From: Pseudomonadota bacterium
GTDB taxonomy: Bacteria; Pseudomonadota; Gammaproteobacteria; Burkholderiales; Rhodocyclaceae
Direction: 5' to 3'
DNA: 64,000 bases
Assembly: GCA_029776255.1 (NCBI GenBank)
Contig: JAKOTN010000026.1
Coordinates: 124,001-188,000, forward strand
The translations under genes and the position numbers were made by a program. Shown one piece after another: positions 1 to 64,000 of the stretch (positions within the stretch are counted from its first letter, which is position 1; each line of letters opens with the position of its first letter). The notes beneath the pieces were generated by a model. It saw nothing but the letters and a program-made list of their open reading frames with translations. It was not told the origin of the DNA and made no database searches.

Positions 1-948
1 GAAAATGGTATCGTCGAAATTTCGCACTCCGACGAAACCGCCAGTATTGACGTCGATGGTGGTCATGGCTTCCGTCTGATCGATGATCAGGTAGCCGCCC
101 GATTTAAGATCCACACGGCGGGCGAGCGCTTTCTGAAGTTCGTCTTCGACGCCGTGCAAGTCGAACAGCGGCCGTTCGCCGATGTAATGATCGAGCAACG
201 GCGCGACCGTCGGCGTGTATTCGGCGGCAAAAGTCGTTAGTCGCTGAAAATTTTCCCGCGAGTCGATGACGATGCGCGCGGTTTCGGGATTGACGAAATC
301 GCGCAACACCCGCTGCGCCAACGACAGCTCCTGGTACAGCAGGGTTGGCGGCGCGGCGAGGGTGGATTGGGTCTTGATGTCGCGCCAGATCTTGCGCAGA
401 TACTCGATGTCCTTCGAGAGTTCGGCTTCCGAAGCGTTCTCGGCCATGGTCCGCACGATGAAACCGCCGGTTTCGTCCGCGGGCACTAGCCGCGCCAATT
501 TCTCGCGCAAGGCCTCGCGCTCCGATTCCCGTTCGATACGCTGTGAGATGCCGATATGCTTGTCCTGCGGCAGATACACCAGCATCCGCCCGGCAATCGA
601 CACCTGCGTGGACAGCCGAGCCCCCTTGCTGCCCATCGGATCCTTGATCACCTGTACCAGAATGCTTTGTCCTTCGAACAGCAAACGCTCGATTGGGCGG
701 ACCGGTTCATCGTTGGAACGCGGCTCACGAATGTCGGCCACGTGCAGAAAGGCCGTGCGATCCAGGCCGATGTCGATAAAAGCCGATTGCATTCCCGGCA
801 GGATGCGCACGATTCGTCCGACATAAACATTGCCGACAAAGCCGCGGCTGGCGTTGCGTTCGATGTGCAATTCCTGCACGGCCCCTTGGTGCATGACCGC
901 GACGCGCGTTTCTTGCGGAGTAAAATTGATCAGAATCTCTTCGGACAT
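1..948 (-). CDS. rng: Ribonuclease G (RNase E/G family), 3' end outside window
   Basis: Minus-strand translation from ATG at 948: MSEEILINFTPQETRVAVMHQGAVQELHIERNASRGFVGNVYVGRIVRILPGMQSAFIDIGLDRTAFLHV..., ...DVNTGGFVG...; typical RNase G N-terminus/S1 region. Confidence 0.93.
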   Translation of the reverse strand, partial: MSEEILINFTPQETRVAVMHQGAVQELHIERNASRGFVGNVYVGRIVRILPGMQSAFIDIGLDRTAFLHVADIREPRSNDEPVRPIERLLFEGQSILVQVIKDPMGSKGARLSTQVSIAGRMLVYLPQDKHIGISQRIERESEREALREKLARLVPADETGGFIVRTMAENASEAELSKDIEYLRKIWRDIKTQSTLAAPPTLLYQELSLAQRVLRDFVNPETARIVIDSRENFQRLTTFAAEYTPTVAPLLDHYIGERPLFDLHGVEDELQKALARRVDLKSGGYLIIDQTEAMTTIDVNTGGFVGVRNFDDTIF

Positions 949-1022
949 GGGCGGGGCAATCTGGAGAATACGCGTAGAATTTCGCGCTGGCCGCATTCTA
1001 CCTTGTCAGCCCCTCCCGCCGA

Positions 1023-2336
1023 ATGTCTGTCGTCACTCCTTTGAACTCTCCCGAGCTGCTCGCCCCCGCCGGAACACTGCTGATGTCCCGCACGGCGCTG
1101 GCTTTTGGCGCCGATGCCGTTTACGCCGGGCAGCCACGGTACAGCCTGCGGGTGCGCAACAACGACTTCGGCGATCTGTCGATCCTCGGCGACGCGATCA
1201 CCGAGGCACGCGCGGCCGCGAAGAAATTTTATGTGGTCAGCAACGTTCTACCGCACAACACCAAGGTCCGCACCTATCTGGACGATATGGCGCCGGTGGT
1301 CGCTCTGGCTCCCGACGCCTTGATCATGGCCGACCTAGGCCTGATCGACCTCGTTCGCGAAACTTGGCCGGAACTTCCCGTCCATCTTTCGGTACAGGCC
1401 AATACGGTCAACTTCGCCGCCGTGCGTTTCTGGCGCAAATTGGGGATTCGGCGGATTATCTTGTCGCGCGAGCTATCGCTCGACGAGGTCGCCGAGATTC
1501 GCCAGGAATGCCCGGACATCGAACTCGAGGTTTTCGTGCATGGCGCCCTTTGCATCGCCTACTCCGGCCGCTGCCTGCTCTCGGGCTACTTCAATCGCCG
1601 CGACCCGAACCAGGGAACGTGCACCAACTCCTGCCGCTGGGACTACAAACTGCTGGCAGGCCAAACGGACGCGGCCGGCGATGTCCATGCCTGCACGCCG
1701 GTCGCACCCAAACTGGCCAACGACGCCTGGCTGCTCGAAGAGCACGAGCGGCCCGGCGTCTTGATGCCGATCGACGAGGACGAGCATGGCACTTACATCA
1801 TGAATTCGAAGGACTTGCGCGCCGTCGAGCACGTTCAACGGCTCTGCGAAATCGGTGTCGATTCGCTAAAAATCGAGGGGCGCACCAAATCCGCCTACTA
1901 CGTGGCGCGCGCCACGCAGGTTTACCGCCGCGCCATCGACGACGCCATCGCCGGCCGTCCTTTCGACCCAACCTTGCTCGGCGAACTCGACGGCCTGGCC
2001 AACCGCGGCTATACCGACGGTTTTTATCAACGACACCACGAGCACGAACGGCAGAATTACCTGCGCGGCCACTCGGAATCCGGACGCAGCCTTTACGTCG
2101 GCGACGTGCTGACCTGGGACGCCACACGTCAACAGGCATTGATCGACGTGAAAAACCGCTTTGCCGTCGGCGACCGGCTGGAACTGGTCCACCCTTCCGG
2201 CAACCGGCAACTGATCGTCGAGGCAATGAGCATGCCCGACGGCGAACCGGTACGCGTCGCGCCGGGCAACGGCCATCGGGTCTGGATACCGTTGCCATTC
2301 GCCCTTCCCGGTGCCATGCTGGCCCGTTTTCTTTGA
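1023..2336 (+). CDS. trhP: U32 family peptidase-like tRNA hydroxylation protein (TrhP/YegQ)
   Basis: 437 aa, PELLAPAGTLLMSRTALAFGADAVYAGQPRYSLRVRNNDF; HGALCIAYSGRCLLSGYFNRRDPNQGTCTNSCRW. Confidence 0.9.
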   Translation: MSVVTPLNSPELLAPAGTLLMSRTALAFGADAVYAGQPRYSLRVRNNDFGDLSILGDAITEARAAAKKFYVVSNVLPHNTKVRTYLDDMAPVVALAPDALIMADLGLIDLVRETWPELPVHLSVQANTVNFAAVRFWRKLGIRRIILSRELSLDEVAEIRQECPDIELEVFVHGALCIAYSGRCLLSGYFNRRDPNQGTCTNSCRWDYKLLAGQTDAAGDVHACTPVAPKLANDAWLLEEHERPGVLMPIDEDEHGTYIMNSKDLRAVEHVQRLCEIGVDSLKIEGRTKSAYYVARATQVYRRAIDDAIAGRPFDPTLLGELDGLANRGYTDGFYQRHHEHERQNYLRGHSESGRSLYVGDVLTWDATRQQALIDVKNRFAVGDRLELVHPSGNRQLIVEAMSMPDGEPVRVAPGNGHRVWIPLPFALPGAMLARFL

Positions 2337-2350
2337 AATTGTCGATATCA

Positions 2351-3442
2351 ATGCCCGCCACTCATCTCTTCGTCGACGTTTCCGCGCACGGTTTCGGCCA
2401 TCTGGCGCAAGTCGGCCCCGTGCTCAATGCCTTGGGCGCTCGTTTGCCCTCGCTACGCATCACCTTGCGCAGCGGCCTGCCGAAAGCGACCCTCCAGGCG
2501 CGCGTTGCCGTGCCATTCACGCACATTGCCGACCGTAGCGACTTCGGCTACGTGATGCACGATGCCGTCAAGATCAATCGGCTGGCAACAGCCAGCGCCT
2601 ACCGGCAACAGCACGCCGACTGGGAGGACCGGGTGGACCGCGAGGCACGTCTGCTCGCCGAACTGCAACCCGACCTGCTGCTCAGCGACGTCGCCTATCT
2701 CCCCTTGGCCGGCGCCGCGCTCGCGGGCATTCCATCGGTGGCGATGTGCTCCCTCAACTGGGCCGAACTGTTCGCCCATTTTTACGGCGGGGAAAGTTGG
2801 GCGCCGGCGATTCACGCTCAAATGCTCGCCGCCTATCGAAGTGCCGCCTTTTTCCTGCGCCTGACGCCAGGCATGGCGATGGCCAACCTGCCACGCCTGC
2901 GCCACATCGCACCGGTCGCCGCCCTGGGTAAAAACTGCCGTCAAGCGCTACGGACGCGCTTGCGTTGCGCGCCGGAGGAACGTCTGGTGCTGATCGCCTT
3001 CGGCGGCGTCGCCAGAAAACTGCCCATCGCCGACTGGCCAGCACCGCCGGGGACACGCTGGCTGGTGCCCAAGGCCTGGCAATGCGTACAAGCCAACACC
3101 GTCACCATCGAATCGCTGGAGATTCCAATTGCCGATCTGATGGCCTCCGTCGATGCGGTACTCACCAAACCCGGCTACGGCACATTCACCGAAGCCACCT
3201 GTAACGGTACGCCCGTCCTTTTCCAACGCCGCCAGGACTGGCCCGAGCAGGATTGTCTGATCGACTGGCTGCGCGCGAACGCGCGCTGCGCGGAGATCGA
3301 AGAAAGCGACCTGCTCGTGGGTCGCGTGCACGAGGTGCTCGAATCGCTTTGGCAACAACACGCGCCGCCATTGCCGCGACCGAACGGTGCCGAAGACGCC
3401 GTGGCGGCACTCTTGCCTTGGCTACTCCACAAGGCGCCGTAA
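2351..3442 (+). CDS. Glycosyltransferase-fold protein (GT28/arabinokinase N-terminal-like)
   Basis: Starts MPATHLFVDVSAHGFGHLAQVGPVLNALG; C-terminal KPGYGTFTEATCNGTPVL motif; the supplied ORF start at 830 is an upstream in-frame extension over another gene. Confidence 0.7.
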   Translation: MPATHLFVDVSAHGFGHLAQVGPVLNALGARLPSLRITLRSGLPKATLQARVAVPFTHIADRSDFGYVMHDAVKINRLATASAYRQQHADWEDRVDREARLLAELQPDLLLSDVAYLPLAGAALAGIPSVAMCSLNWAELFAHFYGGESWAPAIHAQMLAAYRSAAFFLRLTPGMAMANLPRLRHIAPVAALGKNCRQALRTRLRCAPEERLVLIAFGGVARKLPIADWPAPPGTRWLVPKAWQCVQANTVTIESLEIPIADLMASVDAVLTKPGYGTFTEATCNGTPVLFQRRQDWPEQDCLIDWLRANARCAEIEESDLLVGRVHEVLESLWQQHAPPLPRPNGAEDAVAALLPWLLHKAP

Positions 3443-3817
3443 GCACGCACACGGACCTTCCCGGCCAATGCGCCTCCAGGCACGGGATGCCGAAATACGC
3501 GATTGACTTTTTGTGGCCTTAAACCCGATACTCACCGACCATTGGCGACGCATCGCCAATGGTCGGTGCCGAGGGAACGGCACCTAAAATGAACCCGATG
3601 CCACGGTGGAAACACGGTAAAAATTTTCCGCCACAATCGGTTTCGAACGCTAATTTATAGGGAAAGCCATGACCTTCGCTGCTGGCAACGAAATCTTGGT
3701 TTTTTGTTGGCGCGGGCACGCCGGAACAATGCTTCCGGTAAATTCATTTGCATCCTGAGGGGACACGACCGGTAGTCTCACTGCCGCGTCTGGCGTACTG
3801 CTGAGAGTGGTGTGGCA

Positions 3818-5353
3818 ATGTTGAAGCGAATTTCCTGGTCGTTGGCACTGATGGCGTTCCTTTGTCTTGGCCAGACCTTGACGGCGTTTGCCGCTGAACG
3901 GCGTGTCGCGCTGGTGATCGGCAACGCCAAGTACAAGGAAGCGCCGCTGAGCAACCCGGTCAATGACGCACGCGACATGGCGGCCGCCCTTCAGCGCACG
4001 GGCTTCGAAGTCATCACCGCTCTCGACGCCTCGCAAAAAGAAATGAACCGCGCGATCGCCCGATTCGGCGATTTCCTCAAGGACGACACCGTCGCCCTGT
4101 TTTACTACGCCGGACACGGCATGCAGGTACGCGGGAAAAACTATCTGATCCCGATTGATGCGGAAATCAAGAGCGAGTCGTCGGTTCGCGTCGAGTCCGT
4201 CGATGTCGACGGGGTCTTGGATCAGTTGAGCGCCAGCGACTTGAACGTGGTCATTCTCGACGCCTGCCGCAACAACCCGTTCGAACGCCGAGCCAACCGA
4301 AGCGTTGGGTCGGGCGGTCTGGCGCAAATGGAAGCACCGAAAGGCACCCTGATCGCCTATGCCACGGCACCAGGACGGACCGCTGCCGACGGCGACGGGC
4401 GTAACGGTTTGTATACCCAGGAATTACTCAAACAAATCCAGGTTCCGGGTTTGACCATTGAACAAGTGTTCAAGAACGTGCGCCGTGAAGTCGCCAAGGC
4501 CACCCGTGACGGGCAAATTCCTTGGGAATCCTCGTCGATGACCGGTGATTTTTATTTCCTACCGGGCTCCCGGACCCCGATAACGGCTAGCCCGAACACG
4601 CACCGGTCGGAAAAAATCGCCTCTGCCCCGCCCGCATCGCCTGCCAAGAACGTGGAAGTCCGGCCAGTCAGCAAACCCGTCGCCATTGAACACACCGAAC
4701 GACCATTGCCGCCTCCTTCAAACCCGACGACGCCGGAAGAAATCAAAACGGCAATGTCGTCGACGGCGCTGCCGACACCAACCGTTCCCGGAGCGGAAAC
4801 CGCGAGAGTGGCGCAGATTTCCGAAGGGCAAGAGAAAGTACTCAAAACCGATGCGTTCACCGCCACCGGCAACTGGTCGCTTGAACGCTCCAGTGGGGCC
4901 ATGACGGGCGAAGGCAATATCGAATGGAAAAATGGCGACCGTTACGAAGGTGCGCTGGTCGCGGGCAAGAAAACCGGCAAAGGCATCTTCACTTGGCACA
5001 ACGGGCAGCGCTACGACGGCGAGTGGCGTGACGACATCATCAACGGCGCCGGCATCTTGCATTACACCAACGGCGACCGCTACGAAGGAACTTTCAAGGA
5101 CGGCGAACCGCATGGCACTGGAACGTACACCCTGCGCAACGGCGATGTCTATACTGGCGCTTGGTTCACCGGTAACCGTCACGGTTTTGGTCGCCTGACA
5201 TGGACCACTGGCGATTACTGGGAAGGTGAGTTTCGCGACGGAAAACAGACTGAAAATGGGCGCATGCACTCCATCTCGTCGCTGCTGGAGAAAAATGCCG
5301 ACAAAATGGCTAGCGTCACCGACAAAAACGCAAGCAAGAAAAAGAACAAATAA
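3818..5353 (+). CDS. Secreted caspase family (C14) protein with C-terminal MORN repeats
   Basis: Signal peptide MLKRISWSLALMAFLCLGQTLTAFA; FYYAGHG (His) and ILDACRNNPF (Cys) dyad; repeated GDRYEGxxxxGKxxGxGxxxxxNG MORN units. Confidence 0.9.
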   Translation: MLKRISWSLALMAFLCLGQTLTAFAAERRVALVIGNAKYKEAPLSNPVNDARDMAAALQRTGFEVITALDASQKEMNRAIARFGDFLKDDTVALFYYAGHGMQVRGKNYLIPIDAEIKSESSVRVESVDVDGVLDQLSASDLNVVILDACRNNPFERRANRSVGSGGLAQMEAPKGTLIAYATAPGRTAADGDGRNGLYTQELLKQIQVPGLTIEQVFKNVRREVAKATRDGQIPWESSSMTGDFYFLPGSRTPITASPNTHRSEKIASAPPASPAKNVEVRPVSKPVAIEHTERPLPPPSNPTTPEEIKTAMSSTALPTPTVPGAETARVAQISEGQEKVLKTDAFTATGNWSLERSSGAMTGEGNIEWKNGDRYEGALVAGKKTGKGIFTWHNGQRYDGEWRDDIINGAGILHYTNGDRYEGTFKDGEPHGTGTYTLRNGDVYTGAWFTGNRHGFGRLTWTTGDYWEGEFRDGKQTENGRMHSISSLLEKNADKMASVTDKNASKKKNK

Positions 5354-5377
5354 AAGGCGGAGCCACCGGCGACACGG

Positions 5378-5701
5378 CTATATTCCCCGCATCAGACCCA
5401 TGTCGACCAATTCAACACGCAGCTTTCTCCAGCCACGCCAGACGAAGAAGCCGCGCATCCCCCAGCGCCATACGCCACGCGGTCGTATCATTACCAACAG
5501 CACCAGCGCAGCCGCCGCCACCGCGCCAGGATGCTTCTCAAGATAATCGGTGCCTTTTTTGAGCGAGCTGACCGCGCGATCAGTCGCCCGCAAAGCACGA
5601 TCCAGCGGCAGCAGTTGCTGTTGCAATTGCCGCCGCTGAATACTGCTACGTTCCATCAGCCGGCCACGCTGAACAGCGAGATCGATCAGCGCTTGATTCA
5701 T
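5378..5701 (-). CDS. YqjK-like small protein
   Basis: MNQALIDLAVQRGRLMERSSIQRRQLQQQLLPLDRALRATDR...; third gene of a YqjD/E/K-like cluster. Confidence 0.6.
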   Translation of the reverse strand: MNQALIDLAVQRGRLMERSSIQRRQLQQQLLPLDRALRATDRAVSSLKKGTDYLEKHPGAVAAAALVLLVMIRPRGVWRWGMRGFFVWRGWRKLRVELVDMGLMRGI

Positions 5702-6093
5702 TACGACTGGCTCCCCTTGATCTGGTGCAAATCTTCCTGAAGCTCGGCCATACTGCTGGAAAAAAGATTGTCGGGCCGGTTCATGGCACGTCTGACGGCC
5801 TGGCCGGCCAGACCGCCAATCAAGAAGAACAGAGCGGTGAAACTGCCGAGAACGACCACGCGGTGTTCCCAATAGAGCGCAAGAAGCCAGGCGATGGCCA
5901 GGAGCGCACCGATCAGAAGCCCGAATGCGGCGACCAGCGCCAACAATAGCATCCGGACGACACGCAGCTTCTCCTCCTTGATTTCGTTACCAAGAAGTTC
6001 AAGCCGTGTCCTGACGATGGACAGCACTGTCGCGATACTGCCTTTCGCAGAACCCAGCACGCCGCCGCGCTCATGATTGGAAGATGGCGTCAT
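5701..6093 (-). CDS. Phage holin family protein (YqjE-like)
   Basis: 130 aa with two TM helices; follows the DUF883 gene. Confidence 0.7.
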   Translation of the reverse strand: MTPSSNHERGGVLGSAKGSIATVLSIVRTRLELLGNEIKEEKLRVVRMLLLALVAAFGLLIGALLAIAWLLALYWEHRVVVLGSFTALFFLIGGLAGQAVRRAMNRPDNLFSSSMAELQEDLHQIKGSQS

Positions 6094-6118
6094 TATGGCC
6101 AGACGTCGGCAACCAAAC

Positions 6119-6439
6119 TCAACGACGGCCGATGATCACGCCGAGCAGCAGACCGATACCCGCCGCGACACCGACGGCACGCCAGGGATTTTCATGCACG
6201 TAGTCGTCGGTAGCACGGGCGGCGGCTTTGGTTCGATCTACCAGAACGGCCTCGGCATCCGCCAGACGAAGTTTGGCGTCGCGCAACCGCTCGCCGACGC
6301 GCTCCCGCAAGTCGGCCATTTTTTCCCCGGCGACACCGGCGGTGGCGCGGAGGATCTCTTCGGCGTCGGCGACGACGCCTTTCATGTCGGAGACGAGTTT
6401 TTGCTTGCTAGTAGCGGAAAGTTCGGTAACTTCAGACAT
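6119..6439 (-). CDS. DUF883 family protein (YqjD/ElaB-like)
   Basis: DDYVHENPWRAVGVAAGIGLLLGVIIGRR C-terminal anchor. Confidence 0.88.
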   Translation of the reverse strand: MSEVTELSATSKQKLVSDMKGVVADAEEILRATAGVAGEKMADLRERVGERLRDAKLRLADAEAVLVDRTKAAARATDDYVHENPWRAVGVAAGIGLLLGVIIGRR

Positions 6440-6515
6440 TCTGGGCCTCGCAGTGGAAGGTGTTGATGGCGTGAGGAAAGTTGGTGGAATACCAAGCGTT
6501 GCGCCGAGCGCCTAG

Positions 6516-6521
6516 ATTATA
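6516..6521 (-). promoter_or_regulatory. Possible -10 element upstream of the DUF883-holin-YqjK operon
   Basis: TATAAT on minus strand (CCTATAATCTAGG) about 75 nt upstream of the ATG; no convincing -35. Confidence 0.35.
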
Positions 6522-6681
6522 GGAGTCGCGAGCCGAGATCAATGCAAAGCAATCATAACGCCCCTCGATCCAGCGGTCGGCGCATCGTATTTCCGAACAA
6601 GTTCCGCATGGAGACCCGCCAAGCAGTGAACAGAGAATGGGTAGAGGTTTCCCGAACCCGGCTATCGGCAGCGCGCGTTGA

Positions 6682-7458
6682 TCAGTAATCGTAGTCGATG
6701 GTAAGCGGTGCATGGTCACTGAAACGCCGCGCTTTGTAGACTTCGGCGCGCAGGGCCGCACTGGCGATCCGCCCGGTCGCCAACTGATAATCAAGCCGCC
6801 ATCCGACATTCTTCTCCCACGCCTGCCCGCGATTGGACCACCAGGTATAGGCATCGTCCGTGGCCGTGGGCTGCAACTCCCGAAAGACATCGCACCACCC
6901 TGCCTCGTCCAACACCTGACTGACCCAGGCACGCTCTTCCGGCAAAAAGCCGGAATTGTCGCGGTTGCCTCGCCAGTTCTTCAAATCGATCTCACGGTGG
7001 GCGATATTCCAGTCGCCGCCAACGACGACATCCCGCCCGCTCGCCGCCAGGTCAACCAAGTGTGGATAGATGAATTTCAAAAAACGAAATTTCGCCGCTT
7101 GCCGCTCCTCGGAACTCGAACCGGACGGCTGATAAAGTGAAATGATGGACAGGGCGCCGAAATCCGCGCGCAGATAACGCCCTTCGCCGTCGAATTCCTC
7201 GCTGCCAAGCGCCGTGACAACGCGGTCCGCCGGACGCCGACACCAGAGACCAACGCCGCTGTAGCCCTTTTTCGCGGCGTGGTGATAGTAAGCGTAAAAA
7301 CCCGGCGGGGTTTTCATTTCCTCCGCGAGGTCCGCCTGATGAGCCTTCAACTCCTGAAGACAAACGAATTGCGGGTTTTGCGTCGTGACCCACTGCAAGA
7401 ACCCCTTACGCCAGGCGGAGCGAATGCCGTTGAGATTAATAGTGATGATGCGTAACAT
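6682..7458 (-). CDS. xth: Exodeoxyribonuclease III
   Basis: MLRIITINLNGIRSAWRKGFLQW...VCLQELKAH...GGDWNIAHREIDLKNW...RRFSDHAPLTIDYDY; start placed at 7458. Confidence 0.92.
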   Translation of the reverse strand: MLRIITINLNGIRSAWRKGFLQWVTTQNPQFVCLQELKAHQADLAEEMKTPPGFYAYYHHAAKKGYSGVGLWCRRPADRVVTALGSEEFDGEGRYLRADFGALSIISLYQPSGSSSEERQAAKFRFLKFIYPHLVDLAASGRDVVVGGDWNIAHREIDLKNWRGNRDNSGFLPEERAWVSQVLDEAGWCDVFRELQPTATDDAYTWWSNRGQAWEKNVGWRLDYQLATGRIASAALRAEVYKARRFSDHAPLTIDYDY

Positions 7459-7497
7459 AGCGAACGAATAGTGGTATCGATTGAGAGATAATTTATT

Positions 7498-8151
7498 ATG
7501 GATTTTCGGCAGGAATTCATCGAATTCGCCGTCGCTTGCGATGTTTTGCGCTTTGGCGAATTCAAGACCAAGGCCGGGCGATTGTCGCCTTACTTCTTCA
7601 ATGCCGGATTGTTCAACGACGGCGCGTCCTTGAGTCGTTTGGCCGAATTCTACGCCAAGGCGATTCTTGCCAGCGGACTGACCGTGGATACCTTGTTCGG
7701 ACCGGCTTACAAAGGCATCCCCCTGGCGGCCACTATCGCCGTTGCTTTGGCGCACGCCGGTCACAACCTACCGTTTTCCTATAACCGCAAGGAAACCAAG
7801 GATCACGGCGAGGGCGGCAGTATCGTCGGCGCGCCGTTGCAAGGCCGCGTGCTGATCGTCGACGATGTCATCAGCGCCGGAACCTCGGTTCGCGAATCGG
7901 TCAGCCTGATCCGTGCGGCCGGCGCCACGCCGTGCGGTGTGGTGATCGCCCTTGACCGCATGGAACGCGGTAGCGGCGACCTTTCGGCCGTGCAGGAGGT
8001 CGAACGAGACTACGGCATCCCGGTGATCGCCGTCGCCGACCTCGACGACCTGATGGCGTTTCTCCGGCAAAGCGCCGATTTCAGTCAAAATGAAGCGGCG
8101 GTGACTCGTTACCGACGGGAGTATGGCGTTGCGCGTCGCCGCACGGCTTAA
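7498..8151 (+). CDS. pyrE: Orotate phosphoribosyltransferase
   Basis: PRPP motif [36 protein letters not shown]. Confidence 0.95.
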
Positions 8152-8764
8152 CGGCCGCTTGTTGCTGCTGGCAATGTGCGGTGTCGCCACGAATCTGGTC
8201 GCCGCACCGCGCATTCTTTGCTGCCACGACGATGCCGGCAAACAAATATGCGGCGACATCCTGCCACCGGTTTGCTACGGGCGCGCCTATCGTGAACTGG
8301 GCGAGTACGGACGGACCGCGCGCGTCGTCGAAGCACCGCTATCCGCCGAGCAACGTACCCGTCGCGCGGTGGAGGAAAAGAAAAAGCAGGAGGAAGAACG
8401 CCTGCAGAACGAGCAACGACGCAAGGATCAAGCGCTGCTGAACACTTACGGCAGCGAGCAGGATATCGAGATGATGCGCGCCCGCTCCGAGCGGGATCTA
8501 GCCGCGGCCATCAAGGCAAGCAACGAACGAATTGCTGAAATTCGCGCCCGACGCAAGGTTTTTGAAAACGAAGCCGAGTTCTACAAGCAGCGGAAGCTAC
8601 CCGTCGAAGTGGAAAAAGGCTTGCGCGATACCGACAACGAGATCAAGGCGCAGGAATCGGTCATCGAAGCCAAGAAGAAGGACCACGAAATCGTCCGGCA
8701 AAAATACAGCGACGACCTCCGGCGATTCATCGAACTCTCGCGGCGACCGTCGCCCCGCTCCTGA
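8123..8764 (+). CDS. Hypothetical exported protein with Cys-rich N-terminus and long charged coiled coil
   Basis: 213 aa; signal peptide, then [30 protein letters not shown], then Glu/Lys/Arg-rich helix; start overlaps pyrE by 29 nt. Confidence 0.7.
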
Positions 8765-8814
8765 AGCCGCTTCCCTGAAATTCCTTTCGCGGCGCCGAGA
8801 AAACCACCGGCCAC

Positions 8815-10266
8815 TCAACCGAGTTTCTTGCGCAACAATTCATTGACCTGCTGTGGATTGGCCTTGCCTTTGCTGGCTTTCATCACCTGGCCGACCAAGG
8901 CATTGAACGCTTTTTCCTTACCCGCCCGAAACTCGGCAACCATGTTGGCATTGGCAGCGAGCAGCGTGTCGATGAGACTCTCCAGCGCACCGCTATCGGT
9001 AATCTGCCGCAAGCCTTGCTTGTCGATGATCTCGTCGGCCGAATCGCCCTCGCCGTTCCACAGCGCATCGAAAATCTTGCGCGCGATGGTGGTCGAAATC
9101 GTGCCGTCGGCAATCCGCGCGACCATGCCGCCGAGTTGGCGGGCCGAGACCGGTGCGTCGGTAATCTCCCGATTTTCCCGATTAAGCCGGGCGGCGAGAT
9201 CGACCATCATCCAATTGGCACAGGCCTTGGCATTCGATCTGCCGGCCGCGCCGACACTGGCTTCGTAATAAGCGGCCAGTTCAGCCGAAGCGGTCAACAA
9301 CAGCGCGTCGTAAGCGGAAAGTCCGTAGTCCGCCGTCAGGCGCTCGCGTTTGGCGGTCGGCAACTCGGGCAATTCGCCTTGAACCCGCTCGATCCACGGA
9401 CGGTCGATCACCAGCGGCAGCAGGTCCGGGTCCGGGAAATAACGATAGTCGTGCGCGTCTTCCTTCGAACGCATGGCACGCGTTTCGCCCGTCTCCGGAT
9501 CGAACAATACCGTCGCCTGCTCGATGCATCCACCGTCCTCCAGGGTAGCGATCTGCCACTGCACCTCGTAATCGATCGCCTGCTGCATGAAGCGGAAGGA
9601 GTTCAGGTTTTTTATTTCGCGGCGGGTACCGAAATTCGCTTGTCCGACGGGGCGCACGGAAACATTGGCGTCGCAACGGAACGAGCCTTCCTGCATGTTG
9701 CCGTCGCAAATCCCTATCCAGCGCACCAGCGTGTGCAGGGCGCGGGCATAGGCCACCGCCTCGGCGGCGGAACGCATATCGGGTTCGGTGACGATTTCCA
9801 GCAACGGCGTGCCGGCCCGGTTCAAATCAATGCCGGATTTGCCGCGGAACGGTTGACCAACCGCTTCGTGCAGCGATTTGCCCGCATCCTCCTCGAGATG
9901 CGCCCGCGTCAAATGGACCGTCTTGACGGCCTCGCCGACCTGAATGACCACCTGCCCGCCAACGACCACCGGCAATTCGTACTGGCTGATCTGGTAGCCC
10001 TTGGGCAGATCGGGGTAAAAATAATTTTTGCGGGCGAAAACCGACCGTGGCGCGATCTCGGCACCGACCGCCAGACCAAAACGGATAGCGCACTCGACGG
10101 CGCCTTTGTTCAATACTGGCAATACACCGGGCAAGGCGATGTCGATCGCATTGGCCTGGACATTCGGCTCGGCACCGAAGGCGGTCGGGCTACCCGAAAA
10201 AATTTTCGACCGGGTGGCCAGTTGCGCATGGGTTTCAATACCGATAACAACTTCCCAGTGATTCAT
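8815..10266 (-). CDS. gatB: Asp-tRNA(Asn)/Glu-tRNA(Gln) amidotransferase subunit B
   Basis: [27 protein letters not shown]; 483 aa. Confidence 0.96.
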
Positions 10267-10355
10267 GGCGGCTCACTTACTCTCAATAAACACCAGCCAC
10301 CGCGCACGTGAAATCGCGAACGGCGCTAGCGCCAATGCCCGACGGCTCTTTTCGG

Positions 10356-11825
10356 TCAGACAAAACCGGTGGGGGCCTGCCGATGCCAGGGATTCGCGTG
10401 CTGGTAACGATGGGCGACATTCAGCAGACGCGCCTCGGTGAAATAATCGCCGATCAACTGCAAGCCGACCGGCAGGCCATCGGCAAATCCGCAGGGAATC
10501 GACATGCCAGGCAAGCCGGCGAGATTGACGGCGATGGTGTAAATATCCGACAGATACATCTGTACGGGATCGGACGCCTTCTCGCCAAGCCTGAACGCGG
10601 TGGTCGGACTGGTAGGGCCGAGAATCACGTCGCAGTGCCGGAAGGCCTCGGCGAAATCGCCGGCAATCAGACGGCGAATCCGCTGCGCTTGCAGGTAATA
10701 GGCGTCGTAATATCCGTGGGATAGCACGTAGGTACCGACCAGGATACGCCGCTTGACTTCGGCGCCGAATCCCTGCGCGCGGCTGCGGCCGTACATCTCG
10801 TTGAGATCCCGGTACTCCGGCGCGCGATAGCCATACCGCACACCGTCGAAACGCGCCAGATTCGAACTTGCCTCGGCCGACGCGATGACATAGTAAGCAG
10901 CGACCGACAGCTTCATGTTTGGCAGGTCGACGGCGACGGTGGTCGCGCCAAGTTCCCGGTAACCGGCAATCGCCGCGTCGATCAAACGCATGACTTCCGG
11001 ACGGCAACCCTCGCCAAAAAACTCTTTCGGCAAACCGATTCTCAGGCCGGCCAACGGCTTGGCGCCGGCCGGCGCCGCGATGTCGCGCGCGTAATCCTCG
11101 CCTGGGCGGTCGAGACTTGTCGAATCGCGCTCGTCGAATCCAGCCATGGCGTTGAGCAGCGCCGCGCAGTCGGTCGCCGAACGCGCCAGCGGCCCGGCCT
11201 GATCGAGCGAGGACGCAAAAGCGATCATTCCCCAACGCGACACCACGCCATAGGTCGGTTTCAAACCGGTGAGATTGCACAAGGCGGCTGGCTGGCGAAT
11301 CGATCCTCCGGTATCGGTTCCAGTAGCCGCCGGACAGAGACGCGCGGCAACCGCCGCCGCCGAGCCGCCCGACGAGCCGCCAGGAACGCAATCGAGACGC
11401 CAAGGATTCCTCACTGGACCATAAAAGGACGTTTCGTTCGACGACCCCATGGCGAACTCGTCCATATTGGTCTTGCCAAGCAATACCGCGCCGGCCTCGG
11501 CGAAACGGCGGATCACCGTCGCGTCGTAAGGACTGATGAAGTTGCTCAACATTTTCGAACCACAGGAGGTCAGCCAATCCTTGGCGCAGAAGATGTCTTT
11601 CTGAGCGATCGGGATACCGGTTAGCGGCCCACCCTCGCCCTTCGCCAGGCGCGCGTCGGCTTGACGCGCCTGTGCGAGACTACGTTCGGGATCGACGCTG
11701 ATATAGGCGTTAAGCTGCGGATCATGGCTGGCGATGCGGTCGAGATACAGCTGCGTCAGTTCAACGCTCGAGATTTCCTTGCTCGCCAGGGCGCGTGCGA
11801 GTTCATGCAGGCTGCGCTCAATCAT
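10356..11825 (-). CDS. gatA: Asp-tRNA(Asn)/Glu-tRNA(Gln) amidotransferase subunit A
   Basis: Start [25 protein letters not shown]; amidase signature [13 protein letters not shown]. Confidence 0.96.
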
Positions 11826-12118
11826 TCGATGACCTTCGGCACCAGATAGAGACCCGCTTCGGTTTCCGGGGCGATAGCCTGAAATACGTCGCGCATGGCG
11901 AGCCGGCCGGACTCGAGCGGACAATCCTCGCGCAAGCGCTGTGCCAGATCCTGTGCGTGCGCCATCGGCTCGATGCCTTGCGTATCAACGGCCTGCATTT
12001 CTTCGATCAGCGAAAAAATTTCGTTCAGGCGATCAAGCGTGTGGCCTGCCTCGACGTCGCTGATTTCGATTCGAGCGAGATGAGCAACCCGACGGACCTG
12101 TTCTAGGGTAAGCGACAT
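11822..12118 (-). CDS. gatC: Asp-tRNA(Asn)/Glu-tRNA(Gln) amidotransferase subunit C
   Basis: [20 protein letters not shown]; overlaps gatA start by 4 nt. Confidence 0.95.
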
Positions 12119-12135
12119 GGCTGGAAAATCACTAA

Positions 12136-13263
<1,128 letters not shown>

Positions 13264-13311
13264 AGCGTGGCGGTGTTTTTGCCGCGTCTCGTCAACTCGC
13301 CTGCCTGATCG

Positions 13312-14244
13312 ATGGACCATCAGCCGCCACCGTTTTTCAAACGCGGGCCGGCGCCATTGGCGCTGCTGTCGTTCTACGTTGCCTTGTCGCTGGCCTTGCT
13401 GATTGCCGACGCGCGTCTGCAAATGCTGGAAATGGTGCGACAGGCTTTATCGCTGTTCACCCATCCGCTACAAAACCTGGCCCATTTGCCGGCACGGCTG
13501 GCGGATAACGCCAGCGGCCATTTCGTCAGCGTTACCCGTTTGCAGGACGAAAACACCCAATTGAAACGCGCGCGCCTGGACAACGTCGCCACCTTGCTGC
13601 GCACGCAACAACTGGAAGTGGAAAACGCGCGTCTGCGAAAGCTGCTGGCGTTGAAAGAACGGCAACAGGCCAACGGCCAGACGGCGCAAATTCTCTATGC
13701 CGCCCGCGATCCGTACTCGCGACGCATCGTCATCGACAAGGGGCTGCAAGATCGCGTGCTGGCCGGCCAGCCGGTCATCGACGATGCCGGAATCGTTGGA
13801 CAAGTCACGCGCGTTTTCCCGTTCGTCGCCGAGGTCACCCTGATCACCGATAAGGAACAGACGGTTCCCGTCCAGATCGTGCGCACTGGCCAACGCTCGG
13901 TGATTTTCGGTCTTGGCAACGGCCAGCTGGAATTGCGTTTCTTGCCAGCCAATGTCGACGTCCAGGAGGGCGATGTGCTGGTCACCTCGGGGCTGGACGG
14001 CGTTTTTCTGCCAGGTTTCCCGGTCGCCAAAGTGGTGCGCGTCGAACGCGACACGTCCTACTCTTTTGCCCGGATTTTCTGCATGCCGCTGGCTGGCGTC
14101 GAAAATTTCAGCGAAGTGATGGTGCTGGACTCTCGCCCGGCGATCACCCTGCCGGAACAACTTGCCAAGGACGCGGCAGGTCGAGAACTCAAGCCATCGG
14201 CGCGCCCCGGCCATGGCAAGAAAAAGCGCTTAAAAAAGGAGTGA
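13312..14244 (+). CDS. mreC: Rod shape-determining protein MreC
   Basis: 310 aa; gene order and typical MreC N-terminus (MDHQPPPFFKRGPAPLALLSFYVALSLALL). Confidence 0.94.
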   Translation: MDHQPPPFFKRGPAPLALLSFYVALSLALLIADARLQMLEMVRQALSLFTHPLQNLAHLPARLADNASGHFVSVTRLQDENTQLKRARLDNVATLLRTQQLEVENARLRKLLALKERQQANGQTAQILYAARDPYSRRIVIDKGLQDRVLAGQPVIDDAGIVGQVTRVFPFVAEVTLITDKEQTVPVQIVRTGQRSVIFGLGNGQLELRFLPANVDVQEGDVLVTSGLDGVFLPGFPVAKVVRVERDTSYSFARIFCMPLAGVENFSEVMVLDSRPAITLPEQLAKDAAGRELKPSARPGHGKKKRLKKE

Positions 14245-14774
14245 CGCCCATGCAGACCAGTTACTCCTCGTCGCGGATTCTCCTGCCGGTACGCCCATGG
14301 TTCATCGGCTTCAGCCTGTTGGCGGCGCTGCTGCTGAACCTCCTGCCGACCTCGGTCTGGCTCGGTGTTCCCGATTGGCTCTCTCTGGTGCTGGTGTTCT
14401 GGAGCATTCGGGAACCGCGGCGCGTCGGCATGGGAATCGCCTTCCTGCTGGGCCTGGCGATGGACGTGGCCGATGCCAGCCTGCTGGGACAACATGCGCT
14501 CGCCTATGTACTGGCGACCTATGGCGCTTCGTCGTTGTCGCGACGCATCCTGTGGTTTCCCTTGGGACAACAGGCCCTGCAAATCTTCCCGCTTCTCCTG
14601 CTGGTGCAGGTGGTGCAATTCGGGATGCGGATGTTGATGATCGGCGGCGATTTTCCTGGCTTGGCCTACTTTCTCGGCCCGTGCATCGCGACCCTGTCAT
14701 GGCCCTTGCTCACCGTCCTCCTCCTGCTGCCGCAACATCAGCCGGTTGACCACGATGCCAATCGGCCGCTTTAA
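14241..14774 (+). CDS. mreD: Rod shape-determining protein MreD
   Basis: 177 aa multi-TM protein between mreC and mrdA. Confidence 0.92.
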   Translation: MTPMQTSYSSSRILLPVRPWFIGFSLLAALLLNLLPTSVWLGVPDWLSLVLVFWSIREPRRVGMGIAFLLGLAMDVADASLLGQHALAYVLATYGASSLSRRILWFPLGQQALQIFPLLLLVQVVQFGMRMLMIGGDFPGLAYFLGPCIATLSWPLLTVLLLLPQHQPVDHDANRPL

Positions 14775-14855
14775 CCGTGAACAGCGTCGTATTTTCCGAC
14801 ATCCGCCCGTTTTTGAGCCGCGAATCGCGGGTTCGCGGCCACTGAGCAATTTGCC

Positions 14856-16751
14856 GTGTACGCCCGCTTGTCGCCATTGAACGCTCACGATCGCGAACTG
14901 AGTCGCTTTCGCTTTCGCATTGCCTTCGCGGCGGTGATCGTGGTGTTGGCTTTTCTTGTCCTGCTGGCGCGTTTCTTCGACTTGCAAGTGCTGCGGCACG
15001 AGTACTACAGCACGCGCGCCGAGGACAACCGCATCTCGCTGGTGCCGATCATTCCGAACCGCGGCATCATCGTCGACCGCAATGGCACGGTGATGGCGCG
15101 CAACTACTCGGCGTTTACCCTGGAGATCACCCCCGCCAAGGTCGACGACCTTGAGGCGATGATCGAGGGGCTGGGCAAAGTGGTCGACATCCAGCCCAAG
15201 GATCGCAAACGATTTCGTAAATTGCTGGAAGAAAGCAAGACTTTCGAAAGTCTGCCGATTCGCACACGCTTGACCGAGGAGGAAGTCGCCCGCTTTGCGG
15301 CCAATCGCTACCGCTTTCCCGGCGTCGAAGTCAAAGCGCGCCTCTTCCGCCAATATCCGCTGGGCGCCGTGGCCTCGCACGCATTGGGATACATCAGTCG
15401 CATCAACAAACGCGACATGGAGATGATCGAGGAAAACGAACAGGAAACGAACTACAAGGGGACCGACCATATCGGGAAAACCGGCATCGAACAGAAATAC
15501 GAGTTCGCGCTGCATGGCGAAACCGGCTACGAACAGGTCGAGATCGACGCCGGCGGTCGGGCGATCCGCCGCCTGTCGCGTAGCGCGCCGGTACAGGGAA
15601 AAGATCTCACCCTGACCCTGGACACCAAACTACAGGACATCGCCGAAAAGGTGTTCGGCGACCGCCGGGGCGCGCTGGTCGCCATCGAACCCTCAACCGG
15701 CGGCATTCTCGCGCTGGTTTCCAATCCCACCTTCGATCCGAATCTGTTCGTCGACGGCATCCGCAGCGACGATTGGGATCTGCTCAACAACTCGCCCGAA
15801 AAACCGCTGCTGAACCGGGCGCTGAACGGTGCCTACCCGCCGGGATCGACCTTTAAACCGTTCATGGCCCTGGCGGCGCTCGAAACCGGCAAACGCACGC
15901 CGGGACAGGCCATTTCCGACCCCGGCTTTTTCAACTTTGGCGGTCATCAGTTCCGTGACGACAAAAAAGGCGGCCACGGCAGCGTCGACATGTACAAATC
16001 GATTGTTCATTCGTGCGACACCTACTATTACATGCTCGCCAATGACATGGGAATCGACGCCATCGCTCGATTCATGGGGCAACTGGGATTCGGGCAAAAA
16101 ACCGGCGTCGATATCGAAGGCGAATCGGAGGGCGTTCTGCCGTCGCCGGAATGGAAGATGCGCCGCTTCAAGCGTCCGGAGCAGCAGAAATGGTTCGCCG
16201 GCGAAACCATTTCCATTGGCATCGGCCAAGGGTACAACGCCTACACGCCGATACAACTGGCGCAAGCAATGGCCACGGTGGCCAACAACGGCGTGATGTT
16301 TCGCCCACACCTCGTCAAATACATCACCGACAGCCGCACCGGCGAAAAAACAATGATCGAGCCGGAGCCGCTGCGCCTGCTGCACTGGAAGCAACAGAAT
16401 ATCGACGTGATCAAACGGGCAATGATCGGCGTCAACACCAGCGGCACCGCCGCCAAGGCTTTCGCCGGCGCCGGGTATGTCTCCGGCGGGAAAACCGGCA
16501 CCGCGCAGGTTTTCAGCCTCAAGGGCGGCGACTACAAAGCCACGCGCCTGAAAAAGGAATTGCGCGACCACGCCCTGTTCGTCGCCTTCGCGCCGGCGGA
16601 CAAACCGACGATCGCGCTGGCCGTTCTGGTCGAAAACGGCGGTTTCGGCGCGCAATCGGCGGCACCGATCGCGCGCATGGTTTTCGACTACTATCTGCTT
16701 GGCAAATTGCCCAAGGGAGTCGCTCAGGAAGACGATACCGAGGATGACTGA
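14856..16751 (+). CDS. mrdA: Penicillin-binding protein 2
   Basis: GAYPPGSTFKPFMALAALE (SxxK), SGGKTGTAQVF (KTG). Confidence 0.96.
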   Translation: MYARLSPLNAHDRELSRFRFRIAFAAVIVVLAFLVLLARFFDLQVLRHEYYSTRAEDNRISLVPIIPNRGIIVDRNGTVMARNYSAFTLEITPAKVDDLEAMIEGLGKVVDIQPKDRKRFRKLLEESKTFESLPIRTRLTEEEVARFAANRYRFPGVEVKARLFRQYPLGAVASHALGYISRINKRDMEMIEENEQETNYKGTDHIGKTGIEQKYEFALHGETGYEQVEIDAGGRAIRRLSRSAPVQGKDLTLTLDTKLQDIAEKVFGDRRGALVAIEPSTGGILALVSNPTFDPNLFVDGIRSDDWDLLNNSPEKPLLNRALNGAYPPGSTFKPFMALAALETGKRTPGQAISDPGFFNFGGHQFRDDKKGGHGSVDMYKSIVHSCDTYYYMLANDMGIDAIARFMGQLGFGQKTGVDIEGESEGVLPSPEWKMRRFKRPEQQKWFAGETISIGIGQGYNAYTPIQLAQAMATVANNGVMFRPHLVKYITDSRTGEKTMIEPEPLRLLHWKQQNIDVIKRAMIGVNTSGTAAKAFAGAGYVSGGKTGTAQVFSLKGGDYKATRLKKELRDHALFVAFAPADKPTIALAVLVENGGFGAQSAAPIARMVFDYYLLGKLPKGVAQEDDTEDD

Positions 16752-16754
16752 CTG

Positions 16755-17861
16755 ATGCTGCAAGACTTCATGCGTCGTCTGCGCTGGCGACTGGTCGCGC
16801 ATATCGACTTGCCGTTGCTGCTGATCGTGCTGGCGATCATGGCCACCGGCCTGGCCACGGTCTATAGCGCCACCTACGACACCAACAACCGGCTGCTGGC
16901 GCAGAGCATGAACATGCTGATCGGCCTGGGCACGATGTGGACGGTGGCGCAGTTGCCACCACAGAAACTGATGCGCTTCGGATTGCCACTCTACGTTGTC
17001 GGGGTGATCCTGCTGCTGCTGGTCTTCGCTTTCGGGATACGGGTCAAGGGCGCCACGCGCTGGCTGTCGCTCGGTTTTACCCGTATCCAGCCCTCGGAGC
17101 TATTAAAAATCGCCGCGCCGCTGATGCTGGCCTGGTATTTCCACCAGCATGAGGCGCTGCTCAAATTCCGCCATTACGTCATCGCCTGCCTGCTACTGCT
17201 GCTGCCTTTCGCGCTGATCGCCAAACAACCGGATCTTGGCACGGCGATCCTGGTCGGTGCCGCCGGTTTTTACGTCATCTTCTTTGCCGGCCTGCCATGG
17301 CAAGTGATCGTCGGTCTCGCCACGGCAGGCGGCGTCGCGGCGCCCTTTGTCTGGACCATGCTGCACGACTACCAGCGCAAGCGTATCCTGACCTTGATCG
17401 ACCCGACCAGCGACCCCCTCGGCGCCGGTTATCACATCATTCAGTCGACGATCGCCATGGGCTCCGGTGGCAGTTTCGGCAAGGGCTGGTTGGACGGTAC
17501 GCAAACCCACCTCGAATTCATTCCGGAACGGCACACCGACTTCATCTTCGCCGTTTTTTCGGAGGAACAGGGCCTGCTCGGCAACGCCTTCCTGGTGTGC
17601 CTCTATTTTTTGCTGATCGGGCGCGGGCTGATGATTGCCGCCAACGCGTCAACGCTTTTCGCGCGCTTGATGGCCGGTTCGATCACCCTCAGCCTGTTTA
17701 CCTACGTATTCGTCAATATGGGAATGGTCAGCGGCATCCTGCCGGTGGTCGGCGTGCCCTTGCCCTTCGTCAGCTACGGCGGCACGGCATTGGTCACGCT
17801 ATCGATCGGCATCGGCATCCTGATGAGCATCCAGACCCACCGCATGTTGGTCCGCAAATGA
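16755..17861 (+). CDS. rodA: Rod shape-determining protein RodA
   Basis: SEDS family; FSEEQGLLG and VGVPLPFVSYGGTALVT motifs. Confidence 0.96.
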   Translation: MLQDFMRRLRWRLVAHIDLPLLLIVLAIMATGLATVYSATYDTNNRLLAQSMNMLIGLGTMWTVAQLPPQKLMRFGLPLYVVGVILLLLVFAFGIRVKGATRWLSLGFTRIQPSELLKIAAPLMLAWYFHQHEALLKFRHYVIACLLLLLPFALIAKQPDLGTAILVGAAGFYVIFFAGLPWQVIVGLATAGGVAAPFVWTMLHDYQRKRILTLIDPTSDPLGAGYHIIQSTIAMGSGGSFGKGWLDGTQTHLEFIPERHTDFIFAVFSEEQGLLGNAFLVCLYFLLIGRGLMIAANASTLFARLMAGSITLSLFTYVFVNMGMVSGILPVVGVPLPFVSYGGTALVTLSIGIGILMSIQTHRMLVRK

Positions 17862-18877
17862 AACACCTCGATACCATACCGCTGTTCCACTTGCTACTGT
17901 TGCCACTCGTACTCACGGCCTGCGGAGAGCAACCGGCACGGCCGGTGGAGGGACCGCGAACGGCAGAACAGGGCAAACCCACCGTCAAAATGGTCAAGAG
18001 AGCGAACGTGGTGCAAAAACGCGGTGGCGCGTACTACAAGGACGACGGACCGGGGGACGAGGTGCCCGAGAACCTCGACGACATTCCAGACGCGCAACCG
18101 CGGCTTGAACCCCTGCATCGGTTCGCCAATCGGCCCTACGTGGTGCTCGGAAAGGCTTACGAACCGCATACCAGCCTCAAGCCATACCAGGAACGTGGCG
18201 TGGCAAGCTGGTATGGCAAGAAATTCCACGGCCAGAAAACCTCCATCGGCGAAACCTACGACATGTTCGCGATGACCGCCGCCCACCCGACGCTGGCCAT
18301 TCCCTCCTACGCTCGGGTAACCAATGTCGGCAATGGCCGGTCGGTCGTCGTGCGCGTGACCGATCGCGGCCCTTTCCACGCCGACCGCGTCATCGACCTG
18401 TCCTACGCGGCCGCCCACCGGCTAGGGTACGTCGATAACGGCAGCACGCTGGTTCAGGTCGAATCGATTGTTCCTGACGGCGTGACCACGGCCAGCTACG
18501 CGCAGGTGATGCCGCCACCGCGCCCGGCAAGTCTCCCGCCCGCCAAGGCCGAGCGCGACGAAAGCCCGAAGCCGGCGACGATCAAACCGGCGCCGGAGCG
18601 GCCGCTCCCGCCGGAAAGCGTCCAAGCCGCGGCGCCGAGCGGCGCGCGCGGCCTGTTCCTCCAACTCGGAGCGTTCGCCAGCGTCGACAACGCCGAAAGC
18701 CTGCGCTCGCACCTGACCCGGGAACTGGACTGGCTCAACGAGGGCATTCAGGTCACCGCCGGTGGCGGCATGCACCGCGTGCATCTCGGCCCGTACGGTA
18801 ATCGCGCCGACGCCGAAAGGGTCGCCGAGCGGATTCGTCTGGCGCTGGGTTACAAGCCGACCTTCGTGACGCGTTGA
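17858..18877 (+). CDS. rlpA: Septal ring lytic transglycosylase RlpA (lipoprotein, SPOR domain)
   Basis: Lipobox LVLTAC; GVASWYGKKFHGQKTSIGETYDMFAMTAAHPTLAIPSYARVTN; C-terminal SPOR-like domain; true start at 17858 overlaps rodA stop. Confidence 0.93.
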   Translation: MKHLDTIPLFHLLLLPLVLTACGEQPARPVEGPRTAEQGKPTVKMVKRANVVQKRGGAYYKDDGPGDEVPENLDDIPDAQPRLEPLHRFANRPYVVLGKAYEPHTSLKPYQERGVASWYGKKFHGQKTSIGETYDMFAMTAAHPTLAIPSYARVTNVGNGRSVVVRVTDRGPFHADRVIDLSYAAAHRLGYVDNGSTLVQVESIVPDGVTTASYAQVMPPPRPASLPPAKAERDESPKPATIKPAPERPLPPESVQAAAPSGARGLFLQLGAFASVDNAESLRSHLTRELDWLNEGIQVTAGGGMHRVHLGPYGNRADAERVAERIRLALGYKPTFVTR

Positions 18878-18928
18878 TTTGACCGCGCCGGGTGGTCCGC
18901 GAAGATCCGGGCCACCCAGCACGCGCCG

Positions 18929-19384
18929 CTAGGCGCCGGCGATGGCGGTTCCCTTCGGCCATAACACCATCTGCGTGCAGCGGAACAGCGCCAGCCGCCG
19001 GCCACCGTCCTCGCCGCTGACTTCGGCGTCCCAGACCTGCGTGGTGCGACCGCTGTGCACCGCCGTTGCCGTACACAGCAGAACGCCTTCGGTCAAGGTG
19101 CCGAGAAAATTGGTCTTCAACTCGACGGTGGTGAAGCCTTCCGCTCCGTCCGGCAAATGAGCGATCGTCGCGTAACCGGCGCTGGTATCGGCAAGCGCGA
19201 CGAGGGCGGCGGCATGCAGGAAACCGTTCGGTGCCAGCATTTCCGGGCGAATCGGCAAACGGGCGCGGAGCCTGCCGGCCTCCACGCCGACGACCTCGAT
19301 GCCGAACCAGCCGGGCAAATAACCGGCGGCGCGGGCATTCAGCGCATCGACGCCGACCTCCGGGCGCAAACGATGGCGGCTCAC
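18929..19384 (-). CDS. PaaI-family hotdog thioesterase
   Basis: GFLHAAALVALADTSAGYATI...FTTVELKTNFLGT. Confidence 0.85.
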   Translation of the reverse strand: MSRHRLRPEVGVDALNARAAGYLPGWFGIEVVGVEAGRLRARLPIRPEMLAPNGFLHAAALVALADTSAGYATIAHLPDGAEGFTTVELKTNFLGTLTEGVLLCTATAVHSGRTTQVWDAEVSGEDGGRRLALFRCTQMVLWPKGTAIAGA

Positions 19385-19387
19385 CCG

Positions 19388-20536
19388 TCAATCCCCGGCC
19401 ACGGCGCGGCCGATCACCAGGCGCTGGATATCGTTGGCGCCTTCATAAATCTGGCAGACACGCACGTCGCGATAGATGCGTTCAACCGGAAAATCGCTGA
19501 CGTAGCCATAGCCGCCGAGAATCTGAATGGCGTCGGAGCAGACTTTCTCGGCCACTTCGGAAGCGAACATCTTGGCCATCGACGCCTCTTTCAGGCACGG
19601 TTTGCCGGCATCCTTGAACGTGGCGGCCCGCCAGACCAGCAAGCGGGCGGCATCGATCTGGGTCGCCATGTCGGCGAGGCGGAAACTCACCGCCTGATGC
19701 TCGATGATCGGCTTGCCGAAGGTTTGCCGGTCCTTGGCGTATCGCACCGCGCACTCGAAGGCGGCGCGCGCCATGCCCACCGATTGCGCGGCGATGCCGA
19801 TGCGCCCGGCCTCGAGGTTGGACAACGCGATACGGTAGCCGTCGCCTTCCTTGCCGAGCAGACAGGAAGCGGGTATCCGACAGTCCTCGAAAAGAATTTG
19901 CGCGGTATCGGAGGCGTGCTGCCCCATTTTCTCCTCGAGGCGGGCGACAACATAACCCGGCGTATCGGTCGGCACCAGGAAACAGGAAATCCCTTTCTTG
20001 CCGGCGGCCTTGTCGGTGACGGCGAAAACGATCGCCACCTGTGCGTATTTGCCGGTGGTGATGAACTGCTTGACACCGTTGAGAACGAAGTAATCGCCGT
20101 CGCTGCCCTTGACACGGTCGGCACGGGTGGTGATCGCCGCCGCATCGGAGCCGGTATGCGGCTCGGTCAGGCAGAAGCAGCCCAGCATTTCGCCACGTGC
20201 CAGCGGTTTCAGCCAGGTTTCCTTCTGCGCGTCGCTACCGTATTTCATGGTGATGCCGCAGGCCAGCGAGTTCTGGACACTGACGATGGTCGACGTCGCG
20301 CCGTCGCCAGCGGCAATTTCTTCGAGCACCAGCACCAGCGACATATAGTCCATGCCGGCGCCGCCCCACTGCTCGGGAACGACCATGCCCAGCGCCCCCA
20401 GGTCGCCGAGTTCGCGCAGTGCCTCGGCCGGAAACGTGTGCTGCCGATCCCACTCGCCGGCGAAAGGGGCGAGACGCTCCTGGGCGAACTCGCGCAGCGA
20501 ATCGCGGATCATTTCCTGTTCCTGAGTCAAGATCAT
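19388..20536 (-). CDS. Acyl-CoA dehydrogenase
   Basis: MILTQEQEMIRDSLREFAQERLAPFAGEWDRQ...CFCLTEPHTGSDAAAITTRA...LGGYGYVSDFPVERIYRDVRVCQIYEGANDIQRLVIGR. Confidence 0.93.
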   Translation of the reverse strand: MILTQEQEMIRDSLREFAQERLAPFAGEWDRQHTFPAEALRELGDLGALGMVVPEQWGGAGMDYMSLVLVLEEIAAGDGATSTIVSVQNSLACGITMKYGSDAQKETWLKPLARGEMLGCFCLTEPHTGSDAAAITTRADRVKGSDGDYFVLNGVKQFITTGKYAQVAIVFAVTDKAAGKKGISCFLVPTDTPGYVVARLEEKMGQHASDTAQILFEDCRIPASCLLGKEGDGYRIALSNLEAGRIGIAAQSVGMARAAFECAVRYAKDRQTFGKPIIEHQAVSFRLADMATQIDAARLLVWRAATFKDAGKPCLKEASMAKMFASEVAEKVCSDAIQILGGYGYVSDFPVERIYRDVRVCQIYEGANDIQRLVIGRAVAGD

Positions 20537-21471
20537 GCCGTTTTCTCCTTGCTGTTGAGGCCGGTCGCGAGACGCGCACCGGCGTGATTGGTGAGGATGA
20601 CGCCGGCGATCACCAGCGCGCCGCCGGCAAGCACCGCGACGTCGAGTCGCTCGTCGAGCAAAAGCGCGCCGAGCAACACGGCGCTGACCGGCACCACGTT
20701 GATGAACGCGCCGGCTCGCGTCGCGCCGATGCGCCGCACCGCCTCGGCGTACCAGGTAAAGCCGATGGCGGTGCCGAAGATACCGAGAAAGACGATGGCG
20801 CTCGTGCCTTGCCAAGTCAGCGCCGACAGCGAGAACAGCGAACCGTGCGCCAGCGCGGCGACGGTCAGCATCAACCAGCCGGTCACACTGGCGCCGAAAG
20901 TCATCGCCAGTGGCGACAGCGACCGGGTAGCGCGTCGGCCGACGAAAGTATAAACCGCCCACAGTAGACTGCAGCCGACGATCAGCCATTCACCGATGCC
21001 GACCCGGCCGTCGATCAACAAGGCAGGCTGACCGTTGGTCACCACCAACAGGCAGCCAAACATCGCCAGGGCGATGCCGACGCCTTTCAAGGTGGACATC
21101 GCGGCGCCGAAGAACAGCCAGTCACTGGCGGCGATCACCGCTGGCGTCAGCGCCACCACCAGCGCACCGCGACCCGCCTCGATGAGTTGCATGCCATACA
21201 GGAAACAAATGTTGTAGAGAAAAATGCCGCTGGCGCCCAGTGCCGCGAGGGTCCGCCACTGCCCGAACGACCAGCGCGGCCAACCTTCTCGAGCCACGAG
21301 AATCCCGCCGAGCGCCAGCGCGGCGAGCAGGAAGCGCCAGCTCGCCACCGCCAGCGGCGACGCCTCGCCGACGGCAACGCGCCCGGCGATCCACGTCGCT
21401 CCCCAGATCAGCGCCGTGGCAACCAGTTTGAGGTAAGTCGCCGGCAACGCCGTGGCGCGTTCAGGCGGCAT
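20533..21471 (-). CDS. EamA/DMT family transporter
   Basis: 312 aa, ten hydrophobic segments; WGATWIAGRVAVGE. Confidence 0.9.
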   Translation of the reverse strand: MPPERATALPATYLKLVATALIWGATWIAGRVAVGEASPLAVASWRFLLAALALGGILVAREGWPRWSFGQWRTLAALGASGIFLYNICFLYGMQLIEAGRGALVVALTPAVIAASDWLFFGAAMSTLKGVGIALAMFGCLLVVTNGQPALLIDGRVGIGEWLIVGCSLLWAVYTFVGRRATRSLSPLAMTFGASVTGWLMLTVAALAHGSLFSLSALTWQGTSAIVFLGIFGTAIGFTWYAEAVRRIGATRAGAFINVVPVSAVLLGALLLDERLDVAVLAGGALVIAGVILTNHAGARLATGLNSKEKTA

Positions 21472-21489
21472 GCGTTTCGGCGGTGGCCA

Positions 21490-22629
21490 TCAACGCAGCG
21501 TCTCGAGCGCGGCGAGATACGCCGACAGCAAGTCGTCCGCGCGGTGCACGGTAAAACCGAGGTCGCGCATCAGGCCATCCTTCAGGCCGTAGATCCAGCC
21601 ATGAACGGTCAGCGGCTGCCCGCGCCGCCAAGCGTCCTGAACGACGAAAGTCTGGCAGACGTTGGCCACCTGTTCCAGCACGTTCAATTCGCAGAGGCGA
21701 TCATGGCGCTTGTCCGCCGGCAACGCGTCGACCAGCGCCAGATGCTTTTCATGCACGTCGATCACGTGCCGCAACCAGATATCGACCAGACCGACACGAT
21801 CGCGCTTGAGCGCCGCCTTGACACCGCCACAACCGTAATGGCCGACAACCATCACGTGCCGGACCTTGAGCACATCGACGGCGAACTGAATCACCGACAG
21901 ACAGTTGAGATCGGTATGGACAACGACATTGGCGACATTGCGATGAACGAAGACCTCGCCCGGCAACAGGCCGACGATCTCGTTGGCCGGCACCCGCGAA
22001 TCCGAACAGCCGATCCAGAGATAAGCCGGCGCCTGCAAACGCGACAAGCGGAGAAAATACTGCGGATCGACCTCCTGCATGCGGCCTGACCAGGCGCGGT
22101 TGAAATCGAAGAGGTGAAACAGGTTCTCGTTGGCCACTTCTTCCTCGGACCAGTTTTGCAGATCCAGAGCAAGGAACATCGTGCCTTCGATCGGCGTCTG
22201 GTAATAGGCCGGCGTCTCCTTGAAGCCAAGCTCGCGATACAGACGCACGGCGACGCGCATCGCCGGCAGGGTGTCGAGCAGCAATTTGCGGTAGCCGATT
22301 TCCTTGGCGGCCTTGATTACCGCCAACGCCAGTTCGAGACCGATGCCGAAACCACGTTGCCGCGGCTCGACATATAAGCGTTTCATTTCGCAGAGATTAT
22401 CCGAAAATGGCCGCAATCCGACGCAACCGGCCGGCAGGCCATCGCGTTCAGCATAAAACAAGCGCCCCTCGGGCGCCGCATAGGCCCCGGGCAAGGAGGC
22501 CATTTCTTCATCGAAATTTTGGAACGACAAATCCACGCCCAGCCAGGCGGCGTAGTTGCGGAAAAATTGCCGGACATGTTCGATTTCGGCCGTGTCGTCG
22601 GCGTTCAGCAGGCGGAGTGTGCAACTCAT
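21490..22629 (-). CDS. GNAT family N-acetyltransferase fused to beta-carbonic anhydrase
   Basis: Single ORF from ATG 22629: GNAT (MKRLYVEPRQRGFGIGLELALAVIKAAKEIGYRKLLLDT) reads without a stop into beta-CA (LWIGCSDSRVPANEIVGLLPGEVFVHRNVANVV...VVGHYGCGGV). Confidence 0.88.
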   Translation of the reverse strand: MSCTLRLLNADDTAEIEHVRQFFRNYAAWLGVDLSFQNFDEEMASLPGAYAAPEGRLFYAERDGLPAGCVGLRPFSDNLCEMKRLYVEPRQRGFGIGLELALAVIKAAKEIGYRKLLLDTLPAMRVAVRLYRELGFKETPAYYQTPIEGTMFLALDLQNWSEEEVANENLFHLFDFNRAWSGRMQEVDPQYFLRLSRLQAPAYLWIGCSDSRVPANEIVGLLPGEVFVHRNVANVVVHTDLNCLSVIQFAVDVLKVRHVMVVGHYGCGGVKAALKRDRVGLVDIWLRHVIDVHEKHLALVDALPADKRHDRLCELNVLEQVANVCQTFVVQDAWRRGQPLTVHGWIYGLKDGLMRDLGFTVHRADDLLSAYLAALETLR

Positions 22630-22643
22630 GATGTCTTGTGGAT

Positions 22644-23810
22644 TCAAAGGGTTTCGGCGAACAGCTCGCGGCCGATCAGCATGCGGCGGATTTCGGACGT
22701 TCCGGCGCCGATTTCGTAAAGCTTGGCATCGCGCCACAGGCGACCGGCGGGATAATCGTTGATATAGCCGTTGCCGCCAAGCGTCTGGATTGCCTCGCCG
22801 GCCATCCAGGTCGCCCTCTCGGCGGCATGAAGAATGGCGCCGGCGGCGTCCTTGCGCGTCGTCTCGCCGCGGTCGCAGGCCTGCCCGACGGCATACACGT
22901 GCGCGCGGCACACGTTGTACGTGGTGTACATGTCGGCGATCTTGCCCTGCATCAACTGAAACTCGCCGATCGCCTGACCGAACTGCCGGCGGTCGTGCAG
23001 GTAAGGCAGCACCAGATCCAGCGCCGCGGCCATGATGCCCAGCGGGCCACCGGCCAGCACGGCGCGCTCGTAATCGAGACCGCTCATCAGTACGCGCACA
23101 CCGCCGTTGATCTCGCCGAGCACATTGTCCACCGGCACCGGGCAATCGTCGAAAAACAGCGGATAGGTGTTCGAACCGCGCATGCCGAGCTTGTCGAGCT
23201 TGGCGCCGCAGGAGAAACCCGGCATTCCTTTTTCGACGATGAAGGCGGTGATGCCTTTCGCGCCGGCATGGCTGTCGGTCTTGGCATAGACCACCAGGGT
23301 ATCGGCGTCGCCGCCGTTGGTGATCCACATCTTGCCACCATCGAGCCGGAAGTGGTCACCGTGACGCACGGCGCGCAACCGCATCCCGACAACATCCGAG
23401 CCGGCGTTGGCCTCGGACATCGCCAGCGCGCCGACGTGCTCGCCGGAAATCAGTTTGGGCAGGAACTTGTCGCGTTGCGCGGCCGTGCCATTGCGCCGAA
23501 TCTGGTTCACGCACAGGTTGGCGTGCGCGCCATAGGACAAAGCCACGCTTGCGGATGCCCGCGACAGCTCTTCCATGGCGATGATATGTGCCAGATAGCC
23601 GAGACCGCTGCCGCCGTACGCCTCCTCGACGGTGATTCCGAGCAAGCCCATGTCACCGAGTTTGCGCCACAGGTCGGCGGGAAAAAGGTTGTCGCGATCG
23701 ATGGCCTCGGCACGCGGCGCGATCTCGGTGGCGGCAAAAGCGCGCACGCTGGCGCGCAGCATGTCGATGGTTTCCCCGTGCGCGAAGCCGAGACAGCGAT
23801 AGTCCATCAC
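22644..23810 (-). CDS. Isovaleryl-CoA dehydrogenase-like acyl-CoA dehydrogenase
   Basis: [77 protein letters not shown]. Confidence 0.92.
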
Positions 23811-23828
23811 CTTGACTCCTTCGATGTT

Positions 23829-24035
23829 CTAGCGGACGTGTTTCTTTTTTTCACACACGGCGATGTTCGTCCGCTGCATGACCGCATCAAGCGCTTTTTT
23901 GCCGTGATTGACCGCGAACACTTCGGCATGGGTGACGACCAGGGTGCGACCATGGCGGACCACCGACCCCTCTGCGATCAGTAACCGCCCCTCGGCGGGC
24001 GCCAGCAGACCGAGCTTGCACGCTTGTATCGACTA
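23829..24035 (-). pseudogene. Remnant of a PaaI-family hotdog thioesterase (C-terminal part only)
   Basis: Minus-strand open stretch: SIQACKLGLLAPAEGRLLIAEGSVVRHGRTLVVTHAEVFAVNHGKKALDAVMQRTNIAVCEKKKHVR*, preceded in frame by a TAG; no N-terminal half found. Confidence 0.65.
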
Positions 24036-24186
24036 TCGGCACGCGGGTTTCCGCCGAGTGGCCCGTGGCGGATCGCGTGTAAAATGCAGCGATCCAGAGG
24101 CTGTCGAAGGCCAACCGACGAGCGTGTAGTTTATCGGTTTCGAGGCTTTTTACAATAATCCACCATCCACCGCGAGCACCCGCCAG

Positions 24187-25254
24187 ATGCTGCCCGTTTA
24201 TCCCTTCGCCACACCGCCCGCCGCCGCGGAAACCGTCGAGGTCGTACCGGGCGTTCTTTGGCTGCGCATGCCGCTGCCTTTCGCGCTCGATCATATCAAT
24301 CTGTGGCTGCTCGCCGACCACGACGGCTGGACGATCGTCGATACCGGCTTCTCGCTCGACGCGGTCAAGGCATGCTGGCAGACAATACTCGCCGGTCTGG
24401 CGACAACGGCCGTCGGCGGACGCATCTCGCGGATCCTCGTCACCCACTTTCACCCCGATCACCTCGGACTTGCCGCCTGGCTGCAAGAACGCACTGGCGC
24501 GCCGGTGCTGATGACACAAGGCGAATACCTGACCGCTCATGCCGTCTGGAACGAAATCGGTGGCCACGGCAATCGGCCGATGCTGCGGCAATTTCGCGCC
24601 CACGGGCTTGATGAAGCCCGCTGTGCCGCTCTCGAAGCCCGTAGCGGCACCTATAACCGCGGCGTGCCGACGCTGCCCACCGATTACCGCCGCCTATTCG
24701 CCGACGACGAACTGAGCATCGGCCCGCACCGCTGGCAAGTGCGTGTCGGTTTCGGCCACTCGCCCGAACATGCCTCGCTTTACTGCGCCGCGCTCGGTGT
24801 GCTGATTTCCGGCGACATGCTGCTGCCGAAGATTTCGACCAACATCAGCGTTTTCGCCGTGACGCCGCGCGCCGATTCGCTGGCCGATTACTTGCGCTCG
24901 ATCGACCGCTATCTCGACTTACCGGCGACAACCTTGGTGCTGCCCTCGCACGGACTGCCCTTCCAAGGCATTGCCGCGCGGGTGCAGGCCCTGCACGCCC
25001 ATCACGCGGAGCGGCTGGCGCTGCTCGAAGCGCACTGCGCGACCCCGCGCAGCGCCGCGGAATTGCTGGCCACGCTTTTCCCGCGCGAGCTCGACACTCA
25101 TCAAACGATGTTCGCCATGGGCGAAGCGATCGCCCATCTCAACCGGCTGGAATACGGCGGTCGCCTCAAGCGGATCGCGGACGGGGAACCGATCCGCTTT
25201 GTTCAACGCGACGGTCTTGAGCAAGCACTGGGTCAAGCAGGAGAAATCGCATGA
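24187..25254 (+). CDS. MBL-fold metallo-hydrolase
   Basis: LVTHFHPDHLGLAAWL; 355 aa. Confidence 0.9.
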   Translation: MLPVYPFATPPAAAETVEVVPGVLWLRMPLPFALDHINLWLLADHDGWTIVDTGFSLDAVKACWQTILAGLATTAVGGRISRILVTHFHPDHLGLAAWLQERTGAPVLMTQGEYLTAHAVWNEIGGHGNRPMLRQFRAHGLDEARCAALEARSGTYNRGVPTLPTDYRRLFADDELSIGPHRWQVRVGFGHSPEHASLYCAALGVLISGDMLLPKISTNISVFAVTPRADSLADYLRSIDRYLDLPATTLVLPSHGLPFQGIAARVQALHAHHAERLALLEAHCATPRSAAELLATLFPRELDTHQTMFAMGEAIAHLNRLEYGGRLKRIADGEPIRFVQRDGLEQALGQAGEIA

Positions 25255-26972
25255 AGAACGTCTTACCGGACAGTGCGGAAATCGCCGAAATCCATGCGGA
25301 AGTTGCCCAACGCGCGTCGCGATTGTTGACCCGGTACATCAAGCGGCGGGCCAGGGAAGGGTTGCGCGTGCCGGCCGAGGAACTGAGTGTCGCCAAGGCT
25401 TTCATGGATCTCTCCGCCCGCCTGCTGGCCAATCCCTTCCGGCTGGCCCGCGCGCAAATGGACCTGATGCGCGATCATTTCCTGCTTGTGCGGCAGTCGA
25501 TGCTCAAAACCATGGGCATTCCTCTTCGCGCCGTCGTCGATTCCGACCCCGACGATCCGCGCTTCCGTGACCACGCCTGGCAGGAAAACTTCGTTTTCGA
25601 TTTTCTTAAACAGTCGTATCTGATCACCGCCCGTCGTCTGAACGATGCCGTCGCTCAAGCCGACGGCCTCGATGCGGCGACCCACGCCACGGTCAGCGCG
25701 TACACCAAACGCTACCTGGACGCGCTGTCGCCAAGCAATTTCGCCTTGACCAACCCTGAAGTCCTGCGCGAAACCGTCGGCAGCAATGGCAAGAATCTGG
25801 TCAAGGGACTCAAGAATCTGCTCAAGGACCTGGAAGCCGCCGACGGCCGGCTCCAGTTCGGCGGTATCGCCGCCACGGAATGCCGACTCGGGCGGGATTT
25901 GGCTTGCACGCCCGGCAAAGTGGTGTTTGAGAACGAACTTCTACAGTTGATCCACTACGCGCCAAGCACCGCCCAACAGTTCAAGAGACCGCTGCTGATC
26001 GTCCCGCCGTGGACCAACAAGTATTATCTTCTCGACCTGCGCAAGGACAATTCCCTGGTCAAATGGGCCACCGACCAAGGATTCACCACCTTCATCGTCA
26101 GTTGGGCAAACCCGGACGAGACGCTCGCGCGCAAGACTTTCGACGACTATCTGAAGGATGGCGCGCTGGTGGCCATCAAGGCCGTGCAACAGGCCAGCGG
26201 CGCCAGAAAAATCCACCTCGCCGCCTATTGTCTGGGCGGACCGCTGCTGATGGCGACGCTGGCTTACATGGCCGCGAGGCGAGACTACCGCGCCGCCTCG
26301 GCAACCTTCCTGGCCAGCACGCTCGATCATTCCGATGGCGCGAACCCGGAAATCGCCGACGCGTTCGGCGGACAGCGCGCGGGGGATCTGATCTGGTCCT
26401 TCGTGGTCGATAACTACCTGCTCGGCAAGGACGCTTTCCCGAGCGATTTACTGTACTGGCATGCCGATGCGATGCGCCTGCCGGAAGCCATGCACGCGTT
26501 CTACCTCGAACATTTCCGGCGCGGCGACAAACTGCGGCAGCCGGGTGGACTGACACTGGCCGGCATCGCCATCGATGTCGCCAAGGTCAAGGTGCCTTGC
26601 TATTTTGTTTCGACCGTCGACGATCAGATCGCGCCGTGGCAAAACGGCTACCGCAACACACGCCTGCCGGGGGGCCCAGTGCGTTTCGTTCTCGGCGGTT
26701 CCGGCCACATCGCCGGCATTGTCAATCCGCCCGCCCAGGCCCGCCACGGCTATTGGACCAACGACGCCTTGCCGGAACAGGCCGACGCCTTCCTGGCAAA
26801 CGCAACCCGTCACGGCGGCTCCTGGTGGACCGACTGGCGCGAATGGCTGCGCGGACAAGCCGACGGCGAATTGCTGGTCGACGCCCGTCAACCTGGCGCC
26901 GCGCCCCTGACGGTAATCGAGAACGCACCCGGCCGCTACGCCGCCCGACCTTCCCAAGCCGCGGCGGATTGA
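25251..26972 (+). CDS. phaC: Class I poly(3-hydroxyalkanoate) synthase
   Basis: PLLIVPPWTNKYYLLDLRKDNSLVKWATDQGFTTFIVSW; catalytic box AAYCLGG; 573 aa. Confidence 0.93.
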   Translation: MKNVLPDSAEIAEIHAEVAQRASRLLTRYIKRRAREGLRVPAEELSVAKAFMDLSARLLANPFRLARAQMDLMRDHFLLVRQSMLKTMGIPLRAVVDSDPDDPRFRDHAWQENFVFDFLKQSYLITARRLNDAVAQADGLDAATHATVSAYTKRYLDALSPSNFALTNPEVLRETVGSNGKNLVKGLKNLLKDLEAADGRLQFGGIAATECRLGRDLACTPGKVVFENELLQLIHYAPSTAQQFKRPLLIVPPWTNKYYLLDLRKDNSLVKWATDQGFTTFIVSWANPDETLARKTFDDYLKDGALVAIKAVQQASGARKIHLAAYCLGGPLLMATLAYMAARRDYRAASATFLASTLDHSDGANPEIADAFGGQRAGDLIWSFVVDNYLLGKDAFPSDLLYWHADAMRLPEAMHAFYLEHFRRGDKLRQPGGLTLAGIAIDVAKVKVPCYFVSTVDDQIAPWQNGYRNTRLPGGPVRFVLGGSGHIAGIVNPPAQARHGYWTNDALPEQADAFLANATRHGGSWWTDWREWLRGQADGELLVDARQPGAAPLTVIENAPGRYAARPSQAAAD

Positions 26973-27038
26973 ATCGCTCCTCCAGCCCACCGTTTTGGCC
27001 GCAACACCGCACGGCCCTTGGCGTAGAATGGCTGGACC

Positions 27039-28205
27039 ATGCGTTCGAGCGTACTACCCGATTACAGCGGCGGCGGCATCGTCAATCTGATGCAAAGCAT
27101 CGCCACGGCCTGTGGCAACACCGAAAAACGCTACCCGCCGCTGGCGGCGTTACCGGCAACGCAACTGGCTAAATCTAGACACGTCGTCCTGATCGTGGTC
27201 GACGGACTGGGTCAGCGCACGCTGACCAAGCATGCCGGCAGCCCGCACCTGCGACGACATCTGCTGGGCAGCATGACCTCCGTCTTCCCGTCGACCACCG
27301 CCAGCGCCATTCCGGTGTTCATGACCGGTCTGGCGCCCGCGCAACACGCATTGACGGGCTGGCACATGCACCTGCACGAGGTCGATCAAACCCTGGCCAT
27401 CCTGCCCCTCGTACCGCGCCACGGACCGGCGATCATCCCCCCGCCGGAATTGCCGCCCAAGCTGTTCGATCATCCGACGCTGTTTCAGACCCTGGATCGC
27501 GACGCGTGGGTCGTCGCGCCGCAAAGCATCGCCAACAGTGCTTTCAACACCTGGCACGCGCGCGGCGCCAACAGGCTGGCCTACGCCTCGCTGCCGGAAA
27601 TGTTCGGCGTGCTAGCGGAATTGCTCCTGGAGACGGCACGATCACGCTACATCTATGCGTATTTTCCCGACCTCGACAGCGTCGCCCATCACTTCGGAAC
27701 CGACAGCCGGCAAGCCATGCAAACCTTGAGCCAGTTCGATACGCTTTTCGGCGAACTGTTGTGCAAGCTGCGCGGTAGCGACACCTGGTTACTGGTCACC
27801 GCCGATCACGGATTCATCGATTCGCCAGGCCGGCACGTCATTTGCCTCGACGATCATCCACACCTCCAGACGCTGCTGTCGCGCCCGCTGTGCGGTGAGC
27901 GACGCGTGGCCTATTGTTACGTGGCGCCGGAAAACAAGGCGGCCTTCGAAACCTATATACGCCGTCATTTCGGCCGGGCGACCCACCTTTACGCCAGCGA
28001 ACGCCTTGTCGCCGCCGGCTGGTTCGGCCCGCCGCCTTACCATCCGCGTCTCGCGGCACGGATCGGCGACTACACGCTGGTCATGAAAGACAACTGGACG
28101 ATCAAGGATTGGCTCCCCGGCGAGAAGCATCACGCCATGCTTGGCGTTCACGGCGGCATCAGCGCCGGTGAAATGCGCGTACCACTCGTGGCGCTGCACG
28201 TCTGA
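27039..28205 (+). CDS. Alkaline phosphatase/phosphodiesterase superfamily protein
   Basis: VVLIVVDGLGQRT...SVFPSTTASAIPVFMTGLAPAQHALTGW...LVTADHGFID; 388 aa. Confidence 0.85.
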   Translation: MRSSVLPDYSGGGIVNLMQSIATACGNTEKRYPPLAALPATQLAKSRHVVLIVVDGLGQRTLTKHAGSPHLRRHLLGSMTSVFPSTTASAIPVFMTGLAPAQHALTGWHMHLHEVDQTLAILPLVPRHGPAIIPPPELPPKLFDHPTLFQTLDRDAWVVAPQSIANSAFNTWHARGANRLAYASLPEMFGVLAELLLETARSRYIYAYFPDLDSVAHHFGTDSRQAMQTLSQFDTLFGELLCKLRGSDTWLLVTADHGFIDSPGRHVICLDDHPHLQTLLSRPLCGERRVAYCYVAPENKAAFETYIRRHFGRATHLYASERLVAAGWFGPPPYHPRLAARIGDYTLVMKDNWTIKDWLPGEKHHAMLGVHGGISAGEMRVPLVALHV

Positions 28206-28258
28206 AAACCCGTACGCCTTCGCCTGACTCGGTTATTGATTCCCAGGAGGATCACACC

Positions 28259-28642
28259 ATGGCCAACGACGCGACCAGAACCGAAAAAACCGATCACCTG
28301 ATCGCCGAGGCTGTCCGCAACCGCCAGTCCCGTGAATCCGGTTATCGCGAACGGGCCTTGAAGATCCATCCGTGGATCTGCGGCCGTTGCGCCCGCGAAT
28401 TCACTCGCCAGAATCTGCGTGAACTCACCGTCCACCACCGCGACCACAACCACGACAACAACCCCGGCGACGGTAGCAACTGGGAATTGTTATGTCTTTA
28501 CTGCCACGACAATGAACATGCCAGACAACTCGACGCTGCCGCGGCTCGCCAGGCCGGTGTCAACTCACGTCACGATCATGGCCCTGCGGCCGCGACCGCG
28601 AAACCCTTTGCCAACCTGCAGGACCTGTTGAAGCGTAACTGA
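28259..28642 (+). CDS. yajD: YajD-family HNH nuclease
   Basis: ICGRCAREFTRQNLRELTVHHRDHNHDNNPGDGSNWELLCLYCHDNEH. Confidence 0.9.
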   Translation: MANDATRTEKTDHLIAEAVRNRQSRESGYRERALKIHPWICGRCAREFTRQNLRELTVHHRDHNHDNNPGDGSNWELLCLYCHDNEHARQLDAAAARQAGVNSRHDHGPAAATAKPFANLQDLLKRN

Positions 28643-28805
28643 CTTAAAAGGAAATCGCGGAAAACACTCCTTTCTTTCCAGCACGCATCATCGCCTGATT
28701 TGAGGCACAATCCGGTTTTCTGGAACAAGCGCTCGTCAGCCGACCGCGTTCATCATTGTTTCGGGCAATCGCCTGTTGACACCCCCGGTGTTCGGAATCG
28801 AAAAC

Positions 28806-29654
28806 ATGACTCAAGACATCAGCTTCAAACTTCTGCAAGACATCGCCAAGGATCTCTCCGGCGAGGTCGTATCCTTCCCAACCTTCCTCGATATTACTTT
28901 CCAGGTTCGTACCGCGCTCAAAAAGCCCGACCTATCGATCGAACAGCTTGGCACGCTGGTCGGCGCCGAACCGCTGATGAGCACCAAGATCATCCGCCTC
29001 GCCAATTCGGCGGCAATGAACGCTTCCGGACGATCGATCGTCGATATCAACACCGCCATTTCCCGCATCGGCGTTGACGCGGTGCGCAACGTTTCCTTTG
29101 CCGTGGCGATGGAGCAATTGCTGAACTCCAAGAAAATGGCGCCCTTCGAGACATTGTCGCGGCACCTCTGGGAACACACCATGGAAGTCGCCGCTCTTTC
29201 GCGCGTCCTGGCCCGCCGTCTGACGCGCGTCAACCCGGACGAAGCCCTGTTCGCTGGCCTGGTACACGATATCGGCGTTTTTTATCTACTTTCACGCGCG
29301 GTCAACTTCCCCGAACTCGTTGCCGACACCGAAGGACTGCATGCCTTGCTGGTCCAATGGCATGACAGCATCGGGCACGCGCTGCTCGCGGCAATGGGAC
29401 TGGCCGACGACCTGCTGGTAGCGGTACTGGAACATGAGCAGGATCGCGAAGTCGGACAGTTGAAAACACTGAAGGATGTCCTGTTCGTCGCCAATAAACT
29501 GGCCAACATCAAACACGGATGGCGGGACAGCTCCTATTCGGCACAACCCGATCCGTCGACGTTCTCTCAGTGGTTTGACGCAAAGGCGCTTTCCGCGGTG
29601 CTTGCCGAGTCGGAACAGGACGTCGCTTCGCTAAAACAAGCGCTAAGCAATTAA
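28806..29654 (+). CDS. HDOD domain-containing protein
   Basis: AEPLMSTKIIRLANSAAMN...NTAISRIGVDAVRNVSFAVAMEQL...ALFAGLVHDIGVFYLLSRA. Confidence 0.9.
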   Translation: MTQDISFKLLQDIAKDLSGEVVSFPTFLDITFQVRTALKKPDLSIEQLGTLVGAEPLMSTKIIRLANSAAMNASGRSIVDINTAISRIGVDAVRNVSFAVAMEQLLNSKKMAPFETLSRHLWEHTMEVAALSRVLARRLTRVNPDEALFAGLVHDIGVFYLLSRAVNFPELVADTEGLHALLVQWHDSIGHALLAAMGLADDLLVAVLEHEQDREVGQLKTLKDVLFVANKLANIKHGWRDSSYSAQPDPSTFSQWFDAKALSAVLAESEQDVASLKQALSN

Positions 29655-29752
29655 GCGTTTACCATGGAATACGGCGGCAAACATTCCGCACTCCGACAGC
29701 ACAACGCTAGCCATTGAAATCTTTTTTCTCGCATGGCTCATATCCCGATCCA

Positions 29753-30169
29753 ATGAAACACCGATTCACGCAAACCTCGCTGACCGTACTCACCGTTGTT
29801 TCCTTGACAGCGTTTTCCGCGAAACCAGCGATTGTTGAACCGGGCGGATATACCGTGACAGTCGATGCCGCGGGCAACCACATGGCAACCGCCACCTGCC
29901 TTCGCGATCAGGACACACGGGATCTCAGGTCACTGCTGCTGACGCTGGAAGATCGCCTCATGCGCGACCATTGCGTGGTGAATATTCTTGAGCAAACCAC
30001 CAACAGCGCGGACTGGGAAATGAAATGCGAAAATCAATTCGTTACCCGCACGACAATCGGTTCGATCTCGTGGCGTGACGGCGCGTTCAAAGGGCAGGCG
30101 GTTCGCACAATGGGTGCCATCCGAATGGAGTTCCCCTACGAAGCGCAACGCAATGGAGATTGCAAATAA
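29753..30169 (+). CDS. Exported hypothetical protein (DUF3617-like)
   Basis: Signal peptide MKHRFTQTSLTVLTVVSLTAFSA; spaced Cys residues with WEMKC...WRDGAFKGQ. Confidence 0.55.
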   Translation: MKHRFTQTSLTVLTVVSLTAFSAKPAIVEPGGYTVTVDAAGNHMATATCLRDQDTRDLRSLLLTLEDRLMRDHCVVNILEQTTNSADWEMKCENQFVTRTTIGSISWRDGAFKGQAVRTMGAIRMEFPYEAQRNGDCK

Positions 30170-30321
30170 ACAGCCTGCCATCGAAGGTTCGTCGGTCAAA
30201 AGGTCCATGAATCGACAACGCCACGGACCGGCAGGGCGATCCAGTTCCCTGCGGCGAATGACGAACCGATGGAGATGCCCTGAAACGCCTTTCAGAACAA
30301 CGATTTCATAGGGAATATAGC

Positions 30322-30969
30322 GTGTCAGAGTCTCTGCGGGAACTGCTAATCGAACTCGAAAAATTCGGCTTGTGCAACGACGGCGCCATTGCTGAACGGC
30401 CGCGGCGAATGCTGAATATCACCCGAGACACCGGGGAGTTTCTTTCGGTGCTCGTTCAGGCGACGAATGCTCGGCGCGTACTCGAGATAGGAACATCCAA
30501 TGGCTATTCGACACTCTGGCTTGCCGCGGCGGCGAAGGCAATCGATGGGCACGTGACGACCATCGAACCGTCCGATTTCAAACTCTCACTGGCCACAAGC
30601 AACTTTGAACGATCCGGTCTTGGTCGGTACATCACGCCGATTCACGGTGAGGCAGGCGCGATACTCATGCAGAGTCCCGAATCGAGTTTCGACCTTGTCT
30701 TTTTGGATTCCGAGCGCTCCGAGTACTCGGGTTGGTGGCCTGACATCAAGCGCATTCTTCGTAAAGGCGGGTTGCTTGTCGTGGATAACGCCACCTCTCA
30801 CTCGGCCGAACTGGCGCCTTTCGTCGAATTGGTTTGCAAGGACCCTGAATTCACCACGTGTACCGTACCGGTCGGGAACGGCGAGTTCTTGGCAACACGC
30901 GCTTGCGCGCAGGCAAGCCTATTGATAACCAACCGTCCCGGCCACGAAAATAGTGGCCGGGACCGCTGA
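30322..30969 (+). CDS. O-methyltransferase (class I SAM-dependent)
   Basis: RRVLEIGTSNGYSTLWLAAAAKAIDGHVTTIEPSDFK...FDLVFLDSERSEYSGWW. Confidence 0.87.
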   Translation: MSESLRELLIELEKFGLCNDGAIAERPRRMLNITRDTGEFLSVLVQATNARRVLEIGTSNGYSTLWLAAAAKAIDGHVTTIEPSDFKLSLATSNFERSGLGRYITPIHGEAGAILMQSPESSFDLVFLDSERSEYSGWWPDIKRILRKGGLLVVDNATSHSAELAPFVELVCKDPEFTTCTVPVGNGEFLATRACAQASLLITNRPGHENSGRDR

Positions 30970-31040
30970 AACTCACGGCGACAAGGCGTCGTTGATGCTT
31001 CGTCGACTTGTGCCGGGAGAGTTGTGGAACACCGAATGCT

Positions 31041-33329
31041 TTAGAACTTCGCCGACCAAATCGCGCCGATGCTGGCATCGCGGCTGCCGGCCACGTTCAT
31101 GACATCCTGGCGAGCACTGAACTGCAGGCTGAGCGACTGTGTCTTGCCGATGGGCGTGTCGTAGGCCATGGCGAAATCCAGTTCTCTGCCATTGGGAACG
31201 AGACTGACTTTCTCGGCGGCGTAATGCGCCACACCCAAGCTATCGATACTGGGCATGGTCACGCCAACCGTGCCGGCAACGATGCGCAACGGCTGCTTGA
31301 CCGACACCGTCAGTTTGTCGTTCTGGTTCAAGAGTTGTTTCGACAGATAGGTCATGCCGTAGGATCGGGACTGTATGTCAGACGTCCCGGCCAACAGTCC
31401 GCCGCTATTGCTGCCTTGAGTGAATCCAAAGCCGACCTCGGCCAACAGGCTGTTGTTGGCGTCAATCGCATAACCCAATGAAAATCCAACGCTGTTTGTC
31501 CGGTTACTGCCCAGGCTAATGGCCGAACCCGACGCATAATTGGCACCCAGGAGACCGCTTTTCTCGTTCAATTGGCCAAGGGATACGCCGCCGGTCCAGC
31601 GCTCATTCAGCCGATGGGTTATCCCGAGCAGGACATTGGACGCGTTGGGCGCGCCACCGGTCTGTACCAAGGTCGGATTACCGGCGTAAAAAGTGGTCGG
31701 CGTCTGGCTGAACGCCACGGCGACACGGGTTTCCTTGTCGACTTTCGTTCCATAGGCCAGGTGATACCCTCCCTGAGAAAGATCCGACAAATTCGACATG
31801 CTCAGATCACCGGCCATCAACGACAAGTCGCTATCGCCATATAGCGCCTTGGCGAAAGAGAGTTGACTCGGAATACCGTAGCCCATGGACAGGGTACTGC
31901 CCGCACCATTGGTATATGTCATGTAGCCTGCTTCGGGTGCTTCTGGAAAATCGCCGTTCCAGAATACGCCCATCCGGTCCACCAGAGTGGTCGCGGTGGT
32001 CTGCCAGCGCGACAGTTCGCCGCCGTTGCTGAGCTTCATTACCGCCACGCCAGAGTTCAGATTGGACGGCAAGGGGTTCTGCTTGGCAGCGGTCGGCTTG
32101 GTTTGTATCAGGCCGGACAAGTCGACAGTGAAATTGCGCGCGTAGGTGTCCAAAGCCGTGTAGCTGGCCAGCTTTGAACGGACGGTCGACAAATTACCCA
32201 AAGCGCCACCGGTCAACATCGAACCGGTAAGGCTTGTAACGGGCACGGCCTTGCCGTTGGCCTGCGTGACCGACAGACCTCCCACGGGCTGGAAAGCGGT
32301 CGTCAGATTGACCAAGCCGGTTCCATAGACACTATCCACCCCCTTGGTTCCGAGATCGTTGGCCGTGCCGAGCAACAAGTTGGCGGCGGTACCGTTGGTT
32401 TTGAGAATCGGCCAGGCCGATTCCAACAGCAGCAACGACCCGCTGATCAGAGGAGCGGCCATCGACGTCCCGGACCACAGCGCCATGGCCCCCGGACCGT
32501 ATTGAATTCCCGGCGCCATGATGTTGACCCCGGGCGCCGAAATCCAGCGCGAGGCATAGCTCGTCTTGCCACCCCCGGTGTCCACCAAAGACCCGGCACC
32601 GGGGGAACTGCTGAACGAAGCGGCCTTGGCGGCGGTGGTATCCAGCGCACCGGCGAATACAAGGTGATTGACGGCATTTTTTGTCAGCCCACTGGTATTG
32701 GCATTGGCCAGTAGCGCCTTGCCATCGTTTCCACCCGCCCAGACGATGAACACGCCTTTAGCCGCAGCGTTGTTGACGGCGGCAATGATGTCGGGAGTGG
32801 CCATGTAGGTCAGCGACAGATTGATGACGCTGACGCCGGCGGCGACGGCTTTGTTGATGCCGTTCGACACATCGGTGTTGTAGCCAGAACCGCTGGCGTT
32901 CAGCACTTTCTCCGCGACGATGTTGGCATTGGGAGCGACCCCGATGAAGCTGTTGGCCGCCACTGTGTAGCCAGAGTAAAGATAGGTGTAGGCGGTTGGC
33001 TTGTTGGCAGCGGCGATGGACGCCACGGCGGTGCCGTGGCCGTTGTCGTCCATCGCGCCGTTGGAGCATTTGAAAGAGGTCGCCGCGCAAGAACTGAGCA
33101 CATTGGATACCTGGCCGGCGGCAAATACGGGATTGCTGGCGACGATGCCCGTGTCGACCACACCGAGCACCTGCCCCTTGCCCCAGTTGGCGGCCGAGAG
33201 GATGGTGGTGGTTTCTCCCATTTGCGTCAGCCACGGCGCGAGGCCGGGGGCGGCATGGAGATTCAGGCTGGCGATGGCGGACAAGACAGCGGCGGCTGTC
33301 GTTGAAAGTCTTGCTATCGGTTGTTTCAT
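31041..33329 (-). CDS. S8 (subtilisin-like) serine peptidase autotransporter
   Basis: Catalytic motifs VVDTGI (Asp), NGHGTAVASI (His), SGTSMAAPLISG (Ser); C-terminal amphipathic beta strands ending in F. Confidence 0.9.
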   Translation of the reverse strand: MKQPIARLSTTAAAVLSAIASLNLHAAPGLAPWLTQMGETTTILSAANWGKGQVLGVVDTGIVASNPVFAAGQVSNVLSSCAATSFKCSNGAMDDNGHGTAVASIAAANKPTAYTYLYSGYTVAANSFIGVAPNANIVAEKVLNASGSGYNTDVSNGINKAVAAGVSVINLSLTYMATPDIIAAVNNAAAKGVFIVWAGGNDGKALLANANTSGLTKNAVNHLVFAGALDTTAAKAASFSSSPGAGSLVDTGGGKTSYASRWISAPGVNIMAPGIQYGPGAMALWSGTSMAAPLISGSLLLLESAWPILKTNGTAANLLLGTANDLGTKGVDSVYGTGLVNLTTAFQPVGGLSVTQANGKAVPVTSLTGSMLTGGALGNLSTVRSKLASYTALDTYARNFTVDLSGLIQTKPTAAKQNPLPSNLNSGVAVMKLSNGGELSRWQTTATTLVDRMGVFWNGDFPEAPEAGYMTYTNGAGSTLSMGYGIPSQLSFAKALYGDSDLSLMAGDLSMSNLSDLSQGGYHLAYGTKVDKETRVAVAFSQTPTTFYAGNPTLVQTGGAPNASNVLLGITHRLNERWTGGVSLGQLNEKSGLLGANYASGSAISLGSNRTNSVGFSLGYAIDANNSLLAEVGFGFTQGSNSGGLLAGTSDIQSRSYGMTYLSKQLLNQNDKLTVSVKQPLRIVAGTVGVTMPSIDSLGVAHYAAEKVSLVPNGRELDFAMAYDTPIGKTQSLSLQFSARQDVMNVAGSRDASIGAIWSAKF

Positions 33330-33331
33330 CT

Positions 33332-33357
33332 CGATTTCCTTTCAGTTAGGGAAATCG
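33332..33357 (-). promoter_or_regulatory. Hairpin overlapping the Shine-Dalgarno of the autotransporter (putative riboswitch expression platform)
   Basis: Minus-strand RNA CGATTTCC-CTAACTGAAA-GGAAATCG-AG-AUG: perfect 8-bp stem, 2 nt before the start codon, containing the GGA of the SD. Confidence 0.6.
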
Positions 33358-33401
33358 GGGATGCAAAGCGACTGACGGATGACGAAACGTCGTTGCGACG
33401 C

Positions 33402-33482
33402 CCCGGCGGCCCGGCTGGCATAGAGTTTCCTCCTTAGCCCCGCAGCTTTGCGCCCCCGGCTTTCGACGGGTTTGCCATTTGA
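33402..33482 (-). ncRNA. Cyclic di-GMP-I (GEMM-I) riboswitch
   Basis: AATGGCAAACCCGTCGAAAGCCGGGGGCGCAAAGCTGCGGGGCTAAGGAGGAAACTCTATGCCAGCCGGGCCGCC matches GEMM-I hallmarks: GGCAAACC, GAAA tetraloop, GCGCAAAGC, CUAAG...UAUG tetraloop receptor, AGCCGGG 3' element. Confidence 0.92.
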
Positions 33483-33502
33483 TTTGGTTTGCCATTTGAT
33501 TT
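33469..33502. repeat. Perfect 17-bp tandem duplication at the 5' edge of the riboswitch
   Basis: GGTTTGCCATTTGATTT at 33469-33485 and 33486-33502 (+ strand). Confidence 0.95.
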
Positions 33503-33742
33503 GTATAGAAAGGCTAGTTTACGGAGACGCGATCGTCAACGCGATTCTTGCTTCGAAAACAAAAATATTTTTGTTCGCCGCAAGGCCATGAGCGTAGCGC
33601 GACATAGCGGCACCCGTGGCGTTCTGTGGCAAGATCCGGCGATGCGCAGCCTTCATGGCCTGGACAATGACCATCGTCCCACTAAGTTGAGCAACAAGTT
33701 TGGCGTTCAAGAAAACGACGCCCTGGTTTCGAGAGTGCGTTG

Positions 33743-34651
33743 GTGAACACCCGATCGCGATTGACGGGTGTCGGCTTCGGCCTGCTTGCCTACGGGATGT
33801 GGGGCTTCTTTCCGCTGTTCTTTCGACACCTCGCGCATGTGCCACCAATGGATGTGCTGAGCAATCGCGCGGTCTGGGCCTGTTTTTTTGTCGGATTACT
33901 GCTGACGCTGCGCGGACAGTGGCGTCAAGTGGCGGCGGTTTGCCGAAGTTGGCGTCATCTGGCGTGGCTCTCCGTCGCCGCCGCGCTGATCGGCAGCAAC
34001 TGGCTGATTTTCCTGTGGGCGGTCGCCAATCGGCAGGTCACGGCCTCCAGCTTGGGATACTTCCTCACACCTTTGGTCAATGTGCTGCTCGGCCTGCTGG
34101 TACTCAAGGAGCGCCTGAATCGCCTGGAATGGCTCTCTGTCGCGCTGGCCTTCGCGGCGATCGCTAACGAAATTCTGGTTATCGGACGCCTGCCATGGGT
34201 GTCATTGGCCCTCGCCGGCACGTTCGGCACCTACGGCTTGGTCCGCAAGCGCTTGCCGGTCGACGCGATGAGCGGATTGTGGCTGGAAACCTTGGCGATG
34301 CTGCCGGTGTGCGGGATATACGTCTGGTGGCAATGGCAACACGGTTTTCCGCCGGTATTCGGTGATCGCGATGCGACGACAACCGCTTTGCTGATCGGTG
34401 CCGGGGCGCTAACCGCGCTGCCACTGCTGGCCTTCGCGGCAGCGACGCGACGGTTGGACTTGGCGACGGTCGGCATGTTGATGTACATCAATCCCACACT
34501 GCAATTCGCAACGGCCATCGCGGTTTTCGGCGAACCACTGCAAACGGCACGTTTGATCAGCTTCGGTTTGATCTGGCTCGGCTTAGGGGTGTTCAGCGCC
34601 AGCGCCTGGCGAGCGTACCGCCAACCCGTGCAAAGACAGGCAACTAGGTGA
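33743..34651 (+). CDS. rarD: EamA family transporter RarD
   Basis: [42 protein letters not shown]. Confidence 0.9.
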
Positions 34652-35762
34652 CGACCATGTTGTCGCGGTGGATAAGTTCCGGCTCGTCGATGTAACCGAG
34701 GATGTCTTCGATTTCCTGGCTGGCATGCCGTGCGATCCGTCGGGCATCGCCACTGCCGTAATTGACCAGACCGCGTGCGACTTCGTGCCCGTCACCGGAA
34801 AGGCAAGCCACGGCTGCGCCACGTTCGAACTCGCCCTGCACCGCCCGCACGCCAATCGGTAACAAACTCCGGCCCTCGCGCAAAGCGTCGATTGCGCCCT
34901 CGTCGAGCACCAGTTTGCCGTTGAGTTGCAAGTGATCGGCCAGCCATTGTTTACGGGCAGTCAGTGGTGGGGTTTCCGATACCAGGAGCGTCCCGAGCGA
35001 TTCGCCGCGCGACAGACGCACAATGGCATCGCTCTCGCGACCGCTGGCGATGACCGTATGCGCGCCGCTACTGGCGGCGCGTTTGGCGGCGATCACTTTG
35101 GTAATCATGCCTCCCTTGCCAATGTGCGAACCGGCGCCTCCAGCCATCGCCTCCAGCGCCGATGCGCCGGCACGCGCTTCGCCGATCAAGGTGGCGGCGG
35201 CATCCTTGCGCGGATCGGCGGTATACAAGCCTTGTTGGTCGGTAAGAATGATCAGGCAATCGGCCTCGACGAGATTGGCGACCAGCGCACCGAGGGTATC
35301 GTTGTCGCCGAACTTGATCTCGTCGGTGACGACGGTATCGTTTTCGTTGATGATTGGCACGACGCCGTACCGTAGCAGCGTCGTCAAGGTGGAACGGGCA
35401 TTGAGATAACGCTTGCGATCCGCAAGATCGTCATGCGTGAGCAGAATTTGTGCAGAATGCAGGTCGTATCTGGCAAAAGCACTTTCATAAACCTGTGCCA
35501 GACCCATTTGCCCAACGGCGGCGGCCGCCTGCAATTCATGTACCGCGTGCGGGCGCTTGCGCCAGCCAAGACGTTGCATGCCGCAGGCGATGGCGCCGGA
35601 CGAGACGAGAATCACTTGTTTTCCCTCCCGGCACAGAACGGCGATCTGGCGCGCCCATTCGTCAATCGCCGTCAGGTCGAGTCCTTCGCCGTTGTTGGTG
35701 ACCAAAGCGGAGCCAACCTTGATTACCAGGCGTTGGGCGGCGGCGATACGGGTAACGGTCAT
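34644..35762 (-). CDS. proB: Glutamate 5-kinase (with PUA domain)
   Basis: [29 protein letters not shown]...; 372 aa. Confidence 0.95.
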
Positions 35763-35763
35763 C

Positions 35764-36876
<1,113 letters not shown>

Positions 36877-36885
36877 TCAGCCGGA

Positions 36886-36918
36886 AAAATAAAAGCCCTA
36901 CCGGCTAGGATAGGGCTT
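36886..36918 (-). terminator. Rho-independent terminator downstream of rpmA
   Basis: Minus strand AAGCCCTA-TCCTAGCCGG-TAGGGCTT followed by TTATTTTT. Confidence 0.8.
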
Positions 36919-36957
36919 GTTATAAACCGGGGAGCGCCCCCCAGCCAACATCGGCGC

Positions 36958-37221
36958 TTAAGCGGCGACCGGAACGATGCTGACCGTCCGACGACGCAAG
37001 GCGCCCTTCACCGCAAACCGCACGTGACCGTCGATCAAGGCGAATAAGGTGTGATCCTTGCCAATGCCCATGTTTTCGCCGGGATGATAGGCCGTGCCGC
37101 GCTGGCGAATGATGATGTTGCCGGCGCGAACCAGTTCCCCGCCGAAACGCTTGACCCCCAGTCGTTTCGCTTCCGAATCGCGTCCGTTGCGTACGCTACC
37201 GCCTGCTTTTTTATGTGCCAT
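36958..37221 (-). CDS. rpmA: 50S ribosomal protein L27
   Basis: [43 protein letters not shown]. Confidence 0.97.
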
Positions 37222-37238
37222 GAGTTAGCCTCTCTCAA

Positions 37239-37571
37239 TCAGGCTGAAAGAGCAGGAGCGCCATCGGCAATGGCATCAATCCTGATTTCAGTGTAGTTCT
37301 GACGATGCCCTTGATGCTTCTGCGAGTGCTTGCGGCGACGCATCTTGAAGATCCGGACCTTGTCGTGACGGCCTTGCGAAAGCACAGTGACCTTGACCGT
37401 GGCCCCCGCGAGGACCGGCGTGCCGATCTTCACGGCATCACCTTCGCCAACCATCAGCACCTGATCAAGGGTGATTTCTGCGCCAACCTCTGCCGGTATC
37501 TGTTCTATTTTCAATTTTTCGCCGCTGACAACGCGATATTGCTTGCCACCGGTTTTTATGACCGCATACAT
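37239..37571 (-). CDS. rplU: 50S ribosomal protein L21
   Basis: [24 protein letters not shown]...; start placed at 37571. Confidence 0.96.
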
Positions 37572-37734
37572 GTTGGACTCCAAATAACGAGACAATTTTT
37601 GAAGCGAAGAACCGCGCATTATACGTATTTCTTCTCTTTCGTCAAAGACTTTACAATGCCCGCGACCATCCGTCGCTTGACGCAAGTCGAGGCGACGCCT
37701 AAGATTCCACGGTTTTTTGCCAAGGTGCCGCGTT

Positions 37735-38703
37735 GTGAGCAAGGATCTGTTCCATACCCTGATCGAATCGGACATGAAAGCCGTTGACGCGGTCATCCGT
37801 CGCAGCCTTCATTCCGATGTCACGTTGGTCAGGCAGGTGGCGGAGTACATTGTACACAGTGGCGGCAAGCGGCTGCGCCCGGCCCTGGTTCTGCTCGTCG
37901 CCGGCGCCCTGGACTATCGCGGCACACATCACCACGAAATGGCGGCGGTCGTCGAATTCATCCATACCGCCACCCTCCTGCACGACGATGTGGTTGACGA
38001 ATCCGATCTGCGACGCGGTCGCGAAACAGCCAACGCGATGTTCGGCAATGCCGCCAGCGTTCTGGTCGGCGATTTCCTCTACTCGCGCGCCTTCCAGATG
38101 ATGGTGGCGGTTAATGATATGCGCATCATGCGGGTACTGTCCGACGCCACCAATATCATTGCCGAGGGCGAGGTACTACAGCTGATGAACTGCCACGACG
38201 CCAACGTCGATGAAGCCGGATACGTGCAAGTCATCCGCTATAAAACAGCCAAGTTATTCGAGGCGGCCGCGCAGCTTGGCGCCATCGTCGGTGGCGGTTC
38301 GATCCTGATCGAACAAGGAATGGCCACTTATGGCATGCACTTGGGAACCGCTTTCCAACTGGTGGACGACGTGCTCGATTATTCGGGCGCGGAAGAGGAA
38401 ACTGGCAAGCATTTGGGTGATGATCTGGCGGAAGGCAAGCCGACATTGCCTTTGATTCACGTCTTGCAGAACGGCACGCCAGAACAGGCGGCTTGCGTGC
38501 GCAACGCCATTGAAAATGGGGGACGTGAAGACTTCCCACGAGTTCTGGCCGCGATTCGCGACACCGGCGCCTTGGAGTATGCAAAACAGAAAGCCGCACA
38601 AGAGGCCGAACGTGCGGCTGCGGCACTGGATACGCTGCCGGCTTCTCAATACAAGGATTCCTTGCTAGAATTGTCCCTCTTCGCTGTCGCTAGACGTTAT
38701 TAG
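37735..38703 (+). CDS. ispB: Octaprenyl diphosphate synthase
   Basis: [39 protein letters not shown]. Confidence 0.93.
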
Positions 38704-38723
38704 GGCTGTCGTTGAGTTTCGGT

Positions 38724-38801
<78 letters not shown>

Positions 38802-38951
38802 CAAACCTACATTCGATGGATCGCCACTTCTCGCGCCGCGTGGATTCAGTTCGTGGTCGTTGCTATCGCGAGTCACCGGATATTCCTGCGAACTATCGCC
38901 GTCCTCGGGAGTTTCTGCCATGCTGCAATGCTTAGCGGGACTTCATCGTCA

Positions 38952-39203
38952 ATGACGAAAATTCTTCTGCTGACAGGGCTACTCCTGCTTGTCTGGTGGG
39001 GGTGGAGGAAGGCATGCGCTGCTCGCGCCTCTCGCAAGAGAGCGGTTTCACCATTACAGTCACCGAGATCGCCGCAAGTGGAGCCGATGGTGCGGTGTGC
39101 CCAATGCGGTGTCAATCAGCCGCTCAGCGAAAGCCTTTTGTCCGATGGGCGCTATTATTGCTCCGCCGCGCACCTGCGTGCCAGTCGATCAAGCAACACA
39201 TGA
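38952..39203 (+). CDS. PP0621-like small membrane protein with C-terminal zinc-ribbon-like motif
   Basis: MTKILLLTGLLLLVWWGWRK...VRCAQCGVNQPLSESLLSDGRYYCSAAHLRA. Confidence 0.7.
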   Translation: MTKILLLTGLLLLVWWGWRKACAARASRKRAVSPLQSPRSPQVEPMVRCAQCGVNQPLSESLLSDGRYYCSAAHLRASRSSNT

Positions 39204-40799
39204 ATGGCAAACCTGATCGTGGCTGAATCAGGCGTGGAGCAATTTTCGGAAAGCCACTGGAAATCGCTCCGTTACTTCAATCTCTACCGTCTCGCCCTCG
39301 CCATCCTTTTTCTTTTCTCGGCATTACTAAATCCATCGATTTTCCCAGCGCTTAGCGCGCACAACTTATTTCGGCAGTTACTGGGCGGGATTTATTTGCT
39401 CGCCACACTGCTGGCCCTGGGCCTGTCCTATCGCCTTCGACGGCACTACAGCGCGCAATTGACGACCAGCGTGCTCGCGGATGTCGTTGTCGTTGCACTG
39501 CTGACACACTTCGGCGATGGTCTCGGCAACGGCCTGGGAGCGATTTTACTGTCCACTCTGGCAGCCGCCGGCCTTGTTGGTCAGGGTCGCCTGGTACTTT
39601 TTTACGCGGCGGCGGCAACGTTGTCGGTGCTGTTCGAACAGTCGTATCGCGCTTTCCAACACGGAGTCGATCAAGCGGGGTTTTTTCAGGCCGGCGTGTT
39701 CAGCACCGGCTGCTTCGCGGTCGCCATTTCTGCCCGTCTCCTCGCTCGCCGGGTATTCGCAAATGAACAATTGGCTCATCAACGCGGCGTCGATTTACGC
39801 AATCAAACGCTCATCAGCCAACGCGTGATCGAGGAAATGCATGATGGCGTATTGGTTCTTGGTCGTGACGGCATGGTTCGTCAAAGCAATCCACGTGCTC
39901 GGCGCTTCCTGGCATTGAGCAGCGGCACCGATGATCGGCTGGTCGCCGCCTCTCCTGATTTGGCACGCGCTTTCAACGCGTGGCAGCAGAAAACGAACGA
40001 TGAAAATATATTGGTGCGCGTACCGCTTAGCGGGATGCAGTTGCGGGCACGATTCGTACGCACGCAAAGCACGCAAAACGATGTACTTGTTTTTTTGGAA
40101 GATATGAGCCGAGTACGTGACCAGGCCTTGCAGATGAAGCTGGCGGCACTTGGGCGGCTGACAGCCCATATCGCGCATGAAATCCGCAATCCGCTATCCG
40201 CGATCAGCCATGCCGGTGAGTTGCTGCGCGAGGAACGGCGCGGTGAGATGTACGAGCGCTTATTGCGCATTGTGCTCGACAACAGCCAGCGCCTAGAGCG
40301 AATCGTGAACGACATTCTGGAACTCGGCCGCCGAGACCGCACCTACCCTGAAACCCTAGACTTGCGCGAAGCGTTGCCGCTGTTTGTCGACGAATATCTG
40401 GTCAAGGAAGAATTGCCAGCCGAAACCGTGACCCTTGAACTGTCCGGCGTGGCGACACTTTGTTTCGATCGCTCGCATTTCCATCGCATGCTGTGGAATT
40501 TGCTTGGCAACGCGCTGCGTCACTCGCAGCGTTCGGCTGGCAGCGTCTGCCTACGGGTATGCAACGCCAAGATCCCGGAGCATATCGAATTGCATGTCAT
40601 CGATGACGGTGAAGGTGTGGACGAAGTCGCTCGCGAGCACATTTTCGAACCGTTCTTTACCACTCACCACCGCGGTACCGGACTGGGACTCTATATCGCG
40701 CGTGAGCTTTGCGAGGCCAACGAGGCGCAACTCGAACTGCTCGCCAACCGGCCCGGTGCCGACTTTTGTGTCTTGGGAAGGGCAAGCGGATGTCGATAG
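39204..40799 (+). CDS. pilS: Sensor histidine kinase, PilS-like
   Basis: Six TM N-terminus, HEIRNPLSAISHAGELL H-box, GTGLGLYIARELCEAN G-box; paired with PilR-like regulator. Confidence 0.87.
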   Translation: MANLIVAESGVEQFSESHWKSLRYFNLYRLALAILFLFSALLNPSIFPALSAHNLFRQLLGGIYLLATLLALGLSYRLRRHYSAQLTTSVLADVVVVALLTHFGDGLGNGLGAILLSTLAAAGLVGQGRLVLFYAAAATLSVLFEQSYRAFQHGVDQAGFFQAGVFSTGCFAVAISARLLARRVFANEQLAHQRGVDLRNQTLISQRVIEEMHDGVLVLGRDGMVRQSNPRARRFLALSSGTDDRLVAASPDLARAFNAWQQKTNDENILVRVPLSGMQLRARFVRTQSTQNDVLVFLEDMSRVRDQALQMKLAALGRLTAHIAHEIRNPLSAISHAGELLREERRGEMYERLLRIVLDNSQRLERIVNDILELGRRDRTYPETLDLREALPLFVDEYLVKEELPAETVTLELSGVATLCFDRSHFHRMLWNLLGNALRHSQRSAGSVCLRVCNAKIPEHIELHVIDDGEGVDEVAREHIFEPFFTTHHRGTGLGLYIARELCEANEAQLELLANRPGADFCVLGRASGCR

Positions 40800-42163
40800 G
40801 GAAGGTGGAACGGCGCCCTCGGGGCGCAATGCCCAGGGTGTTGATCGTCGACGACGAAACGGATATTCGTGAACTTCTCGATCTTACCGTCGCACGCATG
40901 GGCCTATCGGCTGATTGTGCGGCCAACGCAACGGAGGCGCGGCAGTTCCTCGGACAACATCGCTACCAATTGTGCCTGACCGACATGCGCCTGCCCGACG
41001 GCGACGGCCTGGAAATAGTGCGCTTGATCAGCGAACGCCATGGCGAAACACCGGTGGCGGTCATCACGGCTTTTGGCAGCGCTCAAAATGCGGTCGCCGC
41101 GCTGAAGGCGGGCGCTTTCGACTATCTGACCAAGCCAATTTCGCTGGACCATTTGCGAAGCCTGATCAATTCGGCGTTAAACCTGCCGCATCAACCGGGG
41201 TCGACGGACAGCAAACCGTCAGCCGAGGCAGGCGCCCAACTGATTGGCCAATCGGCGGCAATCGACCATGTACGACGCATGATCGACAAATTGGCCCGCA
41301 GTCAGGCGCCGGTTTACATCTCCGGCGAATCCGGCACCGGCAAGGAACTCGCCGCTCGCTTGATTCATGATCGCAGCGCACGGCGCGCAGCGCCTTTCGT
41401 ACCGGTAAACTGCGGCGCGATCCCCGAAAATTTGATGGAAAGCGAATTTTTCGGCTATCGAAAAGGCGCGTTTACCGGCGCCGATGGCGATCGTGACGGT
41501 TTTTTTCAGGCGGCGAAAGGTGGAACGCTTTTTCTCGACGAAGTCGCCGACCTGCCGCTTGTCATGCAGGTGAAACTCTTGCGAGCCATTCAGGAGAAGA
41601 AAGTCCGCAAGGTTGGCAGTCCCACCGAAGAGGCCGTTGACGTACGTATCATTTCGGCCACTCACCGCGACCTTAAAGAATGCGTGGATGCCCGTACGTT
41701 CCGGCAAGACCTCTATTACCGTTTGAACGTCATCGAACTCAGAATGCCGCCTTTGCGAGAACGCCATGAGGATGTGGAGCCCTTGATCGTGGCCCTGTTG
41801 CAGCGTATTGGCGGTTCCCGGCCGCCGCGGCTCGACTCGGCGGCCCTACGCGCATTGACCGCCTACAGTTTTCCCGGCAACGTTCGAGAACTCGAAAACA
41901 TTCTCGAGCGCGCAACCGCCTTGTGCGCCAACGACACGGTGAGCCTCGACGATCTGCATCTGGCGGCGGACGAACTGGTCGCGCAGAGCGGCGGCGGACG
42001 CGGCGGCGAAACACTGGACGATTACATCAATCGCATTGAAAAACAGGCCATTCTCGACGCCCTGAACAAAACGGCATTTAACCGCACAGCCGCCGCCAGA
42101 CTGTTAGGCGTGAGTTTCCGCTCACTACGTTATCGTATCGAACGACTTGGCATCGAGGAGTAA
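40790..42163 (+). CDS. pilR: Sigma-54-dependent response regulator, PilR-like
   Basis: VLIVDDETDIRELL; GESGTGKELAARLIH; GAFTGADGDRDGFFQAA; Fis-type HTH C-terminus. Confidence 0.9.
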   Translation: MSIGKVERRPRGAMPRVLIVDDETDIRELLDLTVARMGLSADCAANATEARQFLGQHRYQLCLTDMRLPDGDGLEIVRLISERHGETPVAVITAFGSAQNAVAALKAGAFDYLTKPISLDHLRSLINSALNLPHQPGSTDSKPSAEAGAQLIGQSAAIDHVRRMIDKLARSQAPVYISGESGTGKELAARLIHDRSARRAAPFVPVNCGAIPENLMESEFFGYRKGAFTGADGDRDGFFQAAKGGTLFLDEVADLPLVMQVKLLRAIQEKKVRKVGSPTEEAVDVRIISATHRDLKECVDARTFRQDLYYRLNVIELRMPPLRERHEDVEPLIVALLQRIGGSRPPRLDSAALRALTAYSFPGNVRELENILERATALCANDTVSLDDLHLAADELVAQSGGGRGGETLDDYINRIEKQAILDALNKTAFNRTAAARLLGVSFRSLRYRIERLGIEE

Positions 42164-42268
42164 CAAAGCCAGCCACGTGCCAGTATTGGCGCGGGATTGC
42201 GCCCGCGTGCCGCCGTGACCAGTATCGCTTTCTTGTAAAAAACCCGCTTGTCGCGAAAAGCTGCGTTT

Positions 42269-43438
42269 TCAACCGAGAAAGTGCCGGATTCTTTCGACCG
42301 CCTCCGCCAGACGCTCGACATCTGTCGTGTAGGCGAAACGTAAATACCGTTGCGGCGCATTGACCCCGAAATCGATGCCCGGCGTAACCGCCACCCCGAC
42401 CGACTCAAGCAAATCATGCGCAAAACGCGCACTGTCCATCGTCAACTGACTGCAATCGGCATAAATATAAAATGCGCCTGTCGGCTTGGCCGCTATTTGA
42501 AATCCCAGCGCCGTCAGTTCAGGCGCCAAAAAATCACGGCGGCGTTGAAACTCCAGCCGCCGCGATTCGAGAATGTCGATCGTTGCCGGAGCGAAAGCCG
42601 CCAGTGCGGCGTATTGCGCCGGTGTCGACGGAGAGATATAGAGATTCTGCGCCAGCTTTTCAATGTCACGGAGATGAGACTCGGGTACGACCAGCCATCC
42701 CAGCCGCCAACCAGTCATGTTGAAATACTTGGAAAAACTTTGCACGACGAAAATGTCGTCGCCGTGGCGCAAGGCAGTTTGCGCCTCGCAGCCATAGGTC
42801 AAGCCATGGTAAATCTCGTCGACGATCAGTCGTCCCCCCTGCCGGCGAATAAAAGTGGCGATCGCGGCCATCGTTTTCTCGTCGAGCAGCATACCCGTGG
42901 GATTGGCCGGTGACGCCAACAGCGCACCCGCTGTCCGCACCCGCCAATGCCGTTCGATGTCGGCCAACGTTGGCTGAAAATCATTTTCGGCGGACACCGG
43001 TACACCAATCGGAATCCCCTCGAAGCTACGCACGAAATTGCCGTTGCACGGGTAACCCGGATCGGACAGCAACCATTCGCTGCCGGGTGAGGCCAGACAT
43101 GCCATGGCAAGCAGCAAGCCTCCCGAAGCACCCGCGGTGACGACGATACGCGCCGCCGGGATCGAAAGACCGTAGCGACTTTTGTAAAAAGCGGCGATGG
43201 CGCTACGCAGTTCCGGCAAACCAAGTGCTGGCGTATAAAAGACGCGCCCGCTAGCGATGTGCGCCTGCGCTGCGGCAATAATCGGCGCCGGGGTTGGAAA
43301 ATCCGGCTCGCCGACTTCCATGTGAATGATGTGTCGCCCCTCGGCTTCCAGAGCCTTGGCACGCGCCAACAACTCCATGACATGAAAAGGGGCAATGCCG
43401 GCAAGCCTGGGAGCGGGAAACTGGGACATGTTTGACAA
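42269..43438 (-). CDS. Class I/II pyridoxal-phosphate aminotransferase
   Basis: HMEVGEPDFPTPAPI...SPANPTGMLLDEKT...VQSFSKYFNMTGWRLGWLV. Confidence 0.92.
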   Translation of the reverse strand: MSNMSQFPAPRLAGIAPFHVMELLARAKALEAEGRHIIHMEVGEPDFPTPAPIIAAAQAHIASGRVFYTPALGLPELRSAIAAFYKSRYGLSIPAARIVVTAGASGGLLLAMACLASPGSEWLLSDPGYPCNGNFVRSFEGIPIGVPVSAENDFQPTLADIERHWRVRTAGALLASPANPTGMLLDEKTMAAIATFIRRQGGRLIVDEIYHGLTYGCEAQTALRHGDDIFVVQSFSKYFNMTGWRLGWLVVPESHLRDIEKLAQNLYISPSTPAQYAALAAFAPATIDILESRRLEFQRRRDFLAPELTALGFQIAAKPTGAFYIYADCSQLTMDSARFAHDLLESVGVAVTPGIDFGVNAPQRYLRFAYTTDVERLAEAVERIRHFLG

Positions 43439-43448
43439 CCGGATCGAT

Positions 43449-43475
43449 TAAAAAAGGCCGCCCGAAGGCGGCCTT
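43449..43475 (-). terminator. Rho-independent terminator downstream of pckG
   Basis: Minus strand AAGGCCGCC-TTCG-GGCGGCCTT-TTTTAA. Confidence 0.88.
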
Positions 43476-43508
43476 GGGAGTTCGCGGCGCAAAGCCTCGA
43501 CGCGTGGA

Positions 43509-45338
43509 TCAGAAGCTTTCTTCCAGCATGTCGCGGATCAGTGCGAGTTTCTTGGGCAACTTGTCGCCCATTTTGTCGAACCACTCCTTGACTCCAGTCA
43601 ATTCACTCTTCCAGACATCGGCATCGATCTTGGTGACGGCGTCGAACTCATCCGTGGAGAACTCCAGGCCGGACCAATCGAGATCCTCATAATTCGGCAT
43701 CCAGCCAAGAGTGGTTTCCCGGGCGGAAACCTTGCCTTCGCAACGCTCGATGATCCACTTGAGAACGCGGGCATTGTCGCCGAAACCCGGCCAGGCAAAC
43801 TGCCCTTTCTCGTTCATGCGGAACCAGTTCACCATGAAGATCAGCGGCGCCTTGTCGACCGCCTTGCCCATCTTCAGCCAGTGGCCGTAATAGTCCGCCA
43901 TGTTGTAGCCACAGAATGGCAGCATGGCGAACGGATCGCGACGGACCACGCCTTGAGCGCCAAAAGCGGCGGCGGTCGTTTCGGAACCCAGCGTCGCGGC
44001 GCCATAGACACCGAAATCCCAGTTGAACGACTGGCACACCAACGGCACGGTGGATGCGCGGCGACCACCGAACAGGAAGGCCGAGATCGGCACACCTTCG
44101 GGGCTTTCCCATTGCTCGTCGATACACGGGCATTGCGACGCCGGCGCGGTGAAGCGGGAGTTCGGATGCGCGGCCTTGGTGCCTTTTTCCTTGGCGATTT
44201 CAGGCGTCCAGTCATTGCCTTGCCAATCGATGGCGTGCGCGGGTGCCGGACCCATGCCTTCCCACCAGACATCGCCATCGTCGGTCAAGGCGACATTGGT
44301 GAAAATGGTGTTTTCGGCCAGCGACGCCATGGCATTGAAATTGGTCGAATCATTGGTCCCCGGCGCCACGCCGAAGAAACCCGCCTCCGGGTTGATCGCG
44401 TATAAGCGGGTCTTGCCGTCCTTGCCGACGCGCGGCTTGATCCAAGCGATGTCATCGCCGATGGTGGAGATTTTCCAGCCATTCAGGCTCTTCGGCGGAA
44501 TCAGCATGGCAAAATTGGTCTTGCCGCAAGCCGACGGAAAGGCGGCCGCGACATAATGCTTGTCGCCCTGGGGCGATTCGACGCCCAAGATCAACATGTG
44601 TTCGGCCATCCAGCCGTCGTCGCGCGCCATGTTGGAGGCGATCCGCAGCGCCAGACACTTCTTGCCGAGCAGCGCGTTCCCGCCGTAGCCGGAACCGTAG
44701 GACCAGATTTCGCGGGTTTCGGGATAATGCACGATGTATTTGGTGGTCGGGTTGCACGGCCACTTCGGATCCTTCTGACCCGGCTCCTTCGGGGCGCCAA
44801 TCGAGTGCACGCAAGGTACGAAAGCGCCATCTGTACCCAGCACGGGGAAAACGGCCTTACCCATGCGAGTCATGATGCGCATGTTCACGACGACATAAGC
44901 GCTATCGGAGATTTCGACGCCGATCTGTGCGATTGGCGAGCCAACCGGCCCCATCGAAAAGGGAATGACGTACATCGTGCGGCCCCTCATGCAACCCTTG
45001 AACAGACCATTCAGGGTTTCGCGCATTTTGGCCGGCTCTTCCCAGTTGTTGGTCGGGCCAGCGTTTTCCTTTTTCTCGGAGCAGATATAGGTACGGTCCT
45101 CCACGCGAGCGACGTCAGAAGGATCGGAGAACGCGAGGAAAGAGTTTTTGCGTTTCTTGAGTTTGATGAAGGTGCCGGCTTCGACCAATTCGTTGCACAA
45201 GCGGTCGTATTCCTCTTGCGAACCGTCGGCCCAGACGACGCTGGCCGGCTCGGTAAGTGCCGCGATATCGGCAACCCATTGTTTCAGGCGTTCGTGTTTG
45301 ACGTAGTCGGGGGCGTTGATGGAAACAGTTTGGTTCAT
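43509..45338 (-). CDS. pckG: Phosphoenolpyruvate carboxykinase (GTP)
   Basis: [19 protein letters not shown] kinase loop; [20 protein letters not shown]. Confidence 0.96.
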
Positions 45339-45695
45339 GGTAATCACTCTCGAAAGAAGGTAGAGAAGCGGAAGTTACCGTGACGCGGCGCAGGCGGAAT
45401 CTGGCGACAAAAAGCGGCGATCCGGACGGATTGAACCCGCCCGGTCGGAGGCGACGCGTCGGTCGGGGCTGCTAGGAGACAAACCCAGTGCTGGGGAGTG
45501 CGATGGCATGCTAGGTGTGGGTGCTACAAGGATTTGAGGGTTTGTGTAATTATGCCACAGGTCCGACCGGCACTTGGCACTGATCGACAAGTGCAATAGG
45601 CTCGAAAAACGCGCAGTCGAAAAACTCGACGCCCGCCCGGTCATTGCGCGGCCACCGACCGATTGTGGTCAGACATTCCGTCAGGAGACGACACC

Positions 45696-47996
45696 ATGCA
45701 AAAAGAAAAAAATCAGTTACGCACTGCCGCCCTTTTCTACCATCGCAATCCCAAGCCAGGGAAAGTATCGATCCAACCGACCAAGCAACTGACCAATCAG
45801 TACGACTTGTCGATGGCCTATTCGCCTGGCGTTGCCGCTGCTTGCGAGGAAATCGTCGCTTTTCCGGCGGAAGCCAGCACCCTGACTTCGCGTGCGAATC
45901 TGGTAGGCGTCATCACCAACGGTACTGCTGTTCTCGGCCTCGGCGCCATCGGCCCACTGGCAGCCAAACCAGTGATGGAAGGCAAGGCGGTCTTGTTCAA
46001 GAAATTCGCCAATATCGATGTCTTCGATCTTGAAATCGAGGAACGCGATCCCGATCGCCTTGTGGAAATCATCGCCTCCCTGGAGCCGACTTTCGGTGGC
46101 ATCAATCTGGAGGACATCAAGGCGCCGGAATGTTTTCATATCGAGCAAAAGCTTCGTCAGCGGATGAAAATTCCGGTCTTTCACGACGATCAGCACGGCA
46201 CGGCAATCGTCGTTGGCGCCGCCATCCTCAACGGCCTTTTTTTGCAGGGCAAAGAACTCGATGAAGTCAAAGTGGTTTCGTCCGGCGCGGGCGCCGCCGC
46301 TTTGGCCTGCCTGGACTTGTTGGTGATGCTCGGCATCCCGGTCGACAACATCTGGGTAACAGACATCAAAGGTCTGGTCTATGAAGGACGTGTCGAGGAG
46401 ATGGACGACATCAAGGCACGTTACGCCAAGAAAACCACGGCGCGCACGCTAGGCGAAGTAATCGAGGGCGCGGATGTTTTTCTGGGCCTGTCGGCCGGCG
46501 GTGTCCTGAAACAGGAAATGGTCGCCCGAATGGCTCCGTCACCGCTGGTGATGGCCCTGGCTAACCCCAATCCCGAAATCAAGCCGGAAGACGTCAAGGC
46601 GGTACGCGACGACGCGATCATCGCCACCGGGCGTTCGGATTATCCCAATCAAGTCAACAACGTGCTGTGCTTTCCATTCATTTTCCGCGGCGCACTCGAT
46701 GTCGGCGCCACGACCATCACGGAAGACATGAAACTGGCGGCGGTCAAGGCAATCGCCGAACTGGCCCGCGTCGAGCAATCGGAATTCGCGGTCAAGGCGT
46801 ATGGTGAAAAAGTCACCAATTTCGGCCCGGATTACCTCATTCCAAACCCTTTCGATCCGCGTCTGATCAGCAAAATCGCCCCGGCGGTCGCCGAAGCCGC
46901 CATGGCATCGGGTGTTGCCACGCGCCCGATCAAAGATCTCGATGCGTATCGCGAAAGCCTGGATGATTTCGTTTACCACTTTGGTCTGATCATGAAACCG
47001 ATCTTTTCTCAGGCCAAACAGGCGCCGCGCCGGATCGTTTTTGCCGAAGGCGAGGATGTTCGCGTGCTGCGAGCCGTACAGGTGATTGTCGACGAAGGCA
47101 TTGCTCATCCGATTCTTATCGGTCATCCGGGCGAAATTACCGCCAAACTCGAAGCCATGAACCTCCGTGTTCGACCCGAAGCGGATTTTGAAGTGGTCCA
47201 CGCCGAGAACAACGCCTTTTTCGATCAACATTTCGAGGCATACTGGCGGGAGTACCGCCGCTTGATGGAACGCAAGGGCGTTTCTGCCGACTTCGCCCGG
47301 CGCGAGGTACGGCGACGCGCCTCTCTGTTCGGGGCGATGATGGTGCGGATGGGCGCTGCCGACGGCCTGATTTGCGGTACTTTCGGGCAACACGCGGTGC
47401 ACCGCGAATACGTCGAAGACGTGCTTGGTCTGGCACCGGGCGTAAGGAACCTCTACGCGATGAGCCTATTGTTGCTCCCGGACCGCACACTGTTCATCGC
47501 CGACACCTACATCAATTACGAACCGTCGGCGGAACAACTGGTCGACATGACCCTGCTGGCCGCCGACGAGGTGCGCCGCTTTGGACTCACGCCAAAGGTT
47601 GCGTTGTTGTCGCACTCCTCCTTCGGCTCCGAAAACACACCAACGGCCTTGAAGATGCGCGAAGCGCTGCGTATCTTGAAGGAACGCGCGCCGCGCTTGG
47701 AAATAGAGGGCGAAATGCACGGTGACGCCGCCCTCGACGATCACATTCGGCAACGAGTCTTCCCGAGCGATGCCCGCTTGAAAGGACAAGCCAATCTGCT
47801 GATCATGCCAACGCTTGATGCGGCCAACATCTCCTTCAACTTACTCAAGATCGCCGCAGGCGACAACCTGACGATCGGTCCCATCCTCCTCGGCGCCGCC
47901 CAACCGGTACACATTCTGACATCGACGGCAACGGTGCGGCGCATTGTCAACATGACAGCGCTGACGGTGGTAGACAAACTGATGAATGAGCGCTGA
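45696..47996 (+). CDS. maeB: NADP-dependent malic enzyme with phosphotransacetylase-like C-terminal domain
   Basis: [36 protein letters not shown]-terminal PTA-like domain. Confidence 0.94.
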
Positions 47997-48071
47997 GCGA
48001 CCACCGCGTGCCACAGTCGCCAATCTGGGCGGTGGAAACTCGGCCGGCAAAGACGTTTCAATGAACACACC

Positions 48072-49217
48072 ATGGTAAAAAAAAAACGCATTGCCCTGAT
48101 TCTTAGCGGTGGTGGCGCGCGCGCGGCTTATCAAGTGGGCGTGCTGCTCGCCATCAGGGAATTACTCGGGAACCCCGTCGGCAACCCTTTCGCCATACTC
48201 TGCGGCACCTCGGCCGGCGCGATCAACGCGGCGACACTCGCGTGTTATTCGCACAATTTTGCCGCCGCCGTCGAAGCCCTGACCGGCGTGTGGCGAAACA
48301 TGCGCGCCGGCCAGATTTATCGCGCGGACCCGCTCGGCATGTGCCTTTCCGGCATCCGTTGGCTCGGTGCGCTGCTATTCGGATGGATCGTCAAATACAG
48401 TCCTCGCTCCATTCTCGACAACCGTCCATTGCGGAAATTACTTGAAAACGCTCTCGACTTCAGCACGATTCAACACTCGCTCGACAATGGTTCGCTTTAC
48501 GCGGTAAGCATCACCGCCTCCGGGTATGCCACTGGCGACAGCGTCAGCTTTTACCAAGCGCACCCTGAAATCAAGAGTTGGCGACGGGCGCATCGCGTCG
48601 GCTGCCGCACCACGCTGTCGGTCGACCACCTGATGGCGTCGAGCGCCATTCCCTTCGTCTTCCCCGCGCTATATCTGAACCGGGAGTTTTTTGGTGACGG
48701 GTCCATGCGCCAGTTGGCGCCAATTTCGCCGGCAATTCATCTTGGTGCTGAAAAAGTCCTGATTGTCGGCGTCGCCCAACTAGCGGAACCGTTGCGGCGC
48801 CAAAGCTCCACGACCTACCCTTCGCTTGCCCAAATTGCCGGACATGCGATGGCATCGATCTTTCTCGATAGCCTGGGAAGCGACATCGAACGAATGGAAC
48901 GAATCAACCGCACGCTTTCGAAGGTCCCGTCGGAATTACGAGACGGTGGCGATATTTCGCTCCGCCCGGTTCAATCGCTGACGATTGCCCCCTCCGAACG
49001 TCTCGAACCCCTCGCAGCGCAACATGTCCACTCGCTGCCCTGGGCGGTAAAGATTCTGTTGCGTGGCTTGGGAGCAATGAGCCGACGCGGCAGCGCTCTG
49101 GCAAGCTACCTCTTATTTGAAAAGCCCTACACCGACGCCTTGATTAACCTCGGCCACAAGGATGCGATGGCCATGCGTACGGAAATTGAAGCTTTTTTTC
49201 GCGCGGATCACACCTAA
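48072..49217 (+). CDS. Patatin-like phospholipase family protein
   Basis: IALILSGGGARAAYQVGVL, CGTSAGAINAA, FGDGSMRQLAPIS. Confidence 0.92.
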   Translation: MVKKKRIALILSGGGARAAYQVGVLLAIRELLGNPVGNPFAILCGTSAGAINAATLACYSHNFAAAVEALTGVWRNMRAGQIYRADPLGMCLSGIRWLGALLFGWIVKYSPRSILDNRPLRKLLENALDFSTIQHSLDNGSLYAVSITASGYATGDSVSFYQAHPEIKSWRRAHRVGCRTTLSVDHLMASSAIPFVFPALYLNREFFGDGSMRQLAPISPAIHLGAEKVLIVGVAQLAEPLRRQSSTTYPSLAQIAGHAMASIFLDSLGSDIERMERINRTLSKVPSELRDGGDISLRPVQSLTIAPSERLEPLAAQHVHSLPWAVKILLRGLGAMSRRGSALASYLLFEKPYTDALINLGHKDAMAMRTEIEAFFRADHT

Positions 49218-49264
49218 CGCAGCACATCACATAACCACCCTATCTTCTTATTTTTCATGGCGGA

Positions 49265-49294
49265 TTGTTCTGCGATCATCTACTATTGTAAAAT
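49265..49294 (+). promoter_or_regulatory. Putative sigma-70 promoter
   Basis: TTGTTC - 18 nt - TAAAAT, about 30 nt upstream of the next ATG. Confidence 0.4.
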
Positions 49295-49326
49295 CAAGGC
49301 CAATAGATTGACGCAGGAGACTCACG

Positions 49327-50622
49327 ATGCAACGGATCAGATTGAGAACGGCAATACTACTCGGCGCTCTGGTAAGCGCCTGCGGACTGTCAACCGCGGC
49401 CGTGCACACCACGGAAAAAAACAAAGGCAAAACGGAATCGGTCAAAGCAAAAACAGCGCCGGTCGCACACAAAAATGCTGCACCGCGCTCGGCCGAAAAG
49501 CACAAGCCCGAACCTCTGGCCCGGAAAAACTTGACTCCGCAGGTAACAGCCAAAAATAAAACCGAGCCGGTGGCGGCGAAAGTGTCCGCAAAATCAATGG
49601 CAAGCCGCGGCAAGGCCGAACCAGTCGCCCGAAACGGAAAAACCGAGCCCGTCGTCGCGCGGCACGGCCGGGCAACCGCGGTTTTGGCACAGAAAGACAA
49701 ACACAACACCCGTACAGCAAAGGCCGAGTCCTCCCACATCGCGAAGAGCAGCAAGGCAATCGCTGCGCTGGAAACCCGGCAAATGCAAATCGCTCAAAGA
49801 AAAAACCTGACGCGAATTCTCGCAAGCAACACCGAACTGTGGCACGAACCGGGAGGACATTTGGCCGTTCAGTCCGGCTCGGCACTGGTGGTTGGACAAG
49901 AAGGCGGCGAACCCATTTACGCGAAGAACGCCAACGCCGTGGTGCCAATCGCCTCGATCACCAAGCTAATGACGGCAATGGTGGTTCTCGATAGCATGCC
50001 CAATTTGCAAGCGCCGATTACCATCGGTGAAGAAGACGTCGATTACTTGCGCGGCAGCCGCTCGCGCTTGCAGGTCGGCACCGTCATGCCTCGGGAAACG
50101 GCCCTGCTGCTCGCCTTGATGTCATCGGAGAACCGCGCCGCCAATGCGCTTGGCCGCCATTATCCAGGGGGTCTACCGGCATTTGTCGCCGCAATGAATC
50201 GCAAAGCCGCGGCCTTGGGCATGACGCAAACCCACTTCGACGACCCTACGGGTTTAAATAGCACCAATGTTTCGACAGCTCACGACTTGGCACGCATGGT
50301 GGCCGCCGCGCATCGTTATCCGTTGATCCGCGAATTCTCGACCACTCCAGGCACGCGGACCGAAGTCAATGGCCGCGAACTAGAATTCCATAACACCAAT
50401 CAGTTGGTTCATAGCCCGACATGGGAGATCGGCTTGTCGAAGACAGGTTATATCCAGGAGGCTGGCAAATGCTTGGTGATGCAGGCACGCGTTGCCGATA
50501 AACCCGTGGTGATCGTTTTATTGGACTCGGCTGGCAAACAGACCCGTATCGGAGACGCCAATCGCATCAAGCGCTGGATGGAAAGCGCCGGGGTGTCGGG
50601 AAGATCGCCAACTCGCGCGTAA
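49327..50622 (+). CDS. D-alanyl-D-alanine endopeptidase/carboxypeptidase (S11 family, PBP7-like)
   Basis: PIASITKLMTAMVVLD (SxxK), MSSENRAANAL (SxN), LSKTGYIQEAG (KTG); long Lys/Ala-rich N-terminal extension. Confidence 0.92.
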   Translation: MQRIRLRTAILLGALVSACGLSTAAVHTTEKNKGKTESVKAKTAPVAHKNAAPRSAEKHKPEPLARKNLTPQVTAKNKTEPVAAKVSAKSMASRGKAEPVARNGKTEPVVARHGRATAVLAQKDKHNTRTAKAESSHIAKSSKAIAALETRQMQIAQRKNLTRILASNTELWHEPGGHLAVQSGSALVVGQEGGEPIYAKNANAVVPIASITKLMTAMVVLDSMPNLQAPITIGEEDVDYLRGSRSRLQVGTVMPRETALLLALMSSENRAANALGRHYPGGLPAFVAAMNRKAAALGMTQTHFDDPTGLNSTNVSTAHDLARMVAAAHRYPLIREFSTTPGTRTEVNGRELEFHNTNQLVHSPTWEIGLSKTGYIQEAGKCLVMQARVADKPVVIVLLDSAGKQTRIGDANRIKRWMESAGVSGRSPTRA

Positions 50623-50682
50623 ACCGCGGAGTAGTCCGGGTTCCCTACATATACGCGCATCAGAGAAAGCCTTTCGATCATG

Positions 50683-50715
50683 AAAAAAGCCACGGGGGAC
50701 TACCGTGGCTTTTTT
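50683..50715. terminator. Bidirectional rho-independent terminator
   Basis: AAAAAAGCCACGG-GGGACTA-CCGTGGCTTTTTT, perfect 13-bp stem between convergent genes. Confidence 0.9.
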
Positions 50716-50768
50716 GCAATTGCCATTCCATAAAATCAGCGGCGTCGAAAGACGGAAAGCATCTACGT

Positions 50769-51278
50769 CTACGTTTTCTTTTCCATCTTGCGTGCCGCGC
50801 GGATCATTTCCGCATCCAGAACGGCTGTGTCCGTCCCGTAGCAACGAGGCATGTCAATCTCCTCGAAAACGGGAAGATCGGGCCTGGAGGTGGCTGATTG
50901 AGAGGACTTGGCTTCATAGTGCTGCCCGCGCCAGCGTGCAACCAACATCTCCTGCTCCGTCAGACCGGTAACCATTTCCGGCGGCACCTTCGCGCCGAGT
51001 TCGATCAAAACCCTTACGACTTCTTTCCTCTCGCCACGAATGGCCATGGACAATGGCGAAGTCGACTGGTTATTGTCCGGCAAATTGACCTTCGCACCAC
51101 GCGTGACCAGTTCCCGAACGATATCGACATACCCCATGAAACAGGCAACACCTAGCGGCAAACCCGGATCCCCGTGCCCGTCGTGAATCTCAACAGAAGC
51201 TCCTGCATCAAGAGCGGCTTGTACCGCTTTGAGGCGACCCGTCCGAATTGCCCTAAGCAAGTCCACAGAAGCGTTCAA
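50769..51278 (-). CDS. Ankyrin repeat domain-containing protein
   Basis: RTGRLKAVQAALDAGASVEIHDGHGDPGLPLGVACFMGYVDIVRELVTRGAKVNLPDNNQSTSPLSMAIRGERKEVVRVLIELGAKV. Confidence 0.9.
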   Translation of the reverse strand: MNASVDLLRAIRTGRLKAVQAALDAGASVEIHDGHGDPGLPLGVACFMGYVDIVRELVTRGAKVNLPDNNQSTSPLSMAIRGERKEVVRVLIELGAKVPPEMVTGLTEQEMLVARWRGQHYEAKSSQSATSRPDLPVFEEIDMPRCYGTDTAVLDAEMIRAARKMEKKT

Positions 51279-51359
51279 CTTTCCCCTCCAACATCCGTGG
51301 TGCCACGGCCCTTTTCACCATCGGCGCGTCAAAACATGACACCACGCAATACAAAAACA

Positions 51360-51854
51360 TCAAATCAAAGGCTTGTCGCTGACAATTATCCCATCGCCGT
51401 CAACATAGATCCACTCACCCGGCTTGAAAGAGACGCCACCAAAAGTAACCGCCAGATTTTTGTCGCCGACACCTTTCTTGACGCTTTTCAGCGGATGCGT
51501 ATTGAGCGCCCTAACCCCTAGGTCAATTTGGTTGATGTCTTCGGAATCACGGATGCATCCGTACACGACCACACCTTCCCAGCGATTTTTATGTGCCAGA
51601 ATAGCTAACTGGTCCCCAACCAGGGCGCAACGTAAAGACCCCCCGCCATCGACGACCAGAACCTTGCCGTTACCGTCGCCTCCGAAAACTTCACGAACGA
51701 GTGAATTATCCTCGAAGATTTTTAGCGTGACGATTTGACCACTAAAGGAGGAGCGACCGCCGTATCGTTGAAACATTGGAGCAAGCACACGCACTCCGCC
51801 ATTACGGATTTCTTCTTCATTGTCATCAAGGAGATCAGGCGTTTTGAAACTCAT
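51360..51854 (-). CDS. rraA: RraA family protein (ribonuclease E activity regulator type)
   Basis: [47 protein letters not shown]. Confidence 0.93.
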
Positions 51855-51882
51855 ATGGTTTCCTTCCCGGCAAGCAAATGAA

Positions 51883-51914
51883 GCACGGCCAGATTCCGCC
51901 GAGCGTGGCCGTGC
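51883..51914 (-). terminator. Possible terminator downstream of clpA
   Basis: Minus strand GCACGGCCA...TGGCCGTGC followed by TTCATTT; 9-bp stem, weak U tract. Confidence 0.5.
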
Positions 51915-51926
51915 GTTGCGGTGTTG

Positions 51927-54185
51927 TTAGACGGCGATCAGGCTTTCTTCTTCAAAGATCAAATGGACTTTCTTTTCAGCGTCGACATCGATGGTAACGT
52001 GACCACCATTAACCAAACGCCCGAACAGCAGTTCGTCGGCCAGCGTGGCGCGAATCGTATCCTGAATCAGCCGGGCCATCGGGCGGGCGCCCATCAGCGG
52101 ATCGAAGCCGCGCTCGGCGAGATGATCCTTGAGCGCGGCGCTAAATACCACCTCGACCTTTTTCTCATGAAGCTGCGCTTCAAGCTGCATCAGGAATTTG
52201 TCCACCACACGCAGAATCGACCCGTGATCCAAGGACTTGAACGAAATGCTGGCGTCGAGCCGATTGCGGAACTCGGGCGAGAATAGGCGCTTGATCTCGA
52301 CCATTTCATCGCCAACCTGCCGATTCGGCGTAAAACCCATCGTCGCCTTTTGAATCGCCTCCTGTCCGGCGTTGGTGGTCATGACGATCACCACATTGCG
52401 AAAATCGGCCTTGCGCCCGTTATTGTCGGTCAACGTACCATGATCCATGACCTGCAACAGAATGTTGTAAATGTCGGGATGCGCCTTCTCGATCTCGTCG
52501 AGCAACAGTACGCTGTACGGCTTCTTGCTGATCGCCTCGGTCAGCAAGCCACCCTGATCGAAGCCGACATAACCCGGCGGCGCACCGATCAGCCGCGACA
52601 CCGCATGCCGCTCCATGTACTCCGACATATCGAAACGCACCAATTCATTGCCGAGGCAATAAGCCAATTGTCTGGCCACTTCCGTCTTGCCGACACCCGT
52701 GGGACCGGAAAACAAAAAGCTGCCGATCGGTTTGGTCGGATTGCCGAGGCCGGAACGCGCCATCCGTATCGCCCTGGTCAAAGCGTCAATCGCCGCATCC
52801 TGACCAAACACCACTGCTTTGAGATCGCGATCCAGGTTCTTAAGGTGGTTGCGGTCGTCCGCCGTGACATGCGTGGATGGCACCTGGGCGATTTTGGCTA
52901 CAATTTCTTCGATATCGATCTTGCCGATCAATTTCTTCTGTTTCGACTTCGGCAAAATCCGCTGCGCCGCGCCCGCCTCGTCAATGACGTCGATCGCCTT
53001 GTCCGGCAGGTGACGATCTGGAATGAAACGTACCGACAACTCGACAGCCGAAGCCAACGCCGCCGCCGAGTACTTAATGCCATGATGCGATTCGAAACGC
53101 GACTTCAAGCCCTTGAGAATCTCGATGGCCTCGGCGCTAGAGGGTTCGCTGACATCAATCTTCTGGAAACGCCGCGATAGTGCGTGGTCCTTTTCGAAAA
53201 TGCCGCGATACTCGGTATAGGTTGTCGCCCCGATACACTTCAATTGGCCGGTGGAGAGCGCGGGTTTTAACAAATTCGACGCGTCTAGCGTACCGCCCGA
53301 TGCCGAGCCAGCGCCAATCAGGGTGTGGATCTCGTCGATGAACAAGATCGCTTCCGGGTTTTCGCTCAATTGCTTGAGCACCGCCTTCAGCCGCTGCTCA
53401 AAATCACCACGATACTTGGTTCCCGCCAGCAACGACCCCATATCCAGGCAATAGACGTTTGCCTTGGCCAGGATTTCCGGAATATCGGACTCAACAATCC
53501 GTCTCGCCAAACCCTCGGCAATAGCGGTCTTGCCAACACCGGCCTCGCCCACCAGCAAAGGATTATTCTTTCTCCGCCGACACAGCGTCTGAATCACACG
53601 TTCGAGTTCCTGCTGACGACCGATCAACGGATCGATCTTTCCTTGTAAAGCGAGAGCATTGAGATTGATGGTATAGCTGTCAAGCGGACCGGCGGCATTT
53701 TGTTGTTCACCTTCCGTTTCACTTTCCGCCTCGCCACGTGGCGTACCTTGCGGAATCTTGCTGATGCCATGTGAAATGAAGTTGACGACATCCAAACGTG
53801 TAACACCCTGTTTTTGCAGGTAATAAACCGCGTGCGAGTCCTTTTCGCCAAAAATCGCCACCAGAACGTTGGCGCCATTGACCTCCTTGCGACCGGAGGA
53901 CTGCACATGCAGGATCGCGCGCTGAATCACACGTTGAAAACCCAGCGTCGGCTGCGTGTCGATATCCTCCTCGCCGGCGACCGTCGGCGTGTGCTCGCCA
54001 ACGAAACGCACAAGATCCTTGCGCAGTTGATCGACATTCGCACCACAAGCACGCAACGCCTCGGCTGCCGACGGGTTATCGAGCAAAGCGAGCAACAGAT
54101 GTTCGACGGTGATGAATTCGTGACGCTTTTGCCTGGCTTCAACGAAGGCCATGTGCAAGCTCACTTCCAGTTCTTGCGCAATCAT
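51927..54185 (-). CDS. clpA: ATP-dependent Clp protease ATP-binding subunit ClpA
   Basis: [37 protein letters not shown]; two AAA+ modules ([26 protein letters not shown]). Confidence 0.97.
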
Positions 54186-54494
54186 TCAGTTCTCCTCCAT
54201 TACGCACGCCAAAGGATGCTGGTTGCTCCGTGCGAAGGCTGTAACCTTTTCAACTTTCGTGCTGGCGATGTCACGCGGGTATACGCCGCAAACACCGCGC
54301 CCCTCGGTGTGGATCTTGAGCATGATCCGTGTCGCCTGCTCCCGATCCATGCCAAAAAAACGTTGTAGCACGATGATCACAAAATCCATTGTCGTAAAAT
54401 CGTCGTTCAGCAAAAGTACCTTATATAAAGGTGGTGGCTTGAGTTGCGCGCGCTTTGCTTCGAGGAGGGAGTTATCCTGATTCTTCGTAACCAT
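54186..54494 (-). CDS. clpS: ATP-dependent Clp protease adaptor ClpS
   Basis: [61 protein letters not shown]. Confidence 0.97.
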
Positions 54495-54754
54495 GATCCA
54501 ATTCTAACCAGTCCTACCGGATGCGCAATACCGGCCTTCACCCGCTTCCCGCATGAATAATCGCTTTGCCGGGAAGCGCCACTTAAAAACGCTTGACGCA
54601 TCCGCCCGACTTGGCGTAAAAAGACCATATGTTTTTAATCAGGCATATGAGATCGGACCTTGGAAAACACGGTAACCGCCCTGAATGTCTTTGAGTTAGA
54701 AGCATGCATGTCGGGCTAGGCCCGGGTTCAGTCTTTTTTCAAGGAAGTAGCAAT

Positions 54755-54958
54755 ATGGCAACTGGTACAGTGAAGTGGTTCAATGACGCCAAGGGTTTCG
54801 GCTTCATTACTCCGGACGATGGCAGCGAAGATCTCTTCGCGCATTTTTCCGCGATCACCATGAGTGGATTCAAGACCCTCAAAGAGGGCGAAAAGGTTTC
54901 TTTCGACGTGACGCAGGGGCCGAAAGGCAAGCAAGCATCGAATATCGCGCGCGCCTGA
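54755..54958 (+). CDS. Cold shock protein, CspA family
   Basis: [34 protein letters not shown]. Confidence 0.96.
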
Positions 54959-54982
54959 TTTTTTCGGGCGAGTAAATAGGGA

Positions 54983-55005
54983 CCCGCCTCTGGCGGGTTT
55001 TTTTT
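54983..55005 (+). terminator. Rho-independent terminator of the cold shock gene
   Basis: CCCGCC-TCT-GGCGGG followed by TTTTTTTT. Confidence 0.9.
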
Positions 55006-55062
55006 CGCCTTTTCGTTTTGCCCTATCGCTTCATCTCTGCACCACGCGCTTATTCCGAACCG

Positions 55063-55383
55063 TCAGGCGGTAACTAGCACCGTTTCGTCACTCCGCTTTT
55101 CTCCTTTATTATCCAGCCATGCCACGGAGATACGATCGCCCATTTTCAACCCTTTGGCATAAAAAGAAAAGAGGGGATTGCGCGATATGGCGGTATTCAG
55201 TTGCCCGCGAACCAGGACATTGCCGTTGGCGCTAACGACAAACGTCTCGATGAAGTGGGCCGGAATCGTTCTGCCGCTATCCGGATCTTTGCGCTGTCCG
55301 GTTTCCATCGGATGGGGCATCAGAATACGAATCTCGGCGGTGTCCCCCTGCAGGGTGGCGCGCAACTTAATGGGTTCAGGCAT
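55063..55383 (-). CDS. soxZ: Thiosulfate oxidation carrier complex protein SoxZ
   Basis: PIKLRATLQGDTAEIRILMPHPMETGQRKDPDSGRTIPAHFIETFVVSANGNVLV. Confidence 0.94.
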   Translation of the reverse strand: MPEPIKLRATLQGDTAEIRILMPHPMETGQRKDPDSGRTIPAHFIETFVVSANGNVLVRGQLNTAISRNPLFSFYAKGLKMGDRISVAWLDNKGEKRSDETVLVTA

Positions 55384-55395
55384 GGCGCGGTGCGT

Positions 55396-55890
55396 TCAAG
55401 CGCCGCAGCCGCCGAGTGTGACTCGGACATCCCGGCTGGCATGATAGATTTTGCCGTCCATCGCTTTCACAAGCACGCGAATCCGTGAAGATTCCGCCAT
55501 CTTGAGTTGCAAACGGGTGTGCGGCACAGCGCCATTGGCGAAAGCAAGGCTGGCCGCCAAGGGCATGGGGTTTTTGTCGACGAAAACCATGATCGTTTGA
55601 CCGGCTGGAATAGCGCTGACGATTTCAATGGCCACCTGCGCACCGTTCTCGGCCACGTCTGGCGCCTTGATGACGATGCCGCCGCTCTCCATGGAACTGG
55701 TCCCGCCAACCGCCTTCAAGGCGTCGGGCAGATTGGTCGCCGTGAAAGCCGGTCGGTTCCAGTCAGCGGCCAAAACGCGCAAAGGCGTCAACAAGCCGCC
55801 TGCGAGCAGCGGCCCCAAGGTGCAGCCGGCACCGGCGGCCTTCAGTAACAGCCGACGCAGACGGTGGATTTCCAGAGCGGCATCGCGCAT
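55396..55890 (-). CDS. soxY: Thiosulfate oxidation carrier protein SoxY
   Basis: Tat-like HRLRRLLLKAAGAG signal; C-terminal carrier Cys in ...VRVTLGGCGA*; adjacent to soxZ. Confidence 0.9.
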   Translation of the reverse strand: MRDAALEIHRLRRLLLKAAGAGCTLGPLLAGGLLTPLRVLAADWNRPAFTATNLPDALKAVGGTSSMESGGIVIKAPDVAENGAQVAIEIVSAIPAGQTIMVFVDKNPMPLAASLAFANGAVPHTRLQLKMAESSRIRVLVKAMDGKIYHASRDVRVTLGGCGA

Positions 55891-55894
55891 GGTG

Positions 55895-56383
55895 TCAGGT
55901 TGCCGTCCAATGCCCGGACTTGCCGCCGCTTTTTTCCAGCAAGCGGATGCCCTCGATGCGCATGCCACGGTCCATGGCCTTGCACATGTCGTAGATGGTG
56001 AGCAGGCCGACGCTGGTCGCGCACAGGGCTTCCATCTCGACGCCGGTGCGGCCGGAGCATTCGGCGCTGCTGGTGCATTCGACGGCATCGGCTTGCCGGT
56101 CGATCACGAAATCGACCGCGACCCTGGTCAGCGCGAGGGGGTGGCAAAGCGGAATCAAATCGGCGGTTCGCTTTGCCGCCTGAATCGCGGCGATTCTGGC
56201 GACGCCGAGCACATCGCCCTTGGCGGCGGAACCGGCGGCGATTTGCGCCAGTGTCTCGGGGCGCATCACGATGCGGCCCGTGGCCGTCGCCCGCCGGCTG
56301 GTTTCAGGCTTCTCGCCGACGTCGACCATCTGCGCCTGGCCTTGATGATCGAAATGGGACAGTGGATTCGGACTCGCGGACAT
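55895..56383 (-). CDS. moaC: Cyclic pyranopterin monophosphate synthase MoaC
   Basis: [68 protein letters not shown]. Confidence 0.96.
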
Positions 56384-56446
56384 GATCAGGAGGGAACCAA
56401 GGGTGGGACGCCGCCAGAGAGTGGCGCTCGGTAACGCGCGGTAACA

Positions 56447-57976
56447 ATGGAAGGCATCCAAGTGGGTATCATAGCACCATCTCTCTTCGCACCCGTCGGA
56501 GCTCCGTTGAACAGAATCGTTACCACAGTCACTTCCCTGAGCCTGGCGGCGTTGTTGTCCCTGCCCTGCGCCTTGTCGTCGGCCGACGAACTGCCGGATT
56601 TGGGCGAGGCGGCGCGAGCGGAACTTTCGCCGCAGATCGAGCGCAAGATCGGCGAACGGATCATGAACGAAATCCGCCTGCGCGAACCCAGCTATGTGGA
56701 CGACCCGGAAATCACCGACTACCTCAGCCGGCTGGGCAATCGTCTGGTGGCCGCCAGCGCCAATCCAACCGCCGATTGCCAGTTTTTTGCCATCCGCGAC
56801 AACACGATCAACGCCTTCGCCATGTTCGGTGGCTTCATCGGTGTCAACACCGGCACGATTCTCGCCGCCCAGTCGGAATCCGAACTGGCGGGCGTGCTGG
56901 CGCACGAAATTTCGCACGTGATGCAAAACCACCTCGCCCGGCAAATCGCGCGCGAGAAGCAGAACTCGATCGCCACGATGATCGCCATGGCGGTCGGCAT
57001 CCTGGCCGCCCGGTCGAATTCGCAGGTGGCCACGGCGACCATCGCCTCCGCGCAGGCCGGTTCGATTCAGTCGCAACTGGCCTACAGCCGCGATTTCGAA
57101 CGCGAGGCCGACCGCATCGGCTTTCAAACCCTGAGTCAGGCCCACTACGACGTGCGCGGCATGGGCGATTTCTTTGCTCGCTTGCAGTTGGCCGGACGCG
57201 TCTACGAAAACAACGCGCCGGTGTATCTGCGCTCGCACCCGCTGACCGTCGAGCGCATCGCGGACATGCAGAACCGGGCGGAAAACGCGCCTTACCGGCA
57301 GGTGTCCGACAGCCTCGAATTTCACCTCGTGCGTGCCCGGCTGCGCGCCCAGATGGGGGCGCCAAGCGAGGAAATCGGCGAGTTCTCACGGCAGATTCAA
57401 GAAAAGAAATACGCCTCCGAAGCCGCCAGCCGCTACGGCCTGGCCTACTCCTGGTGGCGGGCCAAGGACTTCGTCGCCGCGCAACGCGAACTCGATGCGC
57501 TGCTCGCGCTCAAGGTGTCGTCGCCGATGATCGCCAGCCTGGCGGCCGAAATCAAACTGGCGCGTGGCGACAATGCCGGCGCGCTGCTCGGTTACCGCGA
57601 GGCGCTACAGCGCTACCCGCAAGCCAAAGCGTTGATCCATGGCTATGCCGAGGCGCTGCTCACCGCCAAGCAGTACGACCGCGGCCTACTGTTCCTTGAA
57701 TCGCAGTTGCAGGCCAACGGCACCGACTACAAACTCTACGGACTACAGGCGAAAACATTCGCGCTCGCCGGCAAACGCCTGCAACAACACCGCGCCCAGG
57801 CCGAGTTTTACTACCTTCAGGGACAACTGGGACCGGCCGTCGAACAGTTGCAATTCGCGCAACAAGCGGGTGACGGCAACTTTTTCGAGCAATCGGTGGT
57901 CGATGCGCGGCTACGCGAACTGCGCAAGCAACAGGCCGAGGAACTGAAGGAAAAACGGCAGGGGAATGGCGTTTAG
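56447..57976 (+). CDS. M48 family metallopeptidase with TPR region (BepA/YfgC-like); start uncertain (alternative TTG 56507)
   Basis: [18 protein letters not shown] (HExxH); C-terminal helical repeats. Confidence 0.92.
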
Positions 57977-58020
57977 AATACGCCCTTGCGCTTTTCCATC
58001 CCATTGTCGCGGACCACACC

Positions 58021-58248
58021 ATGCATTACGACCGAGAGCTAGACGTCAAGGGGCTGAATTGCCCCTTGCCCATTTTGCGCACCAAGAAAACGCTCGCCGA
58101 GATGTCGTCGGGCGAAGTTCTGCGGATACTGGCCACCGACCCCGGCTCGGTCAAGGATTTCCAGGCCTTCGCCAGGCAAACCGGCAACGAGTTGTTGTCC
58201 AGCACCGAAACGCAGAAAGTCTTCGAGTATTTCCTCAAGCGTAAATAG
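58021..58248 (+). CDS. tusA: Sulfurtransferase TusA family protein
   Basis: MHYDRELDVKGLNCPLPILRTKKTLAEMSSGEVLRILATDPGSVKDFQAFARQTGNELL. Confidence 0.93.
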   Translation: MHYDRELDVKGLNCPLPILRTKKTLAEMSSGEVLRILATDPGSVKDFQAFARQTGNELLSSTETQKVFEYFLKRK

Positions 58249-58309
58249 CGCCCTCCCCGACGGACGACGGACCGACGCCAACTCGCCACCGCGCCGCGCG
58301 CGCCGCTTG

Positions 58310-60163
58310 ATGCCGACCGACGAACCCTTCGCGCTGTTCGACGCCGACGATGGCGGCGCCCTGCGGCTGACCGATTTGCGGCACGCCGTTACCCTCGACG
58401 CCGCCACCGACCCGAAAGCGCTGCTGACCGCGCTCGAAGCCACCGCCGCGACCGGCCTGTGGATCGCGGTCACCGCAGACTACGCGCTCGGCACCCGCTT
58501 TGAACCGGCGGCCGCGGCCCGGGCCGACCCGGCGCGGCCCCTGCTGCGGGCCTGGGCTTTCGCGCGCGCCGACAACCTCGATCGCCACGCCGTAGACGAC
58601 TTCCTGGCCGAACGCTTGGCGGCGCTTCCCGAAGCGCAACGATGGGCCGGTGTCGCCGAACTCGCGCCGGCGCTGACCGAAACCGCCCACGCCGAGCGGG
58701 TGCGCCGGATCGGCCGCTGGATCGCCGACGGCGACTGCTACCAGATCAACTTCACCTTCCCGCTGAACTTTCGGGTGTATGGTCACCCGCTGGCGCTTTA
58801 CGCCCGCCTGCGCCAACGCCAGCCGGTGCGCTACGGCGGCGCCTTGTTCACCGACGAGGCGACGATTCTTTCCTTCTCGCCGGAACTATTCTTCGCCCGT
58901 CACGGCACCCGGGTGCACACCCAGCCGATGAAGGGCACCGCGCCGCGCGGCCGCACGCCACGGGCCGACGCCGCCCGCCGCGACGCCTTGCTGACGTCGG
59001 CCAAGGAACGCGCGGAAAACGTGATGATCGTCGATCTGCTGCGCAACGACCTCGGGCGCCTCGCTCAGGCCGGCAAGGTGCGCGTGGAGGCGCTGTGCGC
59101 CGCCGAAGCGTATCCGACGCTGTGGCAGATGGTCTCCACCGTGTCCGCCGAATTGCCCGACGCCACGCTGGCCGACCTGTTCGGCGCGCTGTTTCCCTGC
59201 GGCTCGATCGCCGGCGCGCCGAAAATCCGCGCCATGCGGCGCATCGCTGAACTCGAAGACGCGCCGCGCGGCCACTACACCGGCGCGCTGGGCTGGCTCG
59301 CGCCCGGCGGCGACTGCCGCTTCAACGTCGCCATACGCAGCATCGAGTTCGATAGCGACGACGACGGCCAGAACCACCACCCCAAGACCACCGGTGGCGC
59401 CGGCCGATGCGCCCGGCTCGGCATTGGCAGCGGCATCGTCGCCGACGCCGACCCACGGCGCGAATACGCCGAATGCCTGCTCAAGGCCCGCTTCCTCACC
59501 GCCGGCGATCCCGGTTTCGAACTCTTCGAAACCTTGCGCCTGACGGCCGGCGGCTACCCGCTGCTCACCGCGCATCTCGAACGCCTGCGAACCTCGGCGC
59601 GCGCGCTCGGCTTCGCCTGTCCGTTGGCGACCGTCACCGCCGCCCTCGCCGAACAACATGCCACCCTCGCCGCCCGTCAAGCGTCGGGCGAGTTCCGCGT
59701 CCGCCTCACCCTGACGCACGACGGACGCTGCCGCGTCGTCGCCTCGCCGCTGCCGGACATGGCCGACAGCGGTCGCCAACGCGTGGTGCTGGCGATTGAA
59801 ACGCTGGCGGCGGGCGACTACCTGCGGCGCCACAAGACCACGGCGCGCGGCCCCTACGACCGCGCCCTGGCCGCGCTGGCCGGGCAACCGGCGATTTTCG
59901 ACGCCATTTTCCTCAACGAACGCGGCGAGGTCTGCGAAGGCGCGCGCAGCAGCGTGTTCGTCGAGCGCCAAGGCGTGCTGCTGACGCCGCCGCTGCATTG
60001 CGGCCTGCTGCCCGGCGTCTTGCGACGCACCCTCCTCGAAGCGGGGCGCGTCGTCGAACGGGTGCTGCGCGTCGACGACCTGCGCACGGCCCCGGCCTTG
60101 TACGTCGGCAACGCCTTGCGCGGCCTGCTGCCGGTAACCCTCGAAACGGCGATGCGGGTGTAA
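58310..60163 (+). CDS. pabB: Aminodeoxychorismate synthase component I fused to class IV aminotransferase/ADC lyase (PabBC)
   Basis: IADGDCYQINFTFPL; MKGTAPRGRTPRAD; LLRNDLGRLAQAGKV; GSIAGAPKIRAM; then PabC-like FELFETLRL...FLNERGEVCEGARSSVFVERQGVLLTPPLHCGLLPGVLRRTLLE. Confidence 0.92.
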   Translation: MPTDEPFALFDADDGGALRLTDLRHAVTLDAATDPKALLTALEATAATGLWIAVTADYALGTRFEPAAAARADPARPLLRAWAFARADNLDRHAVDDFLAERLAALPEAQRWAGVAELAPALTETAHAERVRRIGRWIADGDCYQINFTFPLNFRVYGHPLALYARLRQRQPVRYGGALFTDEATILSFSPELFFARHGTRVHTQPMKGTAPRGRTPRADAARRDALLTSAKERAENVMIVDLLRNDLGRLAQAGKVRVEALCAAEAYPTLWQMVSTVSAELPDATLADLFGALFPCGSIAGAPKIRAMRRIAELEDAPRGHYTGALGWLAPGGDCRFNVAIRSIEFDSDDDGQNHHPKTTGGAGRCARLGIGSGIVADADPRREYAECLLKARFLTAGDPGFELFETLRLTAGGYPLLTAHLERLRTSARALGFACPLATVTAALAEQHATLAARQASGEFRVRLTLTHDGRCRVVASPLPDMADSGRQRVVLAIETLAAGDYLRRHKTTARGPYDRALAALAGQPAIFDAIFLNERGEVCEGARSSVFVERQGVLLTPPLHCGLLPGVLRRTLLEAGRVVERVLRVDDLRTAPALYVGNALRGLLPVTLETAMRV

Positions 60164-60181
60164 GCGCGCCTCGCGGGCGGG

Positions 60182-61696
60182 CTACGCGCGGCGCACCGGC
60201 AAGGAGCCGAAACTCTCGAGCGGCAGCAGCGTCGGCTGCCCGTCGCGTCCCGCAGCCGCAGGCAGCCATTCCCCCCAACCCACAACAGACTGCCGCCGTC
60301 CCCCACCGAGAACAGGCGCTCGCCGTCCGGCGAGAAGGCGCAGACGTTCACCGGATCCCGGTGAGCGTCCAGTATGGCCAGCGCGGCGCCGACGGGCGGG
60401 CCGGCAAGGGCAGCGTCAGCACGGGGCTGGCGTGCCGGTGACGGTCACCGATGAGCGCCGGCACGGCCGCCGGCGGGGTGCGGAAATGGAACTGCGTTCG
60501 ATAAAAGCCGCTGTCGCGCCAGCGGCTGTCGGCGACCATGCAGTGGCGAAAGATCGTGCCGGCGAGGCGAATACCGTGCAGCATGGGCAGCTGCCAGCCG
60601 CTCTCTCGTGCGCGCAGCGCGTAGGCGAACAGCAATTCGCAGACCTCTCGCCGCTGGTCGCGCCGCCAGCCTTGCAGGGTGGCAAGCAGCGACGGCTCGG
60701 GGCCTCGGCGAGCAGATGGCCGAGAAAATCGAGCGTTTCGGGGCTCGGCGCCTGCATCGCCCAGGCCGCCGGTTCGTCGCGGCGCAACGCGGCGAACAGA
60801 TAGTCGGCGAGAAAAAATTCCTGCGACGATCTGTGCGCGAAGCGGAAAGCGCTGGCGGGGCCATGGTCGACACCGGCGGGGAAGGTGGCGGTGCGCAGAT
60901 CTTCTTCGGGCTGCTCGGGGTGCGGATCCCGGTAACGGCGGCGCAGTTCGGGCCGGCTGTCGAGCCAGGCGTGGAACTAGCTAGTCTTCGAGCTGGTCGA
61001 CCGCCAGCGCGCGGTGGCCGCGCGCCCAGCGGTGAGCGGCGAGCCGCATCTTGTGGTCCGGCCAGATGTGATGCTTGCCGGCATCGCGCTCAAGCCAGCG
61101 CCGGGCCATGCGGCTCCTCGTGCTCCTCTTGCGCCTTGCGCAGACTGGTCGACCGACCGCTGATCGCCAGCCAGCACTCGTCGGGAATGGCCTAGACGAT
61201 CAGCCAGTCGACCCGATGACGAATCGCGGCGAGGTGAATGCCGACGGCTTCCATTTCGCCGCCGAGCAGAGTGCCGAAGCGGAGCGTCGGCCAGGACAGG
61301 CAGGCGTGCGGATCGGCGGCGCGGCACTGGTCGAGGGAGTTAAAGCGTTGGAAGAGCCTCGGCGAAGCCGGCGGCTTGCTCCCGCGCACGGTGAGACGAC
61401 CGTCGGCGTTGATCCGCCCGAGACCGTGGTCGCGGATGTCGTCGGACACCAGCACGTCGCCGATGCGCTGCTTGGCGGGGTTGACGCCGAAGGCGATGCC
61501 GACGCCGAGGAGCGCGCGCGGCCACCACGCCTGGAGGCGTCATGCGCCGCCAGTTACGCTTCCCCTTCGCCCTGCTTGCTGACCCGGTGCACCACGCGCA
61601 TGCCGCCGTGCACGCCGAGCAGGTTGTAGATGATGCCGGTGCGCGTTTCGGTTTTCGGCGGCCCGTCGGGCGAAAAGACTTGCCCGTCGCCGGTGC
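60182..61696 (-). pseudogene. Degenerate PNP/uridine-phosphorylase-like - NACHT (C-terminal part) - WD40 STAND NTPase gene
   Basis: Broken minus-strand segments in several frames: TRTGIIYNLLGVHGGMRVVHRVSKQGEGEA*LAAHDA / LQAWWPRALLGVGIAFGVNPAKQRIGDVLVSDDIRDHGLGRINADGRLTVRGSKPPASPRLFQRFNS...LLGGEMEAVGIHLAAIRHRVDWLIV*AI / WLERDAGKHHIWPDHKMRLAAHRWARGHRALAVDQLED* / WLDSRPELRRRYRDP...EEDLRTATFPAGVDHGPASAFRFAHRSSQEFFLADYLFAAL / SLLATLQGWRRDQRREVCELLFAYALR / PRADAALAGPPVGAALAILDAHRDPVNVCAFSPDGERLFSVGDGGSLL / EWLPAAAGRDGQPTLLPLESFGSLPVRRA*. Confidence 0.85.
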
Positions 61697-64000
61697 CTAC
61701 CGGCCGTCGAGGCGCGCGCGCCGCGGCTGGAGTTTTTCCAGCGTGGCGATGAAGTCCTTGAGGCGCTTTCTTTCCTGTTCGACCACGGCGGCGGGGGCGC
61801 GGGCGACGAAACTTTCGTTGGCCAGCTTGGCCTCGGCCTTGGCGACTTCGCCGGTGAGGCGGGCGATTTCCTTGTCCAGCCGCTCGCGTTCGACGGCGGT
61901 GTCGATCCGCACCTGCAGCATCAGCCGGGTTTCGCCGACGATGGCCACCGGCGCGCTGGCGTCGGCGGGTATTTCGTCGACCACCTGCACCGCCGACAGT
62001 TTGCACAGCGCGGTGAGGTAAGGGGCGTAGCGGTCGAGCGACTGGCGGTCGCCATGGACCAGCAGCGGCACGCGCACGGCCGGCGAGAGGTTCATTTCGC
62101 CGCGCAGGTTGCGGCAGGCGTAGGCCAGATCCTTGATCTGCCGCACCTCGGCTTCGCTGGCCGGGTCGAGCTTGTCGGCTTGCGGCCGCGGGTAGGCGGC
62201 GAGCATGATCGAGGCGTGCGTCTTGCGGCCGGCGATGGGCGCCACCGCCTGCCAGAGTTCCTCGGTGATGAACGGCAACAGCGGGTGCGCCAACCGCAGG
62301 ACGGCTTCCAGCACGCGCGCCAGCGTCCGCCGCGTCGCGCGCACGCTGGCCTCGTCGCCGCCTTGCAGTTGAATCTTGGCCAGTTCGAGGTACCAGTCGC
62401 AGAACTCGTCCCAGATGAATTCGTGGATCGCGCGCGCGAGCAGGTCGAAACGGTAGTCGGCGAAGTGCTGAGCGATTTCGGTTTCGGTGCGCTGCAGCGT
62501 GCTGACGATCCAGCGGTCGGCGAAGGTGAAACGCAGCGCCGATGTGCATTGCGCGGGTGTGCGGGCGTCCAGGGCGAGGTCGTGACCGGCGGTGTGCATC
62601 AGCACGAAGCGGGTGGCGTTCCACAGCTTGTTGCAGAAATTGCGATAGCCTTCGCAGCGGCCGAGGTCGAACTTGATGTCGCGGCCGGGGCTGGCCAGCG
62701 ACAGGAAGGTGAATCGCAAGGCGTCGGTGCCAAAGGGCTGGATGCCTTGCGGAAATTCCTTGCGGGTGCGCTCTTCGATCTGTTTGGCCTGCCTGGGATT
62801 CATCAGGCCGCTGGTGCGCTTTTCGATCAGGTCGTCGAGGCCGATGCCGTCGATCAGGTCGATGGGGTCGAGAACGTTGCCCTTCGATTTGCTCATCTTC
62901 TGGCCTTCGGCGTCGCGGATCAGGCCGTGTACGTACACATGCTTGAAGGGGATCTTGCCGGTGATGTGTTTGGTCATCATCACCATCCGCGCCACCCAGA
63001 AGAAGATGATGTCGAAACCGGTGACCAGTACCGTCGAGGGCAAATAAAGATCCAGCGCCGGGTTGGAAACCGCCGGCCATTCCGGCGTCCAGTCGAGGGT
63101 CGAGAAGGGCCACAGCGCCGAGGAGTACCAGGTGTCGAGCACGTCCGGATCGCGACGCAGCGCGCCGGCATAGCCTTGCGCGGTGGCCTCCGCGCGGGCT
63201 TCGTGTTCGTCGTGGGCGACGAAAATCCGGCCGTCGTCGCCATACCAGGCGGGGATCTGGTGCCCCCACCACAGTTGCCGCGAAATGCACCAATCCTGAA
63301 TGTTGTTCAGCCACTGGTTGTAGGTGTTGACCCAGTTCTCGGGGAAAAATCTGATCTCGCCGTCGGCGACGCAGGAGAGCGCCTTGCCGGCGATGCTGCG
63401 GCCGTCGACGCCAGGTTTGCTCATGGCGACGAACCATTGGTCGGTGAGCATCGGTTCGATCACCACGCCGGTACGGTCGCCGCGCGGGACCTTGAGCGCG
63501 TGCGCCTCCACCTTGTCGAGCAAACCTTGCGCCTCAAGGTCGGCGACCACCCGCTTGCGGGCGTCGAAACGATCCAGCCCGCGATAACAGGCCGGGGCGT
63601 TGTCGTTGATCCGGGCGTCCAGCGTCAGGATCGGAATCGTTTCGAGCTTGTGGCGCTGGCCGACGGCGTAGTCGTTGAAATCGTGCGCCGGCGTGACCTT
63701 GACGCAGCCGGTCCCGAAGGCGAGGTCGACGTAAGCGTCGGCGATGATCGGAATCTCGCGGTCGCAAAGCGGCAGCTTGACCGTTTTGCCGAGCAGGTGC
63801 CGATAGCGCTCGTCTTCCGGATGCACCATCACCGCGGTGTCGCCGAGCATCGTCTCCGGCCGGGTGGTGGCGACGGTCAACGTCGCGCTGCCATCGGCCA
63901 GCGGGTAGCGGATGTGCCACAAGTGGCCCTGCTCTTCTTCCTGGACCACTTCCAGGTCGGAAACGGCGGTTTGCAGCACCGGGTCCCAGTTGACCAGCCG
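61697..64000 (-). CDS. valS: Valine--tRNA ligase, 5' end outside window
   Basis: [12 protein letters not shown]-like [59 protein letters not shown]. Confidence 0.96.

Follow-up and report, generated by a model that had tools for sequence, protein, structure and literature searches.

The 64-kb stretch of DNA analysed here (the window) carries a canonical c-di-GMP-I (GEMM-I) riboswitch that most likely acts as an OFF switch on the translation of a single gene for a secreted, probably autotransported protease, a reading that we consider reasonably probable. The aptamer, its conserved linkage to the protease gene and a hairpin enclosing the Shine-Dalgarno (SD) sequence were each found by computation. 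In Gram-negative bacteria, adhesin-cleaving proteases are well known to be controlled by c-di-GMP through proteins (Lap-type systems). RNA-based c-di-GMP control of such proteases is known from one case, in C. difficile. There c-di-GMP represses the secreted metalloprotease PPEP-1/ZmpI (CD2830), whose gene has a class I c-di-GMP riboswitch, and the adhesins that this enzyme cleaves are induced via class II riboswitches (PMC6366702, PMC11477304). With this precedent, a riboswitch-controlled secreted protease is not new in principle. The window holds a further example of a known riboswitch class, within what is apparently an undescribed proteolysis regulon, and loci of this kind offer simple one-gene units for studying RNA-based c-di-GMP control of extracellular proteolysis.

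The GEMM-I aptamer and the S8 protease gene

Positions 33486-33402 on the minus strand were matched by cmscan (Rfam 15) to RF01051 over the full length of the model (positions 1-87 of 87), with 73.9 bits (gathering score 35 bits) and an E value of 1.3e-12. A sequence-only reading of the window had placed a GEMM-I riboswitch at 33402-33482 and had given no strand. The identification was borne out, and its coordinates were revised to 33486-33402 on the minus strand. That reading had also named a covariance-model search with RF01051 as a check; the score was significant and far above the cut-off, so the computational test that could have overturned the call came out in its favour. All of the landmarks that it had listed are present and in order on the minus strand: GGCAAACC, the GAAA loop, GCGCAAAGC, CUAAGG...CUAUG and AGCCGGGC. 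Within the window cmscan matched no other riboswitch, and the genome (3.79 Mb, 100%-complete assembly) has no further RF01051 match.

In the cmscan alignment, Rfam position 11, which corresponds to the ligand-selecting G20 of Vc2, is occupied by a G. A G at this position gives selectivity for c-di-GMP, and an A there would favour cGAMP. The predicted ligand is therefore c-di-GMP rather than cGAMP, and the cGAMP (A20) reading was ruled out. By sequence, this is a canonical c-di-GMP-I riboswitch. The Vibrio cholerae GEMM-I riboswitches Vc1 and Vc2 share the aptamer class and the key residue G20 with it, whereas their target genes and platforms differ. Direct reading of the sequence also revealed a 17-nt perfect tandem duplication of CAAATCAAATGGCAAAC (33470-33503 in total, minus strand). 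The second copy (33470-33486) makes up the 5' strand of the aptamer, and the extra upstream copy (33487-33503) puts an additional GGCAAAC ahead of it; the duplication was absent from the orthologue leaders inspected in the same way. A consensus scan found no sigma-70 promoter ahead of the riboswitch. TATACA at 33507-33502 is a candidate promoter element, although this is a guess only.

The aptamer lies 72 nt from the ATG (33329) of a minus-strand gene (31041-33329) encoding a 762-aa secreted S8 subtilase. Pfam assigned residues 50-338 to Peptidase_S8 (PF00082, E 2e-34), and the catalytic triad, read from motifs as D59, H98 and S289, is invariant in five orthologues. By inspection, the N-terminus is a signal peptide. 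The C-terminus is OMP-like, with alternating hydrophobic residues and a final Phe as is typical of outer-membrane barrels, and is conserved in 12 homologues, making a C-terminal outer-membrane β-barrel probable. PF03797 was not matched by the protease in Pfam, a PDB sequence search gave no match for the barrel region, and AlphaFold2 returned a pLDDT of ~30 for both the whole protease and its C-terminal 318 aa, from a two-sequence input that makes these models unusable. The sequence-only reading had described the target as an S8 autotransporter: the S8 assignment stands on the domain match, and the autotransporter assignment, which rests on the conserved OMP-like C-terminus, is kept as probable because neither profile nor structure (Pfam, PDB, AlphaFold2) confirmed the barrel. 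Neisserial NalP-type S8 autotransporters, which carry out surface or secreted proteolysis, likewise have a signal peptide, an S8 passenger and a barrel-like C-terminal end. In contrast, NalP is controlled by phase variation rather than by a riboswitch, and the barrel region of the window protein is without a sequence match to solved structures.

The upstream neighbour (33740-34651) runs divergently from the protease gene, and a terminator-like hairpin of 11 pairs, a consensus match only, lies 3' of the gene on the minus strand (30935-30963). The locus thus looks like a one-gene unit. It is the only S8 gene found in the genome and adjoins the sole GEMM-I match; the same genome has 28 GGDEF domains.

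Conservation of the riboswitch-protease pairing

Genomes of the genus, family and order were searched with the protease as query, and homologues were counted as strong at E <= 1e-60 in the family and 1e-100 in the order. A same-strand c-di-GMP-I aptamer was found directly upstream of a strong homologue in 17 of 20 genomes (G000, G004, G005, G106, G147, G062, G324, G109, G158, G290, G136, G278, G048, G373, G550, G607 and G635), and the pairing extends to a second family of the order. The aptamer and the SD hairpin are kept across proteins that are 52-70% identical, with linkers that vary in sequence and length. This conserved pairing supports c-di-GMP control of an extracellular protease by RNA, as the sequence-only reading had suggested. 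In four S8-linked relatives (L035, L041, L052 and L056), the c-di-GMP-I-GGC variant RF03167 outscores RF01051, whereas the window aptamer is of the RF01051 type.

The three genomes with a strong homologue and no upstream aptamer are G365, G428 and G219. G219 shares its sequence upstream of the gene with L033, in which the aptamer has been lost except for a short 3' stub, the platform is still recognisable and the protease frame is interrupted (L033 region 4900-6600, break near 6029), possibly through joint decay of aptamer and protease or partly through an assembly error in the MAG. A Propionivibrio MAG encodes the nearest named relative of the protease that we found (83% in the best segment). 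Its sequence upstream of the protease gene is identical to that of G219, a genome from the same family as the window, so that the window most likely belongs to Rhodocyclaceae.

The expression platform and the direction of switching

A consensus scan detected no terminator-like site between the aptamer and the ATG, and an intrinsic-terminator platform was rejected on this ground. In the predicted fold, the SD AAAGGAA (33336-33342, minus strand) is inside an 8-bp hairpin formed by an anti-SD arm, CGAUUUCC (33350-33357, minus strand), and an SD arm, GGAAAUCG (33332-33339, minus strand). Opening the SD costs 8.9 kcal/mol in the window compared to 4.1+-1.9 kcal/mol when the upstream sequence is shuffled (z +2.5), and 0 of 150 shuffles were equally strong. 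We folded 15 riboswitch leaders, 13 belonging to homologues and two (G052 and G024) to more distant S8 genes. The SD was harder to open than in shuffles in all 15, with z-values from +0.6 to +5.5 that are not independent since the leaders are related. Two riboswitch-less homologues gave no SD hiding (z -1.1 and -0.35). The arms of the hairpin differ in sequence and length among leaders yet still pair, as with CGATTTCC/GGAAATCG in the window, GTCTCCAGAGT/ACTCTGGAGAC in G109 and TTCTCCGG/CCGGAGAA in G290. The presence of SD hiding in riboswitch leaders and not in the two riboswitch-less homologues points to translational control, with the modelled platform acting through SD sequestration.

The platform also contains a putative anti-aptamer block, GCUUUGCAUCCCC (33357-33369, minus strand), recognised by complementarity and conservation, that can pair with an aptamer core segment, GGGGGCGCAAAGC (33445-33457, minus strand), at 12 of 13 positions. 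This helix forms in the ligand-free MFE fold of the leader, and its pairing score was reached by 0 of 500 shuffles. Among five orthologues the block hardly varies, unlike its flanks. When the aptamer was left free to pair, the SD opening cost of the window fell from 9.0 to 3.9 kcal/mol, as computed with energy models that omit tertiary contacts and co-transcriptional folding. The drop went beyond that obtained with shuffled aptamers in nine of the 15 leaders, clearly in eight (z about -1.7 or below) and weakly in one; in six of 15 the aptamer had no helpful effect on SD opening. A free aptamer that lowers the SD opening cost favours an OFF switch. In the window, the predicted ligand-free fold contains both the alternative helix and the SD hairpin, so that the switch is not cleanly exclusive and its direction is held with moderate confidence.

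We infer that the leader binds its ligand and responds to it as an OFF switch. With c-di-GMP abundant, the aptamer would fold and its core would be unavailable to the platform; with the core sequestered in the ligand-bound fold, the local anti-SD:SD hairpin would mask the ribosome-binding site. When c-di-GMP is scarce, the platform strand (GCUUUGCAUCCCC-GAUUUCC) could pair with the aptamer core (GAAAGCC-GGGGGCGCAAAGC), the SD would become cheaper to open and the protease would be made. On a fall in c-di-GMP the protease, which we infer to be displayed on the surface, would then release surface proteins or cells.

The same riboswitch might instead work as an ON switch, in which the ligand frees the SD and protease synthesis belongs to the sessile, high-c-di-GMP state, for example for matrix remodelling or scavenging. 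GEMM-I riboswitches can be ON or OFF by context (PMC6366702), and in the leaders of G109, G158, G290 and G324, which have a strong SD hairpin, folding gives no direction. We nevertheless consider an ON switch unlikely: across most of the close group's leaders, a free, unliganded aptamer strand makes the SD cheaper to open, and no element was found that opens the SD hairpin upon ligand binding.

Two further alternatives are less probable still. The aptamer itself holds an SD (AAGGAGG) and an AUG (33421) that open a 31-codon frame (33421-33326, minus strand), whose UGA overlaps the protease AUG (AUGA), and ribosomes could reach the protease by this leader-peptide route when the aptamer is open. 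Frame and overlap are present in the window and in G324. However, G004 and G005 reach a stop in this frame after 13 codons, L032 has AAG in place of the AUG, and several leaders have no such frame; since the aptamer consensus itself includes the AUG, its occurrence is explained by chance. With the frame not conserved, we rejected this coupling as very improbable. About as improbable, and in our judgement the least probable of the readings, is that the aptamer is a decayed or non-functional remnant inherited from an ancestor and that the protease is under some other control. The relative L033 did lose its aptamer, and the aptamer of the window carries the 17-nt duplication. Yet that loss accompanies an interrupted protease frame, and elsewhere aptamer and SD hairpin have been maintained between diverged proteins while the linkers vary.

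GEMM-I loci ahead of other secreted proteases

For 135 other GEMM-I loci (55 of mixed family and order origin and 80 from the family), with the homologue set excluded, we surveyed the first ORF downstream. With ORFs chosen mechanically, only the best-scoring loci taken and related species represented more than once, the survey figures are estimates. Pfam placed Peptidase_S8 downstream of 13 of the 55 and 10 of the 80 loci, and DUF1631 downstream of 9 and 19, respectively (28/135). Motif reading identified 22 S8 and 18 metzincin-type (HExxHxxGxxH) proteins among the 135 loci, the latter calls being backed by Pfam matches to Reprolysin, M10 and M11. About 40 of the 135 loci (~30%) thus lie ahead of secreted-type proteases of unrelated families. 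Sampled genomes have only 1-3 S8 genes each, and a riboswitch was upstream of 14 of 26 S8 genes in 12 genomes that had been chosen for carrying such pairs.

Rhodocyclaceae include major formers of wastewater granules and biofilms. We think it fairly probable that GEMM-I riboswitches in this family and its neighbours define an undescribed c-di-GMP regulon devoted largely to extracellular proteolysis, serving as a general switch for release enzymes upon changes in c-di-GMP. Unrelated protease families would each have come under GEMM-I control, namely autotransporter-like S8, prodomain-type S8, RTX serralysin-like M10 and reprolysin-like metalloproteases, alongside the DUF1631 group. The riboswitch stands before an outer-membrane-type protease in two families of one betaproteobacterial order and also before unrelated secreted proteases, which suggests that RNA-based c-di-GMP control of proteolysis arose repeatedly. 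In the accessible literature, which takes in few subscription papers and is weak evidence on this point, we found no report of GEMM-I with subtilisin, autotransporters, Rhodocyclaceae or DUF1631.

The closest known system, C. difficile CD2830 (ppep-1/zmpI), resembles the window in that a GEMM-I aptamer occupies the leader of a gene for a secreted protease. There, c-di-GMP control is negative and release of surface adhesins is proposed; an OFF direction is likewise suggested for the window. The CD2830 enzyme is a zinc metalloprotease of a Gram-positive host, whereas the window encodes an unrelated S8 subtilase in a Gram-negative host. The platform of the window also resembles SD sequestration rather than a terminator, unlike that of CD2830.

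DUF1631, a domain with no known function, may belong to c-di-GMP signalling; its loci include L002, L015, L016, L112, L129 and L137. In four genomes from the genus of the window (L027-L030), a GEMM-I aptamer directly precedes an RTX serralysin-like M10 metalloprotease. On G240:C1 and G279:C1 (L064, L065, L097 and L098), duplicated S8 genes lie next to each other, ~2.2 kb apart, and each copy has a GEMM-I aptamer to itself; G030:C18 has a divergent pair of GEMM-I aptamers ~350 nt apart (88577-89104; L008 and L108).
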